From assembly GCA_016795485.1 (NCBI GenBank), contig JAEUHM010000025.1:186001-250000 (forward strand): a stretch of DNA of 64,000 bases, in the 5' to 3' direction. This DNA is from Verrucomicrobiaceae bacterium (lineage in GTDB: Bacteria > Verrucomicrobiota > Verrucomicrobiia > Verrucomicrobiales > Verrucomicrobiaceae). A model generated the notes under the pieces. The model worked only from the letters and a program-made list of their open reading frames with translations. It made no database searches and was not told the origin of the DNA. Shown one piece after another: positions 1-64,000 of the stretch; the stretch's first letter is position 1, and every line of letters starts with the position of its first letter. A program made the position numbers and the translations under genes.

Positions 1-1292
1 ACGGTGCCATTGGGCCGGACGGCGCGCTTTGGTTCATCACAGGCGGCCGCGGCACTCAGAGCGGTCTCTACCGCATCAGTTTTCACGGCGAAAAAGACAC
101 CATTCACCCAGTTACATCCCCCCCGGCAAGCAAAGTAGACCGCACGGCTCTCCATGCCACGAGGATGGCGATGGAAGAGCAACCTGCCGCAATCAAGGTG
201 AACAAAGAAGCGAGTTGGGAGAACATCATGGCATGCTTAGCGGCCGCCCGAGTCGGAAATGACTCACAAAGGCAAGCCGCAGTCCGGTCGGCTTCAGAAT
301 GGCTAACCAACAACGATCCAGAGATCATCCTCGCCGCACTTCGTGTAATGGAGATTGCCTCGGCTCGCGGATGTAAGTTTGAGATACCCCCTGCACTTCC
401 AACACTCTTTCCTCACAAGGACGCGCGGGTAAGTCGGGAAACATGCAAATGGCTGGTGCACTTTGGTGACGCCTCCATCATCGACAAAGCGACACAACAC
501 CTGAAGACCCTCACTGCTTCCGAAGACTTAGTGTATTATCCGTTCATTCTCCGTTACTTGAAGTCAGGATGGACTCAGGAGTCGTGGCGCATCGCTTTCA
601 ATGCGCTGAACCAAGCGGAGAAGCTCAATGGTGCCAGCACCTATTTCAAAGTCATCGCTGACACACGAAGCGAACTCGCCGCATATCTTCCACCGAGTGA
701 AGCGGTAGCACTCGCGGGCGTCATTCATCCACCGAAACCAGCACCGCTTCTGCCAACAGCACTTCCTGGGCACTCCTTCCGTCAGTGGAAAGTCTCAGAC
801 TTGGAGCCCGTGCTTGCACAAGTGAAGTCTGGGAGATCGTATGAAAAAGCAAAGGCCGCATTGATCAGCTCCCAATGTGTCTTTTGTCACAAGGTCAGCG
901 ATGACCCTTCCCTTCCAGCAGGAGTCTTCGGCCCCGATTTGATTCAAGTAAGAAGCCGATTCAGTTCTAAAGATCTACTCATGCACATCCTTGAACCCTC
1001 AGTCGTCATCGACGAGAAGTTCCGCAGCGTTACCATTACCAAGACGGATGGAGCCATTGTCTCGGGCGCACTTGAATCCGAGGATGACGAGCGAATTGTC
1101 TTGAAGCCAAATCCACTTGTTCCAGACGTCGTAGAGACGGCCAAAGCGCAAATCAGTGCACGTAAGGTCAGTGAGGTATCGCCGATGCCCGCTGGACTCC
1201 TGAACGCTCTCAATCAAGACCAAATCCTTGACCTCCTTGCTTGGTTTGAAGCGGGCGGAGACTCGAAATCAGCAGTTTGGAAAAAACCTTAG
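1..1292 (+). CDS. PVC-type beta-propeller/HEAT-like/cytochrome c dehydrogenase, 3' part
   Basis: The reading frame is open from base 3 with no stop, so the gene starts before the window. The first visible residues (DGALWFITGG) look like the last blade of the beta-propeller of PVC-type membrane-bound dehydrogenases. A helical HEAT-like stretch follows, then a C-terminal heme domain with CVFCH at bases 876-890, preceded by a Cys-containing helix and followed by the GVFGPDL segment seen in this family's cytochrome module. These large proteins of Planctomycetes and Verrucomicrobia are exported and are thought to oxidise sugars or similar substrates and pass electrons to c-type cytochromes; the substrate here is unknown. 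It ends 22 bp before the convergent gene that follows. Confidence 0.8.
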   Translation, partial: GAIGPDGALWFITGGRGTQSGLYRISFHGEKDTIHPVTSPPASKVDRTALHATRMAMEEQPAAIKVNKEASWENIMACLAAARVGNDSQRQAAVRSASEWLTNNDPEIILAALRVMEIASARGCKFEIPPALPTLFPHKDARVSRETCKWLVHFGDASIIDKATQHLKTLTASEDLVYYPFILRYLKSGWTQESWRIAFNALNQAEKLNGASTYFKVIADTRSELAAYLPPSEAVALAGVIHPPKPAPLLPTALPGHSFRQWKVSDLEPVLAQVKSGRSYEKAKAALISSQCVFCHKVSDDPSLPAGVFGPDLIQVRSRFSSKDLLMHILEPSVVIDEKFRSVTITKTDGAIVSGALESEDDERIVLKPNPLVPDVVETAKAQISARKVSEVSPMPAGLLNALNQDQILDLLAWFEAGGDSKSAVWKKP

Positions 1293-1314
1293 CTCTACAC
1301 GGGCACAATGGCGA

Positions 1315-2652
1315 TCAGCGTACTTCTGGCCCACCGAAGTTGAAGCCAACTTGCGCCCAGACCGAATGCTCTTCTCCGAACACATTACTGTGATCAAAGT
1401 TGTATTGGAGACGCAGCATCAGGTTTCGTCCGCCACCTATGTTTGTACCTGGTTGAATGCCGCTCAGCATGTTGCGCGCTCCGACATACCACGTGATGCC
1501 AGGGCTAATGCGGAATCGCTCATCCAGACCCGCAGAGTCGATTCCTTGCACCCACTCGCCGCGCAATCCAAGCTCCAACCCACAGTTCCAGCCATAACGA
1601 ACATCCGTGTAAAAGGCAGCTTCGGTCAATGAGGCACGGCGTACTGCCCTATCATGCTCCTCTTCATCATCGTGGTCGCCGTGTTCGTCATGATGAGCGC
1701 GCTCATGAGCGTGATCTTCATGTTCTTCTTCGTGGTGGTGCTCTTCCTCACCTGGGAGATGCCCACTAACTGCACCCAGCCGTCTCAACATCGCCTCTGT
1801 GCGCCAACGGAAGTAATCGCCTCCCGGTTCAAACCCATTCTCGCGCCACTGGTATTCAAAATGAACCCCATAAATGGCGCTCTGGCGTCCCCAGGCATTG
1901 TCACCCCACGCGCCAGAGATTCCTGCTCGGAACTGGTGGAAGTCGTTGTAGAAAAACACGTTCGTCCAATTTGCTGTCGTGAGCAGATCGTTGAATAGCG
2001 CTCCCTCTGCCTCAAACTCAGACTCCTCTCCGGAATGGTTGCCACCTGCATGAGCATGATCGTGCTCCGGTGCAATGCCCACACTTGCAGAAATCAAAGA
2101 TGTCCAATGCACAGGCAGCCTCCAGGATACCTCGCCACCAGTCGTCGACATGCCGTCCTCTCCCAAAAATCTACCGGCAAGCAGGTATTGATCTGCCCAA
2201 TCCCATCCATGCAAGTGAACGTTGTTCTGCAAGCCAAAGCGGTTCAAGTAGCGGCCACCCCGGAGTTCAAATCCACCTGGCAAGTTTTTGATCTTGGCAA
2301 AGTACTCCTCAAACTCATGCTGCCACTCGCCCAGCGGTTCATTGTAGCTGAGGTTCATCACTGCGAACGATTCTAGCCACGAGGTATAGCGGCCAGACAG
2401 ACCAAACTCCAGTCCTTGCACAGTCAGTCCGTTGTTGTTTGGGTCGTGATGAAATACCGCTAGATCGCCAGGATCGCCTGTCGACTGCCCAAACGAAGAG
2501 TGAGCATGAACATGAGGGAACAGAATACCTCCAAACGAGAAGTCAGCAGGAGCAGCGGGTTTGGCCTGAACCTCGGTTGGCTGTTTTGAAGCCTGGGCAA
2601 GTCCGGCATGAACGCCGAGTGATAGAAGCAGAGCCAAGGACAATCTGTGCAT
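1315..2652 (-). CDS. Histidine-rich outer-membrane beta-barrel protein, putative metal-linked
   Basis: This 445-residue protein has a signal peptide (MHRLSLALLLSLGVHAGLAQA) and then alternating aromatic/polar segments typical of an outer-membrane barrel, ending in a hydrophobic strand. Around residues 300-340 there is a loop very rich in His, Asp and Glu (for example HHHEEEHEDHAHERAHHDEH), and a shorter His patch near residues 195-205. Such loops often bind zinc, copper or nickel at the cell surface. I see no TonB box or plug domain, so it is more like a porin than a TonB-dependent receptor. The 64-bp upstream gap holds a TGCAAT palindrome that may be a metal-regulator operator. The metal role is inferred from composition and promoter context. 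Confidence 0.7.
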   Translation of the reverse strand: MHRLSLALLLSLGVHAGLAQASKQPTEVQAKPAAPADFSFGGILFPHVHAHSSFGQSTGDPGDLAVFHHDPNNNGLTVQGLEFGLSGRYTSWLESFAVMNLSYNEPLGEWQHEFEEYFAKIKNLPGGFELRGGRYLNRFGLQNNVHLHGWDWADQYLLAGRFLGEDGMSTTGGEVSWRLPVHWTSLISASVGIAPEHDHAHAGGNHSGEESEFEAEGALFNDLLTTANWTNVFFYNDFHQFRAGISGAWGDNAWGRQSAIYGVHFEYQWRENGFEPGGDYFRWRTEAMLRRLGAVSGHLPGEEEHHHEEEHEDHAHERAHHDEHGDHDDEEEHDRAVRRASLTEAAFYTDVRYGWNCGLELGLRGEWVQGIDSAGLDERFRISPGITWYVGARNMLSGIQPGTNIGGGRNLMLRLQYNFDHSNVFGEEHSVWAQVGFNFGGPEVR

Positions 2653-2691
2653 CCCACATATCGCAACAGACTTGCGTTAATTGCAAGTGCA

Positions 2692-2710
2692 AATGCAATT
2701 GTATTGCATT
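2692..2710. promoter_or_regulatory. 19-bp perfect palindrome, candidate repressor operator
   Basis: AATGCAATTGTATTGCATT consists of 8-bp arms, perfectly inverted, around a 3-bp centre. It lies 39 bp upstream of the histidine-rich outer-membrane gene. Four more TTGC/GCAA words lie in the adjacent 30 bp (near 2663, 2672, 2681 and 2688). The size and symmetry fit a Fur/Zur-type dimer site, which would suit a metal-linked porin. The regulator is not identified and no Fur-family gene lies in the window. Confidence 0.5.
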
Positions 2711-2716
2711 AAATGA

Positions 2717-5700
2717 TCACTCGCCGATGACTGCTTTCCATTCTGCCGCATTTCCACGCAGTTCCGGTGCATACATCGCCTCCGCTTTGGCGGGGAGGGC
2801 GCTGAACTTGCCGGGGACTTCCGCACGGACCCGATACCGCATCGTGTGCCGACCTTGTGGGAGTCGATCTACAAAGAAAGCCACCTTCTCATCGCGAAAC
2901 TCTCGATACGCACTCAAGCCTTCCCAGACCCAACCGCTGTTCACCTCAACCGCTTCAAATCCGGCGGGTTTCGGGTCGGCTAGCAGCACGTATTCGTAGT
3001 CATTCTTGCTCTCTAGCACGAGTTCCACCTCCACTTTGTCACCACTCTTCAAAGGATCGCCGCTCTTGAGTTCTGTGCGTGTGGTTTTGCGACCTTGCTG
3101 AGCTACGGCAGCACCTTTGGCATCAGCTACGTGAGAGGTTTTCTTCTCCTCGGTGATCTTGTAGTAGCGGCGCTCCACTTTCACCTCTAGACCAGCGGCG
3201 GGGATGTTGTCTTCCTTGCTGAACAGCGTCAGATACGCATTCGCATAAAGTGGACCGCTGCCCTTGCGGCTGATCTCCAGCGTGTGCTTGCCACTGGAGA
3301 CATCCGCGCCCTCCAGGACGAGCGAGTTGTCGAAGGCAAACAAGGTCTCCGCTGTGATCTGCACGCTCTTCTTCACCTGACCGTCCAGCTTGATCTCCAC
3401 TTCTATGTTCGGCTTCGTTTCACCGCTGGCTTTGGCAAAGACTGCCAGAGCCTCGATCACAGCCGCCGTATCACGCGTGCTCTTCCAATAGGTGCCATTT
3501 CGCCGATTGTTGAGCAGATGCTTGGCTACTCGGGAAGCGAGTTCGCCCTTTGGTTCTGTAGCGCTGAGCAGCTTGAGAAAAGCGGCCTGCGTTTCCATCT
3601 CATCTCCCCACCAGTACCACCAACTACCGTTTGGAAGGTCCAGCCAGGCTGTTTGATTCTCTTCATCTTGCTTCACGAACTGCCGCAAGTTTCTCAAGCA
3701 CATGTCGCGTGCCTCGTTCTCTCCCGTGGCATGATGCGCTAGGCCGAGTAGTGCCAGATTGAGAGACGAGAGGCCATTGCGCTTCTCGTAGAGCCTGTCT
3801 CGCATCGCTTTTTGACCTTGCTTGGCTTCTACCAGCACGCTGTGGACAAGCGCGTCCGTGTTGTCTGGTGATCCCTTGTGTTCCTTGTGCTTGGGATCAA
3901 GCATCAAGCGCCTGAGTTGCTCATTCTCATGCTTGGTGAGCCATGCTAGGGCCTCTTCCAGCATCGGCTCGCGTGCGTCTGCTACAAGCAAGCCATGAGC
4001 GACGAGTGCAGTGATGTGCGCGGAGGATTCTCTGCCGCCAGCGAACCAACCCCAGCCGCCATCACGGTTCTGCATCGAGTCCAGCTTGGCCAAACCCTCA
4101 CGCACCATGCTGGCCACCTTTTGTTCATCGAACACCGCGTCTTTATCGCCATGACGTTTGCCGCCGTCGATCTGCTGAGCGTTCAAGTTGACTCGCTTCT
4201 CACGAATCGCTTTCAAATCCAGGCCCAGGTCCTTCAGCACCTTTTGCGTGAGCACGGTGGGCAGGAAACGATTCAAAGTCTGCTCCGTGCAGCCGTAAGG
4301 ATAGTCCACCAGATAAGGCAGTGCGTCGATGCAAGCCATGGCCAGTGTGGGCGACCAGCGGATTTCCAAACGAGTCGTCTCCGGCTTGCGCTCAGCGGGC
4401 ACAGTGAAGTCAATCTTGCCCACTGTCTGCTCTCCACGCACGGCCAGACTCCAGGAGTCCGTCTTTAGCGTGCCGTGTTCATACACAGGGAAGGTCATCT
4501 GCATGGCATCAGACTCCGTCTCGCTCATGGCCTTGGCGGTGATCTTCACTTCTCCGCTGCCACTGACCTTCATACGCCAATCCACACGCTGCTCACCATG
4601 AGCAGGAATGCTCAGCGGATTCGGTTTGTCGCTCATGGAGGCCAGCAGCGGCTGATCCAACTCCAGTTCAGGCCGCACCATCAGCGCGGCATCGGTTTCG
4701 TTGTGAATGTTGGCGCTGATGACCACCTCATCCTTCTCCACAAAGAAACGCGGTGCCTGGAGTCGCACCATGAGGTTCTTCCGCGTGATGACTTCCACGC
4801 CCGCTTCACCCACTTGAGCCTCTTTGCCCAATACCCAACCACGGAGCTTCCAAGTCGTGAGGTTGTCTGGCATATCGAAGTCAATCTCTGCCTCACCTGC
4901 TTCGTTGGTGGTGACACTCGTGATCCAAAGCGCACTGTCAGCGAGATTGCTGCGGATCATGACGGGTGCTTGTGCTGGCTGAGGTGTAACTGCTCCCTCC
5001 ATGAAAGTATAACTGATTGCTCCTGCTGCGGTCGCAATACCTCCAACTGTCTCTGCACTACGTGATCTCAACATGCCACGAGCACTAGGAGATGCCGGTG
5101 GCGCCGGCATCATTGCTGCCTTTGCTGCCATCGGCGAATCACCAAAGCCACCGCCAGCGCCAAAGGCGGAAGCAAACCCTGGTGCAAAACGATCTGTGCC
5201 TGAAAGCACAGTCATCGTCTCCTCGCCTTCTTTTGGCATCAATACTTGGCTGTCCTGTAGTGAACTTGTCGCACTGGCATTGGCGTGATTCACCCAGCCC
5301 CAGAACACCTTGCGTATGTCCCCGATGTTACTCGCGCTGATGTATTCCAGAGCCTTGTCATAAGCCGTGAGCACCACCTTGCCCACGAAAGGCTGGCCGT
5401 GCTGGTCTTTGACCACCAGTTTCGTCTTCGCCTTGTCGCGTGGTTTGTACGTGGCTTGGTCCGTGGTGAGTTCTACGCTGGCGATACGCTTGTTCGGCGG
5501 GATGATGATCTTCTTCCTCGCTTCATGCAGGCGAGCGTTGCTCACGGTGTACGCGTACACGTTCAGGTTCGGCTGGTCTTCTTCTCGGAGCTTGAACTTG
5601 TAGCTCAGGCTCTTGCCCTCCAGCTTCAGGAACAGAGGATCGGCCTGTGATCCATAGACAAACAAGGCCACGGTGCTGTTCTCGCGATTGGTGTTGATGA

Positions 5701-8700
5701 GCAACTCCACTTCCTCGCCCGGTTGATACTCTTCCTTCTCCACCAGCAGTTCCAGGTCATCGAAACGATAGCCTCTGCCATCAAAACCCTCTCCGCGCAC
5801 GGTCACGAACACGCTCGTGATCGACTCGCGGCCTCCTGCATCCTTCAGTTTCACTTCTACGCGGAACTGCCCTGCCTCTGGCCAGACAAACTCAGTCGTC
5901 GGTGTCTCAGTTTTGATCGCGGCCTGCTTTACCTCTTTCTCCGTGGGCTTACCTGCCTCGTCGTAAGTCACTTTCAGCACGCGGGCCGTTCCGCTGGCCT
6001 TTACCTCGCCGCCATCCAGCGTGCGCGCTCCGAAGTGCAGCACTCCTTTGTCACCCACACGGTAATATCCTTGGTTCAGCCAAGCGTTTACTTCAAACGG
6101 TCTGCGTGCGGCTATGACCTTGCCTTTGCCGTCTATGGTGCGGCGAGATTGATCCGTTACATGAACCTCTATTTCGTACTCGTGATCTTGATCGCCATGG
6201 ATGTCTCTGACTGCGGCGGTATCCACCTTGATCTTCATCATTCCATCTTCACCGATGGCACTCTCGCCTTCAGTGATCGTCTCCGGTGGGTCTTGACGCC
6301 AGGAATACCACGGCGGCATACAGCGGCACCACAGCCTGGAGTTGGGATACCAATCATAGCTCAGCGTCTGCCAGCCGTAACCACTACCGTAGAGCCAATC
6401 CCAGCGATAAATGGGCAGCCAGCGGTTCTGATGCGCGCTGCGGCGCACCGAATACTTCACCTTGGCCTCTTTCACAGGCCCACCGAAGTAGTAGTCCGCC
6501 TTCACTGTGACCTCAAAAGCTTCACCGAGTGCCACAGGTTTGTCAGGAGCCTCCACCTTCACCTCAAACTCCGGTTTCTTGTATTCCTCCACGCTGAAGT
6601 GAAAGGAACCAAGCCCTCTGTTCCTGCCCTGACGGATGTTCGCACGATAATGTCCCAGCGCGGCATCATCCGAGAGCTTCAGCGCATCGCCTATCGTCCC
6701 CCAATCATCAAAGCGGAACTCCTTCTCCAGCACCTTCTCGTTGCGTGGATTGTAGATGACAACATCGCAGCGCTCACCAGCAAACGGGTTCGTATCCAGC
6801 TTCGGCTTGTAACCCGTCCTCCGCGCCATGAACTGCCACTTCACCTCCTGCCCAGGACGATACACAGGCCGATCCGTGATGCTGAAGAAGCGATCTCCCT
6901 CATGCGTCTCACGCCGCGAGTAGCCTTGCAGTATTTGATTGGAAAAGGCTACCCTCCCATCTGTGGTCGTCACCAGCGCAACCCATCTAAAGTCATTCAG
7001 TCTGCTGCTCCTGAACTTGGTCACACCTTTGCCATCAGTGGTTTCAGTGAATGCGTTAAAGTCGTGCTTCCTTTTATTACCACGCCACTCGGTCTTGAAG
7101 CCGAAATAATCCACACTCACTTTCGGCAGAGGCTCACCCGTCACTGCGTCACACACGAAGACATGCGATTGATCGCCTACGATGGAACTTACCATCGTCA
7201 CCCCCTCCACCCACAGCAACATCCGCGTGGGATGCTGGCCATTGAACTGTGCTTCGATCAAATACGCACCTGCATCCTTCAGCGGTGTCTGGAGGTCGAT
7301 GCGTTTGTCCCAGTGGTGAGGTGATGGACTGAGTTTGGCTGACCAAGTGACTGCTTCTCCAATCATGACGCCGTTTATACCCTTCTGAATGAGCCATTGG
7401 CCCAAATCAGGGAACTGCCAGTTGAATCCAGCTTCTTCAGGATTGGTTTTACCTGCAGAATGAATCGCACCCACTAGTTTACTCACATCGATCTTCACCG
7501 CCGTGCAGTCCACGTGAGTCGCATTGCGAAACATCAGTGGGACTTTCGCTTCTGTGCCCGCTGGACTTGCATCCTGACGCTCAAATCTTCCCCATGGACC
7601 TTCTATCTGTGAGATACGATCGGTGAGCGCCTTCATCTCGTCGATTTCCTTCTCCTTGGCCAGCATAGAGCGCAGTTCAGCCGCTGCCTTCTCGTATTGA
7701 CGCCGCTGCATCAGTTCCCCCACGCGCTCTTCACGATAGCCGCGCCACCACTTGCCAGAGAAGCCGCCCTGACCGCCGGTATAGACCTTTCCATCTGGTT
7801 CTGGTATGTCCTTCAGAGCCGTCAGGAACCGATACGCTGGCGGCAGCGTGATGCGTTTCGGCCCCGTGGCCAAAAGAGCAACCGTCTCATCCTCACTCAA
7901 CGTGTGAACCGCCGCCAGACTGTCCCGCTGCATCTTTTCTCTATCGGGTTCATCGTTGCCCATGAAACCCGCCGCGTGAGATACACCCAGCCACTGCCGC
8001 ACCAGAGACGCCCACATGACTTTGGCTGCCACTTCGTTGGCAGGACCTATTTTGCCCCAGTCTTCAATCGCTAGTCGGAGTCGTTCCCCATCATTTTTGG
8101 CTGAGGTAAAGTCTGCGGGCAGACCAAAGACAAGCGGCGTGCCATCCGCCTGACTCGGGAACCCGTTCGCATCACCGCCTTCATCTTCATCGTCATCCGT
8201 GGTGTCTATGTCCGGCAGATTTTTGACATCCGTGAGCAGCATTAGCTTCCAAGCCCCACCTGGACGACCGCCCGCATCCTGAAGCCAGGAGATGATCAGG
8301 TTGTATAGCAAATCACCGCTATCTTCCGGGTCCGCATCCGCTGGCATCCGCTCTCTGGCGGTCAGCAGAAGCTGGAGCGCGCGCACGGCATCTCTTTTGG
8401 CTGCATTGGCTTGTTGTCCGGTTCCATCATTGCTGCGGGTGAACTCGCCCGCATCCATGTGGCCATAAGGAGACACCGTCCGTAGCGCTTCACCTGCCGC
8501 CGAGAGCACCAGCCAGCTTTGATTGGGCCGTGCAGCCAGTTTTTCGATCAACTCCACTGCCTCATCCTCTTCATCCAGGCCAGAAAGACTCTCCACCGCC
8601 CACGTCAGCGCCTGAGCCGCCGTTTTGGGAGCCAGTGAGGGTGAATCAAGCAGCTTCGTCAGTGCATCCGCCGCCTCACGGTGATTGCCGTCATTTCGCA

Positions 8701-8791
8701 ACTTCTCCACCGGAGCCAGTTCAGGAGGTGCATTGGAAAAAGCAGAAGACATAAGCATGGCAGTGAGCAACAACGGCAGAAAGGCTTTCAT
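2717..8791 (-). CDS. Alpha-2-macroglobulin family protein with thioester motif
   Basis: This 2024-residue exported protein has a signal peptide (MKAFLPLLLTAMLMSSAFS). An N-terminal helical region (to about residue 400) is followed by macroglobulin-type beta domains. A Gly/Ala/Pro/Met-rich low-complexity stretch at about residues 1190-1280 has the position and character of a bait region. The A2M domain follows, and the thioester motif GCTEQ has Cys1501 and Gln1504. Bacterial A2Ms trap attacking proteases by covalent thioester linkage in the periplasm or at the surface. It has no lipobox, and no penicillin-binding protein 1C gene lies next to it, unlike the common pbpC-linked A2Ms. The N-terminal extension is also longer than in the E. 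coli type. A sigma70-like promoter sits just upstream. Confidence 0.92.
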   Translation of the reverse strand: MKAFLPLLLTAMLMSSAFSNAPPELAPVEKLRNDGNHREAADALTKLLDSPSLAPKTAAQALTWAVESLSGLDEEDEAVELIEKLAARPNQSWLVLSAAGEALRTVSPYGHMDAGEFTRSNDGTGQQANAAKRDAVRALQLLLTARERMPADADPEDSGDLLYNLIISWLQDAGGRPGGAWKLMLLTDVKNLPDIDTTDDDEDEGGDANGFPSQADGTPLVFGLPADFTSAKNDGERLRLAIEDWGKIGPANEVAAKVMWASLVRQWLGVSHAAGFMGNDEPDREKMQRDSLAAVHTLSEDETVALLATGPKRITLPPAYRFLTALKDIPEPDGKVYTGGQGGFSGKWWRGYREERVGELMQRRQYEKAAAELRSMLAKEKEIDEMKALTDRISQIEGPWGRFERQDASPAGTEAKVPLMFRNATHVDCTAVKIDVSKLVGAIHSAGKTNPEEAGFNWQFPDLGQWLIQKGINGVMIGEAVTWSAKLSPSPHHWDKRIDLQTPLKDAGAYLIEAQFNGQHPTRMLLWVEGVTMVSSIVGDQSHVFVCDAVTGEPLPKVSVDYFGFKTEWRGNKRKHDFNAFTETTDGKGVTKFRSSRLNDFRWVALVTTTDGRVAFSNQILQGYSRRETHEGDRFFSITDRPVYRPGQEVKWQFMARRTGYKPKLDTNPFAGERCDVVIYNPRNEKVLEKEFRFDDWGTIGDALKLSDDAALGHYRANIRQGRNRGLGSFHFSVEEYKKPEFEVKVEAPDKPVALGEAFEVTVKADYYFGGPVKEAKVKYSVRRSAHQNRWLPIYRWDWLYGSGYGWQTLSYDWYPNSRLWCRCMPPWYSWRQDPPETITEGESAIGEDGMMKIKVDTAAVRDIHGDQDHEYEIEVHVTDQSRRTIDGKGKVIAARRPFEVNAWLNQGYYRVGDKGVLHFGARTLDGGEVKASGTARVLKVTYDEAGKPTEKEVKQAAIKTETPTTEFVWPEAGQFRVEVKLKDAGGRESITSVFVTVRGEGFDGRGYRFDDLELLVEKEEYQPGEEVELLINTNRENSTVALFVYGSQADPLFLKLEGKSLSYKFKLREEDQPNLNVYAYTVSNARLHEARKKIIIPPNKRIASVELTTDQATYKPRDKAKTKLVVKDQHGQPFVGKVVLTAYDKALEYISASNIGDIRKVFWGWVNHANASATSSLQDSQVLMPKEGEETMTVLSGTDRFAPGFASAFGAGGGFGDSPMAAKAAMMPAPPASPSARGMLRSRSAETVGGIATAAGAISYTFMEGAVTPQPAQAPVMIRSNLADSALWITSVTTNEAGEAEIDFDMPDNLTTWKLRGWVLGKEAQVGEAGVEVITRKNLMVRLQAPRFFVEKDEVVISANIHNETDAALMVRPELELDQPLLASMSDKPNPLSIPAHGEQRVDWRMKVSGSGEVKITAKAMSETESDAMQMTFPVYEHGTLKTDSWSLAVRGEQTVGKIDFTVPAERKPETTRLEIRWSPTLAMACIDALPYLVDYPYGCTEQTLNRFLPTVLTQKVLKDLGLDLKAIREKRVNLNAQQIDGGKRHGDKDAVFDEQKVASMVREGLAKLDSMQNRDGGWGWFAGGRESSAHITALVAHGLLVADAREPMLEEALAWLTKHENEQLRRLMLDPKHKEHKGSPDNTDALVHSVLVEAKQGQKAMRDRLYEKRNGLSSLNLALLGLAHHATGENEARDMCLRNLRQFVKQDEENQTAWLDLPNGSWWYWWGDEMETQAAFLKLLSATEPKGELASRVAKHLLNNRRNGTYWKSTRDTAAVIEALAVFAKASGETKPNIEVEIKLDGQVKKSVQITAETLFAFDNSLVLEGADVSSGKHTLEISRKGSGPLYANAYLTLFSKEDNIPAAGLEVKVERRYYKITEEKKTSHVADAKGAAVAQQGRKTTRTELKSGDPLKSGDKVEVELVLESKNDYEYVLLADPKPAGFEAVEVNSGWVWEGLSAYREFRDEKVAFFVDRLPQGRHTMRYRVRAEVPGKFSALPAKAEAMYAPELRGNAAEWKAVIGE

Positions 8792-8803
8792 GACGATTTG
8801 CGG

Positions 8804-8832
8804 AGTGTAGCGGCTCGGACTTCAAATGACAA
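8804..8832 (-). promoter_or_regulatory. Sigma70-like promoter of the alpha-2-macroglobulin gene
   Basis: On the minus strand, TTGTCA (8832-8827) and TACACT (8809-8804) are separated by exactly 17 bp. The predicted transcription start is near 8797, leaving only about 6 nt before the ATG at 8791, so the message would be nearly leaderless. Predicted by eye only. Confidence 0.4.
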
Positions 8833-8915
8833 TCCTGCGATGTGTAAACTGTGCGTAATGGGTGTGCCGTTGTTGGCTTGCACTCAACTCAATCCGTGAG
8901 AGAGAAACGCCATCT

Positions 8916-10073
8916 ATGTCCCTCGCCGACTTTTACCGCGATCAACTGTTCCGCGATTGCCTACCGTTTTGGTTTCCACGTATGGTGGATGAGGTTCATG
9001 GTGGTTTTTTGCACTGCTTTGATCATGACGGAACTCTTGTGGATGACGACAAATCCGTGTGGGCACAGGGAAGAACAGCGTGGATGCTGCTAACGCTCTA
9101 CTTGGAACATGAACGTCGGCCCGAGTGGCTGGCCTGGGCAGAGAGTGGGCTGAGTTTCCTGGAAGATCACTGTGTGGATGAAGACGGACGCATGTTCTTT
9201 CACGTAGCGCGTGACGGCACGCCTCTGAGGAAACGGCGCTATGCGTTTAGCGAGAGTTTTGCCTCCATCGCCTTTGCCGCGCACGCGGCAGCCACCGGAA
9301 GCGCATCCTCGGCAGACAAAGCACTGCAATGGTTTGAGCGATACTGGGACTGGACCTTCACTCCGGGCAGAATGCCTCCCAAGTTCACCGCTCATCGTCC
9401 TTTGGTTGGCATCGGCCCGCGCATGATTGCCCTCGTGACCGCCCAGGAGTTGCGCAAGCATCTGGGCCATGATTTCTCCTATCGCATCGATGGCTGGCTG
9501 GAGGAGATCGAGCGCTTGTTTGTCAAACCCGAGCTGCAAGTCGTCATGGAGCAGGTCACTCCTGAAGGCGCTGTCTCAGATCACTTTGACGGACGCACGC
9601 TGAACCCCGGACACGCCATTGAAGCCGCGTGGTTCATCATGGAAGAAGCCGCACACCGGAAAGATGCACGTCTGGTGAAACTAGGCTGCACCATGCTGGA
9701 CTGGATGTGGCAGCGCGGCTGGGATGCCGAGCACGGCGGCCTGTTTTACTTTCGCGATGTGCTTAACAAGCCCGTGCAAGAATACTGGCAGGATATGAAG
9801 TTCTGGTGGCCGCATGACGAGGCACTGATCGCCACTCTCTATGCCCACCAGCTCACCGGAGATGAAAAATACCTCCGCTGGCACGAGCAATGCCGCGAGT
9901 GGTCATTCAAGCACTTCGGAGACGCCGAACACGGCGAGTGGTATGGCTATCTCCACCGAGACGGCACCAAAGCCAACACGTTGAAGGGATCGCTCTGGAA
10001 GTCCTTCTTCCACCACCCCCGCGCCCTCTGGAAATGCCACCAGTTGGCCAACAGCGGAGCACTTTTCCTTTAG
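8916..10073 (+). CDS. AGE-family epimerase/isomerase (N-acylglucosamine 2-epimerase-like)
   Basis: This 385-residue protein has the all-alpha toroid character of the AGE family: repeated W/H-rich helices (GRTAWMLLTLY, RYWDWTF, the NPGHAIEAAWF motif at about residues 230-240, and KFWWPHDEALIA). The family includes N-acylglucosamine 2-epimerase, cellobiose 2-epimerase and mannose isomerase; the substrate cannot be told apart here. It is probably cytoplasmic since there is no signal peptide. I chose the ATG at 8916, beginning MSLADFYRDQ, because an in-frame alternative further upstream (8862) adds residues unlike the family. The gene is divergent from the alpha-2-macroglobulin gene and convergent with the toxin-antitoxin pair. 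Confidence 0.85.
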   Translation: MSLADFYRDQLFRDCLPFWFPRMVDEVHGGFLHCFDHDGTLVDDDKSVWAQGRTAWMLLTLYLEHERRPEWLAWAESGLSFLEDHCVDEDGRMFFHVARDGTPLRKRRYAFSESFASIAFAAHAAATGSASSADKALQWFERYWDWTFTPGRMPPKFTAHRPLVGIGPRMIALVTAQELRKHLGHDFSYRIDGWLEEIERLFVKPELQVVMEQVTPEGAVSDHFDGRTLNPGHAIEAAWFIMEEAAHRKDARLVKLGCTMLDWMWQRGWDAEHGGLFYFRDVLNKPVQEYWQDMKFWWPHDEALIATLYAHQLTGDEKYLRWHEQCREWSFKHFGDAEHGEWYGYLHRDGTKANTLKGSLWKSFFHHPRALWKCHQLANSGALFL

Positions 10074-10126
10074 GCCATCTCATTGAGAGGCGGCACAAGC
10101 ATACACCAGCAGCGCTTTGGCTAGGC

Positions 10127-10342
10127 TTACTGCGTGATGGCAGCCTTGCGCGGCCTGTTTTTTTTCGAGGTCTTGTCTCGCCTTGCTGCTTCTCCGAGGT
10201 TTACGAAGTCGTTTGGGTGCTTCTGCTGCTCGGCATAGATGGCGCGGCAGGTGGATTTCAAACTGTGCCGATGGCTTGCTGAGAGAGAGTCCTTAATGGC
10301 CCAGATTTCAGCCAGAATGTCTTTTGTGGATGATGTATTCAT
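10127..10342 (-). CDS. Putative antitoxin, downstream partner of the PIN-domain toxin
   Basis: This is a 71-residue protein beginning MNTSSTKDILAEIWAIKD, with a basic tail rich in Lys and Arg. The ATG overlaps the toxin stop codon (ATGA at 10342-10339), which shows translational coupling and fixes the start. The N-terminal KDILAEIWAIKDSL pattern resembles short antitoxins paired with PIN toxins of the type starting MRVYxETTIPS. Function is inferred mainly from this coupling and the small size. The gene order is unusual: toxin first, antitoxin second. Confidence 0.6.
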   Translation of the reverse strand: MNTSSTKDILAEIWAIKDSLSASHRHSLKSTCRAIYAEQQKHPNDFVNLGEAARRDKTSKKNRPRKAAITQ

Positions 10343-10809
10343 GTTGGCGGCAGCAAGTCCTCCGGTGTGCAAATCGTGGGCAGAGTATAGCCTAGCGAGG
10401 CGATGAGCACACGTAAATCTTCGCGCACATGAGCGTTGGCGATGTGGCGAATGTTCCAGGTCAAAAGCAAGTTCATCCGGTGAAACGTTGCGACCGCGAT
10501 GTGCAATGCATCACGGTCTGCCTTGGCGGGGATCAGTCCTGATGCGAGAATGGCACTCGCAATCGCCTCGCACTCCGGCGTGATGGCCAACATTGGAATC
10601 TCCTGTAGAGATTCGAGACGACGCTCAGCCGCAACAGGGTCGCCACTGGCTGCCTCCTGTCGTGTCACAAGCGATGTATAAAGCTCATACTTCTGGCGAT
10701 GGTTGGTCCACCATTCGTGCGTGCTGATTTGGTGTCCGGCATGGACGACGTGGGGTGACGGCCAAGAGGTCAAATAGCTTGGAATCGTGGTTTCAGTATA
10801 AACACGCAT
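10339..10809 (-). CDS. PIN-domain ribonuclease toxin, VapC-like
   Basis: This 156-residue protein starts with MRVYTETTIPSYLTS, the signature of a PIN subfamily that has Glu in place of the usual first Asp. The central TPECEAIASAIL and AKADRDALHIAVA segments supply further acidic residues, and LLLTWNIRHIANA matches the C-terminal PIN strand. VapC toxins are Mg-dependent RNases acting on tRNA or rRNA. The start at 10809 follows family homology; an ATG at 10821 would add four residues. The 21-bp repeat array begins 80 bp upstream and could bear on its expression. Confidence 0.75.
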   Translation of the reverse strand: MRVYTETTIPSYLTSWPSPHVVHAGHQISTHEWWTNHRQKYELYTSLVTRQEAASGDPVAAERRLESLQEIPMLAITPECEAIASAILASGLIPAKADRDALHIAVATFHRMNLLLTWNIRHIANAHVREDLRVLIASLGYTLPTICTPEDLLPPT

Positions 10810-10889
10810 TTCAAGCAGCATGGATGGTGTGGAGGAGTGATTCACTCACAAAAGCACGAAGTCTCAATAAAGCCGCCCCCAGTCTCAAT

Positions 10890-11078
10890 ATGAGGTCATA
10901 TTTGCCAAAAATGAACTCATCTGCGGGAAAAATGAGTTCATCCGGGAGGAGGATAAGGTCATTTTTGGCATGGATGAGCTTATCGGATGCCGATGTGAGC
11001 TTATCGTGGACCTGAGTGAGATCATCCCGAGGTGGTATGATCTAATGGGTCGGGAAAATGAAATAACTCTACTTCGAC
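10890..11078. repeat. Nine-unit, strictly 21-bp-phased degenerate tandem array
   Basis: Cores start at 10890, 10911, 10932, 10953, 10974, 10995, 11016, 11037 and 11058, so the period is exactly 21 bp throughout. The core is RTGAGNTYAT. T at position 2, A at 4, T at 7 and A at 9 are identical in all nine units; G at position 3 and T at 10 in eight. Positions 11-21 are not conserved. The core is close to a palindrome. Twenty-one bp is two turns of B-DNA, so all cores face the same side of the helix. Read as + strand codons, the array gives a heptapeptide pattern [ND]-E-[LFVI]-I-x-x-x (ELICGKN, EFIREED, ELIGCRC), but I see no ATG early in that frame. The last unit overlaps the stop codon of the FAD oxidoreductase gene. 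Confidence 0.9.
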
Positions 11079-13135
11079 TCCACCCACTGCACCGCGTCAA
11101 TGACTACGTAGCCATCGGTGCCTTCGTTGGTGATGGTGACGGTGGCTTGGTCGTTGAAGTCGAATGTGCCGAGGTCGTGGATGCCGTCTTTACTGGCGCG
11201 GAGGTTCACGGTGAGGGGTTTCTCGCCGGAACTGTGGGTGATGGTGACCTTGGCGTTGGTGGCGCGGTTGTTGTTGGGTGGTGAGTGAAGTTTCACCTGA
11301 TAGCGACCGGCTTTGGGGAGCTTGGTTTCAAAGCGGGCGCTGCACTGGCCGTCTTTGGTGTTGTTGTCGTGGTGGTAGCCCTGGCCGATGTAGCTTTTGG
11401 CGGCACCACTTTGCTTCCAATCTCCGGTGAACTTGGCGTTGTCGTCATCGACTACGATACCGGGCATGGACTTGGGGCTGATGCCGGATGAGTGGGCTTC
11501 TCCGACGGGGCCGGTGTAGTGCAGGATCTGGCCGTCTTTGAGCAGTTGTGCTTTGAGCGCGGTGTAGTCCACATCTTGAACGGCAATGGCTTTATCAATG
11601 GCCATGACGGCGGCGGTAGCGGCGCTCTGGCCGAGGATCATGAACACGGGCTCCATGCGGATGCTGCCGAAGGCGATGTGTGTGCTACTGACGCAGACGG
11701 GGACGAGAAGGTTGTCTGCCTGGCCTTTCTTTGGCACGAGCGAACCATAAGCGATCTCATAAGGGCCCTTGGTGCTGACGCCGATGTCGCCCTCGTTCTG
11801 CACATGGCCTTCCGGGGTGATGTAGCGTTGGATGTTGTGGGAGTCGATGGTGTAGCTGCCCATGCCAACGCTGTCGGGCGTGGGCTTTTGTTTGGTCAAC
11901 TCAAGTTCGGTCATGACGTACTGGCCAATCAAGCGGCGTGCCTCGCGAATGTAGAGTTGGTGGGACCAGTTGCCGTTGTCGGTGAACTCGTCCTTGGGTA
12001 GGCCCCAGGTCTTCATCTCGTCCTGCACGTCTTTTGGCACGCGGGGGTCGTTGGCTATGAAGTAGAGCCAGCCTTGTTGATACTGCTCATGGTCTTTGAT
12101 GATTTCTTTGCGGCGCTCATAGCTCGCATCGGGGTAGTCCCAGTTCTTGCCGATGTTATCAGTGCTGAAAGGGCCGTGGTTGTTGGTATCGGTCTTGTGA
12201 TTGGGGATGGGATCGAACTTCTCAAAGGTCTCGCGCCAGCCTTTCTCGAACACGCGGAGAAGGAGTTCATAGCGCTTGGGGTCGTAGCCTTCAGGCTTGG
12301 GGAAGGAGATGCGGTTGGCGGGGTCGTTGGTGAGGCACATGCGGAAGCAGTAAGCCTGCACTTTTTTGTCACCGGCTCCATACTCGCCGGGTGGCTCTGT
12401 GCTGACGTGTGGAAGCACGCCGCTGGATGCGTCTCCAGGGATGACATACGGACTGAGCTGCATGTTGCCAAAATGATGACGATGATGAAGCACGCCGACC
12501 TGCACTCCGTTCCATTTTTCGCCATAGACGCTGTTTGCCTCGCGTCCAACATGGTAATCGGCACCTGCAGCGGCCAAAAGGTCGCCTTCATAAGTGGTGT
12601 CGATGAACATCTTGCCGCTGTAGGTCTTACCACTGAGCGTAGTGATGCTGGTGATGCGTGCGCCGTCTTTTTTGACGCCCTTCTCGCGGTCTAACCACTC
12701 GTCGCGAACTACTTCTAGACCAAACTCCTTCACGTAGTCTTCAAATACGGCCTCGGCGGCGTGAGGCTCGAAGATCCACATGGTGCGGTTCTCACCATCG
12801 ACAGCGGGTGTGCCCTGGCCCTTGCCACCGTACTCGCTTTTCTTCTGTTGCACCCAGGACTCGGGTTTCTCGTAGTGCTGGTAGATGCGGTGATAGAAGT
12901 CGCGGGAGAGACCGCCGATGACGGACTTGTTGCCGGTATCAGTAAAGCCAAGTCCGCCACTGCTGAGCCCGCCAAGGTGCTTGTCTGGCGAGACGATGAT
13001 GACGGACTTGCCCATTTTCTTAGCCTGAACACCAGCGATGACTGCCGCGCATGTGCCGCCGTAAATGACAACGTCGTGTTCAGCCCGGCCAGTCGCCGTG
13101 AGGAGTGCAAGAGTTAGGAATAAAGTCTTTTTCAT
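11069..13135 (-). CDS. Secreted FAD-dependent oxidoreductase with golvesin/xanthan lyase-like C-terminal domain
   Basis: The protein is 688 residues with a signal peptide (MKKTLFLTLALLTATGRA). The FAD-binding fold begins at residues 21-31 (DVVIYGGTCAA), followed by the GGLSSGGLGFTDTG motif near residue 55-68, typical of the large FAD-dependent oxidoreductase family common in Planctomycetes, Verrucomicrobia and Bacteroidetes. From about residue 565 there is a beta-rich domain with a WKQS... YIGQGYHHD... GRYQVKLHSPPNNN pattern that looks like the golvesin C-terminal-like/xanthan lyase domain. It probably acts on a carbohydrate or related substrate outside the cytoplasm; the exact reaction is unknown. 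Confidence 0.85.
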   Translation of the reverse strand: MKKTLFLTLALLTATGRAEHDVVIYGGTCAAVIAGVQAKKMGKSVIIVSPDKHLGGLSSGGLGFTDTGNKSVIGGLSRDFYHRIYQHYEKPESWVQQKKSEYGGKGQGTPAVDGENRTMWIFEPHAAEAVFEDYVKEFGLEVVRDEWLDREKGVKKDGARITSITTLSGKTYSGKMFIDTTYEGDLLAAAGADYHVGREANSVYGEKWNGVQVGVLHHRHHFGNMQLSPYVIPGDASSGVLPHVSTEPPGEYGAGDKKVQAYCFRMCLTNDPANRISFPKPEGYDPKRYELLLRVFEKGWRETFEKFDPIPNHKTDTNNHGPFSTDNIGKNWDYPDASYERRKEIIKDHEQYQQGWLYFIANDPRVPKDVQDEMKTWGLPKDEFTDNGNWSHQLYIREARRLIGQYVMTELELTKQKPTPDSVGMGSYTIDSHNIQRYITPEGHVQNEGDIGVSTKGPYEIAYGSLVPKKGQADNLLVPVCVSSTHIAFGSIRMEPVFMILGQSAATAAVMAIDKAIAVQDVDYTALKAQLLKDGQILHYTGPVGEAHSSGISPKSMPGIVVDDDNAKFTGDWKQSGAAKSYIGQGYHHDNNTKDGQCSARFETKLPKAGRYQVKLHSPPNNNRATNAKVTITHSSGEKPLTVNLRASKDGIHDLGTFDFNDQATVTITNEGTDGYVVIDAVQWVESK

Positions 13136-13149
13136 ATAGTAAATTGGGT

Positions 13150-14172
13150 TCAGGCTGCAATTGCTGTGGCTACAACATCATGCTCAAAGGGGCCGGGCAT
13201 TTTTCCAGCGAGGTAGTCTGCGATGATGTCTTCTAACTCAGAGAGACTGCCGACGTGGCAGAAACGATTGCGCAGATGTTTGCCGCCGGGGAGGAACTTG
13301 GTGTAGTTCATGAGGCGGTTCCGCATGGCGCGCATGGTTTGGAACTCATCGCCATAGCGGCGGGAGTTGACCGCGAGTGAGGCGTGTCTGCGGATGAAGC
13401 CGAAGCGCTGCTCTGCTGTAGCGGGCGGTGGCTGCGTGCCGGTGGCGAGATAGGCTTTGGCCTCTGTGAAGATCCAGGGATTCATCATGGCAGCACGGCC
13501 AATCATGACACCACGCACGCTGGTGTTGCGGCGATGACGCTCTACGTCTGCCCCGGTAGCGATGTCGCCATTGCCAATGATGGGCACGCTGGCGGCTGCG
13601 GCGCACTCTGCGATGACATCCCAGTCTGCCTGACCGGAGTAACCCTGTGCTTTGGTCCTGCCGTGAATAGCGATGGCTTGGATGCCTGCGTCTTCGAGGC
13701 GCTTGATGACTTCGAGCGCATTGATGCTGTTCTGGTCCCAACCAATACGCATCTTGGCCGTGACTGGCACGGACACGGCCTTCACGATGCCGGAAGCGAC
13801 TGAGGAAAGCAGCGGGCAGTCCTTCAGCAGGCTGGAGCCGCCGTTCTTGGAAACGACTTTGTTCACGGGGCAGCCGAAGTTGATGTCGATGAAGTCTGGC
13901 TGCTTCCAATCGACGATCTTGCGTGCTGCCTCGCCCATGCGTTGACCATCCGCACCGAACAACTGAACACCGACTGGACGATGGCTGTCCTCAAACTCGG
14001 TGTAGGCCCGTGTACGGTGGTCTGCCTGCAAAATGCCCTCCGCACTGACGAACTCCGTGACCAAAACATCCGCACCAAGCTCCTTGCACAGCCCGCGGAA
14101 GATGTAGTCCGTCACACCCGCCATAGGGGCGAGGTAGAGCGGGAATGCATCGTTTGAGAACCAGGGGAGCAT
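13150..14172 (-). CDS. dusB: tRNA-dihydrouridine synthase
   Basis: This FMN enzyme reduces uridine to dihydrouridine in the D-loop of tRNA. Visible marks are LAPMAGVTDYIFR at the N-terminus, INFGCPVNKV with the catalytic Cys101, VTAKMRIGWD, AIAIHGRTKAQGYSG, IIGNGDI and GVMIGRAAMMNPWIF. The length of 340 residues fits DusB. I chose ATG at 14172; a GTG two codons upstream is also in frame. No Shine-Dalgarno sequence is visible, because the 11-bp repeat array ends only 8 bp upstream of the ATG. The gene follows a small cytochrome gene on the same strand. Confidence 0.93.
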   Translation of the reverse strand: MLPWFSNDAFPLYLAPMAGVTDYIFRGLCKELGADVLVTEFVSAEGILQADHRTRAYTEFEDSHRPVGVQLFGADGQRMGEAARKIVDWKQPDFIDINFGCPVNKVVSKNGGSSLLKDCPLLSSVASGIVKAVSVPVTAKMRIGWDQNSINALEVIKRLEDAGIQAIAIHGRTKAQGYSGQADWDVIAECAAAASVPIIGNGDIATGADVERHRRNTSVRGVMIGRAAMMNPWIFTEAKAYLATGTQPPPATAEQRFGFIRRHASLAVNSRRYGDEFQTMRAMRNRLMNYTKFLPGGKHLRNRFCHVGSLSELEDIIADYLAGKMPGPFEHDVVATAIAA

Positions 14173-14179
14173 TGGCACG

Positions 14180-14268
14180 TTTAGCGGTGGCTGAGCAGTT
14201 GTTTAGCGATGGTTGAGCAGTGGTTTCAACTATGGCTAAGCCATGGCTCAGCTATCGCTCAACTACTG
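14180..14268. repeat. Eight-unit 11-bp degenerate tandem array upstream of dusB
   Basis: Units start at 14180, 14191, 14202, 14213, 14224 (12 bp), 14236, 14247 and 14258. The consensus is YTNARCNRTGG. T at position 2, A at 4, C at 6, purine at 8 and G at 11 are identical or of the same class in all eight units, and T at 9 in seven. Positions 3 and 7 vary but pair one-to-one in every unit (T with G twice, G with A twice, C with T three times, A with C once). Units 1-2 and 3-4 form a 22-bp higher-order repeat. Unit 6 contains the palindrome AGCCATGGCT. The array starts 8 bp upstream of the dusB ATG and ends 10 bp from the stop of the cytochrome gene. Confidence 0.9.
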
Positions 14269-14278
14269 CAGACAAACC

Positions 14279-14872
14279 CTATTTGGCCTGCATTTGAGCC
14301 TGAATCTGGCTGCCTTGGCTCAATGACGTCATGGGCACTTTGTAGACAGTGCCTTCCTCTGACTTGAGCAACACGTTTTCGCCTTCCATCCCCTCAAATG
14401 TAGCACGGAGCTTTTTACCCTGAGCATTCGTCCAGTTCATCACCTGCTTAGGGCGCGCTCTTTTCTCAGAAGCCATCTTTGCCGCGATGTCGATGCCGGG
14501 AAGGTTCGCACCTTCTTCGATCCATGTCCGCAGTGCCATCACCTCTTTCTCGGACAGCTTATCTTTGCCATCTGGAGGCATAGCGCGTTTGCCATCCAGC
14601 ATCGTAACAATCTCCAGCAGGTCACTGGCAGAAGTATTTTTCGGCACAATGATCTCATTCTCACCGATGCTACCTGCCAAACGATTGAGATTGTCGAACA
14701 CATAACCGGCCTTCTCTTTCTTCCGCGACTCGCTGTGGCACTCGTAGCAGTGCTTGCTGAAAATGGGCTTAATGTGCTTATTGAAATCAATCGTCGGGGC
14801 TCCAGGCAGCTGGGCGCGCAATAGGCCAGTGGCTCCAACGAGCACAGCGAGGACAGTGAGAGGCTTGATCAT
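14279..14872 (-). CDS. Planctomycete-type c cytochrome with SHD1-like C-terminal domain
   Basis: The protein is 197 residues. A signal peptide (MIKPLTVLAVLVGATGLLRA) precedes the cytochrome module with CYECH at residues 42-46 and the usual sequence of the PSCyt1 family: IKPIFSKHCYECHS, GGSIGEN-like spacing, RAMPPDG and LRTWIEEGA. From about residue 137 an SHD1-like beta domain follows (NWTNAQGKKLRATFEGMEG and VPMTSLS). It is an exported electron carrier or sensor. I chose the ATG at 14872 over an upstream start at 14908, because the signal peptide begins there. The neighbouring dusB gene has no obvious functional link. Confidence 0.85.
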   Translation of the reverse strand: MIKPLTVLAVLVGATGLLRAQLPGAPTIDFNKHIKPIFSKHCYECHSESRKKEKAGYVFDNLNRLAGSIGENEIIVPKNTSASDLLEIVTMLDGKRAMPPDGKDKLSEKEVMALRTWIEEGANLPGIDIAAKMASEKRARPKQVMNWTNAQGKKLRATFEGMEGENVLLKSEEGTVYKVPMTSLSQGSQIQAQMQAK

Positions 14873-14932
14873 ATATCGGAAGTATTCCCCGGAAACGGCT
14901 CCGGGCAATCATTCCTTCGTTTCACTCTCAAG

Positions 14933-15253
14933 TCAGTGGTTGAGCTGTTCCCAGACGATGTCCCCCAACATTTCGCCTTCAGTGTTAATCACCACCTTGG
15001 CCAACCAAGCGTCGTACTCCAGACTCATCGCTCGGCTAACGACCCGGGCACGATCAGATGGCGTCAAATTCGGCACTTCCGCCGGATGAAGCGCCGTCAT
15101 CACATGCACCACGAGGTTATCATCCTCCCCTCTCGCATCAATGTCTGCGGCTCCATGGTGAGGCTTGCTCAGTGTGCAATAATACCCAGTGCCCTTCAGG
15201 TAGCGGGAGACATGCTCCTCGCCCAGTTCGATGATTTCCTTCGGAGTAAGCAT
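14933..15253 (-). CDS. Small conserved-looking protein, possible degenerate nuclease fold
   Basis: I do not recognise this 106-residue protein with confidence. It opens with helix-forming residues (MLTPKEIIELGEEHVSRYL). The middle part GAADIDARGEDDNLVVHVMTA resembles the D-x(n)-(E/Q)-x-K core of PD-(D/E)xK nuclease-like folds, but the expected Lys is Met here, so any nuclease would be inactive or altered. The C-terminal half (WLAKVVINTEGEMLGDIVWEQL) is strongly amphipathic. No signal peptide is present. The gene is divergent from the RelE-like gene, with 129 bp between them. Confidence 0.55.
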   Translation of the reverse strand: MLTPKEIIELGEEHVSRYLKGTGYYCTLSKPHHGAADIDARGEDDNLVVHVMTALHPAEVPNLTPSDRARVVSRAMSLEYDAWLAKVVINTEGEMLGDIVWEQLNH

Positions 15254-15382
15254 AATCTCGAATGTTTGCAGTTAATCGGAGTGTACTTCTTTGCCGAAAA
15301 GGTAGCAATACCAATCGAAGTAGCCCCAAAACCTGCCCTCAGGGTTGCATCCGCCGCCGTTTCGCTTAAATCGTGACTCGTG

Positions 15383-15748
15383 ATGCAGATAGTGTTCAAC
15401 GAAATCAGCGCCGCAGAGCTGTCCAAGCTACCCACTCAGGTTCAGTTTCAACTGCTCGAAGCTATGAACATCCAGCCTTCGGACTTGGAGGGCAACACGC
15501 TGGAAACGAAGTTCGGGGTGCTTGAGCGCAAAAGCGCCAAACTATACCGCTGCCGCGCTGGAGACTACCGCATTTACTTTGCGGTCGAAGGTGGCGACGT
15601 GAGGGTCCACCGAGTGCTTCACAAAAACACCCTGGCTGATTTTATGTTCCGCTCCAATCTCCCGGTGAGCGAAGACGAAGAGTTGGCGAAATCTAAGAAC
15701 TTCTGGAAGCTCATCGAGGAAGGGGCAGGAACGCTCAAGGTTTGGTAA
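15383..15748 (+). CDS. RelE/ParE-superfamily-like protein without a visible antitoxin
   Basis: The 121-residue protein starts at ATG 15383 (a GTG codon directly before it is also in frame). The core KSAKLYRCRAGDYRIYFAVEGG followed by VRVHRVLHKNTLADFMFRS matches the beta-sheet of RelE/ParE folds, where the RxGDYRIxF strand carries the substrate-facing Arg. A C-terminal extension of about 25 residues ends at WKLIEEGAGTLKVW. RelE toxins cleave mRNA in the ribosome; ParE acts on gyrase. No small antitoxin gene lies directly beside it, so it may be solitary or have another role. Confidence 0.65.
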   Translation: MQIVFNEISAAELSKLPTQVQFQLLEAMNIQPSDLEGNTLETKFGVLERKSAKLYRCRAGDYRIYFAVEGGDVRVHRVLHKNTLADFMFRSNLPVSEDEELAKSKNFWKLIEEGAGTLKVW

Positions 15749-15903
15749 ACACCAAAAACGATTTCCCCCACCAAAAGGGATAGCATTTAGCAAGCAGGAG
15801 CACCGTCCATCACCACTTTTGACCCATCCTTTTCCGGAAGGGATCATCTACGCGGCGGTTTCACCCGGAGATTGCTTCACACCTCGCGTCAGCAGGGGGT
15901 TCT

Positions 15904-16593
15904 TTACGACGGGGCGGTCAATGCGCGTCCGTTGTCCTTGGGTCCGAGCTTAATGAGAAACGGAACAGCACGCTCAGCCCAGCGTTCGGCATCAGGGTAA
16001 TGACCGGCTGATCCGCCGAATGTGCTACGGAGCATGTCCGTGTCGATGATTCCCGGATTCAGTGCCACCACAGCCACCTTCCCAGAAGTTTCTTGCGCCA
16101 CTGCCTGAGAGAGGCCCTCCATGGCCCATTTTGTCGCGCAATAGGGAGCCACTTCAGCTGACACACTTCTCCCCCACCCGGAAGAAAAGTTTACCACCAC
16201 GCCAGACCCTCGCTTGAGCATCTCGGGCAGGAAGTGCCTCATCATGGCGATTGGCCCTTTGACGTTGATGTCGACAATGGACGATATCTCATCGGCACCC
16301 ATCTCCCATAGAGGATTGTTAGGGTTGATGATCGCTGCATTGTTGAGCAGCAGGTCAGGCGTTCCGAGACGCTCACTCACTTCGGCCGCAAAAGACGCTA
16401 CATCGCGTTCAGTCGCCACATCGCACTTTCGGAAGTAGTGGGGAACACCAAGTTCTGCGCGCAACTGGTCCAACCGCTCCGCATCACGTCCACAACCTGC
16501 TACAGTCCAGCCCTCGCGCACAAATCCACGCGCCATAGCCTTACCTAAACCACGCGTACAGCCTGTAATCACTACAAGTTTCTTTTTCTCCAT
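15904..16593 (-). CDS. Short-chain dehydrogenase/reductase
   Basis: A 229-residue NAD(P)-dependent oxidoreductase of the classical SDR family. The nucleotide-binding motif TGCTRGLG is near residues 10-17, the NNA segment is in LLLNNAAIINP, the catalytic Ser is in NFSSGWGRSV and the catalytic Tyr and Lys are in YCATKWAMEG. The substrate is unknown. The start at ATG 16593 (MEKKKLVVITG) was chosen because upstream residues do not fit the family. The gene is divergent from the M29-like gene, 80 bp apart. Confidence 0.88.
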   Translation of the reverse strand: MEKKKLVVITGCTRGLGKAMARGFVREGWTVAGCGRDAERLDQLRAELGVPHYFRKCDVATERDVASFAAEVSERLGTPDLLLNNAAIINPNNPLWEMGADEISSIVDINVKGPIAMMRHFLPEMLKRGSGVVVNFSSGWGRSVSAEVAPYCATKWAMEGLSQAVAQETSGKVAVVALNPGIIDTDMLRSTFGGSAGHYPDAERWAERAVPFLIKLGPKDNGRALTAPS

Positions 16594-16673
16594 GATCAAA
16601 ACCGTGTCGTCCTGTAGATGATTGTCCACGTAAACAACTCTACGCCGCATCAAATCCTGCCCACCTCGCCATC

Positions 16674-17840
16674 ATGTCCACTGTCCAAAGCACCGCCAAC
16701 CAACGTCAGTTTGCCAAGTTCGATCTCGTTCGTCTGCTTTCTTCTGTGTTTGACCCGATCAAAGGGAAACGCATTTGCATACTTATTGACCTACCAGACC
16801 TGGCATTGGCTAAGGACTGCGCCTTCCTCAAAGACCCGAGTCTTAAGATCCAGGCCAAAGCTCACGAGCACTTTTATCTTGGTCTCAAAAATGGCGCGCT
16901 CGAAGCTCTTGGGGCCACTGGCGGAGAAATGTTTGCCTACCCACCTACGGGAGGGAGTAATCTCGATCTACCAGACCGCTGTGTTGACCTCCAAGGCAAT
17001 GAACAAAGCTTAGAGAAGGACGTTTACTCAAAATACGACATCGTGCTCTGCATCTCCACGTTCAGCGCCACCGCACCTCTCACTGAGTTCGCCAAACAGT
17101 ATGGCTTCCGTGGTGCAACAATGCACGGCCTCAATGACATTATTCTGAATAGCGGCTTGGCGGTGGACTACAATGACGTCAGCCGTGACGCCGAGAAACT
17201 CCGCCTCTCCATGACCCGCGCCGAGTGGGTGGAAATCGACTTCGTCGTCCACGGAGGTGAGGAAATGACCGTCCGTCTCCAGCTAGACGGACAAGAAGCA
17301 CAAAAGAGCCACGGACTGTGCCACGGTGAAAAGCCTGACATTGCCAACCTCCCTGCGGGTGAAGTTTATTTTGTCCCGACAGGAGCAGAGGGGCATTTTC
17401 CGCTCAAGTATGAAGATGGAACGCTGGGCAAGCTAACAGTCACTGGCGGTCGCATCGTGGGCGCAGAACTCATCGCGGGCGATCAAGCCACTATCGACGC
17501 TCACAACGCAAAACTGGCAGACGATCCGATGACAGGGGTGCTTGGTGAGCTAGGTTTCGGCACCCAAGTTCTCCCCGTTTCAGGGGCAGACATTCAAGAC
17601 GAGAAAGTTCTAGGCACGTGCCACCTTGCCACAGGTCGCGATGATCACCTCGGGGGTCATATCACGCCGGCTCTGTTCAAGAAAAGGGCTAACGCAACGC
17701 ACGACGACATCCTTTTTGCCCCACACAAAACACCTAACTTCGACATCAAGCAGGCACGCATGAGCAGAAATGGGGTTATTGAGGTGCTGATTGAGCATTT
17801 CCAGCCCATGAAGTACTTGCGCGATGCGTTGGCCAGCTGA
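16674..17840 (+). CDS. M29-aminopeptidase/NicX superfamily metalloenzyme
   Basis: The 388-residue protein has metal-site features of the M29 thermophilic aminopeptidase superfamily: GEVYFVPTGAEGHFPL, GELGFGTQ, GTCHLATGRDDHLGGH and a final HDDILF. In known members the Glu, the two His and the Asp in these motifs bind two metal ions. The superfamily contains aminopeptidases and the ring-cleaving dioxygenase NicX, so the exact reaction is open. No signal peptide is seen. It is the first gene of a forward run; a LysR-type gene starts 10 bp after its stop. Confidence 0.65.
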   Translation: MSTVQSTANQRQFAKFDLVRLLSSVFDPIKGKRICILIDLPDLALAKDCAFLKDPSLKIQAKAHEHFYLGLKNGALEALGATGGEMFAYPPTGGSNLDLPDRCVDLQGNEQSLEKDVYSKYDIVLCISTFSATAPLTEFAKQYGFRGATMHGLNDIILNSGLAVDYNDVSRDAEKLRLSMTRAEWVEIDFVVHGGEEMTVRLQLDGQEAQKSHGLCHGEKPDIANLPAGEVYFVPTGAEGHFPLKYEDGTLGKLTVTGGRIVGAELIAGDQATIDAHNAKLADDPMTGVLGELGFGTQVLPVSGADIQDEKVLGTCHLATGRDDHLGGHITPALFKKRANATHDDILFAPHKTPNFDIKQARMSRNGVIEVLIEHFQPMKYLRDALAS

Positions 17841-17849
17841 CGCTGGTGG

Positions 17850-18731
17850 ATGAACGTCCATCACCTGGAGCTCTTCTACTACGTGGCCCGCCACGGCGGC
17901 ATAAGTGCGGCTGCACGCCACATTCCTTACGGCATTCAGCAGCCAGCGATTAGCGCCCAAGTGATGCAACTTGAGGACTCGCTCGGTGTCACGTTGTTCC
18001 AGCGGCGTCCGTTTTCCCTAACAGCCGAAGGAAAGCAACTTTACAACCACATCAGTGATTTTTTCAGCGGGCTGAATGAGCTTGAGCTACGTTTACGAGG
18101 TGGAGCAGAGACAAGGCTACGGCTGGCAGCACCTGAGATCGTTCAGCGCGAGTATTTGCCACAGTTACTCGCTCAGATGCGGAAACGCATCAAAGGCTTC
18201 CACTTCACTCTCACCCATGGTCGTCAGCCAGAGATCGAGCGCTTGTTGGCTGCAGGAGAAGCAGACTTAGGCCTCGCCATCTCCACAGACAAGCCATCTC
18301 ATGGCATTCACTCACGGGAACTGCTCCGTCTTTACCCCGTGTTGCTCGTGCCAGAGAAGAGCCGCATCGCTCAAGCCGAAGACTTATTCAAAATGGATCG
18401 CATCGACCTCCCGCTGATCACCCAAGAACCCGGAGAGGTGCTCGTCCGACAGTTCAACGCTGAACTACAGAAACGAGGCATCACGTGGCCAGCCACTTTG
18501 GAGCTCAGCGGCATCGACATCATCAGTCGCTACGTGGCGCAAGGCTTCGGAATAGGTCTGGCCGTGAATGCCCCTGGGATTACACTTGGCAAGGGCGTTC
18601 GTGAACTTCCCCTCCACGGCTTCAAGCCCCTATCTTTCTCCCTACTTTGGGCTGGCCGTCTCTCCGCCGTCCACGAAACCTTTGTTGAAGAACTTCAAGC
18701 GCTCGCTGGCAAGCTCTGTGCCGGGCGTTGA
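17850..18731 (+). CDS. LysR-type transcriptional regulator
   Basis: This 293-residue regulator has the N-terminal winged HTH of the LysR family (VHHLELFYYVARHGGISAAAR ... QQPAISAQVMQLE, residues 3-60), then the linker helix and a periplasmic-binding-like effector domain (AAPEIVQREYLPQLL, GEADLGLAISTD, GIDIISRYVAQGFGIGLAV). Regulators of this type bind T-N11-A sites and usually control a neighbouring gene. It is probably co-transcribed with the M29-like gene before it. The inducer is unknown. Confidence 0.9.
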   Translation: MNVHHLELFYYVARHGGISAAARHIPYGIQQPAISAQVMQLEDSLGVTLFQRRPFSLTAEGKQLYNHISDFFSGLNELELRLRGGAETRLRLAAPEIVQREYLPQLLAQMRKRIKGFHFTLTHGRQPEIERLLAAGEADLGLAISTDKPSHGIHSRELLRLYPVLLVPEKSRIAQAEDLFKMDRIDLPLITQEPGEVLVRQFNAELQKRGITWPATLELSGIDIISRYVAQGFGIGLAVNAPGITLGKGVRELPLHGFKPLSFSLLWAGRLSAVHETFVEELQALAGKLCAGR

Positions 18732-18781
18732 AGTCGGCACGCACAGTGCTTAGCGTGTAGTTCCCCAAAAAATCTCCAACC

Positions 18782-19951
18782 ATGCGGCAATCTCTTTTCG
18801 TCTGCCTCGCAGTTCTCGTGTCTTATGCACAGGCTGCCCCTTACAGTCTCGATCCGGCATGGACCAAGCTCCAGTTTCCGGACTGTCCCGTCGTCTACGC
18901 CCACACTGGTGGTGACAAACCGGTTCAAGTCATCGCTCTCCAACGTGGTCTCATCAAAGTCCTGCCAGAAGATCGAAACAGTGACGACTCCCCTGTTTTC
19001 CTTGACCTCCGGGAGCAACTCCGGGACGAGATTCACTTTGAAGCAGGCATTCACGGTCTCGTTTTTCACCCAGACTTCCAAAAGAACCGCCGCGTCTTTC
19101 TGAGTTACAGTCAGTCAGAACCAAGACGCAACGTTCTGAGCGAGTTCACGGTCCAAAAAGCCCCCTTCAAGGTCGATCCAGGGACTGAGCGCATCATTTT
19201 GGAGGTCCCTCACCAACTCGCAGACCACTTTAGCGGCAGTCTTGCGTTCGGGCCAGATGGCTGTCTCTACTGGAGCATCGGTGATGGTGGTCTGCGGGAT
19301 GACCCTCATGGTTCTGCCCAACATCCCTTTTTGCTCCAAGGCAAACTCTTGCGCCTCGATGTCGACCACCGCAGTGGAAGACGTGCTTACAGCATTCCGG
19401 AAGACAATCCATTTGTAGGACAGCAAGAGTGGAGGGGAGAAATCTATGCGCTCGGCTTTCGCAATATCTGGGGTATGTCCTTCGATAGCCAAACCGACAG
19501 CCTCTGGGCTGTGGATGTGGGTCAAGACCTTTATGAAGAGATCAATGTCATTCGCTCCGGCGGCAACTACGGCTGGAGCGAGCGCGATGGCAATGAGCGG
19601 CTACTTGCTAAGCAAGCCCGCGCAGAAACACCAGGCAACTACCTTGCTCCCATCCACGTGTACTCCCGCGCCCAAGCTGAAGGCATCTGCATCGTCGGAG
19701 GTGCAGTTTATCACGGTGAAGCTTATCCAGACCTTGATGGTTCGTACATCTACGGCGACTGGGGCTACGGCAAAATATGGGCGCTTCGTCCCAACGAGGC
19801 GCACTCAAGCGTGGATCAGATCACCCTACTTGTGCAACGCGATGACGAAGGCACCGACCGTTTCAATCCCACAGGTATCTTCCTCGACACAGCAGGCGAG
19901 CCTATCATCCTGTCCCACACGGGCTGGCTGCATAAGTTGAAGAAGAAGTAG
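18782..19951 (+). CDS. Secreted PQQ-dependent sugar dehydrogenase-like protein
   Basis: A 389-residue protein with a signal peptide (MRQSLFVCLAVLVSYAQAAP). The six-bladed propeller of the glucose/sorbosone dehydrogenase family shows in GIHGLVFHPDFQKNRRVF, SLAFGPDGCLYWSIGDGG, GKLLRLDV, IYALGFRNIWGMSFD, LWAVDVGQDLYEEI, GGNYGWSERDG and GSYIYGDWGYGKIWAL. Such enzymes oxidise aldoses outside the cytoplasm using PQQ, though many Verrucomicrobial members are not characterised. No PQQ synthesis gene is visible in the window. It is followed after 28 bp by a DUF1501 gene. Confidence 0.85.
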   Translation: MRQSLFVCLAVLVSYAQAAPYSLDPAWTKLQFPDCPVVYAHTGGDKPVQVIALQRGLIKVLPEDRNSDDSPVFLDLREQLRDEIHFEAGIHGLVFHPDFQKNRRVFLSYSQSEPRRNVLSEFTVQKAPFKVDPGTERIILEVPHQLADHFSGSLAFGPDGCLYWSIGDGGLRDDPHGSAQHPFLLQGKLLRLDVDHRSGRRAYSIPEDNPFVGQQEWRGEIYALGFRNIWGMSFDSQTDSLWAVDVGQDLYEEINVIRSGGNYGWSERDGNERLLAKQARAETPGNYLAPIHVYSRAQAEGICIVGGAVYHGEAYPDLDGSYIYGDWGYGKIWALRPNEAHSSVDQITLLVQRDDEGTDRFNPTGIFLDTAGEPIILSHTGWLHKLKKK

Positions 19952-19979
19952 CGTATCCGACTGAGCAGCACTCACAACC

Positions 19980-21392
19980 ATGCACGCTCCTCGGACCCGC
20001 CGTTCCCTTCTTCTCCGCTCATCACAAGGACTGGGAAGCATCGCCGTGGCTTCGTTGCTCAACCCCGACCTCCTCAGAGCAGCATCAAGTGGCGTACTTG
20101 GGATGCTACCGCTGCCACAGAAGGCAAAACGAGTCATCTGGCTCACTATGGCAGGCGGACCATCTCAGTTGGAGCTCTTCGATCCTAAACCGAAGCTCGC
20201 AGAGATGGACGGTAAGCCCATGCCAGAATCGTTCACAAAAGGCCAGCAGCTAGCTCAACTACAAGGCCAGAGACTGGTGTGCAAAGGCTCCATGTTTCAG
20301 TTCTCGCCAAACGGCAAATGCCAAATGCAGTTGTCGGAGTTGCTCCCCCACCTTGGGAGTGTCGCAGACGATATTTGCCTCGTCCGATCAATGACCACGG
20401 ACGCGATCAATCATGACCCCGCCCATATGTTCATGAATACGGGCTCACAGATTGCCGGTAGGCCAAGCATGGGTTCATGGATCACCTACGGGCTAGGCAG
20501 TGAAGCCGATGAACTTCCTGGCTTCGTCGTCATGGTGTCCACAGGCAAAGGACGCACCCCACAACCGATCGCGGCACGTCAATGGAGCAGCGGTTTCCTG
20601 CCATCAAAGTATCAAGGCGTGCAACTTCGTTCCACCGGAGACCCCGTCTTGTATCTCAACAGCCCCCCTGGTGTCACCAAAGACCGGCAGGGGCAAGACG
20701 TGGCAGCAATCAACGTGCTGAATAGGCAACATGCTGCTCTTTGTGATGACCCTGAGATCGCCACACGCATTGCTCAGTATGAAATGGCGTTTCAGATGCA
20801 AGCAAGTGTCCCGGAACTCATGGACATCCGCCCTGAGGGCCGCAAAACACTAGAGCTTTATGGCTGCACCCAGGGAGATGGCTCTTTTGCGTCCAACTGC
20901 CTGTTAGCACGCCGTCTCGCCGAACGCGGCACACGTTTTATTCAGCTTTACCATCGAGATTGGGATCATCACAGCCTTCTGCGGGAAGAACTGCCACTGC
21001 GAGCCAAGGAAGTCGACCGCGCATGTGCAGCCCTCATCATAGATCTCAAGCAACGCGGCCTTTTTGATGACACGCTCGTCGTTTTCAGCGGCGAGTTCGG
21101 CCGAACCCCTATGGCTCAAGGCAACAAAGGCCCCGTGGGCAGAGATCACCATAACAAAGCGATGTCCATGTGGCTCGCAGGAGCCGGGATTCAACGCGGC
21201 ATGACCTTCGGCAGCACAGATGAACTTGGCTATGCGGCAGTCGAAAACGTCGTCAGCGTCCACGACCTCCACGCCACGATGCTGCATCAGCTAGGCATCA
21301 ATCACGAAGCCTTCACCTTCAAGTTCCAGGGTCTAGATGCAAGACTCAGCGGAGTCGAAGGAGCAAAAGTCATCCATTCCATACTATCGTAA
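19980..21392 (+). CDS. DUF1501 family exported protein (1)
   Basis: This 470-residue protein opens with a Tat-like signal (APRTRRSLLLRSSQGLGSI). Family features include the alkaline phosphatase/sulfatase-like fold with GGPSQLELFDPKP, the CLVRSMTTDAINHDPAHMFMNTG stretch, GTRFIQLYHRDWDHH, TLVVFSGEFGRTPMAQG and GRDHHNKAMSMWLAGAGIQRG. DUF1501 proteins are abundant in Planctomycetes and Verrucomicrobia and are usually paired with cytochrome or DUF1800 partners; their activity is unproven. Here the partner appears to be the sugar dehydrogenase gene just upstream. Confidence 0.9.
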   Translation: MHAPRTRRSLLLRSSQGLGSIAVASLLNPDLLRAASSGVLGMLPLPQKAKRVIWLTMAGGPSQLELFDPKPKLAEMDGKPMPESFTKGQQLAQLQGQRLVCKGSMFQFSPNGKCQMQLSELLPHLGSVADDICLVRSMTTDAINHDPAHMFMNTGSQIAGRPSMGSWITYGLGSEADELPGFVVMVSTGKGRTPQPIAARQWSSGFLPSKYQGVQLRSTGDPVLYLNSPPGVTKDRQGQDVAAINVLNRQHAALCDDPEIATRIAQYEMAFQMQASVPELMDIRPEGRKTLELYGCTQGDGSFASNCLLARRLAERGTRFIQLYHRDWDHHSLLREELPLRAKEVDRACAALIIDLKQRGLFDDTLVVFSGEFGRTPMAQGNKGPVGRDHHNKAMSMWLAGAGIQRGMTFGSTDELGYAAVENVVSVHDLHATMLHQLGINHEAFTFKFQGLDARLSGVEGAKVIHSILS

Positions 21393-21420
21393 TCGGAACC
21401 TAAATCACAACGAGAGCACG

Positions 21421-22347
21421 TTACACGAGGGCACTAACGAACTTGTCAGCACTCAAGACCTGCTCTCCATCCCAACGATAAGCCACGAGCGGATTGTCCC
21501 CAAAAGCCCCGCTGAAATCGAGGCAAGCAATGTTTGGTGCAAGTGGAGCGCGTTCTCGATCTGCCGGCAGCCAGTAGTGCCCCACAAAGACCGGCGGTTC
21601 ACTTTCCCGATAGCAGGGGATTCGGCGCAAATCATAAGGAATAGCATCCCCAGGAACATCGAATGGTTCAGGCATAGCGAGATGGCTGACTTTAGCTGCA
21701 CTGGGAATATTCCACCAGCGAACCCGGATAGACTTGCGCTCAATCCCTTCTTTGTCGGTAAAGAAGTGCCCATCTGGCATCAAAAGCTCTGGGCCTTTTA
21801 GCAGATTATCCACAGCCCGAAACTCAGGAGTCTCACGATTAGCTGACAATCGTAAAAACTCTGGATCAAGGATGCTGCGGCCCTGGATACTAGCAATCCT
21901 CTTCTCATCCCAGCATGCATGAACCGCGCGGAGACCGCCAAGGTCCAAGTACATTGGTAGCTTCTTCATCCATTCCTTCCACTCTTCCCACTCATCCTCT
22001 AGGCCCGCAAACTGTTGCTTGGTGATCATTTGCCCACCGCGATTTTTCTTTCCTGAACGCAGAAAATCCCCATTGCCATCCGGCGTCTCTGCACAAATCG
22101 CATTGTACTCGTGATTCCCCATGATCGCATAAGCATCGCCAGCCTCGACCATCCCTCGCACAGTGTGCAATGTTTCGCGAACCGCAGGCCCGCGATCGAT
22201 ATAGTCGCCAAGAAAGATGGCTTTCCGTCCGTCGGGATGGCGAAAAGTGTTGCCGTAAGGCTTGTAACCGAGCACCGCAAACAACGCGATCAGCTTGCCA
22301 TGGTGCCCGTGGATATCGCCGATTATGTCAAAAGACTGTGGTTTCAT
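21421..22347 (-). CDS. Calcineurin-like metallophosphoesterase
   Basis: This 308-residue cytoplasmic protein has the full set of metallophosphatase motifs: GDIHGH at residues 10-15, GDYIDRGP at 47-54, GNHE at 77-80, and later VHACWDE and FVGHYW. The arrangement is like bis(5'-nucleosyl)-tetraphosphatases (PrpE/ApaH type) and the Ser/Thr-phosphatase-like group, so the target could be a dinucleotide or a phosphoprotein. The gene is divergent from a LysR gene, with a candidate operator between them. Confidence 0.85.
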   Translation of the reverse strand: MKPQSFDIIGDIHGHHGKLIALFAVLGYKPYGNTFRHPDGRKAIFLGDYIDRGPAVRETLHTVRGMVEAGDAYAIMGNHEYNAICAETPDGNGDFLRSGKKNRGGQMITKQQFAGLEDEWEEWKEWMKKLPMYLDLGGLRAVHACWDEKRIASIQGRSILDPEFLRLSANRETPEFRAVDNLLKGPELLMPDGHFFTDKEGIERKSIRVRWWNIPSAAKVSHLAMPEPFDVPGDAIPYDLRRIPCYRESEPPVFVGHYWLPADRERAPLAPNIACLDFSGAFGDNPLVAYRWDGEQVLSADKFVSALV

Positions 22348-22376
22348 AACGCCAGCATCATGACAGCCATCTAAGG

Positions 22377-22399
22377 TTGCAAAATACCTGAAAATGCAA
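22377..22399. promoter_or_regulatory. Inverted repeat TTGCA-N13-TGCAA, possible LysR operator
   Basis: The dyad lies 20 bp upstream of the second LysR gene and 30 bp from the divergent metallophosphoesterase gene. LysR regulators commonly bind short dyads of this size in divergent promoters. The arms are only 5 bp, so it could be chance. Confidence 0.35.
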
Positions 22400-22418
22400 G
22401 ATTGCTGACTCCTAAGTC

Positions 22419-23348
22419 ATGTTTAATCACCTCTTTTCAAAAGGCGGCCTTTCTTTGGAAAGGATGCGTGGATTCATGCAAATGGCAGAAGCTGGAAGCA
22501 TTTCACGGGCTGCTCCAGGAGATGCCAATCGCCAAAGCCAAATCAGCAGACAGATTCGGGAACTTGAGCATTTTTTTGGAACCAAGCTAACCAAGCGTAA
22601 CGGGCGAATGCTCACTCTTTCACCAGCGGGCCAGCGACTGTCACAGCTGATTCGTGGGCAATTGCACGACTTGGAAGACTTTCGCAAAGAACAAGCTGAG
22701 CAACCCAAATCATTGGTAATCGGGGCCGCAGCAAGCGTCCTTGATTGGCTGCTAGTGCCTGTTCTCCCCGCAATCAGCACTCTCTTGGGGAACGCCACTC
22801 TGTACACAGAAGTTCACCGCAGTCGCAGTCTTTCGGATGCAGTTCGTGATGGGCGTGTGGATCTGGCGCTTATTCGCAAGAGCGCAGTTGCAAAAGGCGA
22901 TCCCATGGCCGCTGTGATGAAAGTCGGCTTCCACCTTTGCATCCCACGCAGACTACTCAAGAGAGGCACTTCCCAACAGGACGCAAGCAGCCCTCTTGTG
23001 TGGCAGAGGCTTCCTTTTGCAGCGGGGCGTGACGGTGGAGAAGCCGATGCAGCTATCCGCAACTCGATGAAGGGGGTTGGGGTCGACTTCAGGCCAAAGT
23101 TCGAGTGCGGGAGCCTGCTTCAGGTTCTCAAGTTGGTCCAGCTTGAAGCTTGTGCCGCAATCCTGCCCACTGTTGGTATTCCAAGTCTCGATCCAAAGCT
23201 CGTTCTAGTCTTGCCATTCACACCAATGCGTACATTTGACCGCACGCTCGTGCTCCATTGGAACCGCCGTCAAATGGAACGCCGGGGCATTGAATCCGGA
23301 CACTTGAAGCGACTGGCTCGACTAATCGCGACTCAGCGTTTGCCTTGA
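22419..23348 (+). CDS. LysR-type transcriptional regulator (2)
   Basis: This 309-residue regulator has an HTH near the N-terminus (MRGFMQMAEAGSISRAA, QSQISRQIRELEHFFGTKLTKR) and an effector-binding domain starting near residue 95 (LVIGAAASVLDWLLVPVLPAI) with GRVDLALIRKSAV. The HTH starts later than usual, so the true start might be the ATG of MRGFMQ, 15 codons downstream. It is likely to regulate itself or the divergent metallophosphoesterase gene. Confidence 0.87.
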   Translation: MFNHLFSKGGLSLERMRGFMQMAEAGSISRAAPGDANRQSQISRQIRELEHFFGTKLTKRNGRMLTLSPAGQRLSQLIRGQLHDLEDFRKEQAEQPKSLVIGAAASVLDWLLVPVLPAISTLLGNATLYTEVHRSRSLSDAVRDGRVDLALIRKSAVAKGDPMAAVMKVGFHLCIPRRLLKRGTSQQDASSPLVWQRLPFAAGRDGGEADAAIRNSMKGVGVDFRPKFECGSLLQVLKLVQLEACAAILPTVGIPSLDPKLVLVLPFTPMRTFDRTLVLHWNRRQMERRGIESGHLKRLARLIATQRLP

Positions 23349-23380
23349 AAGGACCCAAGAAGTCACACTCTTTCCAACCT

Positions 23381-25522
23381 TCATTTGCCTTGCCCAGCAG
23401 TGGCGCGGACATCGGCGGTGTGACCTTCTAGGAGGAGGAGGCTGAGGAGGCCGGTTTTGTCTGGCTTGAGGGTGCGGGTCTCGTTGGTGGTGCCTCTGGT
23501 GTAGATGACTTCCATGGTCTCGTCAGGTCCTAACCCGCCGAGGAGGACTTTGGTGGCGAGTGGGCTGCGGTTGATGATGCTGATCTCTCGGCGCTCGCTT
23601 TTGGTAACTTCAATGGGGCCGGAGCTCTCGGCGATGTGAAGTCGGGTGAGGGTTTGTCTCTGCTGCGGCGGGGTGAGGATGAGTTCCACCTCGGGTCTGG
23701 CATCGGTGTGGATGTAGATTTGGTCTCCGGTCTGCCGATAACCGAGGATGCCTTTGCTGGTCTCCAGATTGGGCACGCCAAAGGTGGCAGGGAGCCGCCA
23801 TGTCTGCATGTGTGGCCCGGATTTGAGCTTCCAATGCCCAGAAGCGATGCGCTGGATGGTGGCGGCTCTGGAATCACGCACGGTCTTCACATACTCGCCG
23901 GCGGAGATGTAGTGGAGCGGCTCTGCCCAGCACCAGTCTAGGACTTTCTTCAGCGCGCGCTCTGCGGAGATGGTGGCTGCGGAGTAGAAGTGATAGTAAA
24001 CATTGACGGGCTTGAAGCGGCGGGGTGTGCCGGTGTGCTCAAAGGTCTGCACCACCTTGCCAAAGCCGCCGTAGAACGGGCCGCTGAATCCGGCGGAATA
24101 CATGAACTCGTTTTGGTTGGCCGCATACACTTGCAACTCATCTCCCCAGGGCATGACTTTGGGCGCGATGTTGATGAGGCTGGGGTACATCTCCGAGACG
24201 GTGGTGTCCCCGCCGTTCATGTTTTCGATGCCGAGCTGGCGAGTGACGGCGAGTGCTTGAGCGCCAGGGCGGCAGTTGCCTGACCAAAGCATGAGCCCAA
24301 CTTTCCTGCCGGGCGGCACCAAGCGTTCATTGATGAACTTCACCGAGGCGACGATCTCCCGCTGAAGGCTGAGCTCGGTGTAGTTGGCGGCGGGATGCAG
24401 GGGAACGAACCTGTGGGGGTAGACGCCGGGATTGGCATCGGTCTCGTCCCAGAGAAACGGATGGGAGTAGGAGTGAGACGCTGGCTCTACATTGGGCAGT
24501 GAGAAGATGCTGCGAGCGATGTCTTCATACAGCGGTGCGTCTTCTGGCCGAAGCCCAGCGGCATGGCCACGAATGTCTGCTTCAATGACAGAGACGGTGA
24601 CGGGAAACGGATAGCGCCTGAGGATGCGATCTCTGATGAGCTCTGCACAAGTGGGCTGCCCAGGCCGGGAGGAGCGCGAGGCAAAACCATCGCCATCAAT
24701 GTGGCTAAAGAAGAGTCTGCGGCCCATGCGCGTGGTCACATCGGGTGCTGGAAAGCTGATGTCTCCTAGCCATGCGTGGATGAGCGCATACGGATCGGCA
24801 TAGTAGAAGCGCTGAGAGGCTGCGGCCTCAAACGTGACGTAAGGCCCAAGCCACACAACACCCCAAGGCGCGCGGAACACGGGATCAAAGCGATGTAGCC
24901 CACCCGTGTCATCTTTTCCGGTCAGCGTGAGGAAAACTTCACTGCCTTGGGGCGCGATGACGCTCTGGAAGTCTTTCTCCCGAGGCTCGATCTTGATCTC
25001 TCTGGTAAAGAAGTCAGGAGCAAAAGTGGTGATCTCCACGGACTTGAGGTTGCGAATAGGCCGGAAGTCACCAATGAGGCCAAAGTCTTGCTGGAGGCGA
25101 TTGATGGCGGCGGAATGAAACACCGGGAGATCGCCAATGAGCAGAAATGGGATCTTCCTGAGGCGCTGGGTGTTCATCCAATCGGCAAGACCCAGTTCCC
25201 GGTCTGGATCAATTTGCAGGGTGCCATCCATGATGATGCCGGCGACCTCAGCGCTAGGGCTCGGTGGATCTGCGTGCCCCGCATCAAAGTAGTCCACCTC
25301 ATAGCCGAGCCATTCCAAGTGCGCCTGAAGCGTGCTGGCCGTGAGGGTATCCACGGGATTGAGCCGCAGGCCTTCGTTAACCTTCGGATCGCGCCCGAAA
25401 AGCACAAGGATGCGTCTGGGCACTAAAGTAGGCTCGGCGGATGGGTCTGCGGCTTGCTCCGCAATAGCATAGAACATCCCCAGCGTGATGGAGATGATCC
25501 AGATGAGCCACTTAGCCTTCAT
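23381..25522 (-). CDS. PelA-like exported polysaccharide deacetylase
   Basis: The protein is 713 residues with an N-terminal signal or anchor (WLIWIISITLGMFYAIAEQ). The middle part has the carbohydrate deacetylase NodB-like fold: FSHIDGDGFASR near residue 265-276, then EPASHSYSHPFLW with the HxxxH type metal ligands, and GIENMNGGDT. HIDGDGF is typical of PelA of the Pel biofilm system. The glycoside hydrolase TIM-barrel at the N-terminus of PelA is absent; instead a flavodoxin/GATase-like domain (RILVLFGRDPKVNEG ... GIIMDGTLQ) is present. There are no other pel genes here, so the substrate is uncertain. Confidence 0.7.
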   Translation of the reverse strand: MKAKWLIWIISITLGMFYAIAEQAADPSAEPTLVPRRILVLFGRDPKVNEGLRLNPVDTLTASTLQAHLEWLGYEVDYFDAGHADPPSPSAEVAGIIMDGTLQIDPDRELGLADWMNTQRLRKIPFLLIGDLPVFHSAAINRLQQDFGLIGDFRPIRNLKSVEITTFAPDFFTREIKIEPREKDFQSVIAPQGSEVFLTLTGKDDTGGLHRFDPVFRAPWGVVWLGPYVTFEAAASQRFYYADPYALIHAWLGDISFPAPDVTTRMGRRLFFSHIDGDGFASRSSRPGQPTCAELIRDRILRRYPFPVTVSVIEADIRGHAAGLRPEDAPLYEDIARSIFSLPNVEPASHSYSHPFLWDETDANPGVYPHRFVPLHPAANYTELSLQREIVASVKFINERLVPPGRKVGLMLWSGNCRPGAQALAVTRQLGIENMNGGDTTVSEMYPSLINIAPKVMPWGDELQVYAANQNEFMYSAGFSGPFYGGFGKVVQTFEHTGTPRRFKPVNVYYHFYSAATISAERALKKVLDWCWAEPLHYISAGEYVKTVRDSRAATIQRIASGHWKLKSGPHMQTWRLPATFGVPNLETSKGILGYRQTGDQIYIHTDARPEVELILTPPQQRQTLTRLHIAESSGPIEVTKSERREISIINRSPLATKVLLGGLGPDETMEVIYTRGTTNETRTLKPDKTGLLSLLLLEGHTADVRATAGQGK

Positions 25523-25552
25523 GAACCCAGGCGTGCGGCGGTGATGATCCTA

Positions 25553-26581
25553 CTAGGAGCAGGCAGCGGCTTCTGCCTGGGTTGCAGGGGTGCAAGCAGG
25601 ATAGCAAGCGCGCTCTGGCATGCGACTGGGTGCTTCCAATGAAGGATCTGGCTCCTGGGCGGTGAGTCCCAACTCTCGGAGCAAGGCAAGGTCCTGGGTG
25701 CTCTGGGGATTGGAGGTGGTGAGGAGTTTCTCACCATAGAAGATGCTGTTGGCCCCAGCAAAGTAGCAGAGCGCCTGCGTCTCACGGCTCATCTGATTGC
25801 GGCCCGCGCTGAGACGAACCTTGGCCCCAGGGATGGCGATGCGGGTGATGGCGATGACACGGACGAGTTCAAAGGTGTCCACTTGGTTGCTGCCTGCGAG
25901 TGGGGTGCCGGAAATGGGCACCAGGGTGTTGATGGGAACGGATTCAGGTGGCGGATTGAAGTTGCTGAGCACTTCCAGCATCTTGAGGCGGTCCTCAACG
26001 TTCTCACCAAGACCAAGAATGCCGCCGCAGCAGACGCTCATGCCAGCATCCTGAGCATGGCGGATGGTGCTGAGACGATCGTCGAACGTGTGGGTCGTCA
26101 CGACACTAGGGTAATGGTCCGGTGAGGTGTCGATGTTGTGATTGTAAGCCGTGACGCCAGCTTCTTTGAGTTGGCGAGCTTCCTCAGAACCGAGCTCACC
26201 GAGGGTGACGCAGACTTCCATGCCAAGGGTGGACACGTCCCGCACGATATCGAGCACCTGATCAAACTTAGCTGTGCCGGAACGCACGCCCTTCCAGGCC
26301 GCGCCCATGCAAAAGCGAGTCGACCCGTTGTTTTTAGCCGCGCGAGCACGCTCCATGACGTCCTCCTTCTCCATGAGACGCTCTGCCTGCACGCCGGTAG
26401 TGTAACGTGCGCTTTGAGCGCAGTAACCGCAGTCTTCCGAGCATCCGCCGGTCTTGATGGAGAGCAGCGTGCAGAGTTGCACCTTGCCCTCTGGCCAGTT
26501 TTCCTCATGCACAGCACGGGCCTTCTTCAGGAGTTCAAACAGGGGTAGGTGGTAAAGCCTATGGAGTTCAGCAAAAGTCAC
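25553..26581 (-). CDS. bioB: Biotin synthase
   Basis: This radical-SAM enzyme inserts sulfur into dethiobiotin, the last step of biotin synthesis. It is 342 residues with the SAM cluster motif C47xxxC51xxC54 (GGCSEDCGYCAQSARY), then GICGG-type CCGGILGLGE, YNHNIDTSPDHY and LVPISGTPL. The N-terminal MTFAELHRLYHLPLFELL is normal. The start is GTG at 26581; no ATG lies nearby. The gene is divergent from plsX. No other biotin gene is present in the window, and I see no BirA-type operator. Confidence 0.95.
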   Translation of the reverse strand: MTFAELHRLYHLPLFELLKKARAVHEENWPEGKVQLCTLLSIKTGGCSEDCGYCAQSARYTTGVQAERLMEKEDVMERARAAKNNGSTRFCMGAAWKGVRSGTAKFDQVLDIVRDVSTLGMEVCVTLGELGSEEARQLKEAGVTAYNHNIDTSPDHYPSVVTTHTFDDRLSTIRHAQDAGMSVCCGGILGLGENVEDRLKMLEVLSNFNPPPESVPINTLVPISGTPLAGSNQVDTFELVRVIAITRIAIPGAKVRLSAGRNQMSRETQALCYFAGANSIFYGEKLLTTSNPQSTQDLALLRELGLTAQEPDPSLEAPSRMPERACYPACTPATQAEAAACS

Positions 26582-26713
26582 GCGTGGAGGCTAGCCAGCA
26601 CGCCGGGGACTTCAAATGCTTACTCCTGATTGCAAAAAGCGCGCGAAAGCCTTTAATCCGCCCTCCAACGCTCAATCCGTGCCACCGCTCCGCAACTACC
26701 CGAAATACTGACC

Positions 26714-27721
26714 ATGAAGATCGCCTTGGACGTGATGGGAGGCGACAACGCCCCCGAGTGCAACATTCTAGGCGCCCGCATGGCCCTGGAAAGCCTGCCC
26801 GCGCTCGAAAAGCTCTACATGGTGGGCACACCTGACATCGTGCAGATGGAAATGGAGAAGCACGGCCTCTCCTCGCCAAAACTGGAGATTGTTCCATCTC
26901 AGTCGGTGATCCATATGGAAGACCCGTCCACGGATGCGATCCGCAAGAAGCGCGACTCGTCGATCACTGTGGCCATGGATTTGGTCAAACAACACGCGGC
27001 CCAGGCCGTGGTGTCGCCCGGACACACTGGGGCCTCGGTAGCTGCCGGAACGTTCGTTCTGGGTCGCTTGGAAGGCGTGGAGCGGCCTGGAATCGCCACA
27101 CCCTTCCCCAACGATCACGGCACCTGTCTGCTGATCGATGCCGGAGCAAATACGGCTCCCAAGGCGTCCCACTTGGTTCAATATGCCATCATGGGCACGG
27201 TCTACAGCAAGTATATCTTTGGCAAACAAGAGCCCGTCGTGGGTCTGATGTCAGTGGGGGAGGAGGAAGGTAAGGGTAATGATCTCACCCGTGAGGCCTA
27301 TGATTTGCTGAAAGCCGCTCCGATCAACTTCAGAGGCAACATCGAGGGCACACACCTCTTTAATACCGCGATCGACGTAGCAGTTTGCGATGGTTTCACC
27401 GGCAACATCATCCTCAAAACTGCCGAAGCGACCGCCAAAGCCATGCGCAAATGGATCGAGCAAGAGATAAAAGCTGGATTGAGCACCAAAATCGGTGGCC
27501 TGCTGGCCAAACCTGCGTTCCGGCGGGTGAAGCAGCGCTCCTCATACGAAACCTACGGCGGAAGTCCGCTGCTCGGCTGCCGAGGCGTGGTAATCATTGG
27601 CCATGGTTCCAGCCCACCTCTGGCAGTGATGAATGCCATCCGTGTGGCCAGTGAGGCCGTGGAGCATCAGGTCAATCCCCACATCGAGGCCGCGCTCGCT
27701 TCCTGCACAACGAGTGCTTGA
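26714..27721 (+). CDS. plsX: Phosphate acyltransferase PlsX
   Basis: PlsX makes acyl-phosphate from acyl-ACP for phospholipid synthesis. The 335-residue protein begins MKIALDVMGGDNAPE and shows VSPGHTGASVAAG, GVERPGIATPFP, LIDAGANTAPKASHLVQYA, VGLMSVGEEEGKGND and VCDGFTGNIILKTAE. The usual upstream rpmF gene is not present. fabH follows, its ATG 47 bp after this stop, the standard plsX-fabH order. Confidence 0.95.
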   Translation: MKIALDVMGGDNAPECNILGARMALESLPALEKLYMVGTPDIVQMEMEKHGLSSPKLEIVPSQSVIHMEDPSTDAIRKKRDSSITVAMDLVKQHAAQAVVSPGHTGASVAAGTFVLGRLEGVERPGIATPFPNDHGTCLLIDAGANTAPKASHLVQYAIMGTVYSKYIFGKQEPVVGLMSVGEEEGKGNDLTREAYDLLKAAPINFRGNIEGTHLFNTAIDVAVCDGFTGNIILKTAEATAKAMRKWIEQEIKAGLSTKIGGLLAKPAFRRVKQRSSYETYGGSPLLGCRGVVIIGHGSSPPLAVMNAIRVASEAVEHQVNPHIEAALASCTTSA

Positions 27722-27768
27722 GTCCCTCAGACGCTATTTCTTCCCCGCAAAGCTTTTTTCCACTTCAG

Positions 27769-28761
27769 ATGTCCGTCACTCACACCCGTATCATTGCTAC
27801 CGGCAGCTACATGCCGGAGAAGATCCTGACCAACGATGACCTGTCCAAGATCGTCGACACTTCAGATGAGTGGATCACCACACGCACTGGCATCCAGGAG
27901 CGGCGAATCGCGGCAGAAGGCCAAGCAACGTCTGACCTAGCTTCAAACGCAGCCCTGCGCGCTCTGGAAGCTGCTGGTATGAAGGCGGATGAGCTTGATC
28001 TCATCATCGTGGCCACAGTAACGCCTGACATGTTCTTCCCCTCCACGGCTTGCGTGGTGCAAAAGAAGATCGGAGCGACCAATGCGGTCTGTTTTGATAT
28101 CTCAGCGGCGTGCTCTGGCTTCCTTTATGCGCTACAAGTTGCCCGGCAGTTCATCGGCTCAGGAACTCGCAAGAACGCGTTAGTCATTGGAGCAGAAAAA
28201 CTGACGTCTCTCGTCAACTGGAAGGACCGAAACACCTGCGTGCTCTTCGGTGATGGAGCCGGAGCCGCTATCTTGAAGGGAGTCAATGAATCTTCGACCT
28301 CCCGAATGCTGGGCAGCGTCATGGGCTCAGACGGAACACTCGCAGACCTGCTCAAAGTGCCAGGCGGAGGTTCCGCACTGCCAATCACGCAAGAAAATGC
28401 TGCCAGCCGCCCCAATACCATCCACATGGAAGGGCGCGAGACCTTCAAACATGCGGTCACCCGGATGTGCCAAGCAGCAGAACAGGCCCTGGCCCAAAGC
28501 GGCTACACGGCGAACGATGTTGCTTTGGTCATACCCCACCAAGCCAATGCGCGGATCATCACGGCGATTGCGGATCGACTCGGACTGCCCGAGGAGAAGA
28601 TGTTTATGAATGTTCAGCGCTACGGCAACACAAGCGCGGCCACTATTCCAGTAGCGTTGGACGAAGCAGCCCGTGCAGGTCGCCTCAAAGAAGGCGATGT
28701 GATTCTGCTCGTCGCCTTTGGTGGCGGCTTCACGTGGGCATCTACGGTGATGATCTGGTAA
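27769..28761 (+). CDS. fabH: 3-oxoacyl-ACP synthase III
   Basis: FabH starts fatty-acid chains by condensing acetyl-CoA with malonyl-ACP. It is 330 residues. Cys115 (DISAACSGFLYAL), the His in VIPHQANARI and the Asn in RYGNTSAATIP form the catalytic triad. The ATG at 27769 (MSVTHTRIIATGSYMPEK) fits the family; upstream in-frame codons would add 17 unlikely residues. It sits directly after plsX. Confidence 0.95.
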   Translation: MSVTHTRIIATGSYMPEKILTNDDLSKIVDTSDEWITTRTGIQERRIAAEGQATSDLASNAALRALEAAGMKADELDLIIVATVTPDMFFPSTACVVQKKIGATNAVCFDISAACSGFLYALQVARQFIGSGTRKNALVIGAEKLTSLVNWKDRNTCVLFGDGAGAAILKGVNESSTSRMLGSVMGSDGTLADLLKVPGGGSALPITQENAASRPNTIHMEGRETFKHAVTRMCQAAEQALAQSGYTANDVALVIPHQANARIITAIADRLGLPEEKMFMNVQRYGNTSAATIPVALDEAARAGRLKEGDVILLVAFGGGFTWASTVMIW

Positions 28762-28771
28762 CGAGCCTGAC

Positions 28772-31015
28772 TCAGCGGGTCACGACTTGCTCAAACACCT
28801 GCTCCGCCACATCAGCTAGGTCTGACTGCCAACTCCCCACGGACACACCGTGGACGCGCTCGACCCACAGGATGGACGGCACGTGCGGCGTCCAAAAGTT
28901 GTTCCAACCAAAAGCAACTTCGGTGTCGTTCTGCCTGATGAGAAGAGCCTCACCGTTGCGGCCGCAGAAGTGAGTGCTCATGATGGTTGGCCGATTGCCA
29001 GACGAAGGCCGCAGAAGCGAAATCCCAGGCAAGTCCCGATAAACCCTCGGCTCACAACCAAGTGCATCCGCGATACTGGGAACGATATCAAGGTGTGACG
29101 CCACCGCGACATCGGGACCACGACCAAAACCAAGCGAACGTGGCCATTTGATGAGCAATCCCACATTTGTCTGAGGCTCGTTCAGCATTGTCCCATGAAA
29201 CCAGCTTCCAAACTCCCTAAACTCCTCACCGTGATCGCCAGCAATGATAATGAGCGCATCATCGTGCCTTCCCTGATCTTTAAGCCACTGGATGAAGCCA
29301 CCAATCTGGGCATCGACCCAAGCGACTGAGTTCCAATAGCGCTTCTTGATGCGATCAATCTCCGTCTCTGTTGGCCGAACAGGAAAAAGCGGATTCGGCT
29401 CGTAGTCAGCATAGGGAACACTGAAGTTGATGCCCCACTTGTAGTTGTAGTGAGTGGAATCCATTCCTGTCAGGGCGAAAAAACCTCCTGCGGAACGAGA
29501 AATCACGCTCTTCTTCAAGCGCTCAATCATGCGGACCTCCCGCTGAGGCACCTTGAAGAGGTTCTCAGCGCTGCCGGGCGAAACTTGTTCCACCACGTCC
29601 GCTTGAAGCGGCTTGCCGAAGTTGGTGGCTACCATTTCCATGTAGTCGAAGTCATTCACCATGCGCGCCTCTACACGATAGCCCGCCGCCTTGAGCAAGG
29701 CCGGCAACGGTGCCAACGCCTTCTTCTGCTGTCCCTCCAACATAAAGACCGGCAATCGACCACTGAGCACGGAAAACCAACTCTGGTGGGTGACATTGGA
29801 TGCCGCACGGGCTGTTTGAATAGGTTGGCACTCTTCGTTGAGATACCGAGTCAAGAAGGGTGCAGTCTGGGGCGTGATGACGTCACCACGAAGTGACTCC
29901 ACCAGGAACAAAAACACATCGGGCTTGTGTTTGAGGGTAGCATTCGCGAGCTGGAGCTGTGGGTTCTTGAACTTCACCTCGTAGCTGGCTAAACCGGGTT
30001 CGGGTTCCAGCCATGTCATTCTCCGACGAAACGTTTTTCGCTCCCACCAGGACCAACCCCTTTCTTTGAGTTGCATAGCAATGGCCTGCTCCACTTGCAG
30101 GACCATCCAAGCAAGAGCCGCCACAGTGCACAATCGCCTAACAGTGACCTGAAATCCGGCTTTCACGGACAACGACCGACAAACGGCAAATACCGCAACG
30201 GTAACTGCTAGAACCAACAGAACCTGAATCACCACTGCGGGAGTTATTTCCAATCCGCCGGCTGCCCAAACATGAGTGAACTCAATCTTCCCACCGATTT
30301 CGAGCTCGCCAATCATCTCCATGATTCCCTTGCCCCACCAGACCCTTAGCCATGAGTTGACGATCACAATCAGCGGCACCGACATGATTAGAGCCCACAT
30401 GGCGATGCGGGCAAATCGCGGAGCCACATGGTCATGGCATAACACGATGGCCCACACGCCACTGGCGATCACGATGTGAGTCAGCAAACGTGCCAACGCA
30501 GCGTCAGCGACCTGAATCGCACCTGGAGGTGCCTCTCGCAGCATAAGCAAGTCACACGTGAGCCAAATGATGATCCAAAGAAAGAAGAAGTAGCCGTTCC
30601 AACCACGCGCCGTGCCCCAAAACACACGCCATTGTTCGCCGATCCACGCTCTCTGCTGCCAAGCCGCAACGAGCACAGGCAACAGACAAGTCCACCAGCC
30701 TATCCAGAACGCTAGTTGGTTCATCCAACCCAAAACGGCCAGCAAACTGAGCACAAATAAGACACTGATGCATGTCCGCTGACCATGAGCCGCAATACGC
30801 CACCACAAACTGCCCAGTAGGCTGCCCAGGACGAGCAACTTAACGAAGTTGGCCACCTCTAGCAAAAGATGCCCCTGAGAAGCACGTCGTCCAATCTCAA
30901 CAAAGGGCAACGGCCAAGCGTGCACGAACGCAGCGACCATCGTCAGCATCATTCCAGCCCACGCGAGTCCACGCCAAAGGCGGGACAGCGGTTGTGCTTG
31001 AGCATGGCTGGTCAT
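28772..31015 (-). CDS. Membrane-bound sulfatase/phosphatase-superfamily protein (YejM/LTA synthase-like)
   Basis: The protein is 747 residues. The first 300 or so residues form several hydrophobic helices, then an alkaline-phosphatase-superfamily domain follows: DVFLFLVESLRGDVITP with the metal ligands, NVTHQSWFSVLSG with a Thr as the probable nucleophile, and IIIAGDHGEEFREFGSWFHG. The Thr nucleophile is as in LTA synthase and phosphoethanolamine transferases, not sulfatases, so a phospho-transfer or hydrolase role at the outer face of the membrane is likely. The substrate is unknown. Its stop lies 10 bp after the fabH stop on the opposite strand. Confidence 0.75.
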   Translation of the reverse strand: MTSHAQAQPLSRLWRGLAWAGMMLTMVAAFVHAWPLPFVEIGRRASQGHLLLEVANFVKLLVLGSLLGSLWWRIAAHGQRTCISVLFVLSLLAVLGWMNQLAFWIGWWTCLLPVLVAAWQQRAWIGEQWRVFWGTARGWNGYFFFLWIIIWLTCDLLMLREAPPGAIQVADAALARLLTHIVIASGVWAIVLCHDHVAPRFARIAMWALIMSVPLIVIVNSWLRVWWGKGIMEMIGELEIGGKIEFTHVWAAGGLEITPAVVIQVLLVLAVTVAVFAVCRSLSVKAGFQVTVRRLCTVAALAWMVLQVEQAIAMQLKERGWSWWERKTFRRRMTWLEPEPGLASYEVKFKNPQLQLANATLKHKPDVFLFLVESLRGDVITPQTAPFLTRYLNEECQPIQTARAASNVTHQSWFSVLSGRLPVFMLEGQQKKALAPLPALLKAAGYRVEARMVNDFDYMEMVATNFGKPLQADVVEQVSPGSAENLFKVPQREVRMIERLKKSVISRSAGGFFALTGMDSTHYNYKWGINFSVPYADYEPNPLFPVRPTETEIDRIKKRYWNSVAWVDAQIGGFIQWLKDQGRHDDALIIIAGDHGEEFREFGSWFHGTMLNEPQTNVGLLIKWPRSLGFGRGPDVAVASHLDIVPSIADALGCEPRVYRDLPGISLLRPSSGNRPTIMSTHFCGRNGEALLIRQNDTEVAFGWNNFWTPHVPSILWVERVHGVSVGSWQSDLADVAEQVFEQVVTR

Positions 31016-31076
31016 TCTGAGCCATTGAACTGACTCAAGATGGCCCAGGCTGTCAAATCACAGCGCTCGCTTGCTG

Positions 31077-32540
31077 TTAAGCAAAGAGTTGCGTCACGGG
31101 TTTGGCCTTCACCAGTTCACGAGGCTGGTTGAGGTGATTGTAGACAATCGTTTCCGGATCAATGCCCATGGCATGGTAGATCGTGGCGAGAAGTTCCGTC
31201 GGGTGGACGGGGTTCTCGACTGGAGCCGAGCCAGTTTTGTCTGACTTGCCATGGATGTAGCCACGCTTGATGCCAGCACCTGCAACGACGGCGGTGTAGC
31301 AATAAGGCCAGTGGTCACGGCCATCCGCGCTGTTTCCATTACCAGACGTGGAGACGCCTTTCTCTGGACTGCGACCAAACTCACCCAAAGCAACCACGAG
31401 GGTCTCATCCAGCATCCCACGTTGATCCAGGTCCTCGATCAATGCGGAGAGCCCCTGATCAAGCATTGGACCTGACTGACTCTTCATCCGCGTGGTGAGT
31501 CCCACATGGTGATCCCAGGAGTGGTTGTCCGAGTTTGCGACTTTTGGCCAAATGAGTTCCACCACGCGGGTGCCAGCCTCCAAAAGACGGCGGGCAAGGA
31601 GTGCGCTCTGACCGAAAGTATTGCGCCCGTAGCGATCACGCAGCTTCTCATTCTCACGATCCAGGGCGAATGCATCACGCGCACGACCGCTGGCGATCAG
31701 GTTGAGAGCTTGATCATAGTATTGATCGAGGCTGAGGTCCTTCACGGCATTTTCGATGACCGGCATCTGGTCATTGATGGCATCACGCAGCTTGGCGCGG
31801 CGCTTCAAACGGAGGGAGAACAAGTCTGGCCGAAGTTGCAGATCGTCGATCTTAATGCGGTCCATTTTGCCCATGTCGAGGTCATCGCCGTCAGGGAAAA
31901 GGGTGTAGGGGTCGTAAGCCTTACCAAGGAAGCCAGCCGTCCCGCCCTTACCGATGACGTTCGACTCTTGAAGAGGACGAGGGAGCATCACGAAAGGCAG
32001 CATCGGCTCATCCATGGGCTTCAGGCGGATGATGTTAGAGCCGAAGTTTGGGTAATCTTTGGCGTTGGGCGGCTCCAACTGGCCAGAAGGGCTGACTTTG
32101 TCTGTCGTGTAGCCCGTCATGATCTGATAGATCGCCGCAGTGTGATTGAACAACCCATTGGGCGTGTAGCTCATGGAGTTGATCATGGTGAACTTGTCAT
32201 TCACCTTGGCGAGTTGCGGTAGGATCTCGGTAAAATGGTGACCAGGGATCTTCGTGGGGATCGTTTTGAAGGCGGAACGAACGTTATCCGGCACGTTCTC
32301 CTTCGGGTCCCACAAATCCAGATGGCTTGGGCCGCCCTGTAGATAAATCATCAGCACCTGCTTGGCTTTGCCCCATCCGGCACGCCCTGCCCCACCTGAA
32401 CTTGCGGCCTGAGCACGAAAGATGTTGTTGAGAGTAAGGCCCAACATGGATGCTCCTCCCACTCGAAGGATGTCACGGCGACTAACACCAAGATGGCTGT
32501 CGCAAAGGTCTTTTCCAGGAACTCCAGGCAGGCGAAACAT
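31077..32540 (-). CDS. DUF1501 family exported protein (2)
   Basis: A 487-residue family member with a Tat-like start ([20 protein letters not shown]) preceded by about 20 residues containing a Cys. Family segments include [79 protein letters not shown] and [21 protein letters not shown]. It lies 100 bp after pal, at the end of the minus-strand Tol run, which may or may not be one transcript. The usual DUF1553/DUF1549 partner is not adjacent. Confidence 0.9.
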
Positions 32541-32640
32541 AACTTTTGGAGGGGTGAGAGGTTAACTGTAACTGCTTCAAAACGCCTAGATCAGGCTGAA
32601 ACTTGCGACCTTTCAGCTTGGACAATCCGGTCGGTCAGAC

Positions 32641-33102
32641 CTACTGCCCAACCAAGACGCGCACCACATCCTTTGAGGACATGGATGGTATGTCACTCCC
32701 GTAGCCCGCTGCATGCAGCAACCCGGAGTCGAGGCCCGCATCCACAAGAATGGTGCGGACAGCTTCTGCACGGCGCTGAGAAACCGATCTCGCGTGATCT
32801 GGCGGGCCGTCCGCAGAGGCAAACCCCGCCAAAATCAGCCGACTTCCGCTGGCTTTCCATTCTTCAGCCCTCTTCTCAATCCTAGTGCGCTGTGCGCTTG
32901 AAACAAAAAACTGGTCGCGAGGAAACGGGACCTCGAGCAAGATTTGAGAAGGTGCCGAGGCGAGCGGGTTAGGCAAACTACCCTGATCAGACAAAGCATG
33001 AATGACTTTGGGCGAACCAATTGCGATATCGACAAGAGTTGAGCATGAGGTCAAGCCCCAGCAGGAGAGAGAAACAAGAAGGACGACAGATACTCTCGAC
33101 AT
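32641..33102 (-). CDS. Pal-like OmpA-domain lipoprotein
   Basis: This 153-residue protein has a lipoprotein signal with lipobox LTSC (Cys20). From about residue 55 it carries an OmpA-C/Pal domain: IEKRAEEWKASGSRLILAGFA, SADGPPDHARSVSQRRAEAVRTIL, VDAGLDSGLLHAAGYG. The GFASADGPPDHARSVSQRRA segment is the peptidoglycan-binding region. Pal links the outer membrane to peptidoglycan and works with TolB. It lies 9 bp after tolB, which supports the assignment. The sequence is short for Pal, and the domain ends soon after the last helix. Confidence 0.8.
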   Translation of the reverse strand: MSRVSVVLLVSLSCWGLTSCSTLVDIAIGSPKVIHALSDQGSLPNPLASAPSQILLEVPFPRDQFFVSSAQRTRIEKRAEEWKASGSRLILAGFASADGPPDHARSVSQRRAEAVRTILVDAGLDSGLLHAAGYGSDIPSMSSKDVVRVLVGQ

Positions 33103-33111
33103 AGTTGGCTA

Positions 33112-34347
33112 TCACCGCATCCAGCGGGGTTCTGAAATCTCACCCATACCTCTGACGATGCTCCGGCGGGCATCCGTTTCGAGATCATGGACCCAGAGCT
33201 GACCGCTCTGCACGTAGGCTATGCTCTTGCCGTCAGGACTCCATGTCGGATGCTGGGCACCACCTCGCCGCAACACACGAGCACGGCCTCCACTATAAGG
33301 CTTGACCACAACAGCCCAGTCTCCCGCCAGTTTTGCCGTGTAAGCGATCTGCTCCCCATCAGGCGACCACTCTGGGTCCGTAACGAACCGGTATCCCGCA
33401 GGCCAAAGTTCTGCTGCACTCTCGCTACCTACATCTACAACATACAATTGGGAACCGGATCCATTTTCGTCAGAAGCAAACATGAGCAACTCACCGCCAG
33501 GGTGCCACGTAGGCGAGGCTGGCGCCCCCGTCGATTCCGTGATGCAAATCGCATTGTGCGTTCCGAGGTCCACCACGAAAATCTCGGGATTTCCGAGAAA
33601 ACTCATCGTGAGGGCTGCACGCCTGTCTTCTGGCGCAAACGCCACTCCTGAATTGGCTCCTGGCGTACTCGCAAGCTGACGTTCCATCCCTCCACCAAGG
33701 TCAACCATCATCACGACGGGAAACCCTGTCTGGTAACTGGTATAGGCAAGTAGTGATCCGTCGGGTGAAATAGCAGGAGAAACAGCACCATTGGGCGAGG
33801 AAGTAACCCGCATCAGCCCAGAGCCATCAGATTTGCAGACGTGAACCTGTTTTGTTCCCCCAACATTACTTACAAATACGATGCGACTACCGGCCGCCCC
33901 TGGGAGGCCCGTAATAGCCATCACCACGTCATCGGCAAGCGCTGCAACGTTATCATCCAGTTCAGGGGCACCGTAAGTCCTCTCAAAGACCACCGCTCCA
34001 CTTCGCTCAGTCAACCTAGCTGTGATCCTGCCGCTCACGGAAGTGCCTGAGATGACAAAACGCGCGGATTTCTGATCCACGAGACCAAGTTCTGAGTGCT
34101 GACCAAACTGCACTGCCAACGACTTTTTGGCTGTGGCTGCGGTGCTTCCCTCAAAGGTGCCAATAGCGATGGACTGCGCCTCTTCCAGTGCGCGCGCCAT
34201 TTGTCGTTGTGACGACCCAGAAAAAAGTTTGCGAAACCAGCTACCGTCCTTGGCCAAGAGAGCCCCTGGCAGAAGTAACACCACGAGGATAAGCCCGTGG
34301 AGCTTACTATTCGACGTAGAACTGGATTTGAACTGAGTAGCGATCAC
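33112..34347 (-). CDS. tolB: TolB-like periplasmic beta-propeller protein
   Basis: About 411 residues. The N-terminal domain follows a signal peptide (LHGLILVVLLLPGALLA) and the C-terminal six-bladed propeller shows SRIVFVSNVGG, SPAISPDGSLLAYTSY, GVAFAPEDRRAALTMSF, SPTWHPGGELLMFASD, DPEWSPDGEQIAYTAK and HPTWSPDGKSIAYVQSG. TolB binds Pal and couples the Tol complex to the outer membrane. The start is uncertain: there is no ATG near the signal peptide, and I favour GTG at 34347, inside the last 41 bp of the upstream gene. An ATG at 34428 is also in frame. Confidence 0.8.
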   Translation of the reverse strand: MIATQFKSSSTSNSKLHGLILVVLLLPGALLAKDGSWFRKLFSGSSQRQMARALEEAQSIAIGTFEGSTAATAKKSLAVQFGQHSELGLVDQKSARFVISGTSVSGRITARLTERSGAVVFERTYGAPELDDNVAALADDVVMAITGLPGAAGSRIVFVSNVGGTKQVHVCKSDGSGLMRVTSSPNGAVSPAISPDGSLLAYTSYQTGFPVVMMVDLGGGMERQLASTPGANSGVAFAPEDRRAALTMSFLGNPEIFVVDLGTHNAICITESTGAPASPTWHPGGELLMFASDENGSGSQLYVVDVGSESAAELWPAGYRFVTDPEWSPDGEQIAYTAKLAGDWAVVVKPYSGGRARVLRRGGAQHPTWSPDGKSIAYVQSGQLWVHDLETDARRSIVRGMGEISEPRWMR

Positions 34348-35242
34348 CTGAAAAACTGGGTGGCAGAACTTTGCCGATAGTTGCGAGACTATTGACAGCT
34401 TCAAGCACAGAAGAACGCAACGATTCATCGACATCCGTCGTGACGGGCCTGAACGACAGAACTTTCCCTTCACGACTAATGGAGACAATGACCTGCATTG
34501 ACTGACCACCATCGCGCATTGCCCCACGTTGAGGCGGATGCCAAGCTTCGTGCATAGATTTACGAATCGCATCATCTACCGAGTCCAACGTCTGGATATC
34601 CGTGTGACCTGGGTCAACGCGAGAGATTTTGATGAACTCAGACGCGTCCGAAGTCGACACCTGAGGCGTTGTGGACGTCGACGTTGTCGTTCCTGTCGAG
34701 GGGACCTGAGCGGCTGGGCTCGGCGGTTGAGGTGCGGTGGAGGTCTGACTGGGCAGGATCGGCTTTAGCGTCACAGGGTCCACCGGGATTGCCCTATAAA
34801 CTTTCTTTTCTTCCACGGGCTTGGGCTCAACAGGATTAGGAGTGGTCGTAGGTGCAGGCTGAGCCGCCGAAACCTTCTCATTGGTTGGAAGTGCTGGAGA
34901 CTGACGCACCGTACTGCCCACAGGCTGGGTCACTGACTTTGCCGGGCTCGACTCGGCTAGGGAGCGCTCTTCGGGCATTGATTTCGGCTTGCCCTTAACT
35001 TCCTCAGCCTTGGCTATCGACGCTGCAGGAGCAACACTCAAGGTTCCAGTCACCGCTGCCACGTCTGTGGTAGCGACCCACGGAACATCTTGGGGCGCTA
35101 CAGGCTTGGCCGTGCCAAAACGTTTGTATTCCACCCACCACCAGACCAACAAAACGAAAGCCAGATGCCCCATCACCGTCAGAGTGAATGCCCCCTTCAC
35201 CGGCTCAAGTCGAGCCACCCTTTCGCGTATATCAGTAGGCAT
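34307..35242 (-). CDS. TolA/TonB-like energy-coupling protein
   Basis: A 311-residue protein with one N-terminal membrane helix (about residues 18-36, GAFTLTVMGHLAFVLLVWWWV), then a long Pro/Ala/Thr/Ser-rich linker rich in charged residues, and a C-terminal domain of about 90 residues (DDAIRKSMHEAWHPPQRG, MQVIVSISREGKVLSFRPV, VLEAVNSLATIGKVLPP) that matches the TonB/TolA C-terminal fold. It would span the periplasm from the inner membrane. It sits between the tolR-like gene and tolB, so TolA is more likely than TonB. The 3' end overlaps tolB by about 40 bp. Confidence 0.78.
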   Translation of the reverse strand: MPTDIRERVARLEPVKGAFTLTVMGHLAFVLLVWWWVEYKRFGTAKPVAPQDVPWVATTDVAAVTGTLSVAPAASIAKAEEVKGKPKSMPEERSLAESSPAKSVTQPVGSTVRQSPALPTNEKVSAAQPAPTTTPNPVEPKPVEEKKVYRAIPVDPVTLKPILPSQTSTAPQPPSPAAQVPSTGTTTSTSTTPQVSTSDASEFIKISRVDPGHTDIQTLDSVDDAIRKSMHEAWHPPQRGAMRDGGQSMQVIVSISREGKVLSFRPVTTDVDESLRSSVLEAVNSLATIGKVLPPSFSGDRYSVQIQFYVE

Positions 35243-35253
35243 AAGAGTGACCG

Positions 35254-35649
35254 CTAGGGGGCTTGCACGGCCTGAAGAGCCGTTTTGTCGATCCCAGCGG
35301 ATTTAAGCACTCCGGCAAATCGCGCAAACTCGGCCACTGGAACTCCAGCGCCGAGCTTAACGATCACTCCCACCCCAGGTCGCGATGCTCTGAGATCTTT
35401 GAGGGCTTGTTCAAGCGCACTTTCCGCCACTTTCTGACCGTTCAGCAGCACCTCAGCGTTAGAAAGAGGCTCAAGCACCACGCTGTGTTCAGGGACAAGC
35501 GCAGGGCGCGCTACTGGCACCCATTCTGACTTCATTAGCGGAGCGAGGATCAAAAACAGAAACAGCAGCATGAACACCAGATCCATGAATGGGACCAAGT
35601 AAATGTCCGCTATAAAACGCGGCTGGCTGCGGCTGGTCCAACGGTGCAT
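35254..35649 (-). CDS. TolR/ExbD-family proton-channel subunit
   Basis: This 131-residue inner-membrane protein has a single N-terminal helix with the conserved acidic residue (DIYLVPFMDLVFMLLFLFL), followed by a periplasmic domain. Together with TolQ or ExbB it uses the proton gradient to drive TolA or TonB. No TolQ or ExbB gene lies in the window. I chose ATG 35649, since the codon before it is GTG and gives only one extra residue. It is preceded by an FtsB-like gene. Confidence 0.85.
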   Translation of the reverse strand: MHRWTSRSQPRFIADIYLVPFMDLVFMLLFLFLILAPLMKSEWVPVARPALVPEHSVVLEPLSNAEVLLNGQKVAESALEQALKDLRASRPGVGVIVKLGAGVPVAEFARFAGVLKSAGIDKTALQAVQAP

Positions 35650-35668
35650 CACTTCGAACGCCTCCGCT

Positions 35669-36046
35669 TCACGGCTTGGGCTGATGATCGGGTTGGACCT
35701 GGACTTTCGGCACTCGAATGATCATTTCACCCTCCTTTTGCCAGTCTAGCCAATCACGAGCCATCAATTCCAGATACTCAGTCTTCTCATCCTGCACCCA
35801 AGCAATCCGACGTGAGATTTTCTCCTTCTCCTCAACCAAAGCCTTCTTTTGTGCATCAAGAGCGCCTACTCGGCTTTGCATCTGCTCCGTACCCGGTAGC
35901 GGCCTGAGGTAATAGTACGAAGCAAAGCCCAGGGCGATGGCAAAAATCATCCACCACTGGGCTTTGATCACCAGCGCCAGTGCTTTCTGAACAGGCGTAG
36001 GCTCGGCCAGTTCAAGCGGTTGGCGATGGTGAGTGCGCGTATTCAT
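35669..36046 (-). CDS. FtsB/DivIC-family septum formation initiator
   Basis: The 125-residue protein has one membrane helix (about residues 28-48, QWWMIFAIALGFASYYYL) and then a coiled coil with many Lys/Glu residues (QSRVGALDAQKKALVEEKEKISRRIAWVQDEK), followed by a short tail ending in Pro/Lys. This is the pattern of FtsB/DivIC proteins, which help assemble the division ring. eno-ftsB is a widespread gene pair, and here the start is 6 bp after the eno stop. Confidence 0.75.
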   Translation of the reverse strand: MNTRTHHRQPLELAEPTPVQKALALVIKAQWWMIFAIALGFASYYYLRPLPGTEQMQSRVGALDAQKKALVEEKEKISRRIAWVQDEKTEYLELMARDWLDWQKEGEMIIRVPKVQVQPDHQPKP

Positions 36047-36052
36047 CAGGCG

Positions 36053-37345
<1,293 letters not shown>

Positions 37346-37359
37346 TTAAGGGGTCTTAA

Positions 37360-37388
37360 GTATTAGTAACTTCCGCTGCACAACGCAA
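37360..37388 (-). promoter_or_regulatory. Sigma70-like promoter of eno
   Basis: On the minus strand, TTGCGT (37388-37383) and TAATAC (37365-37360) are 17 bp apart. The -10 box is 20 bp from the eno ATG at 37339. By eye only. Confidence 0.45.
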
Positions 37389-37405
37389 GGCAGATCAGCG
37401 GAGAT

Positions 37406-37424
37406 TTTTCGCCTAAAGCGAAAA
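37406..37424. other. Perfect 7-bp inverted repeat in the eno/cyclophilin gap
   Basis: TTTTCGC and GCGAAAA flank a CTAAA loop. It lies 200 bp past the cyclophilin stop and just upstream of the eno promoter, and could be a transcription terminator or a weak operator. No run of T follows on either strand. The rest of the gap (37425-37622) holds nothing I can recognise. Confidence 0.3.
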
Positions 37425-37622
37425 CAGCCCATCATCAAGCAGAAAACCTGCCACAATGACAATCGGCAAGGTGCTTTATGTGGATTTAGATCTGCCAAAA
37501 ACGGCGATGAGCGATGAAGGACAGCCTAGACCGTGTCAGGCGTGTTCACCCCCAAAGACGTCGTGGACTTCCACTCCTATTAACAGCACCCGACTGAATG
37601 ACCGCTCGGACGAAAGCAAGGA

Positions 37623-38555
37623 TTACCAGACGCGTTCTAGGAAGCGCTCCCAACTGCTCTTGGCTGATGCGGGCTTCGTGAAGCGGCGACCTTGGCCACC
37701 GCCTGTCTCACGCATAACGACAAGCGGACCTTTTTGATCCACCACTTTGATCGACTTCACTTCAATGCGTGCTATTGGGCAGTCGTTGGAGTCGGCTGGC
37801 GCGCGAGAAATGGCTTCTAGAACTTCGAGACCTGAGACAACTTGGCCAAATACCGAGTAAGTGCCATCAAGTGAACTGAGATTTCCGAGCGCGAAGTAGA
37901 ACTGGAAGCCATTGGAGGCGCGGCTGGGGTTCACTTTATCACTTCGGCGGGCCATAGCTACAGATCCGACACGATGCTTTCCCTTGAGTTCGGCTGGCAC
38001 AGTCTTCTCCTCCCCACCTGTGCCCCAGTCGTTGCGCTTGGACTGGTCAGCGGTGAGAGGGTCGCCCGTCTGCACCAAGTAACTGTCAATAGCACGGTGA
38101 ATGGCCAAGCCGTTATAAGCTTTATTGGCGCAGTTCTCGATAAAGTTGGCGACATGGGATGGAGCCACATCGTCCATGAGATGGAATACCACCATCTGCT
38201 TGTCACCGCCGAAGTCGACTTCCATAACAGCGAGCTTATGCACGGAATCACGGTCCCACTTGGAAGGATCGTTCCGTGGATCAAGCTTCGGAGCTTCGGG
38301 AACTGCTGCTTGGGCCTTCTTGGGCAACGGAAGCACTTGCTTTGCTTTCTCGGCAACTGGCTTGGCTTTCTCACCTGCGGCTTCGAGTGCCTTGTTGGCG
38401 ATTTTTTGGAGTTCTTCAGACTCCTGAGCTGCTTTCAATGCTTTGGCGGCTGCATCCTCCACTGGAGCGGGGGCTGGTGATGGCTTTGCGTCTTGGGCAT
38501 TAGCCACGTATCCACTGATGGCGAGAACAAGCGAGAGAATGAGGGCAGACTTCAT
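37623..38555 (-). CDS. Exported cyclophilin-type peptidylprolyl isomerase
   Basis: The protein is 310 residues with a signal peptide (MKSALILSLVLAISGYVANA). A Lys/Ala/Glu-rich helical segment at about residues 22-95 precedes the cyclophilin domain: VVFHLMDDVAPSHVANFIENC, YNGLAIHRAID, VQTGDPL, GSVAMARRSDKVNPSRASNGFQFYFALGN and DGTYSVFGQVVSGLEVLEAI. Cyclophilins catalyse proline cis-trans isomerisation. The extra charged segment suggests attachment to a partner or the envelope. It follows the lipoprotein gene by 32 bp. Confidence 0.9.
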   Translation of the reverse strand: MKSALILSLVLAISGYVANAQDAKPSPAPAPVEDAAAKALKAAQESEELQKIANKALEAAGEKAKPVAEKAKQVLPLPKKAQAAVPEAPKLDPRNDPSKWDRDSVHKLAVMEVDFGGDKQMVVFHLMDDVAPSHVANFIENCANKAYNGLAIHRAIDSYLVQTGDPLTADQSKRNDWGTGGEEKTVPAELKGKHRVGSVAMARRSDKVNPSRASNGFQFYFALGNLSSLDGTYSVFGQVVSGLEVLEAISRAPADSNDCPIARIEVKSIKVVDQKGPLVVMRETGGGQGRRFTKPASAKSSWERFLERVW

Positions 38556-38587
38556 ATGGAGTTGGGAAGTGAGGGAAACAGTAGGTA

Positions 38588-38935
38588 TTAACGCAGGGTG
38601 TTGATAACAGAGGGATCCACAGTGTTAGTGGCTGGAGCAGAAGCAGCTGGGTTCGTAGGCATGGTGGCAGCCGCTGGGGCTGGTGCCGAAGGAGCGGCTG
38701 ATGCGGGGGGAGATGAGCCACCGTCCGCCGGCGCACCAGTCACGCCTAAAGCTGCGGCAGTCTCAGCATTGAGCAGGCGCTTAGCCCCACCTTTTGGGAC
38801 ACGACGTGACAGTCCCCACTGCACGTCGAGCTCATCCATTTGAGAGACAGTGGGGTGCTTCACGTCAAACGAATCACAACTGACGAGGCAAAAGCAAAAT
38901 GCAGCCGCGAAGAGAGATAGAAGCAAACGGTTCAT
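38588..38935 (-). CDS. Small putative lipoprotein of unknown function
   Basis: This 115-residue protein has a lipoprotein signal with lipobox LVSC at Cys20. Residues 25-60 are charged (VKHPTVSQMDELDVQWGLSRRVPKGGAKR), and the last 50 residues are Ala/Pro/Ser-rich and probably disordered. The ATG overlaps the ygfZ-like stop (ATGA at 38935). No function is assigned. Confidence 0.7.
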   Translation of the reverse strand: MNRLLLSLFAAAFCFCLVSCDSFDVKHPTVSQMDELDVQWGLSRRVPKGGAKRLLNAETAAALGVTGAPADGGSSPPASAAPSAPAPAAATMPTNPAASAPATNTVDPSVINTLR

Positions 38936-39753
38936 GATTCAGACGGGACGAGGGATACCGGGACGGCGAGTGTAGGCGCTTCACCGCGAGCTAGCAACCT
39001 AGAATCCTCCCGTAACGCCCCCTGCTTAACCCAACCCAATGCATGATCGCCACTTGCGGACGTCACCCTCCCTACAGCGGCTTCCGGGCTAGCTTCCAAG
39101 ATCAATTCCATGCCCTCAACCAGCCCCAGCCCGACCAAACGCACCATCTCTCTGGGATGCTTCCCTGTGCTTTGTGTGCGGGAGATGACCTCCTGGCCGA
39201 TATAGCAGCCCTTGTTAAATGACACCGCACGTTGCTCCAAACCCACATCAGCTGGAAACATCTCATTGTTGAGCTCATTGGGGTAGCGAGGCACTCCCGC
39301 AGCTACTCGGAAACCTTCAAAGTCGTGCCCAGTCGCAAAAAGACTCTGCCCGGCGGGTAGCCAAACATCCAAGCCGTCTTCTCCAAGTCGATTCGACACG
39401 ACACCACTGAACTCGCCCATCCTGCCGCCTGTAACATGAAATAAAGACCACTCATCCGTGGCGTCAGTCAATGTCACGTCATCGGCGATGATGTAGCGCT
39501 CGAGTCTGGCCGCCACGACTTCACGTAAAGCTGGTTCCACATCCAAAACTAGAGTCTCGCCCATGACGTGGACGAAAAAATCTGCTGTGATATGCGCCTT
39601 ATGGTCGGTGATCAGCGCATACTTTGTCCGGCCAGACTCTGCGTGTCTGATGTCATTAGTGCACTGCCCGTTAAGATAACGGACACGATCAGCACCCGTG
39701 AGGTGAAACCGTGCTCTGTCCTTTAGATCAAATACGGCGTCTGGCAGGCTCAT
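38932..39753 (-). CDS. ygfZ: YgfZ/GcvT-family folate-binding protein
   Basis: This 273-residue protein carries the YgfZ signature KGCYIGQEVISR with Cys183, and the N-terminal RFHLTGADRVRYLNGQCTNDI pattern. YgfZ supports Fe-S enzymes such as MiaB and binds tetrahydrofolate. The start is ATGA-overlapped with the dehydrogenase stop (39753-39750). Its run of neighbours (dehydrogenase, parvulin) gives no direct hint. Confidence 0.85.
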   Translation of the reverse strand: MSLPDAVFDLKDRARFHLTGADRVRYLNGQCTNDIRHAESGRTKYALITDHKAHITADFFVHVMGETLVLDVEPALREVVAARLERYIIADDVTLTDATDEWSLFHVTGGRMGEFSGVVSNRLGEDGLDVWLPAGQSLFATGHDFEGFRVAAGVPRYPNELNNEMFPADVGLEQRAVSFNKGCYIGQEVISRTQSTGKHPREMVRLVGLGLVEGMELILEASPEAAVGRVTSASGDHALGWVKQGALREDSRLLARGEAPTLAVPVSLVPSES

Positions 39754-40583
39754 GGGTTTTCAGCGATCACTGAGAAATCTTCTTCACCTCGCCCCGCTGC
39801 AAGAGCCACACGCATCGCATCCGCCATGACACCGAGAGCAGGCACCGATACCTTCTTTTCACAAGCCAACTCCAAAGCGTAATCGGCATCTTTGAGCATG
39901 TTCTTCAGCGAAAAGTGAGCGTCATACTCCTTCTTCATCATTGTGGGTAGTTTCATTCCTATCAACGGCGAGAAGTTGGCGTTGGGCTCCTCCGCTTCCA
40001 TCAATCGAGTTGGGTCAATCCCGTGAGCTCGTGTCAAAGCGAGCGCCTCCTGAACACCCTTCACCGTCACGGCGGTGATGAGGTTAGTAGCGATCTTCAA
40101 GATGGTGGCATGACCAACCTCACCAACGTGTAAAATCTTGACACTGCTCGCTTCCAAAATGGGCCTTACTCGGTCAAGCAGTGCCTCATTGCCGCCAACG
40201 TAATAGACAAGCTTAGCATTCTGAGCAGCCATCTTGCTGCCTGTGAATGGGCAATCCAAAAAGCCCGCACCGGCCGCTGCTATCCGTGCAGCCGCCTTCT
40301 TTGTCGCCTCGGCACTCACCGTTGAGTGATTGAGCACCACATGTTGGCTGGTCAAGACAGGTAAAATATCTGTGACCACCTGATCCAGAGCCTCGTCATC
40401 TCGCACGAAAACCTGGACTACACGCACATGGGACGCCACTTCACGGGCACTGGACAAGAAGTTGGGCACCGCACGTGGCGTGCGACTCCAAACGTACACT
40501 TGGTGACCCTTAGCAGCGAGGTTGGAGGCAATCCGTGAGCCGATAATGCCCAGACCGATGACGCCTATGGAAGTTGGATTCAT
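39750..40583 (-). CDS. NAD(P)-dependent beta-hydroxyacid dehydrogenase-type oxidoreductase
   Basis: This 277-residue protein has the Rossmann motif GVIGLGIIGSRIA near the N-terminus, DCPFTGSKMAAQNAKL for the substrate loop (DxPxTGS in the family), and the C-terminal helix KIATNLITAVTVKGVQEAL with the catalytic Lys. The family includes 3-hydroxyisobutyrate and tartronate semialdehyde reductases and the GLYR1 group. The substrate is unknown. The gene overlaps both neighbours by ATGA. Confidence 0.85.
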   Translation of the reverse strand: MNPTSIGVIGLGIIGSRIASNLAAKGHQVYVWSRTPRAVPNFLSSAREVASHVRVVQVFVRDDEALDQVVTDILPVLTSQHVVLNHSTVSAEATKKAAARIAAAGAGFLDCPFTGSKMAAQNAKLVYYVGGNEALLDRVRPILEASSVKILHVGEVGHATILKIATNLITAVTVKGVQEALALTRAHGIDPTRLMEAEEPNANFSPLIGMKLPTMMKKEYDAHFSLKNMLKDADYALELACEKKVSVPALGVMADAMRVALAAGRGEEDFSVIAENP

Positions 40584-41599
40584 AGTGGCTCCAGGCTATC
40601 CAGAGGAATCCGTGGGTTCAAAGTGATTTCCGCTCCTTCCACAGTGCGCAAATCCTCCAGAATCGCCTTCAACGCTTGCGATCGCGCCTCAAGCTCCACG
40701 ATAGCTCGTTGCTCCAATGCCATTTCGGACGTCGACAACCGATGCGCTGGCTTGTGATCTATCAGTTCGATGATGTGCCATCCGATTTTGGTTTTGAAGG
40801 GCACAGAAACCTTGCCTGGAGCCGCCTTTTTTACCTCAGCCATAAACTCGGCTGGCATCCTCCGATCTGAAAACCACCCCAAATCGCCGCCAAGACCCTT
40901 GGTTCGGGCGTCCTCAGAATACAAGCTTATCAACTCCTCCAAACCAGCCACACCTGAGGTGATCTTCTGGTAGTAAGCCTCGATCTCAGCCAACCGATCT
41001 GGCTTGCCCACTTCAAAGGCACTTAGAAACAATTGCCGTACCCGCCACACCTCCGCCGCTTGGGTCTCCAACTTATCCGGCACACCCCGGAGTGAGATCT
41101 GGGCCAACTTCCCTTCGAGCCAAGTCTCCTCATGTTGCCTCATCGCGATCCGCTCCAGGAGTTGAGGCTCAGTCTCCTGCTGAAGCGCCAAACGCCTGCC
41201 ATACTCTGTCTCGGGGTCGAACTCAGCGATAAAGTCTTGGAACTCGCTGTCGACCTTACCACTCCGCACATCCGCCAAAACGCTGCCTGACACCCGACTC
41301 AGCCGCAAACCATCAGCCATAGCATCCAACACCGCTTTCCGATGAGTCGCCTTCTGATCGTCAGAGCAAGTTTGCCAGTCGATACCTCGCCGAAACAAAT
41401 GCTGCCGCAACGCCTCGCGGAACTGGGGCACAGAGATCACCTTCCCCGCGACATCAGCAACTCCCTGCTCACGAGAAAACTCATACCACAACCAAAAAGC
41501 TCCTGCATTCAGCAGGGCCAGGGCAATAAGGGTTGGGAGGCGATTCAAATCGGATGCAGTGTCTTGAGTTTGGAATAGACAGGGATCTTGAATCCACAT
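40580..41599 (-). CDS. PpiC-type (parvulin) peptidylprolyl isomerase
   Basis: The 339-residue protein has an N-terminal membrane helix (LPTLIALALLNAGAFWLWYEF), a SurA-like helical N-terminal region, and a rotamase domain near the end: DLGWFSDRRMPAEFMAEV, KVSVPFKTKIGWHIIELIDHKPAH. It is presumably anchored in the inner membrane and helps fold exported proteins. I chose ATG 41599; a GTG at 41614 adds five residues. Its stop overlaps the dehydrogenase start (ATGA). Confidence 0.8.
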   Translation of the reverse strand: MWIQDPCLFQTQDTASDLNRLPTLIALALLNAGAFWLWYEFSREQGVADVAGKVISVPQFREALRQHLFRRGIDWQTCSDDQKATHRKAVLDAMADGLRLSRVSGSVLADVRSGKVDSEFQDFIAEFDPETEYGRRLALQQETEPQLLERIAMRQHEETWLEGKLAQISLRGVPDKLETQAAEVWRVRQLFLSAFEVGKPDRLAEIEAYYQKITSGVAGLEELISLYSEDARTKGLGGDLGWFSDRRMPAEFMAEVKKAAPGKVSVPFKTKIGWHIIELIDHKPAHRLSTSEMALEQRAIVELEARSQALKAILEDLRTVEGAEITLNPRIPLDSLEPL

Positions 41600-41625
41600 C
41601 TCCACCAACGGCACTCGAACTTCAA

Positions 41626-42117
41626 TTACTTCTGCGCCACATCTTCGTGCTTCAGCAACTGGAGATTGCCATCATGTAATGCTACCAGCAGGCATTCGCC
41701 GGCCGGACTGACTTTAAGTTGGGCGTATTTAGCTTGTTCGAAGGTTTTACCTGTCCGCTCCTGAAAAAAGTAGGACTCTGCACCAATCTCAAGACCACCG
41801 TAGTTGCGGTAATCGATCGCAACTTCGTTGCTTGAAGCTGGTTGGTCGGTTCCCAGTCGTGCAAAGGTGCCCACGTTGCGGTCGTCGAGCCTTACGACGA
41901 CTTGGCCACGTCTCTGCAATTTGTCTTTGGGTGCATCGGTAGCGATCTTGTAGCGCAAAACCATGTAGTCACCCTGCATGAGTGAACGCGGATCGCGTGG
42001 TGCCAATTCCAAAAAGACAGTGCGACCATCCGTCAGAATAGACTCCTTGTTTCGGATCATCCATGCCCCAGACACAGCGATGAACATCAGACCCAACCAG
42101 AAAAGGGATGTTTTCAT
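41626..42117 (-). CDS. GDYxxLxY-domain membrane-associated protein
   Basis: The 163-residue protein begins with a membrane segment (SLFWLGLMFIAVSGAWMI). The signature GDYMVLRY (residues 49-56) matches the GDYxxLxY family exactly. These proteins are usually encoded next to DUF2157/DUF4401 membrane proteins, as here. Function unknown. The start is fixed by an ATGA overlap with the upstream gene (42117-42114). Confidence 0.9.
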   Translation of the reverse strand: MKTSLFWLGLMFIAVSGAWMIRNKESILTDGRTVFLELAPRDPRSLMQGDYMVLRYKIATDAPKDKLQRRGQVVVRLDDRNVGTFARLGTDQPASSNEVAIDYRNYGGLEIGAESYFFQERTGKTFEQAKYAQLKVSPAGECLLVALHDGNLQLLKHEDVAQK

Positions 42118-44246
42118 GATTCGTGAGAAGTGGAAGCGTAACGAAGAAGCGCGTACCGCATGCATAGGAACGCCAAACCTGAACCACCGATGATCGCTGA
42201 TTTCACTGAGAGCGGCACGGCCATGTGGTAGTAGAAGAGAAACAGAAAGCCGGCCAGAAAGACCCAGGCAAACGCCCCCATGAGCTTGTCCCCCCAAGCA
42301 TAAGCTGCGGCCGTCAGAAGCATGGCCGTGAGCACGCCCGTCTCGCCTGTAAGGGCCAACGGAAGAGTAAGTAGCACAAGTCCTATGACCCACGGAGATT
42401 TGAGGGATTGAATGCCGCGGTTGAGTGCAGCGACCAATGCGACCAGACAGGTCGCTATGGCTAGCGATGCTGTTCTTGGAGAGCCTGGCAACGCAAGCCA
42501 GGCAAAATCACTCACCAGACTGTAAAACATAACCGTGCTGGCGAGCGAAAACGCCGCTGCATACGCCAGCGGATTCAAACCCTCCGGACGAGTGCGCCAT
42601 GCCCAAAGCGCGGCTGAAGCAATCGCCAATACCCCAATGACGAGCGCCACATTGCCACCCGTTTTGTCTCGTTCCGCTACTTGCCAGACGACCACGCTAC
42701 CAGTGGCCCAAACAGCTACCAAGAAGCGATACGCACTGTTCTTGTAAAGTGGGTAAGTCACTGCGGCCAGTGTGCACTGAAAGAGGGCGAATATTCCGAG
42801 CGACTCCGGTCCACGTTGCGTTAGGAAGCCACCATTGAAAAGACTCCATGAGCCAAGAGCCAAAGCCAAGTTCATCTGCTGGACAAAAGTCATACTGGGC
42901 AACACACGACTGAGCACCACACTGGCTCCGAGAAAGATTAGCCCACAAGTCATCATTGCGATTGAGCTGTTCTCGTCCCAGAGCACCCCAAGTACGACAA
43001 ATAGCATGGGGAGCACTGACCAAGCCGCCACCCAGCCAGATACCGCACTTACAGCTTTAAGCCAAACGGGCTCCCGCGGAGTTTTGGCCAGCGTCTCGAT
43101 TTTGCCTTCTAGGTCTTGGCGAGTTCCTTCAGGTAAGCTCCGCAACACGGAACGCCAAGTGGCTTCTTCGGACTCGCTTTTCAAACTCGGCAGTGGCGGC
43201 GGCACGGCCAAAGATGCCCTTCCTTCCTCCTCTGCCATTTGCTGAGCCAGTCTCCGTAGCAAGGCCACCCAGCCCGCGATTATGACGCCAATGACGCCCG
43301 TGTACAAAAAGAAGGCACCAAGTATGGCTACACTCTCGTCTACTGCCTCTAGCAGTTCCCAAATCCAACGAATCGCTGCCCAAGTCACGAGGATTCCTGA
43401 AGAGATGACTGGAAGGCTCATGGCCGCAGCATCACGCAGCTTGTAACGATAAATCCAAAAGCTTAACAGGGCTAGCCCCAGCCAAAACAAAAAGCCCGTG
43501 GCCAAGCGGTCATCATCCGCAAGCTCAAATCGTGCAACAAACGCGACTGCCTGCATTGTGGGAAGCGCCAGGGCTAAGATCAACAAGTAACACCTGGACC
43601 AACGTGCCTTTAGCCATTGCGCTCCTCTTGCCGCGAGCACTTCTTTGATAGCTAGCGCCCCAGCATGAATCAGCGACAGGGATTGCATGAGCGTGGTCCA
43701 CTTCCATGTCGCCGGGGGATACATCAAAACCGCACTCCAATAAAGCGAAAGGCCCGTGCAGAATAGCAGCAGCCAGATGATCCAAAGGGGTTCAAAGCAC
43801 GCATACAAAACCCACGGCAAAATCAGAAGCGCCCAGCCAAAGAACAAGCCGTGAGTATCTGCACCGGTTTGATATTCTTGGCCAAACACCGCGAGAAACA
43901 CACCCGTCATGATGCAAGCCGAGAGCAGCAGCAGTTTGCTAACAAGCTCGCCGGCAACTACGAGTCGCGAGCTCAATGCTGGCAGAAGGATACCCACGGC
44001 TGCCAGAGCGAGACGCTGCCACCGGGCCATGCCTTCCCAGTTCCAGGCAAAAAAGAAGATGATGCCACTCAGAAGCAGGCTAGCCCCAAGTATAAGAAAA
44101 CACATCGCTCCCCACTGCCTCCACGCAGTGACCGAGCGAAGCTGTGACACACAAACAGTGAAGCCGTCGAGCGATAGGCTTCCCTTCTGTCGCCATTCAT
44201 GAAGCCGCGAGACGCTGGCAGGCTGATCAAGAGGATGTGTGCTCAT
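42114..44246 (-). CDS. Fused DUF2157/DUF4401 multi-pass membrane protein
   Basis: The 710-residue protein has an N-terminal DUF2157 region (SVSRLHEWRQKGSLSLDGF, then WGAMCFLILGASLLLSGIIFFFAW) and about twenty hydrophobic helices, with the DUF4401 region in the C-terminal half after a charged loop near residues 340-400. DUF2157, DUF4401 and GDYxxLxY genes form a conserved set of unknown function. Here the first two are fused in one protein. The ATG at 44246 (MSTHPLDQPASVSRL) is chosen over an in-frame start at 44264. Confidence 0.85.
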   Translation of the reverse strand: MSTHPLDQPASVSRLHEWRQKGSLSLDGFTVCVSQLRSVTAWRQWGAMCFLILGASLLLSGIIFFFAWNWEGMARWQRLALAAVGILLPALSSRLVVAGELVSKLLLLSACIMTGVFLAVFGQEYQTGADTHGLFFGWALLILPWVLYACFEPLWIIWLLLFCTGLSLYWSAVLMYPPATWKWTTLMQSLSLIHAGALAIKEVLAARGAQWLKARWSRCYLLILALALPTMQAVAFVARFELADDDRLATGFLFWLGLALLSFWIYRYKLRDAAAMSLPVISSGILVTWAAIRWIWELLEAVDESVAILGAFFLYTGVIGVIIAGWVALLRRLAQQMAEEEGRASLAVPPPLPSLKSESEEATWRSVLRSLPEGTRQDLEGKIETLAKTPREPVWLKAVSAVSGWVAAWSVLPMLFVVLGVLWDENSSIAMMTCGLIFLGASVVLSRVLPSMTFVQQMNLALALGSWSLFNGGFLTQRGPESLGIFALFQCTLAAVTYPLYKNSAYRFLVAVWATGSVVVWQVAERDKTGGNVALVIGVLAIASAALWAWRTRPEGLNPLAYAAAFSLASTVMFYSLVSDFAWLALPGSPRTASLAIATCLVALVAALNRGIQSLKSPWVIGLVLLTLPLALTGETGVLTAMLLTAAAYAWGDKLMGAFAWVFLAGFLFLFYYHMAVPLSVKSAIIGGSGLAFLCMRYALLRYASTSHES

Positions 44247-44416
44247 GGGTTCAAAGAATAGCACAGTTTGCGTCCCGCGAGCAGATCATGCTATCCGACT
44301 TTGGTCGTACAACCATGGTCCTATAGGCACCCTGCGAAATCCAGGTGAAGATCAGCCAACAAGTTCGACGAGGAACTTAACAACACACCCGCTTACCAAA
44401 GCTTATCAGTCACGCC

Positions 44417-44863
44417 ATGAAAACACGTTATCTTATCGCCAGCGCCATCGCGCTTACCCTACAAGCAGCAGCCATCACTCCAGAAGCCGAGAAAAACTTT
44501 GTGGAGACCTACAAGAAGGCCTTCGAAACAAATGACGAGAAGACTCTCAGCTCGTTCCTTTACACAGATGGGGCCAGTCAGGATACCATCGAGTTCTTCA
44601 AGATGATGCAATCTGCCGAGGCGGGCAAAAAAGCCTCCGAAATCAAGTTAGAGGCAGTCTCTGCCGAGGAAGCTGCCAAGAAGAGCAAGCCGATGGAGAT
44701 GCCCGATGGCAAAATGTATGTCATGCCCTTCTTGCCCACCCACCAACTGGTCATCGTGATTGAGCAAAATGACGGTTCGGGCAAGTCAACTAGCACCTCC
44801 AAGCTTCCAGTTGCTGAGCATAAAGGCAAAATCGTGATCCCCATCCCAGTCCCTGCAAAGTAA
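44417..44863 (+). CDS. Small exported hypothetical protein
   Basis: The 148-residue protein has a signal peptide (MKTRYLIASAIALTLQAAA). The mature part looks like a single NTF2/cystatin-like fold: ITPEAEKNFVETYKKAFETNDEKTLSSFLY then a beta-rich second half ending in Pro/Lys. I do not recognise a more specific family. It is followed by another exported protein gene 34 bp away and probably forms an operon with it. Confidence 0.75.
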   Translation: MKTRYLIASAIALTLQAAAITPEAEKNFVETYKKAFETNDEKTLSSFLYTDGASQDTIEFFKMMQSAEAGKKASEIKLEAVSAEEAAKKSKPMEMPDGKMYVMPFLPTHQLVIVIEQNDGSGKSTSTSKLPVAEHKGKIVIPIPVPAK

Positions 44864-44897
44864 GCCAGGACACTACTAGAACAGCAACAGCCCGCCC

Positions 44898-45974
44898 ATG
44901 AAACCCACGCTCCTGCTTTCGCTATTCACCTCGCTTCTGCTCTCCGCCCGTGAACCCGCCGCCAACCAATCAGACCAACAGCAGAGTCTCGCGCATCAGG
45001 CATCCTGCCGCTCTACAGCCCAGGCATGCCTCTCCGCGTTGCGTCACCAACCCATCCAAGGCCTGCCGTCTGACAAACAGTTGCAAGATCTGTCCGCGTT
45101 CTTCTCCCCTGGTCTCATCAATGCCCTGCATCACGCAGAGGTGATCCAGAAGCGTGAGCAAAGACGTGCGCCAGACGAGAAGCCACCCTGGATCGAGGGA
45201 GACTTATTCAGCAGTCTCACCGAAGGCGTCACTTCCTGGTCCATAGAGGAAGTTTACACACCAGACGCAGAAAACGGGTTTGTTACGGTCGCACAAAAAT
45301 ACATCGAGAAGAATCAACCAGAACTTCGCTGGGCAGACTTGTTCGTGTTTGTTCGGTCCGGTGACAAATGGTTGCTTGATGACATGCTGATGGGAGGAGA
45401 TTGGGCTCAAGGGCACACTTTGCGGGAGAATCTTCCCGGTGGCGAAAAGCAAGACGTGGATCACCTCTCACCAGACGAGTGGTGGGCGGTAAAGTTCACC
45501 ATGGAAGGCGATGCCGTGGCTAAAATGACGGTTCAAGCGGCAGACAAGAGCAGCGCTCCTCACGTGATCGTCAACAGGCAGGGTGATGACTGTCTGTCAT
45601 TCAAAACATACGCTATTTGGAATCCAGATTCCTCCATGCTAGCGATTCGGCTGGGTGAAGGTCCACGCACATCCGAAACAAAGGTTCTGAGATTAAAGAA
45701 TGAGGAATGGACGGAGATCGCCATTCCTGATTGGTTTCAAGAAGAACGCAGGACCTCTACTGGAAACGGATTTCGCGAGGATACTCATCACGTAGACCCA
45801 CTATACTGGCAAGATGACCACACTCTTGTCCTTCTGTATGTCAACACTTGGTCAAAGGACAGTGAAGGAGATGGCATGGTCAAACACGTCACGGTCCGTT
45901 TTGAAAAGGATGGCTCTGTAAAGCTAATCCGCAGCGTGGACGCACCCCCTGAAGCACCTAAACTCAAGCCATAA
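44898..45974 (+). CDS. Exported hypothetical protein
   Basis: The 358-residue protein has a signal peptide (MKPTLLLSLFTSLLLSAREP) and about 335 mature residues with an N-terminal helical part and a beta-rich C-terminal half (IVNRQGDDCLSF, WNPDSSMLAIRLGEG, DPLYWQDDHTLVLLYVNTW, VRFEKDGSVKLIRSV), like part of a propeller. No family is recognised. The 3' end overlaps the convergent DUF1501 gene by 11 bp. Confidence 0.7.
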   Translation: MKPTLLLSLFTSLLLSAREPAANQSDQQQSLAHQASCRSTAQACLSALRHQPIQGLPSDKQLQDLSAFFSPGLINALHHAEVIQKREQRRAPDEKPPWIEGDLFSSLTEGVTSWSIEEVYTPDAENGFVTVAQKYIEKNQPELRWADLFVFVRSGDKWLLDDMLMGGDWAQGHTLRENLPGGEKQDVDHLSPDEWWAVKFTMEGDAVAKMTVQAADKSSAPHVIVNRQGDDCLSFKTYAIWNPDSSMLAIRLGEGPRTSETKVLRLKNEEWTEIAIPDWFQEERRTSTGNGFREDTHHVDPLYWQDDHTLVLLYVNTWSKDSEGDGMVKHVTVRFEKDGSVKLIRSVDAPPEAPKLKP

Positions 45975-47397
45975 AACCCAATGGGGCTTGTGTCCCAGAG
46001 AGGCTGATAAAGTTGCCAATATTTGGCAGGATCAAAGGCAAGTCAGAGCGCGGGACACCAAGCCAAAGGGCTAGTTCCGCGAAAAATGAATCACAGCTGG
46101 TGGTGGGTATCAGACGCCCGCTACCCGTATCGAGCGGATTGACTTCAGCCCCTGACTGGGGATTAAGCGCGAGGCTCGGATACTGACCGTAGATGCGTTT
46201 CCCCTGCACACTCCCGCCGACCACGATCTGGTTTCCGCCCCACGCATGATCGCTTCCTTGCCCATTGCTAGTGAGGGTGCGGCCAAAGTCCGAGGCGGTA
46301 AACAGAGTCACCTGATTCTCCATGCCCATTGCTTGTAGCGCCTGATAAAACGACCCGATTGCCGCACTTACCTGCGGAAGCATCGTGGATTGGTAGGTCA
46401 AGACTCCGCTGTGGTGGTCCCAACCTCCCCAGTTCACAAAAAACGTCTGCCTAACTGCACCAAGAGATGCGTGTGCATGACCCTGGATGGCTTTGGCGAT
46501 CATTTGCAATCTACTGCCAACATAAGTGGACGGAAAGGTCACCCCTCCCGGCAACGCGCCAGCAGAGGCCGTCGTAAACGCGTTGTAGGCATCGAGAGCA
46601 CCCTTTTTGCGAGTGTTGAACGTCTGCATGAGAACGTTCGAATACTGCTGTGCCAGTTGGCTATCCACCCCCTGACTCAGTGCCTGGGCGATGGTATCAT
46701 TTGCTTGCCAAGCGAAACGGTAGTTACTCAGCGCAACAGCCCCGGATGTTGTGATCGCATACTCGGCCACATCGTCTCCCGTCTGCCAGATGTTACTGCC
46801 ATCCAGCGAGATATTCATCGGCACTTTCTGATTGGCATTTAGTCCTTGAAGCAAATCCGCAGTGCGACCTGCCCAACCAATGCCCGACCTTTGATGCGGA
46901 AGGCTCGTCTGCCACTGCTCAATCTGATCCGAGTGTGAATAGAGCCCCAGTGGTAATCTTTTGGTGAGGGTATTGACTTGGGTTCGATTTTGCACCGGCT
47001 CGATGAGCGTCCCGACATTAGAAACGAATGCGACATTACCAGCCTCAAAGAGCGAAGCAATCTGGGGCATCCCAGAGTGAACGGCAAAGTCTGAGAGACC
47101 CACCGGATGGATATCAATCAAACTTCCCGGACTGAGGGCTAGATTGGAACGAGTCGTCTGATACTCGGAATAGGCAGATGCCTCCCTAGGTACAAGCATG
47201 TTGAAACTGTCGTTGCCGCCAGATAGAAAGACGCAGACAAGCGCTCGATACTCGCCCGAGGCAGGTGCGGTCACAGCTGACACTTTTTCTGCAAACGAAA
47301 GATTCAGCAGAGTATTCAGAACGGGTATAGAACTGACCGCCGCACAACTTGTCTGGCCAAGTAAAGCTCTGCGTGAAGTAGGATGAAAGGCAATCAT
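45964..47397 (-). CDS. DUF1501 family exported protein (3)
   Basis: This 477-residue member belongs to the shorter DUF1501 branch paired with DUF1800: it begins MIAFHPTSRRALLGQTSCAAVS, a Tat-like signal, then YRALVCVFLSGGNDSFNMLVPR, HSGMPQIASLFEAGNVAFVSNVG, FFVNWGGWDHHSGVL, VTLFTASDFGRTLTSNGQGSDHAWGGNQIVVGG and KRIYGQYP. The ATG at 47397 is preferred over an in-frame start at 47445. The DUF1800 gene ends 13 bp upstream. Confidence 0.9.
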   Translation of the reverse strand: MIAFHPTSRRALLGQTSCAAVSSIPVLNTLLNLSFAEKVSAVTAPASGEYRALVCVFLSGGNDSFNMLVPREASAYSEYQTTRSNLALSPGSLIDIHPVGLSDFAVHSGMPQIASLFEAGNVAFVSNVGTLIEPVQNRTQVNTLTKRLPLGLYSHSDQIEQWQTSLPHQRSGIGWAGRTADLLQGLNANQKVPMNISLDGSNIWQTGDDVAEYAITTSGAVALSNYRFAWQANDTIAQALSQGVDSQLAQQYSNVLMQTFNTRKKGALDAYNAFTTASAGALPGGVTFPSTYVGSRLQMIAKAIQGHAHASLGAVRQTFFVNWGGWDHHSGVLTYQSTMLPQVSAAIGSFYQALQAMGMENQVTLFTASDFGRTLTSNGQGSDHAWGGNQIVVGGSVQGKRIYGQYPSLALNPQSGAEVNPLDTGSGRLIPTTSCDSFFAELALWLGVPRSDLPLILPNIGNFISLSGTQAPLGFMA

Positions 47398-47410
47398 GGC
47401 GATGAAGTTA

Positions 47411-50005
47411 CTAGCGCAACACGTTGAACTCGGCGGAGGTGACAATCAGAGTAATGAGCAACCGCAAACGCTCACGATGCCACCGCCAAGAGGTGTTAGG
47501 CGGTCTTACGCGATCAATCGACTCGCGAATGGTCTGAAAAAGCCGCGGCGACATCGTTCCGCCGAGCAAACAGAGGTCCAATCGCCTAATGAGTGCATCG
47601 CTATCCATAAGAAGTGAACTAGATGGCGAATCTTCACTCATATTTGCTGCGGGGACGACCATGCTGAGTTCCGGATCGAGGTTCAGCCGCACCACATAAG
47701 CCGGTGTGCCGTTTCCCCACCGATGCAGGCTGTTGTCGCCTATGGCTGAATAGAAGTAGTTGGCACCAGTGATGGCTGAACTTGCATTTACGATCTGAAA
47801 CTCTGGCGCTACGAGTCCCAACTGCGTCACAACCCCAGGTGGGCTGTGACTAGGCAGGAAAAAGTTGAATACGCTGGGTGAGTTCTGCGGGTCTTGAAGG
47901 TGATCCAGAACAAATTGGTCCAAAGGATAATGCCCAGAAGTCGATGCTGCATTGAAAGCACGGGCAAGGTTAACCACTCGAAGAAATGGCTCTCGCAACT
48001 TCCCGAAGGTTGGTGATTCCATGAATGCGGGATCACGTGCCTCAGGATCTAGCAGGATCTGTTTGATCACGGCTTTCATGTCACCACGCACCCCGATGCC
48101 ATTGTCATTAAACTTGGACGCCACCCGCCCAATGTAGTCGTGACTTGGATTCGACGTCACGAATCGCTGAATGAGCAGTCGCCCGATGAAAGGGCCTACG
48201 TTCGCGTGATTGAAAAGATTGGTCACTGCCTCATTGATGTCGAGAGTGCCAGCAGTGCCAGTGTTTCCAGAACTAGGTGTCCTGGCGGGGAGTTGCAGAC
48301 CTCCTAGAAGCGTCTTGGGATCACAGTCGTGATACGCATCCCAAATCTTCATCGGTTGCTGGCGGTCGCCATTGATCAAATTGTTGGGATTAAAGCCAGG
48401 GCTATCTGCCCAAGTAAGTCCAGTGAATACACGCGCCAGTTCCGTGATGTCGGCATTACTGTAAGTCGGAATGAACTGACCTGCGGCAGGATGCCCAACA
48501 CTATAGGTCTTTCTTCGCCCATCATTCTCAAGCTCCCACAGGCCGATGCTGAAAAGCTGCATGATCTCGCGGGCAAAGTTTTCATCAGGATGAATGTTGA
48601 GCGCAGGATTGGCCTTTTGATTTCCCAAATGGCTCAAGTAAACGCCCATAACCGGATGCATGGCCACTTCCTTGAGGATGTCGAGGTAGTTGCCAAACGC
48701 ATGCCTCTCAAAGATGTCGTAGTAGTTGGCCATTCCGGCCTGATCCACTGCGAGCGTCTCAGGCCGATCGCTTGTGACGAGAATCTCACTCAGCGCGAAT
48801 GCCACACGTTGCCGTAGCGGGTCTGGCAACTGCGTATCCACTGCATCTGGTCTGAGTTTTGCTACTCCCATCGCCCGCGCCCACCAAGAGTGCTGCTTGT
48901 AGTTGCCAAACAATTGCAGGGCATTGGCGTATTGAGTTGCCCAGTCGACATAAGGCTGAATGTAGCCAACAGGCCTAGTGAACTGTTCGTCAATCCACTC
49001 CTCCAGCCCCATTGACATTATCTCCTCGACGTTTTCGGGAATGGCATCTGCGTCCACCCCATCTTGATCCGGTCCGAAGGCGGCCTGAATCAGGAATCGC
49101 GCTGCTTCTTTGGCAGACGGCAAGGGCGAGGAGTCGCTTAATCTAAGCGTTGTGCCAGCTAACGCGCCCACGGTGTAGCCAGTGCCAGCGCTTATGCTCA
49201 CATTGACCAACTCATCGCCCTCGGCAGACACATCGGCTACAGGCGAGATCTGCACCCACGTTTCGCGCGCACCCAGCGGAAGGACGATTTGTGAACTGAT
49301 GGCGTTGTCCGTGTAATCGACACCTCGTGAAGCAGAGCCGCTAAACGATAGATTGATCGTGAGCGGCAGCATTCCGCCTGTTCTTCGGATCGCAACAATG
49401 CCTTTATCTGGCCAATCTTCTCTCATATCGCCATCTACCAACCCAATCGTGACGGTACTCGCCGCGTAGAGATTGCTTTGCACACGGGTCAGATCATTGG
49501 CGCTGTCATTGCGATCTGTGCGAATCAAGGACGGATCAAAGCCCAAGGCGTATTCTTCCCAATCATTCAAACCGTCCAGATCAGAATCGACGTCAGATGC
49601 CTGGATTTTGAAAAAGTAGCGAGTTAAGCCCGTGGTGCTGACTACTTCATCTTGCAGCCCTCCTACACCGGGCACTGAGCGCAGAGGCACAAAGCCAGAG
49701 AGCGTTTCGCTACCCAGAATAGCGTAGCTTTTGCCCAGTTGGCTGAGCCAGCTTAAACTGACCGTCCCGGTGCCGCCCCCAGTCATCGACACCGCGGGCC
49801 TGGAGTCCGGATTAAGTGGGTTTGTTCCAGCTACGGCCTCTGTAAAGTTGGACCAGCCGTCTGAATCATTGTCAGCTGAGGAAGGAAGTCCTTGGGCCGA
49901 ATAGAAGATTTCCCAGATGTCGCTCTGCTGATTGCTGTTAGCATCCAACGCAGATGCTGCAGTGGCGGACACCAAGAAGACGACTGTCGAGAGTTTCTTC
50001 ACCAT
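47411..50005 (-). CDS. DUF1800 exported protein with Calx-beta-like and calcium-repeat-like domains
   Basis: The 864-residue protein has a signal peptide (MVKKLSTVVFLVSATAASA), then short Asp-rich repeats (DNDSDGWSNFTEAVAGTNP and SDLDGLNDWEEYALG) like calcium-binding type 3/dockerin repeats, then a Calx-beta-like domain (GIVAIRRTGGMLPLTINLSFSGSA and VDYT). From about residue 290 the DUF1800 region follows: AARFLIQAAFGPDQ, LRQRVAFALSEILVTS, HPVMGVYLSHLGNQKANP, PDENFAREIMQLFSIGLWEL, NADITELARVFTGLTW. ATG 50005 is chosen; an in-frame TTG is nearby. DUF1800-DUF1501 pairs are common in this phylum. Confidence 0.9.
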   Translation of the reverse strand: MVKKLSTVVFLVSATAASALDANSNQQSDIWEIFYSAQGLPSSADNDSDGWSNFTEAVAGTNPLNPDSRPAVSMTGGGTGTVSLSWLSQLGKSYAILGSETLSGFVPLRSVPGVGGLQDEVVSTTGLTRYFFKIQASDVDSDLDGLNDWEEYALGFDPSLIRTDRNDSANDLTRVQSNLYAASTVTIGLVDGDMREDWPDKGIVAIRRTGGMLPLTINLSFSGSASRGVDYTDNAISSQIVLPLGARETWVQISPVADVSAEGDELVNVSISAGTGYTVGALAGTTLRLSDSSPLPSAKEAARFLIQAAFGPDQDGVDADAIPENVEEIMSMGLEEWIDEQFTRPVGYIQPYVDWATQYANALQLFGNYKQHSWWARAMGVAKLRPDAVDTQLPDPLRQRVAFALSEILVTSDRPETLAVDQAGMANYYDIFERHAFGNYLDILKEVAMHPVMGVYLSHLGNQKANPALNIHPDENFAREIMQLFSIGLWELENDGRRKTYSVGHPAAGQFIPTYSNADITELARVFTGLTWADSPGFNPNNLINGDRQQPMKIWDAYHDCDPKTLLGGLQLPARTPSSGNTGTAGTLDINEAVTNLFNHANVGPFIGRLLIQRFVTSNPSHDYIGRVASKFNDNGIGVRGDMKAVIKQILLDPEARDPAFMESPTFGKLREPFLRVVNLARAFNAASTSGHYPLDQFVLDHLQDPQNSPSVFNFFLPSHSPPGVVTQLGLVAPEFQIVNASSAITGANYFYSAIGDNSLHRWGNGTPAYVVRLNLDPELSMVVPAANMSEDSPSSSLLMDSDALIRRLDLCLLGGTMSPRLFQTIRESIDRVRPPNTSWRWHRERLRLLITLIVTSAEFNVLR

Positions 50006-50050
50006 GGTCTTCAACTATGCCCTAACCATGTCCTTGTGACCAGAAAGATG

Positions 50051-50674
50051 TTATCTTCCTTCATTCTCAGCAGCAGGACTCTCATAGAGCCGATGTTCAT
50101 CCCCTACCTCAATCGGAAGACCGAGATGTGCAGCAATTTCCTGTGCGCTGCTGTCGGCCTCCTGACGCAATGATTCATCCCACGCACCAAGCTCGATGGA
50201 AGGATCACGGTCCGCATCGTGAGCCAGCAGCCTGATCTGATGACACAACGCTGCCTTGGTCCCAGATCGCTTGGGACTCGGCGAGGAGTCGACTCGTTCC
50301 AGTGCCACCCGAAGGGACCGATAGGGCTCCAGAGAAGTCGTGTGCTCCTTTTGACCGATTAGCCAAGACGCGCCCTCAATGATCACATGCCCTCCTTTCG
50401 GTAAAATGATCCACCTCCTGGCAAACACAATCCACCAACCAAGAGGAACGAGCATGGTCGCAAAGAGCAACAAGAAAACTGAACCCACCAACGCCTCTGG
50501 CAAGCCATAGAAACCATCTTGCTGCCATCTTGGGATCACGGAGTTAACAGATCCGTAAAGCATCACTAGACCCAAGGCCAATATTGGCAGCCCAATTACC
50601 AGACGAATGACAGAGAGACCATGCTGGCTTAGCCGCAAGGACCCGTCATCGGTTCGCTGGAGGTGCAGGCGCAT
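50051..50674 (-). CDS. Hypothetical membrane protein
   Basis: The 207-residue protein has two hydrophobic segments (about residues 22-44 VIRLVIGLPILALGLVMLYGS and 62-85 LVGSVFLLLFATMLVPLGWWI) and a charged cytoplasmic or periplasmic tail with Asp/Glu residues. No family was recognised. It overlaps by 29 bp the preceding 81-residue gene, suggesting a pair. Confidence 0.6.
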   Translation of the reverse strand: MRLHLQRTDDGSLRLSQHGLSVIRLVIGLPILALGLVMLYGSVNSVIPRWQQDGFYGLPEALVGSVFLLLFATMLVPLGWWIVFARRWIILPKGGHVIIEGASWLIGQKEHTTSLEPYRSLRVALERVDSSPSPKRSGTKAALCHQIRLLAHDADRDPSIELGAWDESLRQEADSSAQEIAAHLGLPIEVGDEHRLYESPAAENEGR

Positions 50675-50891
50675 CGAGCGATTGGGTCTGAGGGAGATTC
50701 AGTGCGGCCTCCCGCATTGAAGTATGAAGCTCACGTGCCTCGTCCAGAGTTAGCTTTGAGCCGTGAGCCCTGAGAATCTCAGAACTCATGACCAGCACTG
50801 CCAGCGACTCCCGGAGTGCCACAGGATCACACTGCTCGGAAACGGAGGCGAGTGTGTCCTTGGTGGGTGGGAGTTGCTGGGTGTTGTTCAT
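50646..50891 (-). CDS. Small hypothetical protein
   Basis: The protein is 81 residues, acidic in its N-terminal half with a helical middle segment (LRESLAVLVMSSEILRAHGSKLTLDEARELHTSMREAAL split by Gly). No recognisable domain. The start is an ATG at 50891; the 3' end overlaps the membrane-protein gene. Confidence 0.55.
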   Translation of the reverse strand: MNNTQQLPPTKDTLASVSEQCDPVALRESLAVLVMSSEILRAHGSKLTLDEARELHTSMREAALNLPQTQSLDAPAPPANR

Positions 50892-50910
50892 GATCGACTA
50901 AAGGGCTAAA

Positions 50911-51543
50911 TCACTGACCGGCGGGCTTGTATCCAGCGGGCACTGCAAAGATATCGTCTCCAAGTTTCTTTTCTTCAAGGCTGACCAACTTGGTCACAAA
51001 CTTGAGACCAGACTGCTCAAACTCGCTCTTGATCATCATCCCATCGATCTTGGAGCTCTCGGGACCCGCTTTGTCGGACATCTTTTCCATCGTCTTGAGT
51101 TCGTTCTTCAACTTGTCGTAGCCAGGGTATTTCGGATCGACCCACATCTTAACGACCATTCCCTTCAGTTCACTGGTGTAGATATCACAGTTGTGTCCGT
51201 CGATGGTTTCCTTTTGATCAAGTTTGGTGATCTTTGGCATCATGGACTCACCAGTTCCTGGAATGTCCTTCGGCATTGAGGCCTTGAGAGCTTTCGAATC
51301 GACCGTCATGACCATCTTTTGCTCATGCATGAGTGTGGTCATCATGCCCGTGGTCGTGTCCATAATCATGGAGGCACTCGTGTCGTTGTCAGTGCGAACT
51401 TTGTCTCCTTTAATATACATCACGGTCTTCATTGGGGTCGTTGCGGCTCCAACAAAGGTGTCTTGTGTCAGAACGATGTCCGCACGTGAGAAAAGGGTGA
51501 GAGCTTGAAGGGTGCCTATGATAATGGCGAGTTTGGTTTTCAT
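50911..51543 (-). CDS. Exported DUF4412-like protein
   Basis: The 210-residue protein has a signal peptide (MKTKLAIIIGTLQALTLFSRA). The mature part shows the outer-membrane-lipoprotein-like beta-sheet pattern of DUF4412: KTVMYIKGDKVRTDN, ASMIMDTTTGMMTTLMHEQK, HNCDIYTSELKGMVVKMWVDPKYPGY and LEEKKLGDDIFAVPAGYKP. Function unknown; related folds bind lipids. ATG 51543 is chosen for the signal peptide. Confidence 0.75.
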   Translation of the reverse strand: MKTKLAIIIGTLQALTLFSRADIVLTQDTFVGAATTPMKTVMYIKGDKVRTDNDTSASMIMDTTTGMMTTLMHEQKMVMTVDSKALKASMPKDIPGTGESMMPKITKLDQKETIDGHNCDIYTSELKGMVVKMWVDPKYPGYDKLKNELKTMEKMSDKAGPESSKIDGMMIKSEFEQSGLKFVTKLVSLEEKKLGDDIFAVPAGYKPAGQ

Positions 51544-51679
51544 TTGATGAGTGGAGTGAAACTGTCTTTTGACGAAGGGATGATGCTGCACTCCAGCCAG
51601 GAGCGAAATAGGACCATTGGAGTAGGGCCAAAGTCGGATACGGAGACGCAAACTGCGGCCAATCTCCAGGCTAACAGTT

Positions 51680-52846
51680 TCAAGAGCCTTCCATCGACTT
51701 GCGGAAATCCCCAGGCGTCATTCCATGCCTCGACTTAAACGCAGCATGCAGGTAGTGGCTGTGCGTGAAGCCGCACTGGGCAGCAATCGCTTCAACTGTA
51801 AGGTCTGTTTCCAGCAGCAACCGCTCCACCAAGCGGAACTGCATCCGCTGAATCTCTTCTTTGGGCGTCCTGCCTAGAGATGCCTTCATCCTGCGCTCCA
51901 AGGAACTTCGGGAGATATGCAGTTCATCACAAATGCTAGCAACGTTGATTCCCTGAGCCACACGCTCACGAATCAATCTCGCGGCCTTCTGCACGAGCTT
52001 GTCATGAATAACCAGGTCGTCCGAAGACGCCCGCACCATGATACCCTTTGGCGGAATCAACCACTCACGGCGCTTCGTTGCGCGCTGATGCATGAGACCA
52101 TCCAGCACCTCTGCCGCCAAATATCCCACTTGTAGGCCATCCAGTTTCAGACTGGTGAGTGGCGGGTTCGCGAGCGCGCAAAGCGTCTCTTCATTCTCGG
52201 TCCCAACCACCGCCACTTCCTCTGGAACGGCCAGTCCCGCACGCTGACACGCGTCCAGCACTCGCACGCCGAGTTGATCATTTGCAGCAAACACACCAAC
52301 GGGTTTGGGAAGAGACTCCAGCCACTTGATGAGTCGATCCTGACTGCGCTCCCAGTCGCTCACCGTTTCGGCTTCGGATTCTGGAAGCACGGTGCACTCG
52401 CAACCAGCCTCGCGGATGACGCTGACGAAGTTTTGCACCCTCTGCTCGAAAAACCGTTCTGTGTCGAGGCTGTAGGCGGCAAAGTTGCGATAACCTCGCT
52501 TCAGAAAGTGGTCTGCCACGCTCTTGCCCACCAGGCTGTTGTCCATTCCAACGAATGGAAGCTCCGGGCAAAGATAACTGGAGCGCACTTCGACTGCGGG
52601 AATGCCACATTTCTTGACTGCCGCCGCCATCTCCGAAGTGAATGTCCGGCAAATGATTCCATCGCCATCCCAATCAGCAAGCCACGGAGGTGGGGATGAA
52701 TCCAGCGCCCGTAGCTCAATAAAAATGGACCACGGGCCATGCTCTGCCACATACCGGCGAACCCCCGCGAGCATGTCTCGCGTGTAACTGCGAGTAGTCT
52801 CGATAAGGAGCGCTACCCTGGGAATGCTGGAGCTTGTTCTGGCCAT
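51680..52846 (-). CDS. XylR-type AraC-family transcriptional regulator
   Basis: The 388-residue regulator has an N-terminal LacI/periplasmic-sugar-binding-like domain (PRVALLIETTRSYTRDMLAGVRR, FVGMDNSLVGKSVADHF, GVFAANDQLGVRVLDACQRAGL, VPEEVAVVGTENEETLCALA, PPLTSLKLDGLQVGYLAAEVL) and a C-terminal AraC HTH (INVASICDELHISRSSLERRM, TVEAIAAQCGFTHSHYLHAAFK). This is the architecture of the xylose regulator XylR. The gene is divergent from the cassette starting at 52922, with 75 bp between, and likely controls it in response to a sugar. Confidence 0.88.
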   Translation of the reverse strand: MARTSSSIPRVALLIETTRSYTRDMLAGVRRYVAEHGPWSIFIELRALDSSPPPWLADWDGDGIICRTFTSEMAAAVKKCGIPAVEVRSSYLCPELPFVGMDNSLVGKSVADHFLKRGYRNFAAYSLDTERFFEQRVQNFVSVIREAGCECTVLPESEAETVSDWERSQDRLIKWLESLPKPVGVFAANDQLGVRVLDACQRAGLAVPEEVAVVGTENEETLCALANPPLTSLKLDGLQVGYLAAEVLDGLMHQRATKRREWLIPPKGIMVRASSDDLVIHDKLVQKAARLIRERVAQGINVASICDELHISRSSLERRMKASLGRTPKEEIQRMQFRLVERLLLETDLTVEAIAAQCGFTHSHYLHAAFKSRHGMTPGDFRKSMEGS

Positions 52847-52921
52847 TTGACGCAAAACCTGAGTCGGCTGCTTTAGAAATGCAGAAACAAGCACCTGTCA
52901 CGCGCCTTTATTGTCCGCCTC

Positions 52922-53497
52922 ATGTCGAAGCCAAAAGTTCTGATCGTTGTTGGAGATGCCACCGAAACTGTGGACACGCTTTACCCCTACTACCGCCTGA
53001 TCGAGGGCGGCTACCAGCCTGTCGTCACGGCTCCAGAGAAGCGGCGCTATCAAATGGTGCTGCACGAAGTAAAACCCGGCTGGACGATCACCAAAGAATG
53101 GGAGGGCTACAGCATTGAGTGCGATGTTCCATTCAAAGACGTGAAGCCTGAGGAATATGCAGGCATCTTTTACAGCGGTGGTCGTGCTCCCGAATACATC
53201 CGCGAAGACGAAGACCTTCTCCGCATCGCCCGCTGGTTTTGGGAGAACAAGAAGCCATGCGCCAGCGTGTGCCACGGCGTGGAGATCCCAGCAAGAGCAG
53301 GCATCGTGAAAGGATTGCGCATGGCCACTGTGGCGAAGTGCAAGTTTGATCTCGAGGTCTGCGGCGGCATCTACGTCAATGAACCATGCGTCATTGATCA
53401 GCACATGTTCAGCGGACGCACTTATCACGACAGTGGTCACTTTGTGGGACCATGGATCAAGGCAATGGATGTATCTCTCGGACGCACGTCGGTATGA
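52922..53497 (+). CDS. DJ-1/PfpI-family protein
   Basis: The 191-residue cytoplasmic protein has the class I glutamine amidotransferase-like fold: MSKPKVLIVVGDATETVDT, YAGIFYSGGRAPEYIR and ACASVCHG with the probable nucleophile Cys117 followed by His118. DJ-1/PfpI proteins include deglycases, chaperones and proteases. The stop overlaps the epimerase start by ATGA. The presence of a sugar-type regulator and oxidation genes suggests a role in sugar or glycation chemistry, which is inference. Confidence 0.85.
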   Translation: MSKPKVLIVVGDATETVDTLYPYYRLIEGGYQPVVTAPEKRRYQMVLHEVKPGWTITKEWEGYSIECDVPFKDVKPEEYAGIFYSGGRAPEYIREDEDLLRIARWFWENKKPCASVCHGVEIPARAGIVKGLRMATVAKCKFDLEVCGGIYVNEPCVIDQHMFSGRTYHDSGHFVGPWIKAMDVSLGRTSV

Positions 53498-54411
53498 ATC
53501 GCCGCCTCTTTCTGCAATCTGCAACCGCAGCGGCACTGACGCCTAGCATCGTTCGTGCTGCTAACGCCATCCCAAGCATTGGCTTCAGTTTGTATGGGAT
53601 GAAGGACATTCCACTCGATACCGCACTAAAGACCTGTGCAGAAATCGGCTACACCCACGTGGAACTGACGCTGAACTCAGGCTACGTCACAGAGCCCTCC
53701 AAGTTCAATAAACAAGCCCGCAATGCTCTTGCGGAGCAATTGAAGTCTCTCAAACTCAGCGTGCCTTGCCTAATGATCAGTGCCAGCCTGACAAACAGCG
53801 ATGACGCACACAAAAGTGCACTCAAACTCATCGCTGATGCTGCGGAACTCGGCAGAGACGTCTCACCCGATGCTCCACCCGTGATGGAAACGGTCCTCGG
53901 TGGAAAACCTGCTACGTGGGAGGAACAGAAAGCCGGGATGCTGGAAAAACTCAGGGACTGGGCTGCCACAGCAGAAAAGGTAAGTGCTACGATCACCATC
54001 AAGGCCCATGTGGGGAGTGCGGTGAACTCCCCGGAGCGTCTTCTGTGGCTTCTCGATCAAGTGAAGTCTCCTGCCATCCAAGCAGCCTACGACTTCAGCC
54101 ACTTTGAGGTCCAAGGCATGGACATGGAGGCGACCATGAAGGCGCTTTTGCCGCGCACTAAGTTCATCCATGTAAAAGACACTCAAGGTGAGGCTCCTGC
54201 GGGAAAGAAGCCCAACTTCCAGTTCTTGCTTCCCGGTCAAGGACGCACAGATTACATCAAGTATTTCAAGCTACTCAAAGCCCACAACTACACTGGCCCG
54301 GTGTGTGTGGAAGTCAGTGGACAAGTCTTCAACAAGCCAGGCTATGACCCCATTGCGGCAGCCCGCTCAAGTTTCGCCGCGCTATCCAAAGCGCTCCAAG
54401 CTGCATCTTGA
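53494..54411 (+). CDS. Exported sugar phosphate isomerase/epimerase-like TIM-barrel protein
   Basis: The 305-residue protein begins MNRRLFLQSATAAALTPSIVRAAN, a Tat-like signal peptide, and continues with an AP-endonuclease-2 TIM barrel: GFSLYGMKDIPLDTALKTCAEIGYTHVELTLN, KAHVGSAVNSPERLLWLLDQV, QAAYDFSHFEVQGMD, RTKFIHVKDTQGE and YTGPVCVEVSGQVF. It probably isomerises or epimerises a sugar acid outside the cytoplasm; the name reflects the fold. The start is set by the ATGA overlap with the upstream gene. Confidence 0.82.
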   Translation: MNRRLFLQSATAAALTPSIVRAANAIPSIGFSLYGMKDIPLDTALKTCAEIGYTHVELTLNSGYVTEPSKFNKQARNALAEQLKSLKLSVPCLMISASLTNSDDAHKSALKLIADAAELGRDVSPDAPPVMETVLGGKPATWEEQKAGMLEKLRDWAATAEKVSATITIKAHVGSAVNSPERLLWLLDQVKSPAIQAAYDFSHFEVQGMDMEATMKALLPRTKFIHVKDTQGEAPAGKKPNFQFLLPGQGRTDYIKYFKLLKAHNYTGPVCVEVSGQVFNKPGYDPIAAARSSFAALSKALQAAS

Positions 54412-54422
54412 TTCCTCTGAGT

Positions 54423-56489
54423 ATGCGCCCCATTCTACTGATCGCCTTTGCGTTGTTAGCCAACATCCCAGTGGCCAATTGTGCGCCACTGGTCGTTGGG
54501 TTCGAGCGTTTCCATGCCGCAAAACCCGATGCCATCGGGGGACAACTCCTTTACAACGAACTGGGTTGTATCAATTGCCACGGGGGAGACAAGCAACTTC
54601 CTCTGAGGAATGGACCGGTTCTTCCAGGGATCATGTCCCGATACCAATCAGAGTGGGTCAAGCAGTTCCTGACCAATCCTCATTCATGCAAAGAAGGAAC
54701 CAACATGCCCCACTTGCTCGCTGAGAGCGAAGTGGATGCGGTGATGCACTATTTGGCGTCCATCAAGACCAAGACCAGCAAGCCAAAGTCTGCCAAGTAT
54801 CTAAATGCCGAACGCGGTAGCGATGTCTATCACACCGCGGGGTGTGTGGCGTGCCATCAGCCAGGGAAGGATTTCCAACCACCAACCGGCGTGCCAGCAC
54901 CGGCATCGTTTTCGCATTCCTCCATCGCGCTGCCAGACCTGAAGGCAAAGTACAGCCTGGGGACACTGATGGACTTCCTGACCGATCCCTTAAAGATCCG
55001 AACAGACAATCGGATGCCTCATACAAAGCTTGAAGCATCAGACGTCACGGATCTTGCGGCGTTTCTGCTCGATATGCAGCAAAGCGATGGCTCCATCGTG
55101 CCTGGCATCAAGACGTTCAAACTCGACCCATCGCCTGCAAAACAAGGCATCGACATCGTCAAGCGCTCAGGTTGCGCATCATGCCATCAATTGCCCGCAG
55201 AAGTGCGTTCGGAGGTCCGGGACATCGCCAACATTGATGGAGGCTGCATGTCTTCTTCACCGAGAGTACGCTACGACCTTTCCCAAGCACAGAGGGCGGC
55301 ACTGAAAGCCTATCTCGGCCAAAGATCCGCTCCAACCTCAACGAAAGTTCAAGCTTCACTCACCTTACAAGCGCTCAACTGTACTCAATGCCACGTGCGA
55401 GATGGAGTTGGTGGCCCGGATACAGCGCGAAAGGCCTACTTTACTGGCGACCACAACCTCGGTGACACAGGAATGCTGCCGCCACCGCTCGGGGAGGCCG
55501 GAAGGAAGATGCACATCGCATGGATGACTGATGTATTAGCCGGCAAGAAGCGGATCAGGCCCTATTTGCAGACACAGATGCCAGTGTATGCCCAACTAGC
55601 CACCACTCTGCCGGCATTGCTGAAGAAAGCCGATGAAATCACCGAGAAGCCACTGCCTAAAGGTCAACCCGAAGCGGGACAAAAGCTGCTCGGCACGATG
55701 GGGGGCCTGGGTTGCATCACGTGCCATCGCTGGGGAGATCGCCCGTCACTCGGCATCCAGGCTTTGGACATCCGTTCGCTAGCCACCCGCATCCAGGGCC
55801 CATGGCTCAGAGATTATCTCATCAACCCAGCCTCCCATCGACCGGGCACCTTGATGCCATCCTTTTGGCCAGGTGGCAAAGCAGCCAATCAGACCATCTT
55901 GGGAGGTGACACGGACGCACAGATTGCCTCCATCCTCGCTTTTTCCGCAACTGGTAATGGCTTACCTGAAGGCTATCCCGCTATGCAAGCCGGGGAGTTT
56001 GAGCTCCTGCCAAAAGATCGGCCTATCATCCAACGGACGTTCATGGAGAGTGTGGGTGCAAAGGCAATCGTCGTGGGTTTCCCTGCGGGAATCCATTTGG
56101 CCTACGATGCCGATCACTGTCATCCAGCGCTCGTGTGGAAAGGGCGGTTCTTCGATGCTTACAACACGTGGTTCACGCGAGCAGCTCCCTTTGAGAAGCC
56201 CTTGGGTGACGTGATCGGCCGATGGCCTGATGAAAGCTCAGGCGCTGACGCCAAGAGGTTTGGAGGCTACAAGTTGGACTCTTCAGGTGTGCCGACATTC
56301 CTCTTCCAGGTCGGCTCCATTCAGATTCAAGAGCGCCTAGAGCCGAAAGATGGCCAGCTGTATCGCCATCTGTCGTGGGATTCATCGAAGATGGCAAACG
56401 TTACGATCAGCCACCCGCCTGAAGCCCAGTTCCAGGAGGCCGCTGATAGCAGACCGGGCCAGTTGCACTACATCTACTCGTGGAAATGA
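54423..56489 (+). CDS. Pentaheme c-type cytochrome
   Basis: The 688-residue exported protein carries five CxxCH heme motifs: CINCH at residues 49-53, CVACH at 141, CASCH at 251, CTQCH at 320 and CITCH at 431. The signal peptide (MRPILLIAFALLANIPVANC) precedes them. The C-terminal 200 residues lack heme motifs and include an immunoglobulin-like or propeller-like segment. It likely collects electrons from the beta-propeller dehydrogenase encoded next, whose ATG overlaps its stop codon (56486-56489). Confidence 0.88.
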   Translation: MRPILLIAFALLANIPVANCAPLVVGFERFHAAKPDAIGGQLLYNELGCINCHGGDKQLPLRNGPVLPGIMSRYQSEWVKQFLTNPHSCKEGTNMPHLLAESEVDAVMHYLASIKTKTSKPKSAKYLNAERGSDVYHTAGCVACHQPGKDFQPPTGVPAPASFSHSSIALPDLKAKYSLGTLMDFLTDPLKIRTDNRMPHTKLEASDVTDLAAFLLDMQQSDGSIVPGIKTFKLDPSPAKQGIDIVKRSGCASCHQLPAEVRSEVRDIANIDGGCMSSSPRVRYDLSQAQRAALKAYLGQRSAPTSTKVQASLTLQALNCTQCHVRDGVGGPDTARKAYFTGDHNLGDTGMLPPPLGEAGRKMHIAWMTDVLAGKKRIRPYLQTQMPVYAQLATTLPALLKKADEITEKPLPKGQPEAGQKLLGTMGGLGCITCHRWGDRPSLGIQALDIRSLATRIQGPWLRDYLINPASHRPGTLMPSFWPGGKAANQTILGGDTDAQIASILAFSATGNGLPEGYPAMQAGEFELLPKDRPIIQRTFMESVGAKAIVVGFPAGIHLAYDADHCHPALVWKGRFFDAYNTWFTRAAPFEKPLGDVIGRWPDESSGADAKRFGGYKLDSSGVPTFLFQVGSIQIQERLEPKDGQLYRHLSWDSSKMANVTISHPPEAQFQEAADSRPGQLHYIYSWK

Positions 56490-57967
56490 AATCACTGATT
56501 TTCCCATTCTTGGCTGTCATAGCCTCTGCGGCTGATCCCTATGTGATTAGCGACATCTTAACCGCGAACACGTTGGCCAACTCGCGGAGTACGGATTGGA
56601 AACCCGGCCAAGGGATCACTCTCGAAGTCAGCGGTATGGACTGGCTTCCAGACGGCAGGTTAGCCGTAGCTCTCCGCAAGGGAGAAGTTTGGCTACTGGG
56701 CAATGTCCACACAGAAAAGGCATCGGACGTCACTTACAAACTGTTTGCTTCGGGGTTGCACGAGCCTCTTGGCTTGAGATGTGAGGGCAAAGACCTCCTG
56801 ATCACTCAGAGATCGGAACTCACGCGCCTACGAGATGTAAATGGCGATGACCAAGCCGATGAGTATCTCACCGATGCATCCGGTTGGGGCGTTTCAGGGG
56901 CCTATCACGGCTATGCCTATGGCCCAAAGCAAGACGGTCAAGGGCAGGACTGGATGGCTCTGAATGTCGATATGGGAGATCACTCCGACAACAAGCGCGG
57001 ATGGAGAGGATGGGCTGTCGTAAAGGGCAAAGACGGCAATATCCTGCCCATGGCAGCTGGCTTGCGGAGTCCGTGTGGCCTTGGTGCGAATCGAGAGGGC
57101 GACATGTTCTGTGTCGACCAACAAGGCACCTGGGTTCCTGCCACACCCGTGTTTCATCTGCGGAAGGGTATCTTTATGCTCAACCAAGAAGGCCTTCCCT
57201 CTCAGAATCTGCCAGGATCGCCTCTGAAGCTGCCTGAGAAATTGCCAAACGGTGTACCTTACCCCGAAGCGCTCAGGTCCGTGCCGCAAATGGTTCCTCC
57301 AGCCGTGTGGCTGCCTTATAACAAGGCAGGTCGTAGCGGGACAGACATTGTCTTGTGCAACGCTAAAGGAAGGTTCGGGCCCTACGATGGACAGCTATTT
57401 GTTGCTGAGTTCACGGATGCCAAGATCAATCGAGTCTTCCTTGAGAAAGTAGACGGGGAATACCAGGGCGCAGTTTTTCCGTTCGTCGGTGGGTTCGCTT
57501 CCGGAATCGTGAGACTGTCCATGAGCGCCGAAGGTCAACTTTTCGTCGGCATGACAAGTCGCGGGTGGTCCTCTCTCGGCACCCGTGCTTACGGACTCCA
57601 ACGGGTCAAATGGAACGGTGTCAGCGACTTCGCCATCAAGGAAATGCGGGCTCTTCCAGACGGCTTTGAACTCACCTTCACTGAGCCGGTAGATGCCAAA
57701 TCCGCAACGAACACAAAATCCTACTCCATGACTAGCTACACTTACCTGTACAGCGGTGCGTACGGCAGTGATGAGATTGACACAAAGACGTTGGCCGTCA
57801 CGAGCGCCACCATCAATGAAGCTAACACCCAAGTCCGCCTTAAAGTCTCTGGCTTGCGCCCAATCTACGTCCATGAGCTCCAAGCAACCGGTATCCGATC
57901 CGCAAGCGGCCAGCCGCTGAAGTCACCTGCAGCTTATTACACGCTGAATCGGATTCCGACGAAGTAA
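56486..57967 (+). CDS. Exported beta-propeller dehydrogenase-like protein
   Basis: The 493-residue protein has a short signal peptide (MKSLIFPFLAVIASAADP) and a PVC-type propeller: GMDWLPDGRLAVALRKGEVWL, YKLFASGLHEPLGLRCEGKDLLITQRSELTRLRDVNGD, AAGLRSPCGLGANREGDMFCVDQQGTW and GRSGTDIVLCNAKGRFGPYDGQLFVAEFTDAKI. The family is related to PQQ sugar and sorbosone dehydrogenases. The last 100 residues form a separate beta-domain. It is the last gene of the cassette, and I see no PQQ gene. Confidence 0.82.
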   Translation: MKSLIFPFLAVIASAADPYVISDILTANTLANSRSTDWKPGQGITLEVSGMDWLPDGRLAVALRKGEVWLLGNVHTEKASDVTYKLFASGLHEPLGLRCEGKDLLITQRSELTRLRDVNGDDQADEYLTDASGWGVSGAYHGYAYGPKQDGQGQDWMALNVDMGDHSDNKRGWRGWAVVKGKDGNILPMAAGLRSPCGLGANREGDMFCVDQQGTWVPATPVFHLRKGIFMLNQEGLPSQNLPGSPLKLPEKLPNGVPYPEALRSVPQMVPPAVWLPYNKAGRSGTDIVLCNAKGRFGPYDGQLFVAEFTDAKINRVFLEKVDGEYQGAVFPFVGGFASGIVRLSMSAEGQLFVGMTSRGWSSLGTRAYGLQRVKWNGVSDFAIKEMRALPDGFELTFTEPVDAKSATNTKSYSMTSYTYLYSGAYGSDEIDTKTLAVTSATINEANTQVRLKVSGLRPIYVHELQATGIRSASGQPLKSPAAYYTLNRIPTK

Positions 57968-57992
57968 CGCCTGTTGACAAAAAGCGAGAAGG

Positions 57993-58886
57993 CTATCCTC
58001 TCGGATGGAACTGACGATGCACGGCCTTGAGACGAGCTTCATCCACGTGGGTGTAAATCTGCGTGGTGGTGATACTTGCATGACCAAGCATTTCCTGGAT
58101 CACGCGCAAGTCAGCGCCGTGTGATAGTAGATGCGTGGCAAAGCTATGTCGAAGGAGATGAGGGTGAAGCTTGTCTGGGGGGAGACCCGCCCGCTCGGCA
58201 CGTTCCTTAACAATCTGCTGCACCCTCGAAGGGCTGAGTGCTGTGCCGCGCTCGCTGAGAAAGATCCAGCTCTCCGTTTTCGGGCGCACAAGGCTTGGCC
58301 GTCCATGCTGAAGGTACTCCTCAACTCGGTGTCGCGCCTCGGTTCCTATTGGGGTCAGCCGGGTTTTGTTTCCTTTGCCCGTCACCCGCAACCAGCCAGA
58401 GTCCAAATCAAGGTTCTCCAGTCGCGCACCTAACAACTCCGACAATCGGAGACCCGATGCATAGAATAACTCCAGAATGGCCCGATCACGGCGATCTAGC
58501 GGGCCATTTCCATCCACACTTTCAACCAATCGCTTGATCTCGACCTCGTTCAGCGTGTCTGGTAGGTGCTGTTCGAGTTTGGGGAGCAGAATCGGCTCGG
58601 ACGGGTCGGTGACTAGTTTGCCACGCATCCGTTGCCACTTGAGCCAGTGCTTGACGATGATGAGTTCGAGCCTTGCGGTGTTGTGAGCCACTCCATCCGT
58701 GCGCCGTTTGGCGAGGTAGCGAGTGATGTGCTCGGTCTTGAGTTCTCTGGGCGTGGTGATTGCCAACTCGTCCCGACAAAACGAGCCAAAGTGCTCCAAA
58801 ATGTCGCCACACATCGTCTGATAGCGCTCCGAGTGGCCGCGCTCCGTGGCAAGATACATGATGAAGGATTCGATGGCGGCGTCCAT
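57993..58886 (-). CDS. XerC/XerD-type tyrosine recombinase
   Basis: The 297-residue protein has the SAM-like N-terminal domain (ESFIMYLATERGHSERYQ, TEHITRYLAKRRTDG) and the catalytic domain: ASGLRLSELLGARLEN with the first Arg, VTGKGNKTRLTPI with Lys, HLLRHSFATHLL with His and Arg, LGHASITTTQIYTHVD with His and the nucleophile Tyr. Its length and start match Xer recombinases, which resolve chromosome dimers at dif. ATG 58886 (MDAAIESF) was chosen over an upstream TTG. No transposition or phage genes lie beside it. Confidence 0.9.
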   Translation of the reverse strand: MDAAIESFIMYLATERGHSERYQTMCGDILEHFGSFCRDELAITTPRELKTEHITRYLAKRRTDGVAHNTARLELIIVKHWLKWQRMRGKLVTDPSEPILLPKLEQHLPDTLNEVEIKRLVESVDGNGPLDRRDRAILELFYASGLRLSELLGARLENLDLDSGWLRVTGKGNKTRLTPIGTEARHRVEEYLQHGRPSLVRPKTESWIFLSERGTALSPSRVQQIVKERAERAGLPPDKLHPHLLRHSFATHLLSHGADLRVIQEMLGHASITTTQIYTHVDEARLKAVHRQFHPRG

Positions 58887-58985
58887 GTCGGATTTGCTGA
58901 ATATTAGCAGATCCAAGATTATTTGCCATCTTCAACCGGCCACTTGCATGAACAATCCTGGCAGTCTAGGGTCTGAAAAACTGGA

Positions 58986-59222
58986 ATGAGTGCCCCCGAC
59001 GAATCGAAAGACAGCAGAGCCCGGCAAGCCGAGAAAATCGTCCATCACCCTGATCAATACAAAGTCTGTGAAGGGTGTGGCTCGATCGTTGTAGCCCGTG
59101 CAGTGACCTGCCCGAGTTGCCATGGTTACCGTTTTGACACGTCCGCAGCCCGGATCGTGTCCCAAGCCCAAGCCCTGGCCCTTCGGAATCCTAGTTCAGT
59201 GCTTTCTTCGGACCTTTCGTAA
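58986..59222 (+). CDS. Small zinc-ribbon protein
   Basis: The 78-residue protein has one zinc ribbon, C28EGC31 and C42PSC45 (KVCEGCGSIV, VTCPSCHGYRF), after a charged N-terminus. Such ribbons often bind RNA or other proteins. The function is unknown. It faces the XerD-type gene on the other strand and has no clear partner. Confidence 0.7.
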   Translation: MSAPDESKDSRARQAEKIVHHPDQYKVCEGCGSIVVARAVTCPSCHGYRFDTSAARIVSQAQALALRNPSSVLSSDLS

Positions 59223-59234
59223 CGAAGCACCCAG

Positions 59235-60233
59235 TCACAGGCCTCCGGTGCTCATTTTGAGGATTTGCCCGTAGTAGGAGGCAAAAAACGAAATGATGCT
59301 CCAGCCGACATAGGCCACGACGCTGAAATAGAGTACCTTGGGCAGCATTTCGGCCGCTCGTTTTTGGGCACCGATCGCAAACTCGGTCTCGGTCTGGCTC
59401 CAGCGCTTCATTTCGAGATCCACGGTCCCTGCGGCTTCTGCTGCATGAATGGAATCGACGAAGACTTTTGGGAAAGCACTGCTCCCCCCGGCCTCCAGTG
59501 CTTCTGAAAGCGGTTCACCTGCGTCCACCACACTTGCTGCTCTTTCAGAGGCGACTTCCATCAACTTGCTTTGCGCCGCCGAGCCGGCCATGCGCGTGAC
59601 ATCTGCCACGCGAATACCAGCACTGAGGGCTGCATGAAAAACCTGACAAAACCTGCCCAGGGTCCAGTGATCGCGCACTTTGCCGGCCCAGGGGATGCTG
59701 CGGGCAAGTCGATCCGCAAGCACCGATGAACTCACCTTGGCCCTGATGGTGCGCCAAACCCACCAAGTGACTGCGGTGAGCAACCACAGGATCACGAGGC
59801 GAGTCGCCATAGCCCTCCCCAGTGAAAAGGTCGTCCCGGTAAGGCTGGCTGTTAGATAGTTGCTGAGCACCGGAACAAGAGCACCGGCATTAGCCAAAAT
59901 GAGCGGATAGATGAGAGCAGAGCGCGCCGCTGCTTGGCTTGAAGCCTCGGCTTCAAATGCCTCTGCCAAGTGGGTGCATGAATCATCCAAGCGTCCCGTG
60001 CGCTCCCCCGCCCTGAGCATTTGAACTTCCAGAGCAGTCGCACTCGCCTCTTCTAGGGCTGTGGCGAGCCCTCCACCTCGAATCAGGCCGGTCTTCACAC
60101 GCTCCAAGAACTGACGAACAGCAGGAGTGGGGTTCTGCGAAAGCAATAGCTCAACGCTCCGATCCAAATGGAATCCGGAACCGATCAACCGCGCCAGTTG
60201 ACGATAGAACTGTGCCTTGGCCTTAAGCGACAT
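59235..60233 (-). CDS. Type II secretion/type IV pilus GspF-like protein
   Basis: The 332-residue protein has the GspF fold twice: an N-terminal copy (KAQFYRQLARLIGSGFHLDRSVELLL, GGGLATALEEA, LQMLRAGERTGRLDD) and a C-terminal copy (GRFCQVFHAALSAGIRVADVTRMA, EPLSEALEAGGSSAFPKVFV, HAAEAAGTVDLEMKRW), with three membrane helices. GspF is the inner-membrane platform of type II secretion and pilus machines. No other pilus or secretion genes are adjacent. Confidence 0.85.
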   Translation of the reverse strand: MSLKAKAQFYRQLARLIGSGFHLDRSVELLLSQNPTPAVRQFLERVKTGLIRGGGLATALEEASATALEVQMLRAGERTGRLDDSCTHLAEAFEAEASSQAAARSALIYPLILANAGALVPVLSNYLTASLTGTTFSLGRAMATRLVILWLLTAVTWWVWRTIRAKVSSSVLADRLARSIPWAGKVRDHWTLGRFCQVFHAALSAGIRVADVTRMAGSAAQSKLMEVASERAASVVDAGEPLSEALEAGGSSAFPKVFVDSIHAAEAAGTVDLEMKRWSQTETEFAIGAQKRAAEMLPKVLYFSVVAYVGWSIISFFASYYGQILKMSTGGL

Positions 60234-60280
60234 GCGTCACTCAAACGGAGGTTACGCGGTCGAGCAATGCAAAGAATGAC

Positions 60281-60730
60281 TCAAGCTGCCAGATCGATGA
60301 TGCGGCTCGTGTGGATCGCGGGATTGACCACGTCACGCACGAACGGTGCGGGATCGGCTGCCTTACCAAACACGTAAATGCGCTTCCGGAGCGTTAGTTT
60401 GTTTAACGTGAAGGCTGGTTTATCTAGAGTTCGATAATACTGGAGGATCATCTCCTTTTCCAAATCAAGGGCACCGCCTTTCATGCCATATTCAAGCACG
60501 AACGAAGCCTTCGGGAAAAGAGGCTGGCCTCCCTCGTGAATGTCTTGGCTAATGGCGTCCTGCAAGACTTTGGAGACAAAGGATTTCAGTGCGGCGGCAT
60601 CGCCGTCAAACTCAATGACATAGCATTGGGTCTCGCGATAGGTGAGGGGCTGTGAGGAAGGGGCGTAGAGCAGCTTGTTGCAGTCGCTTTCTTTGTCGAA
60701 CTTGCCGGTGATCTCGAAGGTCTGTGTCAT
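60281..60730 (-). CDS. Hypothetical protein
   Basis: The 149-residue protein lacks a signal peptide. It has an alternating helix/strand pattern: FEITGKFDKESDCNKLLYAP, TQCYVIEFDGDAAALKSFVSKVL, SFVLEYGMKGGALDLEKE, PFVRDVVNPAIHTSRIIDLA. I do not recognise a family. It lies 10 bp after accD on the same strand, so it may be co-transcribed. Confidence 0.6.
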   Translation of the reverse strand: MTQTFEITGKFDKESDCNKLLYAPSSQPLTYRETQCYVIEFDGDAAALKSFVSKVLQDAISQDIHEGGQPLFPKASFVLEYGMKGGALDLEKEMILQYYRTLDKPAFTLNKLTLRKRIYVFGKAADPAPFVRDVVNPAIHTSRIIDLAA

Positions 60731-60740
60731 GGAAGGGGGA

Positions 60741-61574
60741 TTAGCCGCGGGTCATGTAACGGAGAAGTGCTGCCAAGGTCGTGCGCATGTCCTTGCGCAC
60801 CACAATGCGGTCCAGCAGCCCGTGTTGAAGCATGAACTCTGCTGTCTGGAAGCCTTTGGGCAGATCAGCGTGAGTGGTTTCCTTCACCACACGTGCACCG
60901 GCAAAGCCGATCATGCATCCTGGCTCAGCGAGGATGACATCTCCGAGTGTTGCAAAGCTAGCCGTGACACCGCCCGTAGTGGGGTGAGTGAGAACAGAGA
61001 TGAACGGAAGACGGGCTTCACTATGCCGTGCCAGTGCACCACTGGTCTTGCCCATCTGCATCAAACTCAAAATGCCTTCATGCATGCGAGCTCCACCTGA
61101 GGATGAAAAGACGATGACCGCCTTCCCTTCAGCCGTAGCTGCCTCGATGGCTCGGGTGATCTTCTCTCCCACCACGCTGCCCATGCTCCCGCCGAGGAAA
61201 CGGAAGTCCATGATGGCCAAAAGGACGGGAATGGACTCAATGGCTCCCCTACCGGTCAGCACAGCTTCTCCAAGACCTGTCTTCTCTTGGTTGGCAGCCA
61301 CCTTTTCCACATAGCCTTTGAAGCCCAGGGGATTGACCGAGTTCAATGTAGCATCCATCTCCACGAAGGTGCCGTCATCACACAGGCTGGCCACACGCTC
61401 CGGGGCGCTCATCGTGAAATGGTATCCACAGTGGGTGCAGACGCGGAGGTTCTTCACCAGCGCCTGTTCATAAAGGCTCTCGCCGCAGGACGGACACTTT
61501 GTCCACAGTCCTTCCGGCATGTCTCTTTTCTTCTCGCCGAGGTCATCGACGGTGCGTTTCTTGAAAATAGGCAT
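60741..61574 (-). CDS. accD: Acetyl-CoA carboxylase carboxyltransferase subunit beta
   Basis: The 277-residue protein begins MPIFKKRTVDDLGEKK and has the four-Cys zinc ribbon (KCPSCGESLYEQ, VCTHCGYHF), then the carboxyltransferase fold: GRGAIESIPVLLAIMDFRFLGGSMGSVVGEKI, VIVFSSSGGARMHEGILSLMQMGKTSGAL and VLTHPTTGGVTASFATLGD. AccD makes malonyl-CoA with AccA and biotinylated AccB. ATG 61574 is chosen over an in-frame upstream start. The plsX-fabH pair and bioB are 33 kb away. Confidence 0.95.
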   Translation of the reverse strand: MPIFKKRTVDDLGEKKRDMPEGLWTKCPSCGESLYEQALVKNLRVCTHCGYHFTMSAPERVASLCDDGTFVEMDATLNSVNPLGFKGYVEKVAANQEKTGLGEAVLTGRGAIESIPVLLAIMDFRFLGGSMGSVVGEKITRAIEAATAEGKAVIVFSSSGGARMHEGILSLMQMGKTSGALARHSEARLPFISVLTHPTTGGVTASFATLGDVILAEPGCMIGFAGARVVKETTHADLPKGFQTAEFMLQHGLLDRIVVRKDMRTTLAALLRYMTRG

Positions 61575-61591
61575 AGTTTGGCGGGCGCACA

Positions 61592-62392
61592 CTAGCCCCT
61601 TGCTACGGTGATCACAACCACCTTCTCCACCCCTGCGTGACGGGTCAAAACCCGGGCACACGCGTGTGTCGTGGCTCCCGTGGTGAATACATCGTCCACA
61701 AGCAAGACCTTTCGGCCAGCGAGGAGGCCACTTTCGCCACGAAAGGCCTTTTTGACCTCAAATGCTGACTTCAGATTCTCGAGACGCTGTTTCCGGGTGA
61801 GCGATGCCTGATGCCCGGTGCTTCGAATACGTCGAAGGGCTTCCAAAAACGGAATGTTGCGGGCACGCGACACCTGAAGACAAAGTTCTTCACTTTGGTT
61901 GAACTCTCGCTCCCTCCGCCGAGCACCATGAAGGGGGACGGGCACCAGAACCCAGTCCTGTAGACGTTCGCTGGCAAAGCGCGGATCATCCAAAGCCGTC
62001 AGCAGCATCGCCCCCAAGCACTCACGCAGCCCCAGATCACCGCCGTACTTGAACTTGTGGATCAACTCACGAACGGCCCCTTCTGCGTGATAACCCGCAA
62101 TGGCGAAATCGAAGTCGTAGTCGCGTCCAGCACAGTTGTCGCACTTGAACTCGCCTTGAATGGCTCCGTCATAGGCTTCTCCACAGCGCGCACAAAACGG
62201 TGGTTCAACTCGATGCAGTTGTTTCTCACACGAGGCACAAAACCACTCCCCATACTGGCTGTGAGGCTCCCATTCGGGCAAGAAGACATCACAAACTCGG
62301 CACACGCGCGGAAAGCAGACATTGATCAATGCACGTCGTGCCGCAGGCAGCCAATTCACTGCCCCAGCCAAGATGCGCTTCCCTCCTGACAT
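61592..62392 (-). CDS. ComF-family phosphoribosyltransferase-like protein
   Basis: The 266-residue protein carries ComF features: an N-terminal four-Cys zinc ribbon (CRVCDVFLPEWEPHS, WFCASCEKQLH, PFCARCGEAYDG, KCDNCAGRDYDF) and the PRPP-binding motif VLLVDDVFTTGATTHA. ComF proteins are needed for DNA uptake in some bacteria; many lineages keep them for unknown reasons. It lies 17 bp from accD. Confidence 0.9.
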   Translation of the reverse strand: MSGGKRILAGAVNWLPAARRALINVCFPRVCRVCDVFLPEWEPHSQYGEWFCASCEKQLHRVEPPFCARCGEAYDGAIQGEFKCDNCAGRDYDFDFAIAGYHAEGAVRELIHKFKYGGDLGLRECLGAMLLTALDDPRFASERLQDWVLVPVPLHGARRREREFNQSEELCLQVSRARNIPFLEALRRIRSTGHQASLTRKQRLENLKSAFEVKKAFRGESGLLAGRKVLLVDDVFTTGATTHACARVLTRHAGVEKVVVITVARG

Positions 62393-62421
62393 AGCTTGGC
62401 TATGCTGGACCAGTCATCGTC

Positions 62422-62790
62422 ATGAAGCAAGAGCGCGTCGTCATTCTCGGAGCCAGCAACAAAACAGATCGCTACTCTTATAAAGCCATGAAACTGCTCC
62501 AGAAACACGGGCACCAGACCCTGCTCGTTCATCCGGCGCTCAAAGAAATCGAAGGCACGTCCGTCGTGCCCTCACTCAAGCAAGTAGAAGGTCCGGTGGA
62601 CACCATCACCATCTACACCAACGCATCTGTCTCCTCTGCGGCCTACGACGACATCGTCACGCTCAAACCAGCTCGTGTCATCTTTAACCCCGGTACCGAA
62701 AACCCTGCCCTGGAGGAAAAACTAGCGAATGCGGGCATTCCGTCAGAAGAGGCCTGCACGCTCGTATTGCTGACTACCGGCCAGTATTGA
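62422..62790 (+). CDS. CoA-binding domain protein
   Basis: The 122-residue protein is a single Rossmann-type CoA-binding domain: ERVVILGASNKTDRYSYKAM, HQTLLVHPALKEIEG, DTITIYTNASVSSAAYDDI and ARVIFNPGTENPALEEKL. Small proteins of this type bind CoA and may act in regulation or acyl transfer. It is divergent from comF (30 bp) and 9 bp before the aminotransferase gene. Confidence 0.82.
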   Translation: MKQERVVILGASNKTDRYSYKAMKLLQKHGHQTLLVHPALKEIEGTSVVPSLKQVEGPVDTITIYTNASVSSAAYDDIVTLKPARVIFNPGTENPALEEKLANAGIPSEEACTLVLLTTGQY

Positions 62791-62799
62791 TTTATCGCC

Positions 62800-64000
62800 A
62801 TGCCTTACCAGTTCCAAAAATCCCACGAGCTTTTCCAACGAGCACAGTCCAGCATTGCCGCTGGCGTCAACAGCGGCATCCGCAAAATGGAGGTGCCTGT
62901 GCCCCTCTACTTTGACCACGGGAAAGGCTGCCGGCTGTTTGACGTGGACGGCAACGAATATATCGACTTTCAGATTGGTCAGGGTGCGATCCTCTACGGT
63001 CACGCACCAGCAGGCATGGCGGATGCGATTGCGGCTCAAGCTAAAAAGGGCACCCATTGGGCAGCGCAATCCGAGTTGGAGATCGAAGTCGCCGAAAGGC
63101 TTCAGAAGATGATCCCCAGTGCCGAGCGCGTTCGCTTTAACAACTCAGCCACCGAAGTCGTGCTCACCGCACTGCGTCTGGCTCGCTCTCACACCGGGCG
63201 AAAGCTGGTCCTCAAGTTTGAAGGCCACTACCATGGCTGGGCGGACGAAGGTCTGGTCGGCTTTGCACCACCTCCCGATAAGTGGGGCAGCGAAGACGAA
63301 CCAACTCGACTGCATCCCAGCCAGGGAGTGATCCCTGAAGTGCTGGACCAGTTTGTAGTGGCTCGCTGGAATGACCCAGACCATCTCCGCCGCAGGGTCG
63401 ATCAGTTTCGCGGCCAAATAGCGGCGATTATCTTTGAGCCGGTGCTGTGCAACACAGGATGCATACCGCCAGTGCCTGGAATGATCGAAACCATCCGCGA
63501 ACTTTGTAATCGCGACAACATGCTGATGATTTCTGACGAAACGATCTGTGGCTTCCGCTTTGGGCCAGGAGGCGCGCAAGAGTTTCTCGGATTCAGCCCG
63601 GATCTAACCATTTTGGGTAAGGCTATTGGCGGCGGCGTGCCTTTTGCTGCTCTAGTGGGCAAGGAAAAATCATTCGCCAAGATCATCAGTGGTGAAGTTG
63701 TCCACGCTGGAACTTTGAACGCCAATCCTCTCTGCCTCGCCGCCGCCAAATGGTGTCTTGATGAAGTGATTGTCCGGGGACAATCGCATCCAGCGGAATG
63801 CATTCGTCTCGGAAACAAGATGATGGCCGGGCTGAAGGCACTGGCCGACTCGTGCTCAATCCCTCTTCAACCACAAGGCCCAGGTTTGGTATTCCACACC
63901 GCCATGTTAAAAGAGGGAGCGGCAACCGGGCCAATAAAGGACTACCGGGACTACGTTCAGCGCCATGACGCTCCACGATGGGCAAAACTAAGGCGCTGTC
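62800..64000 (+). CDS. Class III PLP-dependent aminotransferase (GSA-aminomutase-like), cut by window end
   Basis: The frame starts at ATG 62800 (MPYQFQKSHELFQRAQ) and is open to the end, giving 400 residues. It looks like a glutamate-1-semialdehyde aminomutase/class III aminotransferase: GCRLFDVDGNEYIDFQIGQG, VRFNNSATEVVLTALRLARSHTGR, KFEGHYHGW, IIFEPVL, ISDETICGFRFG and the PLP Lys in TILGKAIGGGVP. Compared with HemL, the active-site loop differs (DETICGFR rather than DEVMTGFR), so it may be a paralog with another substrate. The 3' end lies outside the window. Confidence 0.85.
   Translation, partial: MPYQFQKSHELFQRAQSSIAAGVNSGIRKMEVPVPLYFDHGKGCRLFDVDGNEYIDFQIGQGAILYGHAPAGMADAIAAQAKKGTHWAAQSELEIEVAERLQKMIPSAERVRFNNSATEVVLTALRLARSHTGRKLVLKFEGHYHGWADEGLVGFAPPPDKWGSEDEPTRLHPSQGVIPEVLDQFVVARWNDPDHLRRRVDQFRGQIAAIIFEPVLCNTGCIPPVPGMIETIRELCNRDNMLMISDETICGFRFGPGGAQEFLGFSPDLTILGKAIGGGVPFAALVGKEKSFAKIISGEVVHAGTLNANPLCLAAAKWCLDEVIVRGQSHPAECIRLGNKMMAGLKALADSCSIPLQPQGPGLVFHTAMLKEGAATGPIKDYRDYVQRHDAPRWAKLRRC

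Follow-up and report, generated by a model that had tools for sequence, protein, structure and literature searches.

An Inverted Four-plus-Four Repeat Array upstream of dusB in a Verrucomicrobiaceae Genome Is Probably a Gene-less Copy of an IVP-Associated Element

Introduction

The members of the PF05635 family (23S_rRNA_IVP, or S23) are four-helix-bundle proteins, and to our knowledge they have no catalytic activity. The REP sequences of bacteria are recognized as palindromes of 20-40 bp that bear a tag, GTAG or CGTC, on one end. No function for the IVP/S23 proteins is given in the literature cited here. The Coxiella IVS has a 28-bp inverted stem, and tandem GACAGAT heptamers precede its S23 ORF (PMC4990558). 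Avd, a protein of diversity-generating retroelements, is a structural relative of PF05635 (PMC10053308). The cyanobacterial STRRs are degenerate intergenic arrays of 7-bp units that form hairpins between genes, for example hupS and hupL (PMC2670836), and in the literature cited these arrays are left unexplained. In the Beggiatoaceae, intergenic TAACTGA heptamers form short direct repeats which abut many start codons (PMC4679880).

Here, we analyze a repeat array from a Verrucomicrobiaceae bacterium (assembly GCA_016795485.1), situated in a window (the whole stretch of DNA that was analyzed) of 64,000 nucleotides, positions 186,001 to 250,000 of contig JAEUHM010000025.1. A first-pass annotation had described it as eight head-to-tail copies of an 11-bp unit abutting the dusB start codon. 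The definitions of a 23S IVS, of an STRR and of a REP/RAYT element do not fit this copy; it acts like a hairpin of the STRR type that has a protein partner of the IVS type.

Results

Anatomy of the Window Array

Eight 11-bp units were placed, starting at positions 14180, 14191, 14202, 14213, 14225, 14236, 14247 and 14258, with 0, 1, 0, 0, 0, 0, 1 and 2 mismatches, respectively, to the consensus YTNARCNRTGG. TRF independently calls the array (14179-14241 and 14226-14265), arrays of at least two units were absent from 30 random (first-order Markov) windows, and the dimer pattern of the unit has 8 matches in the genome against 0 for its read-backwards control. The array is thus real and its count of eight units stands; it is not, however, the plain head-to-tail array that had been reported. 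An extra T at 14224 divides it into two blocks of four units, the second of which (units 5-8) is the reverse complement of the unit type of the first, shifted in phase, and reads TTGAGCGATAG CTGAGCCATGG CTTAGCCATAG on the minus strand. It is the partial self-complementarity of the unit that allowed both blocks to be fitted by a common consensus. Since units 1-4 face units 5-8, the array is a single hairpin of 4 + 4 units, with the following features:

13150-14172, minus strand: dusB (PF01207), the downstream neighbor, 7 bp from its ATG to the array
14180-14223, plus strand: left arm, four 11-bp units TTTAGCGGTGG CTGAGCAGTTG TTTAGCGATGG TTGAGCAGTGG, with the same unit as the arms around the IVP gene of this genome (G000:C26:7346-7723)
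14224-14229, no strand: hairpin turn, comprising the spacer T (14224) with a few bases after it, from the fold of the plus strand
14225-14268, minus strand: right arm, the left-arm unit inverted; on the minus strand a partial unit, TTGAGCGATAG, CTGAGCCATGG, CTTAGCCATAG and a partial unit, from the fold and a BLAST match
14279-14872, minus strand: gene of a PSCyt1/cytochrome c-domain protein, the upstream neighbor, its stop codon 10 bp from the array

A blind BLAST search with the arm that flanks the IVP gene of this genome gave a match at 14228-14270, and the reversed control gave 0. The hairpin fills nearly the whole gap between the PSCyt1-type gene and dusB, both of which are on the minus strand, and there is no ORF between its arms. 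The distance to the dusB ATG at 14172, previously put at 8 bp, measures 7 bp; translation could alternatively start from a GTG at 14178, and no Shine-Dalgarno sequence is visible, as had been noted. The array folds well as RNA on both strands: the plus strand, which is not the mRNA sense, reaches the lower energy (-59.2 kcal/mol, z = -4.4), and the minus strand, which is, reaches -44.5 kcal/mol (z = -2.3). An Rfam scan of the array region returned zero matches. The earlier view of a non-coding feature at the DNA or RNA level, beyond chance expectation, is supported.

A Dispersed Family of Arrays

The unit recurs elsewhere: in the 6.5-Mb genome of the window a unit dimer with at most three mismatches occurs at 70 places, against 3 in the read-backwards control. 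In relatives the family has the same design with 10-bp units, TTKACNRTKG (type A) and TTKGCNRTKG (type B), or with the 11-bp unit (type C). Related units occur in many genomes of the bacterial family and reach up to 183 matches per genome with controls near zero, and many other members have none. The supposition that the 11-bp period represents a turn of the helix is not supported: at sites where this genome has 11-bp units, those of sister species are 10 bp long, and in other IVP subfamilies the arms have a period of 7-8 bp.

The number of units per arm has a sharp peak at four (69 of 128 arrays), and one long perfect array has 18 units (L172). The side on which a complementary partner arm lies is constant (38 vs 0; shuffled 0), the order of the arms being +- in 24 cases and -+ in 0, and paired arms enclose loops of 3-110 nt; roughly one array in two is a solo arm with no hairpin partner. 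Hairpin surroundings were sampled in this genome over the window and a further 800 kb. Each of the 12 clear paired hairpins, among them that of the window, has co-directional genes on its two sides, with the neighboring stop and start codons in most cases 3-21 bp away, and solo arms are found also in convergent and divergent gaps. The family is accordingly dispersed and intergenic, has an inverted 4 + 4 anatomy, and is placed mostly inside operons.

Its members are present or absent at orthologous sites. The gap between pgk and tpiA contains a hairpin in about 17 genomes and measures 30-45 bp without one in about 25, hairpin remnants persist in G025 and G032, and the label for hairpin presence needs several changes on the tpiA tree. 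No target-site duplication was seen when filled and empty pgk-tpiA gaps were compared by eye, their flanks being too diverged. Nor was any unit-by-unit compensatory pairing found between the arms; precise pairing is therefore not strongly kept, and this speaks for recognition of the unit sequence over a strict upkeep of RNA pairing. The antisense strand folds better in 26 of 30 hairpins, and mismatches between arms have only a weak strand bias (65 vs 89, p = 0.06). The strand preference of folding was assigned to base composition, since gaps free of hairpins lean the same way.

Family hairpins also lie between repeated gene pairs (L006, L009, L013, L017, L018 and L019), where the downstream protein often begins MPFDP; some of these copies have more than 1 kb of similar DNA and are thus duplicates of a larger segment. 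Composite repeats of the same genome (L003, L004, L022, L025, L026 and L168) place TTGAGC arrays beside a GGAGCGCGGACACTCTTGTCCGC hairpin and a GTCTGGCATCTGCTGTCTGGCC-type array, which are perhaps the arms of other IVP families. In G024 the solo four-unit arrays (L236-L257) have common edges, GGGAGCCG..TTTCAG; after many of them comes a different 10-bp array, of the GATCCGACTG type.

An IVP Gene between Inverted Arms

One arm pair of this genome encloses a PF05635 gene (C26:7346-7723, 125 aa, E = 4.9e-30). Inverted flanks were therefore scored around 30 PF05635 genes of nine genomes, with 166 unselected small genes as the control. All 30 IVP genes exceeded the 95th percentile of the control and 28 exceeded the 99th (p = 4e-18); the sole high-scoring control gene is itself an IVP gene. 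The IVP subfamilies differ in their unit, and the similarity of the arms tracks the identity of the proteins (Mantel r = 0.59, 0/2000). In other genomes the flank on one side of a window-type IVP ortholog matches that on the other, and the unit varies between species; every readable ortholog has matching arms, except the divergent ones of G001, G011 and G018, whose flanks are without family units. The related element has no transposase and encodes the PF05635 IVP instead.

Unit Type and the IVP Phylogeny

Both kinds of data were at hand for 12 genomes, for which a tree of pgk + tpiA was used as the species tree. Unit flavor requires 2 changes, the minimum, on the IVP tree, as against 5 on the species tree, which is no better than shuffled labels. 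The sister species G023 and G033 have neighboring genes that are 92-93% identical and IVPs that are only 73% identical, the IVP of G023 sharing 94% identity with its counterpart in G015, which is more distant; between the two sisters, both the IVP arms and the pgk-tpiA hairpin switch flavor with the IVP. In the dispersed arrays the share of A over B follows the flavor of the IVP flanks (p = 0.001), and at least 10 array matches occur in 18 of 25 genomes with the IVP versus 12 of 42 without it (p = 9e-4), relatedness being not fully corrected in either comparison. The flavor of the pgk-tpiA hairpin is mismatched with that of the IVP flanks in G015, G035, G068 and G084, and 13 genomes have arrays and no intact IVP ortholog, two of them retaining IVP fragments. 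Window-type IVP fragments with an in-frame stop lie at G020:C16:79018 and G071:C787:1628, in genomes where arrays are still present.

Other Phyla and Viruses

A blind scan for the 11-bp unit through 257 Gb of named GTDB genomes gave 19 stretches, several of which are probably chance or coding. Only one, L056 of the Tissierellales (Bacillota), has an adjacent IVP gene: here a PF05635 gene (E = 1.3e-35) has 29 copies of TTGARCRRTGG on one side and 5 on the other, as direct and not inverted arrays. The three best matches of the L056 protein among 30 IVPs are exactly the three that have the 11-bp unit. The unit therefore goes with a particular IVP subfamily, within the bacterial family and on one Bacillota contig. 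The L056 protein weakly matches bAvd (PF22296).

The gene beside the L056 element resembles the AlbA_2/divergent-AAA type. Six stretches from the Bacteroidales (L045, L048, L050, L052, L054 and L058) have 4-5 TTGAGCGGTGG units, apparently at one common place, just after an encoded ..WDGGFVFVTFKRP-like motif. Judged by eye, these units are probably coding, and the gene beside the L056 element is possibly related.

The cyanobacterial set comprised 11 annotated plasmid IVP genes, with a cross control. Inverted heptamer-type arms scored above the 99th percentile in 4 of the 11 and above the 95th in one; one gene has long direct arrays on both sides, most others have a short array on one side, and L400 is the sole case with no flanking array. 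The arrays of the Pseudanabaena gene are direct and not inverted. The flanking repeats, such as GGGAGTA and GGGTGTA, resemble published STRRs. Several of these IVP genes are located within operons (cas10-cmr3, cas6-cas4) or separate nrdB from nrdA; in L401, L403 and L409 the PF05635 genes lie within CRISPR cas operons of cyanobacterial plasmids and are flanked by short-repeat arrays.

No relative of the IVP was found in the phage and viral collections. One IMG/VR contig (L398:6331-6429) has an array of nine near-perfect CCACTGCTCAA units next to a probable tRNA gene; it has no IVP gene.

Discussion

Relation to Described Elements

The window family resembles the STRRs in that it consists of dispersed intergenic arrays of short, degenerate, hairpin-capable units, and the PF05635 genes of cyanobacterial plasmids mostly have heptamer arrays on one or both sides. 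It differs in its unit (11 bp in the window and 10 bp in relatives, not 7), in its arms of four units and in its phylum. The 23S rRNA IVSs of Coxiella and Leptospira likewise have an inverted-repeat stem around a PF05635 gene; the window hairpin has terminal inverted repeats, and its full-length relative in the same genome carries such a gene. In contrast to the IVSs, the window copy lies between protein genes and not in rRNA, and many copies of the family have no ORF. The REP/BIME elements with their RAYT are comparable in that they, too, are palindromes scattered through intergenic gaps of a genome that encodes a cognate protein, but the partner here is a four-helix-bundle protein not known to be catalytic, the arrays consist of short units, the RAYT genes of this genome are not flanked by family arrays, and the GTAG/CGTC tag is not part of the unit consensus. 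As in MITEs, copies without an ORF have terminal inverted repeats in common with a gene-carrying element; unlike in MITEs, the related element is without a transposase, and no target-site duplication was seen (pgk-tpiA gaps by eye, flanks diverged). The TAACTGA repeats differ in being 7-bp direct repeats and not hairpin arms.

Origin of the Window Array

We consider it likely that the window array is an ORF-less (MITE-like) copy of the IVP-array element. Because the array family belongs with IVP-carrying elements, its repeats look like parts of a spreading element and not like a switch of dusB. That they abut the dusB start codon would suit a dusB-specific regulatory array, whether operator repeats or a leader attenuator, and dusB was present in all 59 family genomes searched; but neither the array nor a comparable inverted repeat occurs upstream of the gene in any of the 29 relatives whose flanks were read, and the array is therefore not a dusB feature. 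Related arrays, moreover, adjoin pgk-tpiA, dapA-dapB and other genes. By these comparisons of orthologs the link to dusB drawn in the first-pass annotation appears largely refuted, and such a role is very improbable. Mobilization of a REP/BIME element by a RAYT (Y1 transposase, PF01797) is scarcely credible: the genome does have seven genes of the Y1 transposase family, one of them 350-900 bp from arrays (L120), but none of the 7 PF01797 loci is bracketed by an array pair and 6 of the 7 have no array within about 1.5 kb.

Two further explanations dispense with any action of the IVP. An intercistronic RNA element useful to the host, which would process, stabilize or separate cistrons as an RNase III site, stabilizer or attenuator, would account for the good RNA folding and for the restriction of clear hairpins to gaps between co-directional genes, which they nearly fill; the hairpins of cyanobacterial STRRs have been proposed as mRNA stabilizers (PMC2670836). 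We nevertheless regard it as unlikely, given the patchy presence at the same site among close species, the lack of compensatory pairing unit by unit, the solo state of about half of the arrays and the dusB orthologs without an array, and it leaves the link with the IVP unexplained. A neutral repeat produced by slippage or gene conversion and copied by recombination, with the IVP gene as a passenger, would fit the long perfect arrays at some loci (18 units in L172, 29 in L056). It accords poorly with the peak at exactly four units and the fixed polarity of the arms, with the sharp common edges of the solo copies in G024, and with a unit type that follows the IVP tree, including an IVP in another phylum; we think it quite improbable.

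A Possible Mechanism

Under the preferred reading of an IVP-array element, the full-length form encloses a PF05635 gene in two inverted arms, each built of roughly four degenerate 10/11-bp units, and the short form has arms of this type around a short loop, as in the copy that the window holds between the PSCyt1 gene and dusB. Both an action of the IVP on the arrays and the way in which copies move are here inferred. The IVP would recognize the units, either as DNA or as a folded transcript, and would help the repeats to spread or to stay uniform, as the RAYT does for REPs; ORF-less hairpins such as that of the window would be derivatives of the full-length element. Read-through mRNA would form a stem of about 40 bp, a candidate for cutting by RNase III as in the 23S IVSs, and such cutting would allow operons to tolerate insertions within them. 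If dusB is affected at all, this would then be a side effect on the processing of the transcript that it shares with the upstream gene.

Significance

No mention of a link between IVPs and repeat arrays was found in the open-access literature searched, preprints and most subscription journals being outside that scope. The data presented here tie IVP/S23 proteins to STRR-like arrays: each IVP subfamily is accompanied by a specific unit, across phyla as well, and units of the same kind lie dispersed in intergenic gaps as hairpins. A large class of the intergenic repeats of bacteria could find its explanation in this link. We tentatively propose, as a possibility that falls somewhat short of even, that PF05635 (S23/IVP) and arrays of short tandem repeats form one general two-component element of several phyla, in which each IVP subfamily would recognize and spread or homogenize its own unit, leaving behind gene-less hairpins and solo intergenic arrays; the cyanobacterial STRRs, the heptamers of the Coxiella IVS and the window array would all be instances of it. 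If this is true, the IVP family acquires its first proposed function.
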